Source: a virus. From it: 20,931 bases of DNA. Every line of letters begins with the position of its first letter. Position 1 is the first letter of the stretch. Below are positions 1 to 20,931 of the stretch, piece by piece. The position numbers and the translations under genes are program-made. Below the pieces are notes generated by a model, which did not search any database, had not been told where the DNA came from, and was given only the letters and a program-made list of their open reading frames with translations. The stretch is from positions 1 through 20,931 of the IMG/VR virus record IMGVR_UViG_3300030103_003499; one strand, written 5' to 3'.

Positions 1-543
1 AGCACCCTTAATGTATTTGGTTTTAAACATGAAGGGCAAACACAAGACTACCATTTTGTACGTCGATGGAATACTTACGAAGGCGGTATTAACATACACT
101 TGCCACTTCATACATTTGACCTTCAAAACGGTAGTTGGTCAAGCGGGTGGAATAACCTGCAAGATATAGACAGTGCATATAATGATTTGGTGTTGAGTTT
201 TGAGGCTGAGAGCGGAACGTTAAATGGTTGCTTTGATATAAACTTTCGTCATGGTTTTGATGTGTTAGAGATATCAACTGGAGTCAACGAAATACGTGGT
301 GAAGAGTGGTGGAGTCGATGGGGTTTGTTTTGCAATGATGTATTGATAGCAGAAACAGGTAGGGTATATCCAAGATTGTCAAATTTGTCTGTACCTTTTA
401 AATTGTTTGTAGGTTCACAACCTGTAAGATTGGAACTGAAATGGCAAGCCAACAACAAACCACCAGATACGTCTACAGATACGATTATTTCTAGAATGGA
501 AATATATGGTGCATCCATATGGGCATGCAACACTAAGAGGTAA
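1..543 (+). CDS. 5'-truncated virion/tail fibre-region protein
   Basis: This reading frame is open from the first base of the window, so the gene begins upstream and only its last 180 codons are seen. An internal TTG at base 100 could act as a start but has no need to. The visible part is rich in aromatic, Gly, Asn and Ser residues with predicted short beta strands (for example an EEWWSRWG stretch and a closing Ile-Ser-Arg-Met-Glu-Ile-Tyr-Gly strand), which suits a beta-sandwich virion or receptor-binding protein. It is followed after 2 bases by the next virion gene, whose ribosome-binding site (AGAGG) lies in its last codons. I do not recognise the family. The role is inferred from position at the head of a run of structural genes. 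Confidence 0.7.
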   Translation, partial: STLNVFGFKHEGQTQDYHFVRRWNTYEGGINIHLPLHTFDLQNGSWSSGWNNLQDIDSAYNDLVLSFEAESGTLNGCFDINFRHGFDVLEISTGVNEIRGEEWWSRWGLFCNDVLIAETGRVYPRLSNLSVPFKLFVGSQPVRLELKWQANNKPPDTSTDTIISRMEIYGASIWACNTKR

Positions 544-545
544 AA

Positions 546-1214
546 ATGGGTAAAATAGCGAATCAATACTTTGAAGGTGGGCAAGCACCAACGGCAGCAC
601 AGTTAAATGCGGTGTATAACAGTGTTGCTAGCAGTAGTGTACAAGACGTCAATATAAATACTGAGTGGGCACAACGAAAGCATTTTAGCGGTTCAAATAG
701 AATAACAAGTCTTTACACATTTGATTACGATGGCACTGCAGATTGGGCAACAAGTAGCACTACTTTTACAACCATTGAAAATGTATCAGGAACGCAAAGC
801 AAAGTTCTTCCTAACTATACCACTCATGGAAATGTAATTGTTCGAGTGCATGCCAGTGGTTTAATAGCAGAGTCAGTTTTGTCAGACGCAGGAGATGGAA
901 ACGGACAGTCAGGTCAAACAAACTACAATACATTTGCTTTTAGATTGTTTATGGGTGTTACCGCTGGCGGTAGCGCAACGACTGTTGACGTTGCAAACTG
1001 TACATATAGCTTTACCGGCAAGGCAGCAATTACAAACAGAACAACATCTACCGCAGGGAAAATTTACTTTCGCAACTTTTGTTTTAGTGGATTAGCTACA
1101 CTCTCACCAAACGTTGTAATTGACTCTATTGAACTTCAAGCATGTGTAGGGTATGCATCCAATACAGTTAACATTCAGCACAATCACATACAAGTTATTG
1201 TAGTGGAGAACTAA
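546..1214 (+). CDS. putative beta-rich virion/tail protein (222 aa)
   Basis: The product begins with a pattern often seen in phage fibre and neck-region proteins: a short strand, a Gly turn, then Pro-Thr-Ala-Ala-Gln-Leu-Asn-Ala and a helix (residues about 5-30). The rest is Thr, Ser, Asn and Val rich with alternating strands and no membrane segment or catalytic motif. The start ATG has an AGAGG ribosome-binding site in the end of the previous gene. Its stop overlaps the next start by one base (TAATG), so it is probably translationally coupled to the following gene, which has a similar N-terminal design. A structural role is inferred. No family is recognised with certainty. Confidence 0.75.
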   Translation: MGKIANQYFEGGQAPTAAQLNAVYNSVASSSVQDVNINTEWAQRKHFSGSNRITSLYTFDYDGTADWATSSTTFTTIENVSGTQSKVLPNYTTHGNVIVRVHASGLIAESVLSDAGDGNGQSGQTNYNTFAFRLFMGVTAGGSATTVDVANCTYSFTGKAAITNRTTSTAGKIYFRNFCFSGLATLSPNVVIDSIELQACVGYASNTVNIQHNHIQVIVVEN

Positions 1215-1930
1215 TGGCATTTACCAAACCGTTTACATACGCAGATGGATCTGTCTTATCAGCCACCAACCACGCATCCAATGAAGATGCATTGAGGGAA
1301 TATGTCAACCAAGAAATCATTGCTGCTGACGTATCTGTGGATACCTTTGTTGGAGAGAGTATTGCTACCCCTCGTCTTATTACTTCTGTACAAACTGGTG
1401 ACTTTGTTTCTAAGACTCTTCAGGGTGTATCGAAAATACGACTACCACAAGCATTTACTTGGTTCACCTCGACCACTAAGAGCAGTAATCAAGTCAGCCC
1501 TACGGTCCAAGACTTTCAGTCATTAAACAACACTGGTGCAGAAGTAGTCATTTTGAAGAACAATACAAAGATTATGATTACATTCTATGCTAAAGCATTT
1601 GCTGATACAAACAGCACTGTTACCAAATCACCAGGGCAAAACCTTTGGGACAATAAGTTTGTACTTCAATATGAAAAGGATGGATTGATAACCCGTCTTG
1701 ACGGCACTAGGGCGTATGTATTTGAGTTTGATACTGCTGGATCAAGTACACCACTACCTCCAATAGACGCTGGAGAAGAAGGTGAAGAAGCAGGTCATCG
1801 AAGCATAATGATGACTCGTATGCTAACATTGAACGCAGGCAGATATAAGTTTTCAGTGGCAGTCAATGCCAAGGTTGAGAAGGGGCAGATTAACTGTCAA
1901 ACATTTACAATAGAAACATTCCATGTGTAG
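1214..1930 (+). CDS. putative virion/tail protein (238 aa)
   Basis: The N-terminus (Phe-Thr-Tyr-Ala-Asp-Gly-Ser, then Leu-Ser-Ala-Thr-Asn-His-Ala-Ser-Asn) has the same plan as the preceding protein: a strand with a Gly turn followed by a helix with a conserved Asn. The middle and C-terminal parts alternate strands and polar turns, with an acidic loop near residues 180-195 (a run of Gly and Glu). A GGAG ribosome-binding site lies 5 bases before the ATG. The two proteins may be paralogues or two parts of one appendage. This is inference from design; overall residue identity looks low. There is no sign of enzymatic function. Confidence 0.75.
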   Translation: MAFTKPFTYADGSVLSATNHASNEDALREYVNQEIIAADVSVDTFVGESIATPRLITSVQTGDFVSKTLQGVSKIRLPQAFTWFTSTTKSSNQVSPTVQDFQSLNNTGAEVVILKNNTKIMITFYAKAFADTNSTVTKSPGQNLWDNKFVLQYEKDGLITRLDGTRAYVFEFDTAGSSTPLPPIDAGEEGEEAGHRSIMMTRMLTLNAGRYKFSVAVNAKVEKGQINCQTFTIETFHV

Positions 1931-1937
1931 GTGAACT

Positions 1938-2804
1938 ATGGCAATCGGAGCAGGATTAACAACAGCAGCATTGTTGGCAGCAAAGGCAGCAGCGGCAAAA
2001 GGAGCTGGGGCGGCAGCAGCAGCCGCTTTGCCAGCACTAGGTAAAAGCGCATTGTTAAGTGGGGCAGGTACAGCCCTTGGAGCACTACCGGACATTATCC
2101 CAAGTAAATTTGAGCGTGACCAAAAAAAGCGACTTCGTGAAATGCAGCGCAAACAAGAAATGGGTCTGCTTGGACTAACAGAGCGTGAACGTGCTCAGAT
2201 TGAAGCTCAGATGCGTGGCACTAGACAACAAGCACAACAGTTTGCAGATGCTGAACGTGCAAGGCTCACACAGCCCACAGCACAGCCACAAATGGCATTG
2301 TTGGGTCAACAGATGGCGGATGAGAGCAGACAGCGTCTAGAAGCAGATTTGGCATCACAGATACTGGGTATGGACCTGACACGTCAAGCACAACAAGAAC
2401 AAGAGATAAAAGACCTCGAAGCAGCACAAGCCCAATACAAAAGGACAAGAGCAGAAGGCTTAACAGCACCATTTCAATCTGCTGCTGAAACAGCGGCCAG
2501 TCAAATAGCACTAGAGCGTTTACTTGGTAACTTTGCCCAACAGCAAGTACAACAGGCAGGTCAAGTCGCAGCAGCACAAGAAACTGGTAAGGCTATTGCG
2601 CAATCAGCCTTAAGCACTCCACAAGGGCGACAAGCATTGCAAACAACCATAGGACCAACCTTAGGACTAGACGCCTCGCAAATAGCATTGTTTACTGAAG
2701 ACGGAAGCATAAACGATGTATCTTATATGGCACAACCAGATAGACAGAGAGAGGCTGAGGCTGCTGCATTGCTTTTGCAACAAATGATAACAGGGAGACA
2801 ATAA
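1938..2804 (+). CDS. putative internal virion / ejection protein, gp14-like position (288 aa)
   Basis: The first 50 residues are a long Ala- and Gly-rich hydrophobic stretch that could insert in or cross a membrane. The remainder is charged, Gln- and Ala-rich and strongly helical (about residues 55-240). This layout, small with a hydrophobic Ala-rich N-terminus and long helices, and its place ahead of a mid-sized and then a very large helical protein match T7 gp14, the smallest of the three proteins ejected to build the DNA-translocating channel. Homology itself cannot be shown from sequence reading alone. ATG follows the previous stop by 7 bases. A helical scaffold or neck protein is the main alternative. 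Confidence 0.7.
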   Translation: MAIGAGLTTAALLAAKAAAAKGAGAAAAAALPALGKSALLSGAGTALGALPDIIPSKFERDQKKRLREMQRKQEMGLLGLTERERAQIEAQMRGTRQQAQQFADAERARLTQPTAQPQMALLGQQMADESRQRLEADLASQILGMDLTRQAQQEQEIKDLEAAQAQYKRTRAEGLTAPFQSAAETAASQIALERLLGNFAQQQVQQAGQVAAAQETGKAIAQSALSTPQGRQALQTTIGPTLGLDASQIALFTEDGSINDVSYMAQPDRQREAEAAALLLQQMITGRQ

Positions 2805-2805
2805 G

Positions 2806-4743
2806 ATGGCTATTCAACAAGTAGGTGGACAAGGGGTATATGTCATTACTGGTAGCGGTCGTGACCCTAGAAAAACATCAAGTGGACAGTCATGGGCTGA
2901 CTTGGTAACACAACAGAAGTACATGTTGATTAAGCAAGCTCAGGCAGATGCCAAGCAACGTATTGACAGAGAGTATGCTGATTACGATGCCAGATTAAAA
3001 GCATATCAAGATATGCAGGCTGACATTCGCAAACAGATTGATCTGGCTCGTGGCGATGTGTCTGCTCTTCGATTGAAGGAGGCAGAAGCACAGATACGCA
3101 TGAAGGAGTTGCAGTACAAAGAAGAAGCAGAACGAGCAAGAGGGCGGAAGCAAGTCATCACATCTGGTGACGGTAGTCGTAGTGGTAGTGGGCGTAGCCG
3201 AGGGCAAAGAAGGTTTAGTCAAGAAGAGTTTAACAAAAGTCTTGACAGTGCAATTGATAAGTCTGCTAAAACAGCAACACAAGAATTGGCTAAAGCAGCA
3301 GACAAAGTAAGTTCACAAAAGTTACGGCAACTAATACAAAAAGGCAATCCAAGTTTTTATGAAGGTGAAGAACTAGAATTTTTTAAAACTTTGGATGCCG
3401 ACACTCAACAACAAATAACCAATGCCGTAGCAGCTAGACAAAGAAGTACAGACTTACTGTCAACACGAGCATTGTATGAAGAAAATGCAGATAATCCAAG
3501 TGAGCAAAGAAGAATTATTGACGAATACCAAGGTCTTGCAGAACAACCTGATACTGGAACAGGTACAAGCAGTGGTGGCACTCAATTTAAAACAGAAAGA
3601 TTTAAAGATCAAAAGCCTGTACCTGAAGCACCAAGTGTAGACTATAGCGCAATGATTACTCCACTTGAAGAGCGTATACGGTCATTGGAGCAACAACTTG
3701 TATCGGGTCAAGCACCTACAGCACCTAACTTAAACCAAACAGACTTGATGCGACAGATAGCAACTGAAGACTATGGTCTGAGAAGTTCATATAGACCACC
3801 AACACCAGCACCAACACCAACACCAGCACCAACATCTGAAACAGAAATGGCAATGGATGTATTGGGTGCGAGTGGTCCTGATGGTTTGTATCCACGTGAT
3901 GCAGCCCAAAGCGCACAGATTGCTTCATTGGTAGCAGACCCTGTACGACCACCTATTCCATTTACCATGCAGGAAAATGTTAGTCGTGGTGTTGTTGAAA
4001 AAGATAGACCAAGAGAATCATTGGGTGGATTGCAGGCTGATCAGTTTGAGTTTAAGCCTTCAGTAGTAGAAAATGTAACACCTGAGCCTGAGCCAGATAT
4101 ACAACCATACATACGACCCGAGATTGAACCTAGAATACAACCTAGACCAATGCAGACAGAAATAGGTGATGCTTTAAGGCAAGAGTATACAGACAGAGTT
4201 CTCACTCCACCAACACCAACACCAACAGGAATACCTCGACCAACTGGTAGCATCCAAGAGTTGTACGATCGTATGTTGCAAACACAAAAGAAGCCAACAC
4301 TAAAAGCAGAGTTCGACCCTGTTAAGTTTGGCACTCCAATGCAAAAGAAGCAACTGGCATTGGAAATGATTATGCAAAAAGCACAGGAGCTTGGACCAAG
4401 CAACCCTGCGTACTTAAAGTTTAAAGATCAAGTTATACAAGAGTTAGACCGAGTACTTGACCCCAAAAAATACCGTCAGATCAAAATGGTTGAAAAGAAT
4501 CAAGCACAGAATCGCGGTGATTACATGGCACTTGCGAAGCAGGTGCGTGGTCTTAATAAAGTCAGTGCTGGATTGGTCAGTAGCTTGTTTCCAGTAAACG
4601 AAGAAACAAAAGCAGAAGATGCTGATAGAATGTACAAAAATGCGCAGAAGCAAATCCGTACAAACATACCAAACTCACTTCAACAGAAAAAGAGCAATGA
4701 GTTCTTAGACTTAATGTACTTGGCATACATGCAAGAGAAGTAA
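2806..4743 (+). CDS. putative internal virion protein, gp15-like position (645 aa)
   Basis: This is a hydrophilic, mostly helical protein. Residues about 35-120 form a charged coiled coil. A basic Gly/Ser/Arg linker follows (about residues 120-140), then another helical part to about residue 235. Three proline-rich linkers come next: PTPAPTPTPAPT near residues 330-340, a Pro/Glu/Ile/Arg tract near 425-450, and PPTPTPTG near 468-475. The C-terminal about 150 residues are helical and Lys/Gln rich. No signal peptide or membrane segment is seen. A GGGAG ribosome-binding site in the end of the previous gene supports the ATG. By order and size it corresponds to T7 gp15, but the proline-rich middle is not a gp15 trait I know, so the call rests on context. 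Confidence 0.65.
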   Translation: MAIQQVGGQGVYVITGSGRDPRKTSSGQSWADLVTQQKYMLIKQAQADAKQRIDREYADYDARLKAYQDMQADIRKQIDLARGDVSALRLKEAEAQIRMKELQYKEEAERARGRKQVITSGDGSRSGSGRSRGQRRFSQEEFNKSLDSAIDKSAKTATQELAKAADKVSSQKLRQLIQKGNPSFYEGEELEFFKTLDADTQQQITNAVAARQRSTDLLSTRALYEENADNPSEQRRIIDEYQGLAEQPDTGTGTSSGGTQFKTERFKDQKPVPEAPSVDYSAMITPLEERIRSLEQQLVSGQAPTAPNLNQTDLMRQIATEDYGLRSSYRPPTPAPTPTPAPTSETEMAMDVLGASGPDGLYPRDAAQSAQIASLVADPVRPPIPFTMQENVSRGVVEKDRPRESLGGLQADQFEFKPSVVENVTPEPEPDIQPYIRPEIEPRIQPRPMQTEIGDALRQEYTDRVLTPPTPTPTGIPRPTGSIQELYDRMLQTQKKPTLKAEFDPVKFGTPMQKKQLALEMIMQKAQELGPSNPAYLKFKDQVIQELDRVLDPKKYRQIKMVEKNQAQNRGDYMALAKQVRGLNKVSAGLVSSLFPVNEETKAEDADRMYKNAQKQIRTNIPNSLQQKKSNEFLDLMYLAYMQEK

Positions 4744-4744
4744 A

Positions 4745-7700
4745 ATGAAACTGTCAGCAGCAGACAAAGCGTTAATACAACAAATTAAGCAATACGACCC
4801 AACGACAGCAGCAGAACTAGAGGTTGCAATTATGTCGGGTGTGGATGCGGCAACCATACCAGTATTTCTTGATATAGCATTGTCAGCAAAAACAGATGCC
4901 CTCGGTGCTCCTTTATACACAGAGGACGAGCGCAAGCGTGTTGTTAATGACTTGATGAGCACTGCTTTGACTGCTGACTATGGTGACTTTGCTGAAACGG
5001 CAGTGCGACCTGCGCAGCCAAAGTTTGGTTTGACTCCAACGATGCCACAAGTTGTACCGAGTCCTGACAAACCATTCAGTGCTCGATTGAAGAGTGCAGT
5101 ACAACCACAGGCATATTTTTTGGAGGGTAAAGAACCTGGTACAACAATGTACGGCAAGTTTCAAGAGGGGTTTGATCTAGAGCCACAACTGGATGCGGTG
5201 TTGCCACAACTGTTACAGCAGTCGTTTAATTTAGAAGAATCTGAAGTAGACATCTATGTCAATAGTTTTAAAGACTTGTACAATGAAAATCGAAGACGCG
5301 GCAAGTCTCAGTTAGAAGCACAACAGGCGGTGATGGATACCTTGTCTGGGTTTGCAGATGTAAAGCCATTGGAGAAGAGGGACAAGAAAGAACCAGAAGG
5401 CGGTTTAGCAGGTGCGCTAACATATAGATATGAAGACGTAGGGATATCTAAGGGCATACCAGACTTTGATGCTGATCAAATGCGGTACCTGCGCAACATC
5501 AAAGAAGCCAAAGTACAACAATACATGGCAGAGCAAGAGCCTTTGGTAGGTGAGACAAAGATACCACACTATCGTTTTAATGCAGGCGGTCGGTCAATCA
5601 CTATACCAGTAAATGTGTATGAATACTTCCAGGCAAACAAGCAGCTTGCAGACGATGTGTTTCAAGCAGATAGTCCATTGTTGACGAACTATGACATATA
5701 CTTGAAGGAGTACTTTACAGAGAATCCAGTAGTCGCAGGGTTAATACCTAAAACCACACTAGATTTGACACCAACTAAGGCTAACAAAAAGGCAATGCTT
5801 CGTATAGATGCATATGAGAAACTTGGTGGTGGTGAATGGTACACGGACCCTGTACGTAAAAGTTTGGTCATGTCCAATCCAGAAGCCTATGCAGATTTGG
5901 CATCTAGTACACAGATACTGAGCAAAGAAGGTTTGCTTGGTGGTGCCACACTTGAAACACCCCTTGGATACACCCTTAAAATGGCGATGGCTATACCAAC
6001 CGCACTTGTTGTTGGAGCTACAGAATATGTAGCCTACCCTGCCATCAAAGCAGTTACTGGAGAAGACTTTGCAGCAAGGGGTCAGGAGCAACGAAGGCTA
6101 ACGCAACCTGAGTTTGAAAAAGACCCTGTGCTAGGTGCGATTGCTGCTGACAAAGGTATTACAGGTCATGTTGGTGATGCGCTTGACAACTTTGGTGTAA
6201 CTGGTTCAGAACGAACCAGTTATGACGTTGCCCTTTTAGGGTTTGACCTGTTTCTTAATCCAGACATAGCAGCAACAGTGGGTGCTGCCAAAGGATTGTA
6301 TAGCATAGCTAGTACCGGTCAATTGATAAAAGCAAGAAAGGCTCTTGGTGAGGCAAACAAGGCATCAGACTATGCTAATTTAATAGGGTCAAGTACCTTG
6401 AAGCCAATACTGGATGACTTCAACTTGGTGTCATACACTGCCAAGAAGATAGCTCCAAAGCACGTTGACAAGATTAGCAACTGGAGTATGGGTGACGGTC
6501 GCATATTGCTTACAGCAGACGTGCAGAAGAGTCTGTCTGCTAGAAATGTAGCCAACAAAAGTGCTACTCCACTTGATGATTTGGCAAACGTTGGACTAGA
6601 TGAAACCGGCTATGCCACTAATGTTAAAAGACTGGTGGACGAACAAGGCATCGATGAGGTTACAGCAGTCAAGCAGTTAGATGAACTGTACACCAACAAC
6701 AAAGCACTGGATGAATACAACGAGTACGTAAAGATACTTGATGAAGCAGAACAGGTTGGGTTTGAGCAGGCTATACAAAGTGCCAAACAACGTGGAGTAG
6801 TGGCAGATGTAAAGTATCTAGAAGACTTGTACACTAGTCGTGCTGATGAAGTGTACAGCGGCATGACTAAAATAGGTCGAACACAAGATGCACTTGATAC
6901 CATTTATGCTCGTAAGTTGGTATTCGAAAACACACCAACAATGCGTGGCTTGGAGAAGATACAGTTTGTTAGTCGTGATGCTGCTATTCATAAAGATGCG
7001 TACCCTAAGTTTCTAGAGCGTGTAAACAACGACCCTATAGGTCGAGTGTTTAAAAGGGCTATTACTCCAAAGACTCGTACTGGCATGGAAATGGTACCTG
7101 CTGCTGAAGCGCGTGGTCGATATGGTAGCGACTTCGACACTGTTACAGTTGCTACTGAAAAGCCTGACATAGTGTTTTACCTAGATAGTTTCGATGCAGA
7201 TTTATTGAAGGCGGAGATAGAGTCATTGCCACTTCCTGCGGCAACCTATGAGCGCATTACCACATCGCTTGATCAAGGTAAACTGTACGGTGATGACTAC
7301 AATGAAATACTTGATAGAGTCAACACCAGGCAAGCAATGGTATTGCAGGAAGGTTTAACTACAGAAGACATCAACTTGCTTGGCGACAAACTCCAAAAGA
7401 GACTGAGGGAAGCTGAAGGCACTACGGCAAGACAAGGTGTCGCCGCTTTTGATGCAGCAGGGGCTATGTATGAAACCATGACGGATGCCTTTGGAGCGGC
7501 AAACAAGTGGGCAAGACGTGCATTGGGTAGGTCTAAGCCTGTACTCAAAGATATGAATGCTCCAAAGACAGCACCCAAAACAGCCCTAGCGTATGAGCAA
7601 GAACAGATGGTGGCTAAGATACAAAGGCAGGCTGCCGGACTGGATGAGAAACTGAAGAAGCAAACGAAGCAGCTTGTTAAAGGCAAGTCTACTGAAATGC

Positions 7701-10700
7701 GCAAGGCATATGGCATTGATGGTGATATTGGGGTTATGGATGCTGTTGGGCATATGGTTATTGGGCCAATACCCAAGACCGATGTAGGGGCCATGAAGCA
7801 AGCAGCAGCGTTGGAAGACACCTTGGACTACATGTTTCGTCAGCTGATATACGCAGATTACGATGTGCTTAACCTCAACTATTATGACCGTGCATTTGCA
7901 TTTAAACAAGTGGTACTTGAAGACCTGTATTCTGTTGAAGGTAAAGAAGCCTACAAACTGTTTTTAACAGACACTGCTTCAGAAATGATTGAAGACCCAG
8001 GTAACTTTTGGAACATATTTGGTCAGCGTATTGATGAATGGAGTAAGAAAATCAAAGAAGAACGCATAGACGTTATGGACCCCAATAACCCTACGGTAAA
8101 GTTACGGGACGTGGCATATTACAAAATCAACAGAACACTAGACCCCAACGATATACGTAGAGTTGATGCTGAACAGGCATTGGCAAGTATTGAACGACTA
8201 GGTTCTGGTTCGTATTTCTATGCTGAAATGCGTAGAATACATGACGGTTTGTTGGTTGAAATGATTAACCGCAGCTTGAAGCCTACAGATGCAGGTACGT
8301 TGTTTAAAGGGCAGGATGTAACTCAAGAGTCTTTTGACACTCTGATGAAAGCAACTATACATGAACTTGCAACAGCAACATCAGTAACAGAAGACATCAT
8401 GAGCAATCTGCGTTCCTTCGCAGACATGGAGTTACGATACCAGAAACTAAAAGCAGAAGTAGATGTTGATCAACTAGACGACATCCAGTCGCAGATACTT
8501 GAGAAGGTACAGGAACTTGTAGACGACACTGAGTTCGATGTAAAGTTTGAGAAGAAGTATGAACTTCAAACCGTAACAGAAACTGGTCAGATAGAAGTGC
8601 TTGACTCTTTGGAGACTATTAAAGCACAGTACACGCTTGACATAGAGTCATTGAGAAACACCAAGGAAGCCAAGATTGAGCAGGAGCTCACTCCAATCAA
8701 AGAAGACTATGAAGAGCGTATTAAGAAAGCCAGAGAGAACAAGGAAGAGCAAGTACGCAGTAAAATAAAGCGTGAAGAAGATGCAAAGGCTAAGGCTGAA
8801 ACAGACCCTATTGAAGCAAAGCGTAAAGAAGACAACAAAAAACGAAACAAACGATACAGGGTACAAGAAGCAAAAATCAAGGCAGATGCACAAGCTGAGA
8901 AAGATGCACTTGCAGGCACTGGTTTAAATAGACAACAGTATCGTGACAAAGTACAAGAAATTATAAAAAAGTATGACCCCTTACTTGAGCGAGCTAGAAA
9001 AGAACGTGTGGAAGATGTGGGCAAAATAAATGCTGAAGCCGCTGCCAAGAAACTAGCCATTGAAGAAAAATACTCAGCAATCAAAAAGAAGCGTAATGAA
9101 GAGTACGCTGCAATACCCGAAAAAGAAAGACCACTTAGTAAAGTAGCCAAGCTCCGTAAAGAACTTAAAAAGAAAGAAAGCGAGATACGCAATCGATACG
9201 AGAAGGAACGTGCAGACAAAGCCGCCAAACTGATGGAGACTCGTAGAGAAATTGAGTCTATGGAAAAGCAGGGTGTGGCTGCTGCCAATGAACGTGCCAG
9301 ACAGGCAATACGTGACAAGTACGATGAACAGTTACAGGAGATCAAAGACGAGTACAAGTCGGTACGTCAGCAAGGTTTGTTGGCACAGTTAGAGTGGTTG
9401 AGTACTCGTATAGACCTAACAGACACAGAGTTTGGCAAGATACGCGACATCCTCAAAACTCCATCTGATCCAGATACAGTACGTGACATGGCATACAAAG
9501 CAAATGAGTATGCGACTATTATGCTCCGTAACAACAAAATACTTGAGCGTGGTTACACCTTAGATGAAATGGAGAAGACCTTAGCTGACTTTATGAAAGA
9601 CCCAGAATACGGTAAGATGTTGTTTGGTCTGAAGCAATACGAAGAGTTTGAAAAGCAATTTAGTCGTCATGGTTTGGGAAAAGTGCGTCAAAATATACGT
9701 CAATGGATTGATAACAACATTTCAGAAGATATACGAAAGAAGGGTGCTTCTGCCCTAAATTTTGTACAGAAATTTTTGGGGTACACTCAGCAAATGTTTT
9801 ATGTTTCTACTCTAGCAACGGCAACACGTTCTCATGGGATAAACGTTGCATCTGGTAACATTATTACATATGCAACCACTGGACGCGACATACGAAGTGT
9901 AGACACTTTAAAATCTGCATCAGGCACTGTGTGGTATGGGTCGAATGAACTTGATCCAAGAGCATATGAAATTGCTGTTACCACACCGACAGGTCAAAAA
10001 TACACATACCGTCAGATATACGATGCGATTATAAAATCTGGGGTACGTACGCAGTTTAACTTTGTAGACAATGTGTTGGCAGAAGGAAAGTTAATTACAT
10101 ATTTGGAAGCCAACAACAAAAAGTACAGTGGATTCAGCAATGGTTTTATGCTTCGTATGAAACAGATTGAAAGTGCAGGTGTAGAGTTTGCCGATAAGTT
10201 GTCTGAAATACTTGTTCAAGAAGATATGATGTTCCGAAGTGGTGCAATGATTACAGCACTGAAAGAAGGAATGGCATTTGACGAAGCAGTAGAGTTGGCT
10301 CGACGTTCATTGTTTGACTACAATGATTTGACCGCACCTGAGAAGGCATTGAGCACCTATGCCTTTGTGTTTTACAACTTTTCACGTCAGGCAGCAGTAG
10401 ACTTGCTTCGAGGTATGTTAAACCCAAATACACTGGGTCGGTACCTCAACATGATAAAGCTGCATCGAGGTATGAACCAACTGTCTAGAGCCTTGAATGA
10501 TGACAAGCGTTTTCCAAATGAAGTGTTTATGCCAAGTTACACGGCAGTGCGTGGGTTTACAGACTACAAACCTGGTGGCAAACAGTCCGAGTATGACTTC
10601 TTTAACATGCGACCTGCCATACCTGCTGTAGAAAGCGTGGCATTAATAGTGGATGCGTTTAATATGTACAACGTTGTAGAAGACACTACACCAGTGATGA

Positions 10701-11242
10701 AGGTAGCAGGAAGGTTTATTGACCCCAAGTTAAAGTTTGTATTGGGACTGGACAGCATGGCAGGCAAGTATCTGCCGAAGAAGTTCCCGCCACAGTTTAT
10801 ACCAATACTCAAAATGATTTCATCAGATCAACAAGACTTGATAGATAACATCGAGTTTATAGTGGGTGGCACAGTAACCCCACGGATTGCAACAGAAGAG
10901 GACTATGGTACCAAGGACATGGACAAAGACCAGTATGTAATTTATGACCTTGACGAGTATCAAATGGAGAAACTAAAGCAGTTTATGGCACTTCTAAATA
11001 TTACAGGTATACAGCGACCACTAAACGACTATTCAAAACTGTGGTCAGGTGAAGGTACACCATATCAAAAACTTACTCCAATGGAACGCGTAGGTGCTAC
11101 ATTTGGAATGGTTACACCTGGACGTGTTAAGAAACCTGAACTTCAACAACGAGAGAGATTGGCAGAAGTCCTTAAAGAAATGAGAAGGCAACAGAAGGCA
11201 GCAGAGAGTTCTGAACGCAAAAAGATTCAACCCAAACAATAA
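4745..11242 (+). CDS. giant putative internal virion / ejection protein, gp16-like position (2165 aa)
   Basis: This is the largest gene of the window, starting 1 base after the previous stop. The first 400 residues are mixed globular sequence. A weakly hydrophobic region lies around residues 408-435 (ALVVGATEYVAYPAI) and another around 490-525. Residues about 1300-1545 are an uninterrupted, very highly charged Lys/Glu/Arg/Ala coiled coil. The C-terminal third includes a stretch near residues 1850-1880 with FDYNDLT and EKALSTYAFVFYNFSR, a pattern (FDY.DLT..E......PFY...R) I have met in other very large phage virion proteins. I see no clear lytic transglycosylase signature, although T7 gp16 carries one at its N-terminus. 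Position, length and helicity suggest the largest ejectosome protein. A tape-measure protein or a polyvalent multidomain virion protein are alternatives. Confidence 0.65.
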   Translation: MKLSAADKALIQQIKQYDPTTAAELEVAIMSGVDAATIPVFLDIALSAKTDALGAPLYTEDERKRVVNDLMSTALTADYGDFAETAVRPAQPKFGLTPTMPQVVPSPDKPFSARLKSAVQPQAYFLEGKEPGTTMYGKFQEGFDLEPQLDAVLPQLLQQSFNLEESEVDIYVNSFKDLYNENRRRGKSQLEAQQAVMDTLSGFADVKPLEKRDKKEPEGGLAGALTYRYEDVGISKGIPDFDADQMRYLRNIKEAKVQQYMAEQEPLVGETKIPHYRFNAGGRSITIPVNVYEYFQANKQLADDVFQADSPLLTNYDIYLKEYFTENPVVAGLIPKTTLDLTPTKANKKAMLRIDAYEKLGGGEWYTDPVRKSLVMSNPEAYADLASSTQILSKEGLLGGATLETPLGYTLKMAMAIPTALVVGATEYVAYPAIKAVTGEDFAARGQEQRRLTQPEFEKDPVLGAIAADKGITGHVGDALDNFGVTGSERTSYDVALLGFDLFLNPDIAATVGAAKGLYSIASTGQLIKARKALGEANKASDYANLIGSSTLKPILDDFNLVSYTAKKIAPKHVDKISNWSMGDGRILLTADVQKSLSARNVANKSATPLDDLANVGLDETGYATNVKRLVDEQGIDEVTAVKQLDELYTNNKALDEYNEYVKILDEAEQVGFEQAIQSAKQRGVVADVKYLEDLYTSRADEVYSGMTKIGRTQDALDTIYARKLVFENTPTMRGLEKIQFVSRDAAIHKDAYPKFLERVNNDPIGRVFKRAITPKTRTGMEMVPAAEARGRYGSDFDTVTVATEKPDIVFYLDSFDADLLKAEIESLPLPAATYERITTSLDQGKLYGDDYNEILDRVNTRQAMVLQEGLTTEDINLLGDKLQKRLREAEGTTARQGVAAFDAAGAMYETMTDAFGAANKWARRALGRSKPVLKDMNAPKTAPKTALAYEQEQMVAKIQRQAAGLDEKLKKQTKQLVKGKSTEMRKAYGIDGDIGVMDAVGHMVIGPIPKTDVGAMKQAAALEDTLDYMFRQLIYADYDVLNLNYYDRAFAFKQVVLEDLYSVEGKEAYKLFLTDTASEMIEDPGNFWNIFGQRIDEWSKKIKEERIDVMDPNNPTVKLRDVAYYKINRTLDPNDIRRVDAEQALASIERLGSGSYFYAEMRRIHDGLLVEMINRSLKPTDAGTLFKGQDVTQESFDTLMKATIHELATATSVTEDIMSNLRSFADMELRYQKLKAEVDVDQLDDIQSQILEKVQELVDDTEFDVKFEKKYELQTVTETGQIEVLDSLETIKAQYTLDIESLRNTKEAKIEQELTPIKEDYEERIKKARENKEEQVRSKIKREEDAKAKAETDPIEAKRKEDNKKRNKRYRVQEAKIKADAQAEKDALAGTGLNRQQYRDKVQEIIKKYDPLLERARKERVEDVGKINAEAAAKKLAIEEKYSAIKKKRNEEYAAIPEKERPLSKVAKLRKELKKKESEIRNRYEKERADKAAKLMETRREIESMEKQGVAAANERARQAIRDKYDEQLQEIKDEYKSVRQQGLLAQLEWLSTRIDLTDTEFGKIRDILKTPSDPDTVRDMAYKANEYATIMLRNNKILERGYTLDEMEKTLADFMKDPEYGKMLFGLKQYEEFEKQFSRHGLGKVRQNIRQWIDNNISEDIRKKGASALNFVQKFLGYTQQMFYVSTLATATRSHGINVASGNIITYATTGRDIRSVDTLKSASGTVWYGSNELDPRAYEIAVTTPTGQKYTYRQIYDAIIKSGVRTQFNFVDNVLAEGKLITYLEANNKKYSGFSNGFMLRMKQIESAGVEFADKLSEILVQEDMMFRSGAMITALKEGMAFDEAVELARRSLFDYNDLTAPEKALSTYAFVFYNFSRQAAVDLLRGMLNPNTLGRYLNMIKLHRGMNQLSRALNDDKRFPNEVFMPSYTAVRGFTDYKPGGKQSEYDFFNMRPAIPAVESVALIVDAFNMYNVVEDTTPVMKVAGRFIDPKLKFVLGLDSMAGKYLPKKFPPQFIPILKMISSDQQDLIDNIEFIVGGTVTPRIATEEDYGTKDMDKDQYVIYDLDEYQMEKLKQFMALLNITGIQRPLNDYSKLWSGEGTPYQKLTPMERVGATFGMVTPGRVKKPELQQRERLAEVLKEMRRQQKAAESSERKKIQPKQ

Positions 11243-11257
11243 ACTATCGGAGGAACA

Positions 11258-11680
11258 ATGAACATTAGACACATAGATCACCCAAGTATTAACGATACAA
11301 ACGTAGCAGCAGTAGGCCAAAACTTTGACGCTACAAAATTTCACAAACACACGCTGGTAGTACCAGAACAAATTGACACATCTGGTAAGTTTCTTGGACG
11401 ACCAATGTCAATCGTAGTTCGATGCACTGGGTTAGGTGGTAGCAATACCAGTCTAACAGTCAAAGGTTGTTGGGATGCGGCTGGTGACCACGTATGGTTT
11501 CCAGACACAGCGGGGGACATTGCCTTGGGTGTAACGACCACCACATCAGGTAGTGCTGTGTATGAGTTTCAACTGCCAGTGCAGAGCAAATTTGATAATG
11601 CAGATGTATATTTGTTCTTCAAAATAAACGGTTCTGGAAACATTACAATTGACTACTCGCAAATAGTTTGGAGTGAATAA
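11258..11680 (+). CDS. small beta-rich virion/fibre protein (140 aa)
   Basis: A consensus-like ribosome-binding site (CGGAGG, 5-6 bases before the ATG) marks the start, one of the strongest in the late block. The protein is rich in Thr, Val, Gly, Ser and Asp with alternating strands and two Cys, and ends in a strand Ile-Thr-Ile-Asp-Tyr-Ser-Gln-Ile-Val-Trp, which suits a beta-sandwich. Its stop overlaps the next start by one base (TAATG). A minor virion, tail-tip or capsid decoration role is inferred from the fold type and from lying between the internal proteins and the fibre genes. Confidence 0.7.
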   Translation: MNIRHIDHPSINDTNVAAVGQNFDATKFHKHTLVVPEQIDTSGKFLGRPMSIVVRCTGLGGSNTSLTVKGCWDAAGDHVWFPDTAGDIALGVTTTTSGSAVYEFQLPVQSKFDNADVYLFFKINGSGNITIDYSQIVWSE

Positions 11681-11937
11681 TGCCAGTTGCCAGTCCATTT
11701 GAAACGGCTGGTGGTGGTGAAGTCAATCTTGAGTATGAAGATATTAGTGCACAGACGGACGGTTCCACCCAAAGTTTCACAGTAAGCAGTGACTACAAAT
11801 CTGGTAGTTTGCAGGTATATTGGAATGGACTCCTCCAACTGTTCACGGACATTGGAGAGTTGTCTGTTACCAATTTCACAACTTCATTTACACCGGCAAG
11901 TGATGATTCGCTTGTCGTTATATACATACTTAAATAG
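11680..11937 (+). CDS. short fibre-domain protein (85 aa)
   Basis: Most of this small protein looks like a single fibre mini-domain: a Thr-Asp-Gly-Ser-Thr-Gln-Ser-Phe-Thr-Val start, then LQVYWNGLLQLF, then a closing FTPASDDSLVVIYI strand. The C-terminal end of the 536-residue fibre encoded immediately downstream has the same order of elements (Gly-Ser-Ser-Thr-Thr-Phe, IVFRNGL, FGSAPNSGDQITVMYF). The family is a common terminal domain of phage tail fibres, where an Asn-Gly-Leu turn joins two strands. It is coupled to the gene before it by a one-base overlap. I infer a fibre tip, connector or free adaptor. Confidence 0.7.
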   Translation: MPVASPFETAGGGEVNLEYEDISAQTDGSTQSFTVSSDYKSGSLQVYWNGLLQLFTDIGELSVTNFTTSFTPASDDSLVVIYILK

Positions 11938-11946
11938 GAGCCAACA

Positions 11947-13557
11947 ATGGCAGTTCAAATTTCTAAAGAACAGGTAAAAAACAATGCGATTGATTCAACC
12001 AAACTGGATGGGTCATCGAACTATTCATTCTCGGGTCAAGTACGTTACACTGGATCTGATACAAACACACAAGCACTTGCAACGCGTGGCTTCGTAGAAT
12101 CTGTTGCTGCTGGTCTTGACCCCAAAGATTCATGTAAAGTTGCTACGACCGCAAACATTACATTGAGTGGAACACAAACAATTGATGGTGTATCGGTATC
12201 TGCGAATGACCGTGTTGCTGTCATCGCTCAGTCTAACGCCGTAGAAAACGGCATTTACATTTGCGCTGCTGGGTCATGGTCACGTGCCTCAGACTTGGCT
12301 GCTGGAAGTGATGCTGCTGGTGCGTCATTCTTTGTTGAGCAGGGTACTGCAAATGGAGATAAAGGTTTTGTTTGTACATCAAACAAAGGTGCAGATGTTG
12401 TAGGAACCAACACTTTAAGTTTCAGTCAGTACACCGGGGTCGCTTCCATTACTGCTGGGGATGCCCTGAGCAAGACAGGTGACCGTCTTGATGTCGAGGT
12501 AGATGGTTCTTCTATCGTGATTGAATCAGACGCCCTGAAGGTTGCGGATGGTGGTATTTCCAACAGCATGTTGGCTGGGTCCATTGCAAATGAAAAATTG
12601 TTGACCTCTACCATAAGTGGTGTCTCATTGGGTGGCACATTGGCTGGGTTAAGTGCTGCTACAAATGGTAGTATTAGCCTGTCTGCCACATCATACAATG
12701 GTAGTGCTGCCGTAACTGCTAGTGTACAACTAGATGGATCAACTCTTACAAGTGGTTCAGGTGGTTTAAAAATTAGTAGTCTTGGTGTTGGGTCGTCACA
12801 GTTGGCATCAGATGCTGTGACCACAGCAAAGATTGCTGATGATGCAGTAACACAAGATAAGATTGCCGATAATGCTATTGATTCTGCACGATTGGTTTCT
12901 AATGCTGTAACAACAGCAAAAATTACAGATGGTGCCGTTACAAATGCCAAACTTGCTGGGAGTATTGCGGCTGATAAACTCAATTTAGGAAACGGTCTTA
13001 GCGGCACAGGTGGCAACCTTGCTGTTAAACTTGATGGTTCTACTTTGAATAACGATACTAATGGTCTTAGTGTTGCTTCTGGTGGCGTTGGGTCGTCACA
13101 GTTGGCAAGCGGTGCTGTAACAGCAGCAAAGATTGCTTCTGATGCTGTGACCACAGCAAAGATTGAAGATGATGCAGTAACACAAGCTAAGATTGCCGAT
13201 AATGCTATCGATGCTGCTCGATTGGCCAACAATGCTGTGACAACAGTAAAGATTTCTGATGGAAATGTTACTGCTGCCAAACTTAACTTTATGGCATCTT
13301 ACGAAACATTGACTGCTGGTGATGGTTCTAGTACAACATTTGATGCTGCGGCTGCTGCTGATTCTACCATGCTTGGTGGTGCCATTGTATTCCGAAACGG
13401 TTTGGCAATGGGACTTGTTGAGTCTTCTCCATCTGGTCAAGACCAGTATACACTGGATCCTACTGGTGGGACTGGCGGAAGTTTGCGCGTAACTTTTGGT
13501 TCGGCCCCCAATTCAGGCGACCAAATTACTGTTATGTATTTTCAGGTTTCTGAGTGA
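11947..13557 (+). CDS. tail fibre protein with AKI-DDAVT repeats (536 aa)
   Basis: The N-terminal part (about residues 45-160) contains TRGFVESVAAGLDPKDS, VATTANITLSGTQTIDGV and an ENGIYICAAGSWSRASD segment. These belong to a well-known phage fibre module found in many fibres between the virion-attachment end and the shaft. The shaft has two blocks of 10-residue repeats (consensus DAVTTAKIAD with NAIDSARL variants) at about residues 280-340 and 380-448, separated by a Gly-rich LDGSTL turn module. The C-terminal about 90 residues form a compact beta domain ending in GDQITVMYF. An AGGAG ribosome-binding site precedes the ATG. It most likely trimerises into a fibre that touches the host receptor. 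A UNCG-loop terminator follows. Confidence 0.88.
   Translation: MAVQISKEQVKNNAIDSTKLDGSSNYSFSGQVRYTGSDTNTQALATRGFVESVAAGLDPKDSCKVATTANITLSGTQTIDGVSVSANDRVAVIAQSNAVENGIYICAAGSWSRASDLAAGSDAAGASFFVEQGTANGDKGFVCTSNKGADVVGTNTLSFSQYTGVASITAGDALSKTGDRLDVEVDGSSIVIESDALKVADGGISNSMLAGSIANEKLLTSTISGVSLGGTLAGLSAATNGSISLSATSYNGSAAVTASVQLDGSTLTSGSGGLKISSLGVGSSQLASDAVTTAKIADDAVTQDKIADNAIDSARLVSNAVTTAKITDGAVTNAKLAGSIAADKLNLGNGLSGTGGNLAVKLDGSTLNNDTNGLSVASGGVGSSQLASGAVTAAKIASDAVTTAKIEDDAVTQAKIADNAIDAARLANNAVTTVKISDGNVTAAKLNFMASYETLTAGDGSSTTFDAAAAADSTMLGGAIVFRNGLAMGLVESSPSGQDQYTLDPTGGTGGSLRVTFGSAPNSGDQITVMYFQVSE
12784..13290 (+). repeat. internal duplication of about 180 bp (offset 300-330 bp) in the fibre gene
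   Basis: Bases 12784-12960 and 13084-13290 are copies of one block. The anchor GGTCGTCACAGTTGGCA occurs at 12791-12807 and 13091-13107 (offset 300), while GATGCTGTGACCACAGCAAA occurs at 12811 and 13141 (offset 330). The second copy therefore holds one extra 30-bp unit, exactly one 10-residue shaft repeat. The copies are nearly identical in DNA, so the duplication is recent or kept alike by recombination. Confidence 0.85.
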
Positions 13558-13576
13558 TTGAATGATTAGTTGTTGG

Positions 13577-13603
13577 GGAGTGTCCTACGGGGCACTCCTT
13601 TTT
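13577..13603 (+). terminator. rho-independent terminator with UACG tetraloop
   Basis: GGAGTGTCC (13577-13585) pairs with GGGCACTCC (13590-13598) through nine pairs, one a G-U. The loop TACG is closed by C-G, so it is a UNCG-type very stable tetraloop. Five T residues follow (13599-13603). It lies 20 bases after the fibre stop and just before the ribosome-binding site of the next gene, separating the structural block from the small-gene block. Confidence 0.9.
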
Positions 13604-13618
13604 CCCATCGGAGGTCTT

Positions 13619-13945
13619 ATGGAAGGAGAGGTTGTTCAGCTGTTAATGAGTGGTGGTGCCAATGTAGCGTTCGCAATATTTTTGTACACTCAAAATAAAG
13701 ACCTGCAACGTCGCGCCGATGAACGTGAAGTTAAGGCGGAACAAAAGGAAGCGGAGTTACGAGCGCGGTATGATTCAGTCATACAAGACATGCAAGAAAA
13801 GGAACAGGCAATAAGAAATACGATTGTACAGGAAATGACAGACTTGGACAAACGTATGAGTTTAGTAGAGCAAAGTCTGTCTACATTAAGTACAATGATT
13901 AGTGAGATAAAAGCATCATTGATACGGGTAAACAATGCCAATTAA
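13619..13945 (+). CDS. holin-like membrane plus coiled-coil protein (108 aa)
   Basis: I place the start at ATG 13619, with CGGAGG 4 bases before it. An earlier ATG at 13562 would have to be translated through the terminator and has no ribosome-binding site. The product begins MEGEVVQLLMSGGANVAFAIF, one short hydrophobic segment (about residues 7-23). A long charged heptad-like coiled coil (about residues 24-85) and a second helix follow. One N-terminal membrane helix followed by a charged coiled coil is the plan of BhlA/UviB-type holin-like proteins and of some spanin-like or tail accessory proteins. No endolysin is visible next to it, so a lysis role is only a candidate. Its stop overlaps the next gene by 11 bases. 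Confidence 0.75.
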   Translation: MEGEVVQLLMSGGANVAFAIFLYTQNKDLQRRADEREVKAEQKEAELRARYDSVIQDMQEKEQAIRNTIVQEMTDLDKRMSLVEQSLSTLSTMISEIKASLIRVNNAN

Positions 13946-14216
13946 AAAACGGACACCAGCGCGTGGAAAACGATTTGTCAAGGTGGTCAAGAATAAGAAG
14001 ACTGGTCGCACGAAACGCGTGTCGTATGGGCAAGCCGGCAAAAGTAAATCTGGAAAGGATCGTATACAACCAGGTTCGAAAAAGGGAGACTCGTACTGCG
14101 CCAGATCTTATGGTATCAAGAAACGACTGTCAGCCAAAAAACGCAATAATCCTAACACTCCAAACAACCTGTCTCGAAAGAAATGGAAGTGTGTTGGAAA
14201 GAAGAGTAGAAGATGA
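13935..14216 (+). CDS. small very basic Cys-containing phage protein (93 aa)
   Basis: Lys and Arg make up a large share of the sequence, and there are few acidic residues. A central block, GSKKGDSYCARSYGIKKRL, ends in a conserved-looking NNPNTPNNLSRKKWKC. I recognise this block (KGDSYCARS...KK...NNLSRKKWKC) as a small family common in marine phages and large viruses, with no known function. The two Cys frame the conserved part and may bind metal or each other. A nucleic-acid-binding or virion-packaged role is plausible from charge but unproven. Its stop overlaps the next start as ATGA, so the two basic proteins are coupled. Confidence 0.8.
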   Translation: MPIKKRTPARGKRFVKVVKNKKTGRTKRVSYGQAGKSKSGKDRIQPGSKKGDSYCARSYGIKKRLSAKKRNNPNTPNNLSRKKWKCVGKKSRR

Positions 14217-14569
14217 GTAAGAAGGACGCATGCTATCATTCAGTTAAAAGTCGATACAGTGTATTCCCATCAGCACGTGCATCACAAGCAATAGCCAAGT
14301 GTCGCAAAAAGAAGGGACAGGTACGCAAGACTAAGAAGGGTGCTGCCCTGAAACGATGGGACAAAGAGAAGTGGAAGGATCAATCTGGCAAAGCGTGTGG
14401 TACAAAAAGAAAGGGAACACCCTATTGCAGACCGTCTAAACGTGTTAGTTCTAAAACACCACGTACCCGTAGCGAGATGTCTAAGTCTCAATACCGTTCT
14501 AAGGTGAAACAAAAGAGTAGAGTTGGTCGTGGTAAAAGAGTAACCCCATTAAGAAGGAAAAAGTCATGA
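14213..14569 (+). CDS. small very basic Cys-containing phage protein, DUF5872-like (118 aa)
   Basis: The sequence opens KKDACYHSVKSRYSVFPSA and continues with IAKCRKKKG, then LKRWDKEKWKD, GKACGTKRKGTPYCRPSKRV and SSKTPRTRSEMS. This series (DACY..VK.RY.V.PSA, W.KEKW, CG...PYCRPSKRVS.KTP) is a recurrent motif set in phage and giant-virus small basic proteins. I associate it with DUF5872, but that label needs a profile search. Four or more Cys in pairs suggest a small metal-binding fold. It overlaps both neighbours by ATGA, which makes a three-gene coupled unit. The role is unknown. DNA condensation or packaging inside the capsid would fit the charge. Confidence 0.8.
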   Translation: MSKKDACYHSVKSRYSVFPSARASQAIAKCRKKKGQVRKTKKGAALKRWDKEKWKDQSGKACGTKRKGTPYCRPSKRVSSKTPRTRSEMSKSQYRSKVKQKSRVGRGKRVTPLRRKKS

Positions 14570-14742
14570 ATTCAGATTTACTTGCACTTACACCAGAACT
14601 AGTTTTGTTTATTAAGAAACTTGTACAACACTCTAGAGGTGGATTAACAAAGGACGAACGTCAAGAGTTAGCCGCTGATTTGATCAACCTATTGTATAAG
14701 GTTCTCAAGGAACTGGTTGACACTGAAACTGAAGAGCGTTAA
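14566..14742 (+). CDS. small helical protein (58 aa)
   Basis: The ATG overlaps the stop of the previous gene as ATGA. The 58 residues begin MNSDLLALTPELVLFIKKLV and are almost entirely predicted amphipathic helices: one at about 8-22, a GLTKDERQEL turn-helix, and a last helix rich in Leu and Lys up to an acidic end. Codon use and coupling agree with its neighbours. It is the last gene before a strong terminator. No family is recognised. A partner or chaperone for one of the basic proteins is conceivable but untested. Confidence 0.65.
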   Translation: MNSDLLALTPELVLFIKKLVQHSRGGLTKDERQELAADLINLLYKVLKELVDTETEER

Positions 14743-14766
14743 AATATTGAACACCAATTCACTTCT

Positions 14767-14808
14767 GGAGTTCAGAGCTGGCCAGCATCTGAACTCCTTT
14801 TAATTTTT
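14767..14808 (+). terminator. rho-independent terminator ending the rightward late block
   Basis: GGAGTTCAGA (14767-14776) pairs perfectly with TCTGAACTCC (14788-14797). The loop contains a further self-complementary GCTGGCCAGC. TTTT, AA and eight T follow. The T tract is only on the + strand side, so it stops rightward transcription. The stop codon of the convergent leftward HTH gene lies in the left arm. Confidence 0.92.
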
Positions 14809-15065
14809 TTGCGCCATCTAGCCTCTACCATTTTCATTTCTTCCATGCTGGTAATAGCCTCAAACATTAGTTGTGTAGGGCTTCGATGCTCTCTATTGGC
14901 AATGACTGTAACTAGCACGATAAGGTTGCTCATACGTGGCTCATAGGCTCCAGACAGGTATTTATTTATAGTGTTAACATGTAGCCCAGCCTTGTCAGCC
15001 ATAAACGTAGTGCTGACCGCATTTCGGTGCATTGCTTTGTTAAGCCATGAAGCAAAACCATTCAT
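14772..15065 (-). CDS. HTH XRE-type DNA-binding protein (97 aa)
   Basis: I choose ATG at 15065 (MNGFASWLNKAM). Twelve earlier codons would be read from a terminator hairpin and give a Val-rich artefact. Residues about 15-50 (STTFMADKAGLHVNTINKYLSGAYEPRMSNL) fit a Cro/CI-type helix-turn-helix: helix, Ala-Asp-Lys-Ala-Gly turn, recognition helix with Asn-Thr-Ile-Asn-Lys-Tyr, then Gly-Ala-Tyr-Glu-Pro. The C-terminal tail is helical and Lys/Arg rich. It is the last gene of the leftward block and sits behind its own candidate promoter and an intervening terminator, so it is probably regulated apart from the rest. A repressor or antirepressor role is inferred. Confidence 0.82.
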   Translation of the reverse strand: MNGFASWLNKAMHRNAVSTTFMADKAGLHVNTINKYLSGAYEPRMSNLIVLVTVIANREHRSPTQLMFEAITSMEEMKMVEARWRKKIKRSSDAGQL

Positions 15066-15078
15066 CACCACCACCACT

Positions 15079-15109
15079 AAAACAAAAGGGCAGGGAACCA
15101 CCCCTGCCC
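15079..15109 (-). terminator. leftward rho-independent terminator / possible attenuator
   Basis: GGGCAGGG (15088-15095) and CCCTGCCC (15102-15109) form a perfect 8-bp GC-rich stem with a 6-base loop. On the leftward strand the stem is followed by TTTTGTTTT. It stands only 22 bases before the start of the last HTH gene and after the candidate promoter at 15140-15168, so any transcript for that gene must read through it. Confidence 0.82.
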
Positions 15110-15139
15110 AAACCTACCATGCAAGGAGCATGTACAGAT

Positions 15140-15168
15140 AGTGTAACTCATTTGTCAGACTCTATCAA
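15140..15168 (-). promoter_or_regulatory. candidate sigma70-like leftward promoter for the last HTH gene
   Basis: On the leftward strand TTGATA (15163-15168) and TACACT (15140-15145) are 17 bases apart, matching five and four of six consensus positions. The -35 box lies in the last codons of the preceding HTH gene. On the + strand, the 16-bp motif at 15133-15148 covers the -10 region and recurs at the main leftward promoter. Confidence 0.5.
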
Positions 15169-15363
15169 CACAGAGAAACGAAGGTATGCTTGCTCCCATT
15201 GTTCTGGGTACAAGTAAATGCACATTCGTAATAGATATGCTACACCAGGGGTTTGTTTGCCCACCACCCATTTTGCGATGGTGTCACGATGGCACCCTAG
15301 AACTCTAGCAAGTTGTGATTTGTTGACGTTAGACAATGTTTCTTTTAGTTCTTTTGCGAACAT
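15148..15363 (-). CDS. small HTH DNA-binding protein (71 aa)
   Basis: ATG 15363 has an excellent ribosome-binding site (GGAGGT, 4 bases before). A longer version starting at 15417 would lie inside the methyltransferase gene. The sequence MFAKELKETLSNVNKSQLARVLG is followed by CHRDTIAKWVVGKQTPGVAYL. This is a helix-turn-helix with Gln-Leu-Ala-Arg on the first helix and Arg-Asp-Thr-Ile-Ala-Lys-Trp on the recognition helix, of Cro-like size. It overlaps the end of the cytosine methyltransferase gene by 19 bases. It shares the W-V-G-x-x-x-P and L-Y-P pattern after the HTH with the HTH protein at 18397-18630, so these two may be related. Likely a small repressor of the phage early region. Confidence 0.85.
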   Translation of the reverse strand: MFAKELKETLSNVNKSQLARVLGCHRDTIAKWVVGKQTPGVAYLLRMCIYLYPEQWEQAYLRFSVLIESDK

Positions 15364-16169
15364 ACTACCTCCAGTAGTCCTGAGTTGATAATTTGTTGTC
15401 CTATCCATTCTGCGCATTGTGGGACGACTGCATTTCCGAGTGCTCTAAGTCTGTCCACCCGATTGGGAATCCCATCATCTCTTCGACAAACTGGGGATTG
15501 AGTTGGAAATCCTTGCCAGTACGTCTTGCTTGTGCTTCTAGACATCTGCTCGCTTGGCTGTTTCCCTTCAGTCTGAACTTGTGTTCGTGTGCTGTTGGTG
15601 TCGGCAGTAGTCCATCGACCGTCAACGAGTTCTCCAAATGCCATTGCGTTCCGCATGTAGCATCCAATGGTGCTTGGGTAGGCGACTCCAAACCACCTAC
15701 GTCTGAGGTGGGGTGCTCCACATTGTGCAGCTGATATAGTCGTCCATTCGATGTCATACCCGATTGCGGCAAGACTTCCAACAACGTCGGGTCCGCCCAC
15801 TCGAATGATGTTTGCGACATTTTCCAACACGAGTATTGGTTCGTGTCCGATGGAGCGAAACTCGCTAACAAGTCGGTGGACGTGCCACCAAAGACCAGAC
15901 TTTTCCTCATTTTCTAACCCCTCCATTTTTCCCGAGATACTAATTGATTGACACGGAAAACCTGCACATATGACATCTACTGGTTCCAAGTTGTCTGCTC
16001 CTACATGGAGCACGTTGTTGTATCGTTTTGTATTTGGCCAATGTCGCTCCAGAATAGAACGACAGAACTCTTCCTTCTCTACCTGCCAGACTGTTTGCAA
16101 ACCTGGTATGGATCTCTCTAGTCCCAAATCCAAACCTCCGATGCCACTGAACAGGCTACCCATCTTCAT
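15345..16169 (-). CDS. dcm: DNA (cytosine-5-)-methyltransferase (274 aa)
   Basis: The enzyme transfers a methyl group from S-adenosylmethionine to cytosine C5 in duplex DNA. In phages such enzymes usually protect against host restriction. All core motifs are present: motif I SLFSGIGGLDLGLE (5-18), motif IV GFPCQS with catalytic Cys73, motif VI ENV (116-118), motif VII LAAIGYDIEW, motif VIII CGAPHLRRRWF (156-158 Arg), a variable target-recognition stretch (about 165-225), and motifs IX-X IPNRVDRLRALGNAVVPQ. The length suits a compact phage enzyme, and nothing essential is missing. I start at ATG 16169 (AAGGG upstream, 14-base overlap with the SWIM gene). ATG 16163 is possible. The recognition sequence cannot be read from the protein. 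Its +1 frame carries another long open frame, listed separately. Confidence 0.93.
   Translation of the reverse strand: MKMGSLFSGIGGLDLGLERSIPGLQTVWQVEKEEFCRSILERHWPNTKRYNNVLHVGADNLEPVDVICAGFPCQSISISGKMEGLENEEKSGLWWHVHRLVSEFRSIGHEPILVLENVANIIRVGGPDVVGSLAAIGYDIEWTTISAAQCGAPHLRRRWFGVAYPSTIGCYMRNAMAFGELVDGRWTTADTNSTRTQVQTEGKQPSEQMSRSTSKTYWQGFPTQSPVCRRDDGIPNRVDRLRALGNAVVPQCAEWIGQQIINSGLLEVVCSQKN
15401..15910 (-). CDS. overlapping +1-frame protein inside the methyltransferase gene (169 aa, candidate)
   Basis: This frame lies wholly within the methyltransferase gene, one base downstream of its frame. Its ATG is preceded by GGAGGGG with a 7-base spacer, a good independent ribosome-binding site. The product carries SCWKMSQTSFEW (28-38), LPQSGMTSNGRLYQL (47-61), LLPTPTA (101-107) and LNPQFVEEMMGFPIGWTDLE (137-156). 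I recognise this as the usual motif order of proteins annotated in many phage and metagenome sequences, often as methyltransferase fragments. Each motif falls opposite a methyltransferase motif (VI, VII, the start of the target region, IX-X), so its conservation may simply reflect the other frame. It could be a genuine second protein or a conserved shadow. No function is known to me. Confidence 0.4.
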   Translation of the reverse strand: MRKSLVFGGTSTDLLASFAPSDTNQYSCWKMSQTSFEWADPTLLEVLPQSGMTSNGRLYQLHNVEHPTSDVGGLESPTQAPLDATCGTQWHLENSLTVDGLLPTPTAHEHKFRLKGNSQASRCLEAQARRTGKDFQLNPQFVEEMMGFPIGWTDLEHSEMQSSHNAQNG

Positions 16170-16455
16170 TGTCACCCTTCTTGAACTCCTTGTCCCATGA
16201 GTCCTTAATGGACTTTGCCAGTGCACCAAGATGCTTGCACTTGCTGCCACGGTACTGGTGATCAGGACATGTGCATGTATATCCTGACTGGTCAATCACA
16301 GCGGTCCATCGTGGAAAGTGTCCAACCATGCTACCATCTGGCAACATGTTGGACTTCATTTCCTTCATTTTAGTTTCTACTCGGTCGTCATCAAACAGGC
16401 CTTTGAGTCTCCAATGTTCAACAATGTCCTCGATGGTTTCAGTCATGGTTGGCAT
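16156..16455 (-). CDS. small SWIM zinc-finger protein (99 aa)
   Basis: Residues 61-75 read CTCPDHQYRGSKCKH, which is the CxC...CxH signature of the SWIM zinc-binding domain (Cys61, Cys63, Cys73, His75), preceded by a beta hairpin with VIDQSGYT. The N-terminal 35 residues are an amphipathic helix. SWIM domains bind DNA or proteins and occur in recombination mediators, transposases and SWI/SNF factors. Free-standing copies this small are found in phages with unknown roles. AGGAG 7 bases upstream fixes ATG 16455. It overlaps the previous gene by 17 bases and the methyltransferase by 14. Possibly an accessory factor for replication or DNA modification. This is inferred from neighbours. Confidence 0.85.
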   Translation of the reverse strand: MPTMTETIEDIVEHWRLKGLFDDDRVETKMKEMKSNMLPDGSMVGHFPRWTAVIDQSGYTCTCPDHQYRGSKCKHLGALAKSIKDSWDKEFKKGDNEDG

Positions 16456-16915
16456 GGTTTTCTCCTAAGGCTCCATCCATCCAGTCCATTAGTGCACCCA
16501 CAGATGTGTTTTCGTGATACTTCATTTCCTTATCTAGATACAGTGTGACATCTACGTATGCGATGTCATTGACATCGTTGCTGACATAGAGGATATGGTG
16601 ATGACCACGTTGACAATAGAATGGATGCATCCAACCGCGCTCTCCATTGAAATTTGGTGGTGTTGTTTCTGGGCAGTGTAGCCATCCAAGCCGCTTCAGT
16701 TCAATACCGTATGACTCAATCTGCAAGTCCAGTTGCCTGTACTGTTCGAGTAGGTCTAACTTGGGTGCTCGTTCTTTGTACCATTCCTCGATCATGTCTT
16801 GTACTGGATGCAGGGCATCAATAGCAACCAGAATGGTGTATGCTTTTTGCAGGGTGCTTTTGGTAGCGTTGTCCTTGATTTGGTTTATAATGTGTTGGAA
16901 ATGTTCTAGGAACAT
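16439..16915 (-). CDS. hypothetical early protein (158 aa)
   Basis: I choose ATG 16915 because CGGAG lies 6 bases before it. An upstream ATG at 16957 overlaps the previous gene and has no ribosome-binding site. Residues 1-75 form helices (MFLEHFQHIINQIKDN and DLLEQYRQLDLQIESYGIEL). Residues about 80-140 look beta-rich, with HCPETTPPNFN, HPFYCQRGHHHILYV and YVDVTLYLD. The Cys and His residues could bind a metal, but no standard finger pattern is present. The C-terminus overlaps the SWIM gene by 17 bases. I do not recognise the family. Its place between replication and modification genes suggests an early DNA-metabolism accessory. Confidence 0.72.
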   Translation of the reverse strand: MFLEHFQHIINQIKDNATKSTLQKAYTILVAIDALHPVQDMIEEWYKERAPKLDLLEQYRQLDLQIESYGIELKRLGWLHCPETTPPNFNGERGWMHPFYCQRGHHHILYVSNDVNDIAYVDVTLYLDKEMKYHENTSVGALMDWMDGALGENHANHD

Positions 16916-16940
16916 AATGAACTCCGTTGTTGTTGGTAGG

Positions 16941-17675
16941 TTACCAGATACAGTCATCTGGATCGATGTCTGTATCTGTGTGTATAGGATTGTAGTGTTC
17001 TGTCGTCGATTTGTCAAATGTTTTTGGCATCGGCATTGGGTTGACGTCGCTAGGTACGTACCGTCCGTCAATCATTGTTTTCGCAATCTCCATGTATGGG
17101 TTAGGTAAACCTTGGTGCGCACGCTCCTGCTGTACACGTTTCATACGCTCATAGTTATGAGGCTCTCGTTGTTTCATGGTTAGAATAGGAACAACGCCAT
17201 CACTCATGTTCCATGCCTTCAATGTTATTCTGGCATCATGCATCATTTTGTTGTACAAGGCTTCCCATGTACCCATCATCGGGTATTTCAAACTCGCTCC
17301 ATTACAAGTGCATCTGGCTACACAGTTGTGAATTTTCATCCTGCCAGTAGTGCCAACCCAAAAGTGAGCACTAATCTCACGGATGCCTTCACGCTGTAGG
17401 CAGTCATCGCAGAACTTGTATTCTTTCATTTCCATGCCAGTCCCACCAAGTTCTCGTATGACCTCCTTAACCTCCTCCAGAACATGGCCGAGTGTAGGTG
17501 GGTACTGGTGCTTCTTCATGCAAACATTGAGTATTGCCTTGTGTAGATGCACATCCTTAACTCGCTCCAGACCTGCATCCCACACGGGATACACTTGGTC
17601 CTTCCATTCATCCTTTTTGTTGAACGTCGCACTAAACATATCTAGGGCGATGTCGAGCATACGTTTGTTAGCCAT
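16941..17675 (-). CDS. putative replisome organiser / helicase-loader-like protein with Cys cluster (244 aa)
   Basis: ATG 17675 follows GGAGG by 6 bases and lies within the last codons of the replication gene (8-base overlap). An upstream ATG at 17708 has no such site. Residues about 8-75 are helical, with YPVWDAGLERVKDVHLHKAI and KKHQYPPTLGHVLEEV. This resembles the N-terminal part of phage helicase-loading or replisome-organiser proteins (W...L....A........PPTL.E). A probable zinc module follows: C89xxC92 with C118, C122 and C124. The C-terminal 100 residues are polar and end in Asp-rich sequence. Position directly after the putative initiator mirrors the lambda O-P order. The family match is my reading of a pattern, not a search result. 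Confidence 0.6.
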   Translation of the reverse strand: MANKRMLDIALDMFSATFNKKDEWKDQVYPVWDAGLERVKDVHLHKAILNVCMKKHQYPPTLGHVLEEVKEVIRELGGTGMEMKEYKFCDDCLQREGIREISAHFWVGTTGRMKIHNCVARCTCNGASLKYPMMGTWEALYNKMMHDARITLKAWNMSDGVVPILTMKQREPHNYERMKRVQQERAHQGLPNPYMEIAKTMIDGRYVPSDVNPMPMPKTFDKSTTEHYNPIHTDTDIDPDDCIW

Positions 17676-18393
17676 TGTTGCCTCCAATAAAGTTGCCGTT
17701 GTCGTCAAAGTCGTGTGGGTTGATAGTCGTAGATGGACGCTGAACGCTCTTTGGCAATGCTGGCAGTGGTTGTTGTTGTGCGAGTGCGTAGTTTGCGTCC
17801 AGTTTCCTTGAGGAGACTACCACGGCTGGATTGACCATCCCTTTGTTGCGTAGATAGATTGCACGGTAGTGGTCACTGGTAAACAACCAATCGAATACAG
17901 CCATTGCTTTGTCAATCGCTCCAGTACGGACCACCTTGGAGAGTGTACCCAAGTCGATAGCACTTATCATGGTCAGCTGCCCACCCTGCTCTTCATACAG
18001 GCTCATCCAGTATCCAAGCAAGTCGAGCAATGGTTCATTAGTTTTGCAGTAGTCGTACAGTTGTGGTTTGACTGAGGAGTCTACAGGTATTGGATTGTTA
18101 TTTACAATGAGAACTTGACCTTCCCCAACAACACCACCACTAATATTTTTAGTACTATTAGTGTTGGTGGTAATAGGGGTAGTATTTTTTGGCTCTGCTA
18201 TATTAGTACTATTAGTACTATTAGTGCAAGATTCGTGCCAAAGTCTGAGAATCTCTTCTGAACTCTCTAGGACTGCGACGCGTCCCTTCTCATAGACAAT
18301 CTCTGTACCCAGCTTGTTTGGTGCAGTGTAGAGCATTGTCGATAGGTTAACCAAGGTCTTTTGCTTAGATGCAATCAGTGTCAATAGAATCAT
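17668..18393 (-). CDS. putative replication initiation protein carrying origin iterons (241 aa)
   Basis: The N-terminal 55 residues are helical and strand-mixed (KQKTLVNLSTMLYTAPNKLG). Residues 57-83 are a low-complexity Asn/Ser/Thr tract that is simply the translation of a 9-bp DNA repeat array. The C-terminal part has a helix-rich domain with AMAVFDWLFTSDHYRAIYLRNKG (about 163-185), the kind of short C-terminal helical motif seen in lambda-O-like and other phage initiators (W-F-x-S-D-H-x-R-A...LR..G). The gene starts 3 bases after the preceding stop, with AGGGG upstream. Iterons inside the gene and a loader-like gene after it are the basis for an initiator call. A transcription factor is the main alternative. 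Confidence 0.55.
   Translation of the reverse strand: MILLTLIASKQKTLVNLSTMLYTAPNKLGTEIVYEKGRVAVLESSEEILRLWHESCTNSTNSTNIAEPKNTTPITTNTNSTKNISGGVVGEGQVLIVNNNPIPVDSSVKPQLYDYCKTNEPLLDLLGYWMSLYEEQGGQLTMISAIDLGTLSKVVRTGAIDKAMAVFDWLFTSDHYRAIYLRNKGMVNPAVVVSSRKLDANYALAQQQPLPALPKSVQRPSTTINPHDFDDNGNFIGGNNG
18138..18228. repeat. iteron array, candidate replication origin
   Basis: Five 9-bp units on the + strand fit TATTAGTRY: TTTTAGTAC (18147), TATTAGTGT (18156), then three in tandem, TATTAGTAC (18201), TATTAGTAC (18210) and TATTAGTGC (18219). CACTAATA (18138-18145) and TATTAGTG (18156-18163) form a perfect 8-bp inverted repeat. The segment is AT-rich with T runs between units. An array inside the gene for the initiator is how lambda places its origin in gene O. 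Confidence 0.6.
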
Positions 18394-18396
18394 TGC

Positions 18397-18630
18397 TTAC
18401 CACCCCTGTTCCATTCTTATTGTGTTGACCATAATGTTGTATCCTTGAACGGAAGCACTTGGATATAGAATGGCGGCCAGTCGATTGAGGTATTGTCGTT
18501 TGGGTATGTGAATACCGTCCACCCATGCTCTTAGAGTGTGAATACATACACCACACAAATCTGCAACCTCATTTGGTGTATGCTGTGAGTCTTCAATCGC
18601 TCTAGTCAATACTTCTGTAAATGGAATCAT
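18397..18630 (-). CDS. HTH DNA-binding protein (77 aa)
   Basis: ATG 18630 overlaps the previous stop as ATGA and has GGAGGTG 5-6 bases before it. The sequence TPNEVADLCGVCIHTLRAWVDGIHIPKRQYLNRLAAILYP (about 18-57) is a XRE-like helix-turn-helix: Asn-Glu-Val-Ala-Asp-Leu first helix, Cys-Ile-His-Thr-Leu-Arg-Ala-Trp recognition helix, then Gly-x-x-x-Pro. A short polar tail follows. It is the third gene of the leftward transcript and precedes the replication gene, so it is a good candidate for an early regulator that acts on the promoter region at 18990-19045. It resembles the 71-residue HTH protein of the same operon. Confidence 0.85.
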   Translation of the reverse strand: MIPFTEVLTRAIEDSQHTPNEVADLCGVCIHTLRAWVDGIHIPKRQYLNRLAAILYPSASVQGYNIMVNTIRMEQGW

Positions 18631-18782
18631 TGTTCACCTCCAAGCATCTCAATCCAGCCCCAGTCGAGCATGTCATCGTGATGGTAGTTATCGACCACCC
18701 ATGTGATTGGGCAGTCGCAGTAGGCTACAGTCTGTTCGATACTGTGGTCGAGCAGTGTAATGGTGAATAAGTATTTTTTCAT
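18627..18782 (-). CDS. small early protein (51 aa)
   Basis: The start has AGGAG 6 bases upstream and the stop overlaps the HTH gene as ATGA. The sequence begins MKKYLFTITLLDHSIEQTVAY, then CDCPITWVVDNYHHDDML and a Trp-rich acidic end. It looks like a small alpha-beta domain with a C-x-C pair. No family is recognised. Coupling to the HTH gene and the good ribosome-binding site make real translation likely. Confidence 0.72.
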   Translation of the reverse strand: MKKYLFTITLLDHSIEQTVAYCDCPITWVVDNYHHDDMLDWGWIEMLGGEQ

Positions 18783-18791
18783 GGTAGGCTC

Positions 18792-18959
18792 CTATACCGT
18801 TTTGGTGATGATGATTTGGGTGTTGTCTACACCACATTTGATGATTTGTATGTCCTCGATGCAGTTGCTGTCAGCTGCTAGATCTTCAAGGGTTTCCAGT
18901 GAATAGGGGAACCAGCGAATGGTCCCACCTCCGTATGTTACAAGTACAATCTTGGTCAT
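18792..18959 (-). CDS. small early protein, first gene of leftward operon (55 aa)
   Basis: ATG 18959 has AGGAG 6 bases upstream. The product starts MTKIVLVTYGGGTIRWFPYS and continues LETLEDLAADSN, IEDIQIIKCG and TQIIITKTV: strand, turn, helix, strand, strand, a compact alpha-beta plan. It ends 9 bases before the next start. As the first gene after the main leftward promoter it should be made early and in quantity. Small first-expressed phage proteins often act on host functions, but nothing in this sequence shows a target. Confidence 0.72.
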   Translation of the reverse strand: MTKIVLVTYGGGTIRWFPYSLETLEDLAADSNCIEDIQIIKCGVDNTQIIITKTV

Positions 18960-18991
18960 GGTTTACTCCTGTGGTAGGTTGGTAGGTTGGT

Positions 18992-19008
18992 AGATAGTTG
19001 AACTATCT
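18992..19008. promoter_or_regulatory. 17-bp palindrome, candidate operator
   Basis: AGATAGTT and AACTATCT are perfect complements around a single central G. The site lies just downstream of the -10 box of the main leftward promoter, where a bound dimeric HTH protein would block initiation. Part of it is shared with the promoter at 15140-15168. Confidence 0.6.
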
Positions 19009-19014
19009 GTAAAC

Positions 19015-19043
19015 AGTCTATAGTATTTTATCTACAGTGTCAA
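19015..19043 (-). promoter_or_regulatory. sigma70-like main leftward promoter
   Basis: On the leftward strand a perfect TTGACA (19038-19043) is followed after 17 bases by TAGACT (19015-19020), a four-of-six match to TATAAT. An AT-rich stretch lies upstream (19044-19075) like an UP element. Initiation would fall near 19008, inside the palindrome, and would read the nine genes from 18959 to 15148. Confidence 0.65.
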
Positions 19044-19263
19044 ATAAAATATAAAATTCTTTTCTATGTACCACCACCAGCACTACCATGAATACCAAAA
19101 TCGCTCCAGTGATAACTCGCTCCAATGTAATACAATACACCGTGCACCCCGACTGCATAACGCATTTGTAATTTTCGTTTCTACCCCAGAATTTGCTGTA
19201 AAAACAACGATGTAACTAAATGTAAACATTCAAAATAACTATAGATTTTACACGTCAATCATG

Positions 19264-19301
19264 TATAATATAGGAGTGAATACAATACAGTATTCTATAA
19301 T
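19264..19301 (+). promoter_or_regulatory. candidate rightward promoter elements before the GP88 gene
   Basis: Two exact TATAAT boxes occur at 19264-19269 and 19296-19301. Neither has a good -35 box at 16-18 bases, so they may need an activator or a phage sigma factor. Between them GAATAC (19278-19283) and GTATTC (19290-19295) form an inverted repeat with a 6-base spacer, a possible operator. Confidence 0.4.
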
Positions 19302-19327
19302 AAACCTACCAAACAAGGATAATTATC

Positions 19328-20170
19328 ATGGACTTTTCAAAATACATCATCTCAAAAAATATCGCAGCGTTTAGGCGTTCGATGTCTGACAACAGAACGA
19401 CACTTCTACCTGTTGAGACCTACGAGAAATATACTGTTTCCAAATCTGGCCGCCGTCGTTCTATTCTGTCAGCGTCCGTCAAGTGGGGAAAAACTGAAGG
19501 CCTTAAAAACGTTGGGGTTACCGGTCTATATCTCGCACCGTCCACGCATATCGAAGGCATTAACACTTGCAAATTTGCGGGCAAGTGTAAACACGGTTGC
19601 ATTGCTTTTACTGGTCACCTCGGCATGTTTCACCGTGCAACCATTGAAAATAGAACTCTAGCACTGTACCATTATACAGAGCGATACCTAATTGATATGT
19701 TACGCGAGTTATATCTGGCATGTTTTCGGGCTTCTATTGATGATAAATCATTGTATATCCGTCTTAATGGTACATCTGACTTACCATTTTACAAGGTGTT
19801 GAACATGGATTTGATAGTTCAAGACTTTAACGGTCTAGCTGGTTTCTATGATTACACCAAATATCCCGTGGTCCGTAATCCTTGGAAGTCGTATCACCTC
19901 ACATACTCATACAGTGAGACAACAAAGAAAATTCATAGTTCATTTGATCGCGTTGCAATCGTTGTAACTAAACAAGATAAAAAACGTCTACTCAGTGAAC
20001 ACCCTTCCATTTTTGGAGATGGAGACGCGCACGACGTTAGACCATTAGATACACACCGGGTTATTTTGTTGCAAGGTAAACGAGCCACGGCAACAGACAA
20101 ACAATTACATGATGATTTCATACAGTCATACGAAACCTGTGTTTCTTTGTTTGTTGGGGGTGTACAATGA
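19328..20170 (+). CDS. GP88-family phage protein (280 aa)
   Basis: The motif series LSASVKWGKTEGLKNVGVTGLYLAPS (48-72), NTC81KFAGKC87KHGC91 followed by TG, YIRLNGTSDL (143-152), GFYDYTKYP (172-180) and YHLTYSYSE is that of the gene product 88 family (GP88), found in many phages and some mobile elements. No biochemical role for it is known to me. Three closely spaced Cys and the strand-turn RLNGTSD with acidic residues suggest a metal site in an alpha/beta barrel-like fold. That part is inference. The ATG has AAGGA 8 bases upstream. It heads a four-gene rightward operon with ATGA coupling to the next gene. No membrane segment or signal peptide is seen. Confidence 0.85.
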   Translation: MDFSKYIISKNIAAFRRSMSDNRTTLLPVETYEKYTVSKSGRRRSILSASVKWGKTEGLKNVGVTGLYLAPSTHIEGINTCKFAGKCKHGCIAFTGHLGMFHRATIENRTLALYHYTERYLIDMLRELYLACFRASIDDKSLYIRLNGTSDLPFYKVLNMDLIVQDFNGLAGFYDYTKYPVVRNPWKSYHLTYSYSETTKKIHSSFDRVAIVVTKQDKKRLLSEHPSIFGDGDAHDVRPLDTHRVILLQGKRATATDKQLHDDFIQSYETCVSLFVGGVQ

Positions 20171-20367
20171 TAGACGTAATCAACACATACAAAAATCAAA
20201 CCTGGATAAATATAGACCATGTTTATAAACTAGACATACATCCACAATTTGATTGTGTTGTGGTCATTGGTGCCAACGGTGAACACCTTGTATACACATA
20301 TGAATCTATGAATTCACTTGCCCAGCGTATCAACCGCGCCCGCGTACTTGGAGTTACATATGAATAA
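20167..20367 (+). CDS. hypothetical small protein (66 aa)
   Basis: ATG overlaps the stop of the GP88 gene as ATGA. The sequence MIDVINTYKNQTWINIDHVYKL, then FDCVVVIGANGEHLVYTYESM and a helix LAQRINRARVLG, looks like a small beta-sheet with one helix. It overlaps the next gene by 8 bases. The pattern of strands with a closing helix resembles small phage sheet proteins of unknown role. No family is recognised. Confidence 0.72.
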   Translation: MIDVINTYKNQTWINIDHVYKLDIHPQFDCVVVIGANGEHLVYTYESMNSLAQRINRARVLGVTYE

Positions 20368-20470
20368 AGAACAGTTGATCGATAGTGTAATTATTTTCAT
20401 GTTATTACTATCCGGGTTTATGCTTGCTGTTGTCTATTTCCCCTATGTTCTGAGGTGGTGCCATGGATAG
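20360..20470 (+). CDS. single-pass membrane miniprotein (36 aa)
   Basis: After an eight-residue polar start (MNKEQLID) comes one hydrophobic stretch of about 22 residues (SVIIFMLLLSGFMLAVVYF) and a short tail with an Arg (YVLRWCHG). It overlaps the gene before and the gene after by 8 bases each. No strong ribosome-binding site is seen, so it probably depends on coupling. It could be a small holin-like or membrane-disturbing peptide. This is inferred from size and hydrophobicity only. Confidence 0.55.
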   Translation: MNKEQLIDSVIIFMLLLSGFMLAVVYFPYVLRWCHG

Positions 20471-20519
20471 AGATACATTGGCGGTTTATTTGCTTATACT
20501 TATATTGGTATCCTGTTAA
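20463..20519 (+). CDS. tiny membrane peptide (18 aa, candidate)
   Basis: MDRDTLAVYLLILILVSC follows GAGGTG placed 5 bases before its ATG (overlapping the end of the previous gene), so translation is credible despite the length. Twelve of eighteen residues are hydrophobic. The C-terminal Cys could be lipidated or oxidised, but no lipobox is complete. A terminator begins 27 bases later, so this is the last gene of its transcript. Confidence 0.4.
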   Translation: MDRDTLAVYLLILILVSC

Positions 20520-20545
20520 CTACCAGCAACACTAACACCACTAGA

Positions 20546-20574
20546 CCCCTATCAAATGACGATAGGGGTTTTTT
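20546..20574 (+). terminator. rho-independent terminator of the GP88 operon
   Basis: CCCCTATC (20546-20553) pairs perfectly with GATAGGGG (20561-20568) around a 7-base loop and is followed by six T (20569-20574). Confidence 0.93.
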
Positions 20575-20662
20575 GTGTATACTGGGTATACTGTGATAGG
20601 GTTACATCTGTTTTGTAAACGGTCTAACAGTACCACGATATAGATATACAGGAGTTTTTACC
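20575..20662 (+). promoter_or_regulatory. short regulatory gap before the last gene
   Basis: A direct repeat GTATACTG (20576 and 20585, the first followed by GG, the second by TG) gives two TATACT -10-like boxes. TGTAAACGGTCTA at 20614-20626 nearly repeats the word at 19008-19020 of the main leftward promoter. GATATAGATATACAGGAG carries a possible -10 and the ribosome-binding site of the next gene. No single promoter stands out. Confidence 0.4.
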
Positions 20663-20931
20663 ATGCCCAAAAAAGGTACCTACTTATTGAAACCACATAA
20701 CCAAATTGCAAAGTGCATCAAAGAAGAGAGTATAACGGGCTTGCTATGGGCGTTCATCCAACTTGCACAGCATGAGATAAAACACGAGGGAAAAACCACC
20801 ACATTCTCTGGTAATGACTTGTCGAAATTTGTCGCGCTGTTGCACAGTCGAGAAGTCGACGCGGTACTATCCCAGCCAGAGCCCCACGATATTGCTGCGA
20901 TTGCAACATGGCTCGAAACAAGCGAAACAAA
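20663..20931 (+). CDS. hypothetical protein, 3' end outside the window (89+ aa)
   Basis: GGAG 8 bases upstream fixes ATG 20663, and the frame stays open to the last base. The visible part (MPKKGTYLLKPHNQIAKCIK, then ESITGLLWAFIQLAQHEIKH, a Gly/Thr turn, NDLSKFVALLHSREVDAVL and HDIAAIATWLETSE) is helical and hydrophilic without membrane segments. No family is recognised. It begins a separate rightward unit after the terminator. Confidence 0.7.
   Translation, partial: MPKKGTYLLKPHNQIAKCIKEESITGLLWAFIQLAQHEIKHEGKTTTFSGNDLSKFVALLHSREVDAVLSQPEPHDIAAIATWLETSET

Follow-up and report, generated by a model that had tools for sequence, protein, structure and literature searches.

Overlapping frames of a viral C5-cytosine methyltransferase gene very probably encode two chains of one enzyme

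The window, a 20,931-base IMG/VR virus record, carries on its minus strand a locus that very probably encodes a single C5-cytosine DNA methyltransferase as two chains read from overlapping frames, a catalytic chain A and an internally started chain B that bears motif IX. The comparative evidence gives us high confidence that the dual coding is real. In the arrangement that we propose, A (alpha) would provide the SAM-binding and catalytic motifs I-VIII and a C-terminal motif X, and B (beta) would be translated from the ATG at 15910 on the same mRNA as A, using an internal ribosome-binding site. B would supply motif IX and probably the target-recognition region, forming a small DNA-reading domain. 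In single-chain C5 methyltransferases, the target-recognition region and motif IX sit between motifs VIII and X. A and B would then associate as a heterodimer that methylates the phage DNA; shielding it from host restriction is the most plausible purpose. From sequence we infer the translation of B from ATG 15910, the pairing of the chains, the methylation activity, its target site and its biological role; that A and B function together as a heterodimer is likely.

Frame A spans 15345..16169 and encodes a C5-cytosine methyltransferase alpha-like chain of about 274 amino acids from an ATG at 16169, with a second ATG at 16163. Frame B (15401..15910), nested entirely within A, encodes a beta-like chain of 169 aa that bears motif IX and a probable target-recognition region; its assignment draws on phrog_1008 and on the dual-coding tests described below. 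These frames and all parts of them discussed here lie on the minus strand. The first base of B falls on codon position 2 of A (offset 253), so B is the +1 frame. It is open for 169 codons from the ATG at 15910, which follows a Shine-Dalgarno-like GGAGGGG (15918..15924) with a 7-base spacer. The original prediction, made from the letters alone, had described this frame, start and spacer, and its description is exact on the sequence. The B motifs that it listed, WKMSQ, LPQSGMTSNGRLYQL, LLPTPTA and LNPQFVEEMMGFPIGWTDLE, are all present, and their positions opposite the named A motifs (LENVA, LAAIGYDIEW, ADTNS and others) agree as well.

Chain A is recognizable as the catalytic part of a C5 methyltransferase. 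It matches PF00145 at 5.3e-34 (118.5 bits, passing the curated cut-off of 22), phrog_363 at 4.4e-64 and TIGR00675 at 2e-29. Motifs I, IV, VI, VIII and X are found in it, with no motif IX. The PCQ of motif IV, with the catalytic cysteine, lies at 15948..15956 (P70 and C71 invariant), the ENV of motif VI at 15816..15824 (E114, N115 and V116 invariant), the RRRWF of motif VIII at 15690..15704 (R154 and R156 invariant) and the GNAVVP of motif X at 15420..15437 (G243 and N244 invariant). A aligned to M.HhaI at residues 11-179 and, weakly, at 300-320, with nothing between, and this gap indicates that the target-recognition region and motif IX are left out of A. The AlphaFold2 (AF2) model of A contains a confident M.HhaI-like Rossmann domain, which matches the M.HhaI structure over that part, and a disordered linker at residues 187-213 (pLDDT < 50). 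A single-chain layout, in which motif IX would follow VIII and precede X in one frame, was not found: the motif-IX profile hit the A frame in 0 of 80 loci selected with A. By these alignments, A is a methyltransferase chain that lacks motif IX.

The best-conserved columns of B read LNPxFVExMMGFPxGWT. In the window this segment is QLNPQFVEEMMGFPIGWTDL (15446..15505), marked by invariant or near-invariant columns, by the constraint on the zone and by a profile match to the motif IX of single-chain enzymes; the same bases also encode the pre-motif-X segment of A. The B signature aligns with canonical motif IX, LTPRECARLQGFP, weakly (pairwise hhalign E 5.3e-05), and the C-terminus of B aligns strongly with motif IX of actinobacterial relatives (hhalign pair E 2.8e-11). 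In relatives from Herbidospora (L128) and Corynebacterium (L133), a single chain in the A frame carries motif IX and, after it, X, and in a relative from Gleimia (L118) IX and X are found together in a second, overlapping chain. On these profile comparisons, we identify the B signature as the C5-methyltransferase motif IX. The LLPTPTA motif of B (15590..15610; T104 invariant, P103 and P105 near-invariant) lies opposite an unconserved linker of A that is modeled with low confidence. The N-terminal half of B faces A motifs VI-VIII and has conserved motifs of its own, WKTxQ and LPKSGMTxNGxLYxL.

The Corynebacterium methyltransferase has a further peculiarity (L133, 2235-2940): an insertion just ahead of PCQ interrupts it, encodes HNH-like sequence and may be an intron or intein.

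B matches phrog_1008, a family named 'DNA methyltransferase', at 8.5e-17, and 61 of 61 aligned B proteins match it too, in keeping with the original prediction that this order of motifs is common to many phage proteins. Searches of Pfam and NCBIfam gave no family match for B, and the PDB gave no credible one: its hits, to glycolipid transfer protein (E 0.6), are of chance level. Modeled alone by AF2, B had a low mean pLDDT of 53.7, and only the motif-IX helix reached about 81. A poor lone prediction is what one would expect of a chain that takes its fold on a partner, but it is not proof of such a chain.

The poor in silico fold of B alone could also be taken to mean that both proteins are made and that B is no methyltransferase subunit but a mere overprint with a separate role, for example in counter-defence or regulation. 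Its N-terminal motifs, which have no known methyltransferase counterpart, point the same way. We regard this as unlikely, since the most conserved part of B is the motif that is absent from A, in relatives that segment is either built into one methyltransferase chain or attached to motif X, and B was found with A in every locus examined.

Among 65 related loci, 47 have a Shine-Dalgarno site plus start in the B frame, where synonymous shuffles predict 26.5; given the kinship among the 65 loci, this excess is modest evidence for internal initiation. Programmed ribosomal frameshifting from A would instead give an A N-terminus fused to B, with no internal initiation. It could draw on one relative (L055) that has the A N-terminus and B in one ORF, with A resuming in another frame after a G-run, and on a second (L113) that resembles it. 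This route seems improbable to us, as B's own ATG and Shine-Dalgarno-like site are retained in many close relatives, and in each fused case, a metagenome contig, a single indel falls at a G-rich site, which is what sequencing error or mutation would be expected to produce.

The joined ORFs lie at 2634-3518 of L055 and 706-1509 of L113, where single indels at G-rich sites between motifs IV and VI, which may reflect sequencing error, mutation or frameshifting, connect the A N-terminus to B. An in-frame A-B fusion as the rule for the family, suggested by L055, was rejected: A continues in another frame after the G-run, which indicates an indel.

The openness of the B frame was compared with synonymous shuffles in which the A protein and its codon usage were held fixed. 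The B stretch is expected to contain 6.2 stops, and it was stop-free with P = 0.0003 (0.03% of 20,000 shuffles). The length of the +2 frame, 71 codons, is unremarkable (P = 0.40). Because B queries select for open B frames and would bias a search, a set of 80 IMG/VR loci was collected with the A profile alone, with patterns from motifs I, IV and X. Their +1 open stretch has a median of 224.5 codons, compared with 98.9 in shuffles, and extends beyond 95% of shuffles (P < 0.05) in 73 of the 80. A 20-residue B signature in the +1 frame scored above all 60 synonymous shuffles in 77 of these loci; the signature profile was trained on other family loci, a few of them from the same contigs as the test set, and the shuffles serve here as the control for what A forces. 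Among ordinary single-chain C5 methyltransferases, 0 of 12 had the B signature and 0 of 12 had an excess of +1 openness.

Part of the resemblance between +1 readings is nevertheless imposed by A. Synonymously shuffled A still scores about 30-60 bits against the full B profile (106 for one close phage locus). Weak resemblance to the B family can thus be a shadow, and this background is the level that a genuine member has to exceed. Real +1 readings exceed the shuffles with z of about 3 to 14 on the whole-B profile, the most distant A relative tested (L096) standing at z = 3.0. The motif-IX piece alone is above the shuffle background in nearly all phage, genome and plasmid loci.

Substitutions point to constraint on B itself. 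The third codon position of A is the second of B, so changes that are synonymous in A are almost always nonsynonymous in B. We compared four-fold sites at identical A residues in the A-selected set (median A identity 0.53); the loci are related and pair counts are thus non-independent, and the weight rests on the contrast between neighboring zones of the same genes. The fraction of four-fold A sites that differ is 0.695 in I-IV, 0.536 in VI-VIII and 0.641 in the linker, drops to 0.190 in the motif-IX zone and returns to 0.674 in motif X directly after. The canonical controls differ at 0.625 of four-fold sites in their motif-IX zone. Change by codon position in the IX zone follows the pattern of B (A1/B3 0.477, A2/B1 0.285, A3/B2 0.348), and the +1 reading is the better conserved one there (identity 0.53, versus 0.47 for A), whereas the motif X zone shows the ordinary codon-position pattern of A. 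In an earlier set sorted into identity bins, four-fold sites of the IX zone are almost frozen even between pairs at 30-45% A identity (0.186 versus 0.712). At 55-70% A identity, the VI-VIII overlap is constrained too (0.441 versus 0.686); constraint on the N-terminal half of B is clear among closer relatives and fades in distant ones. These patterns indicate that both frames are under protein-level selection.

The original prediction had offered two alternatives, that both proteins are made or that a large annotated family is a shadow frame of phage methyltransferases, and had proposed to compare stop-free length with shuffles and to compare substitutions at sites synonymous in one frame only. 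Both checks came out on the side of the first alternative, which the depletion of stops, the strong depletion of A-synonymous, B-nonsynonymous changes and the B-type codon pattern in the IX zone together support. The second keeps its force for weak family matches, which can be shadows, and loses it for B, which stands above the shuffle background. The prediction assigned no function to B, for which our evidence indicates the motif-IX subunit of this methyltransferase. That A alone is translated, and that B merely looks conserved since the motifs of A constrain the same DNA, is highly improbable: partly forced similarity and the lack of a curated family would fit it, but stop counts, synonymous shuffles, four-fold-site divergence and the canonical controls led us to reject it.

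A DNA-level similarity also falls in this region. Around 15418-15523, stretches of 50-80 bases are 75-90% identical to phages of Synechococcus, Bacteroides, Lactobacillus and Stenotrophomonas. No longer DNA match is shared with them, and the interval corresponds to the double-constrained motif-IX zone.

The dual-coding locus is widely distributed. Among 93 loci with A and B hits, gathered by searching viral contigs and phage records with A or B as query, both readings are present in all, in the same +1 register except in L055, where an indel at the G-run likely shifts the frames. The pair occurs in phages of Mycobacterium, Sulfitobacter, Porphyromonas, Bacteroides, Paenibacillus, Synechococcus and Microcystis, as well as in viral contigs, coliphage K1ind1, plasmids, archaeal contigs and a methanogen plasmid. 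The hosts span Bacteroidota, Bacillota, cyanobacteria, actinobacteria and archaea. In a tree of motifs I-VIII, the sampled canonical enzymes form one branch (100/100) among the split ones; the tree is unrooted with few canonical rows, and it does not contradict a single origin of the split and does not decide the ancestral state. We lean towards the view that the phrog_363/phrog_1008 family and its relatives in phages, prophages, plasmids and archaeal sequences obligately dual-code both halves of the enzyme, with an ancient and possibly single origin and with the N-terminal half of B overprinted on motifs VI-VIII.

Annotation of these loci is uneven. Both frames are annotated in K1ind1 (ORF28/29) and Bloom (two CDS), and the second frame is annotated as an 'internal gene' in the P. 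larvae phages Lily and Shelly. In PMG1 (L139, 850-1611) and in plasmid pSYLB of Synechocystis PCC 6714 (L146, 1178-2212), the B frame alone is annotated, as a 'hypothetical protein', and A is omitted. In a Bacteroides finegoldii plasmid (L137, 1728-2507), the annotation splits the A/B region into a short methyltransferase fragment and a hypothetical protein; this copy is apparently damaged or misannotated. Our literature search found no paper describing the overlap in phages.

Two-polypeptide C5 methyltransferases are known from M.EcoHK31I (YGGCCR), which belongs to a bacterial restriction-modification system, and from M.AquI (CYCGRG), a naturally split enzyme with its break before motifs IX-X. 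Lee, Kam and Shaw reportedly found in 1995 that the large-subunit gene of M.EcoHK31I contains the small-subunit gene in a different frame, with both proteins needed for activity. In M.EcoHK31I, motif IX is confined to the small subunit, the large one having motifs I-VIII and X (PMC3404938); the title of the original M.EcoHK31I paper states that two proteins are required for in vitro methylation. Compared by description, the locus in the window is alike in placing I-VIII and X in the large chain and IX in a predicted second, smaller chain, and in nesting the small gene in the large one in another frame, as is said of M.EcoHK31I (here 15401-15910 within 15345-16169). It differs in the recognition region, which is predicted in the large subunit of M.EcoHK31I (PMC3404938) and here more likely, and indeed probably, lies in B; given that prediction, B may supply motif IX without a full recognition region. 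The Gleimia relative shares the layout of M.AquI, in which IX-X are on a separate chain from I-VIII, whereas in the window motif X stays in A and the small chain holds only IX. The single-chain enzymes of the M.HhaI type share the catalytic core and fold of A, but their motif IX is in the frame of VIII and X, and their +1 frame has neither excess opening nor the B profile.

The kind of arrangement is thus known from M.EcoHK31I; the new part is its breadth, and the breadth and strength of the dual coding look unappreciated. Prokaryotes are thought to have few long same-strand overlaps, and such overlaps are filtered out by gene callers. At this locus, a single stretch of DNA appears to code for parts of both enzyme halves in nearly every A-selected locus examined. 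If the family is obligately dual-coding, few same-strand dual-coding loci in prokaryotes would be as widespread, and the habit of annotating one frame and discarding the other would have kept it hidden. The library treats phrog_363 and phrog_1008, both named 'DNA methyltransferase', as two independent families; A matches the first and B the second, and a single locus read in two ways would explain both public families. Where a phage methyltransferase has been annotated from A only, it is suggested to lack motif IX, and it may be inactive if cloned without B. An ordinary coliphage system is also offered for testing the evolution of overlapping subunits.

Neighboring genes on the minus strand overlap both ends of A. 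Downstream, a small helix-turn-helix protein gene (15148-15417; HTH_3, 4.3e-05) runs into the end of A; an ATG near 15362, preceded by GGAGGT, is the likelier start of this gene, and its product is a possible regulator. On the other side, a SWIM zinc-finger protein gene (PF04434, 1.1e-05) occupies 16156-16455, and its end falls just within the start of A.
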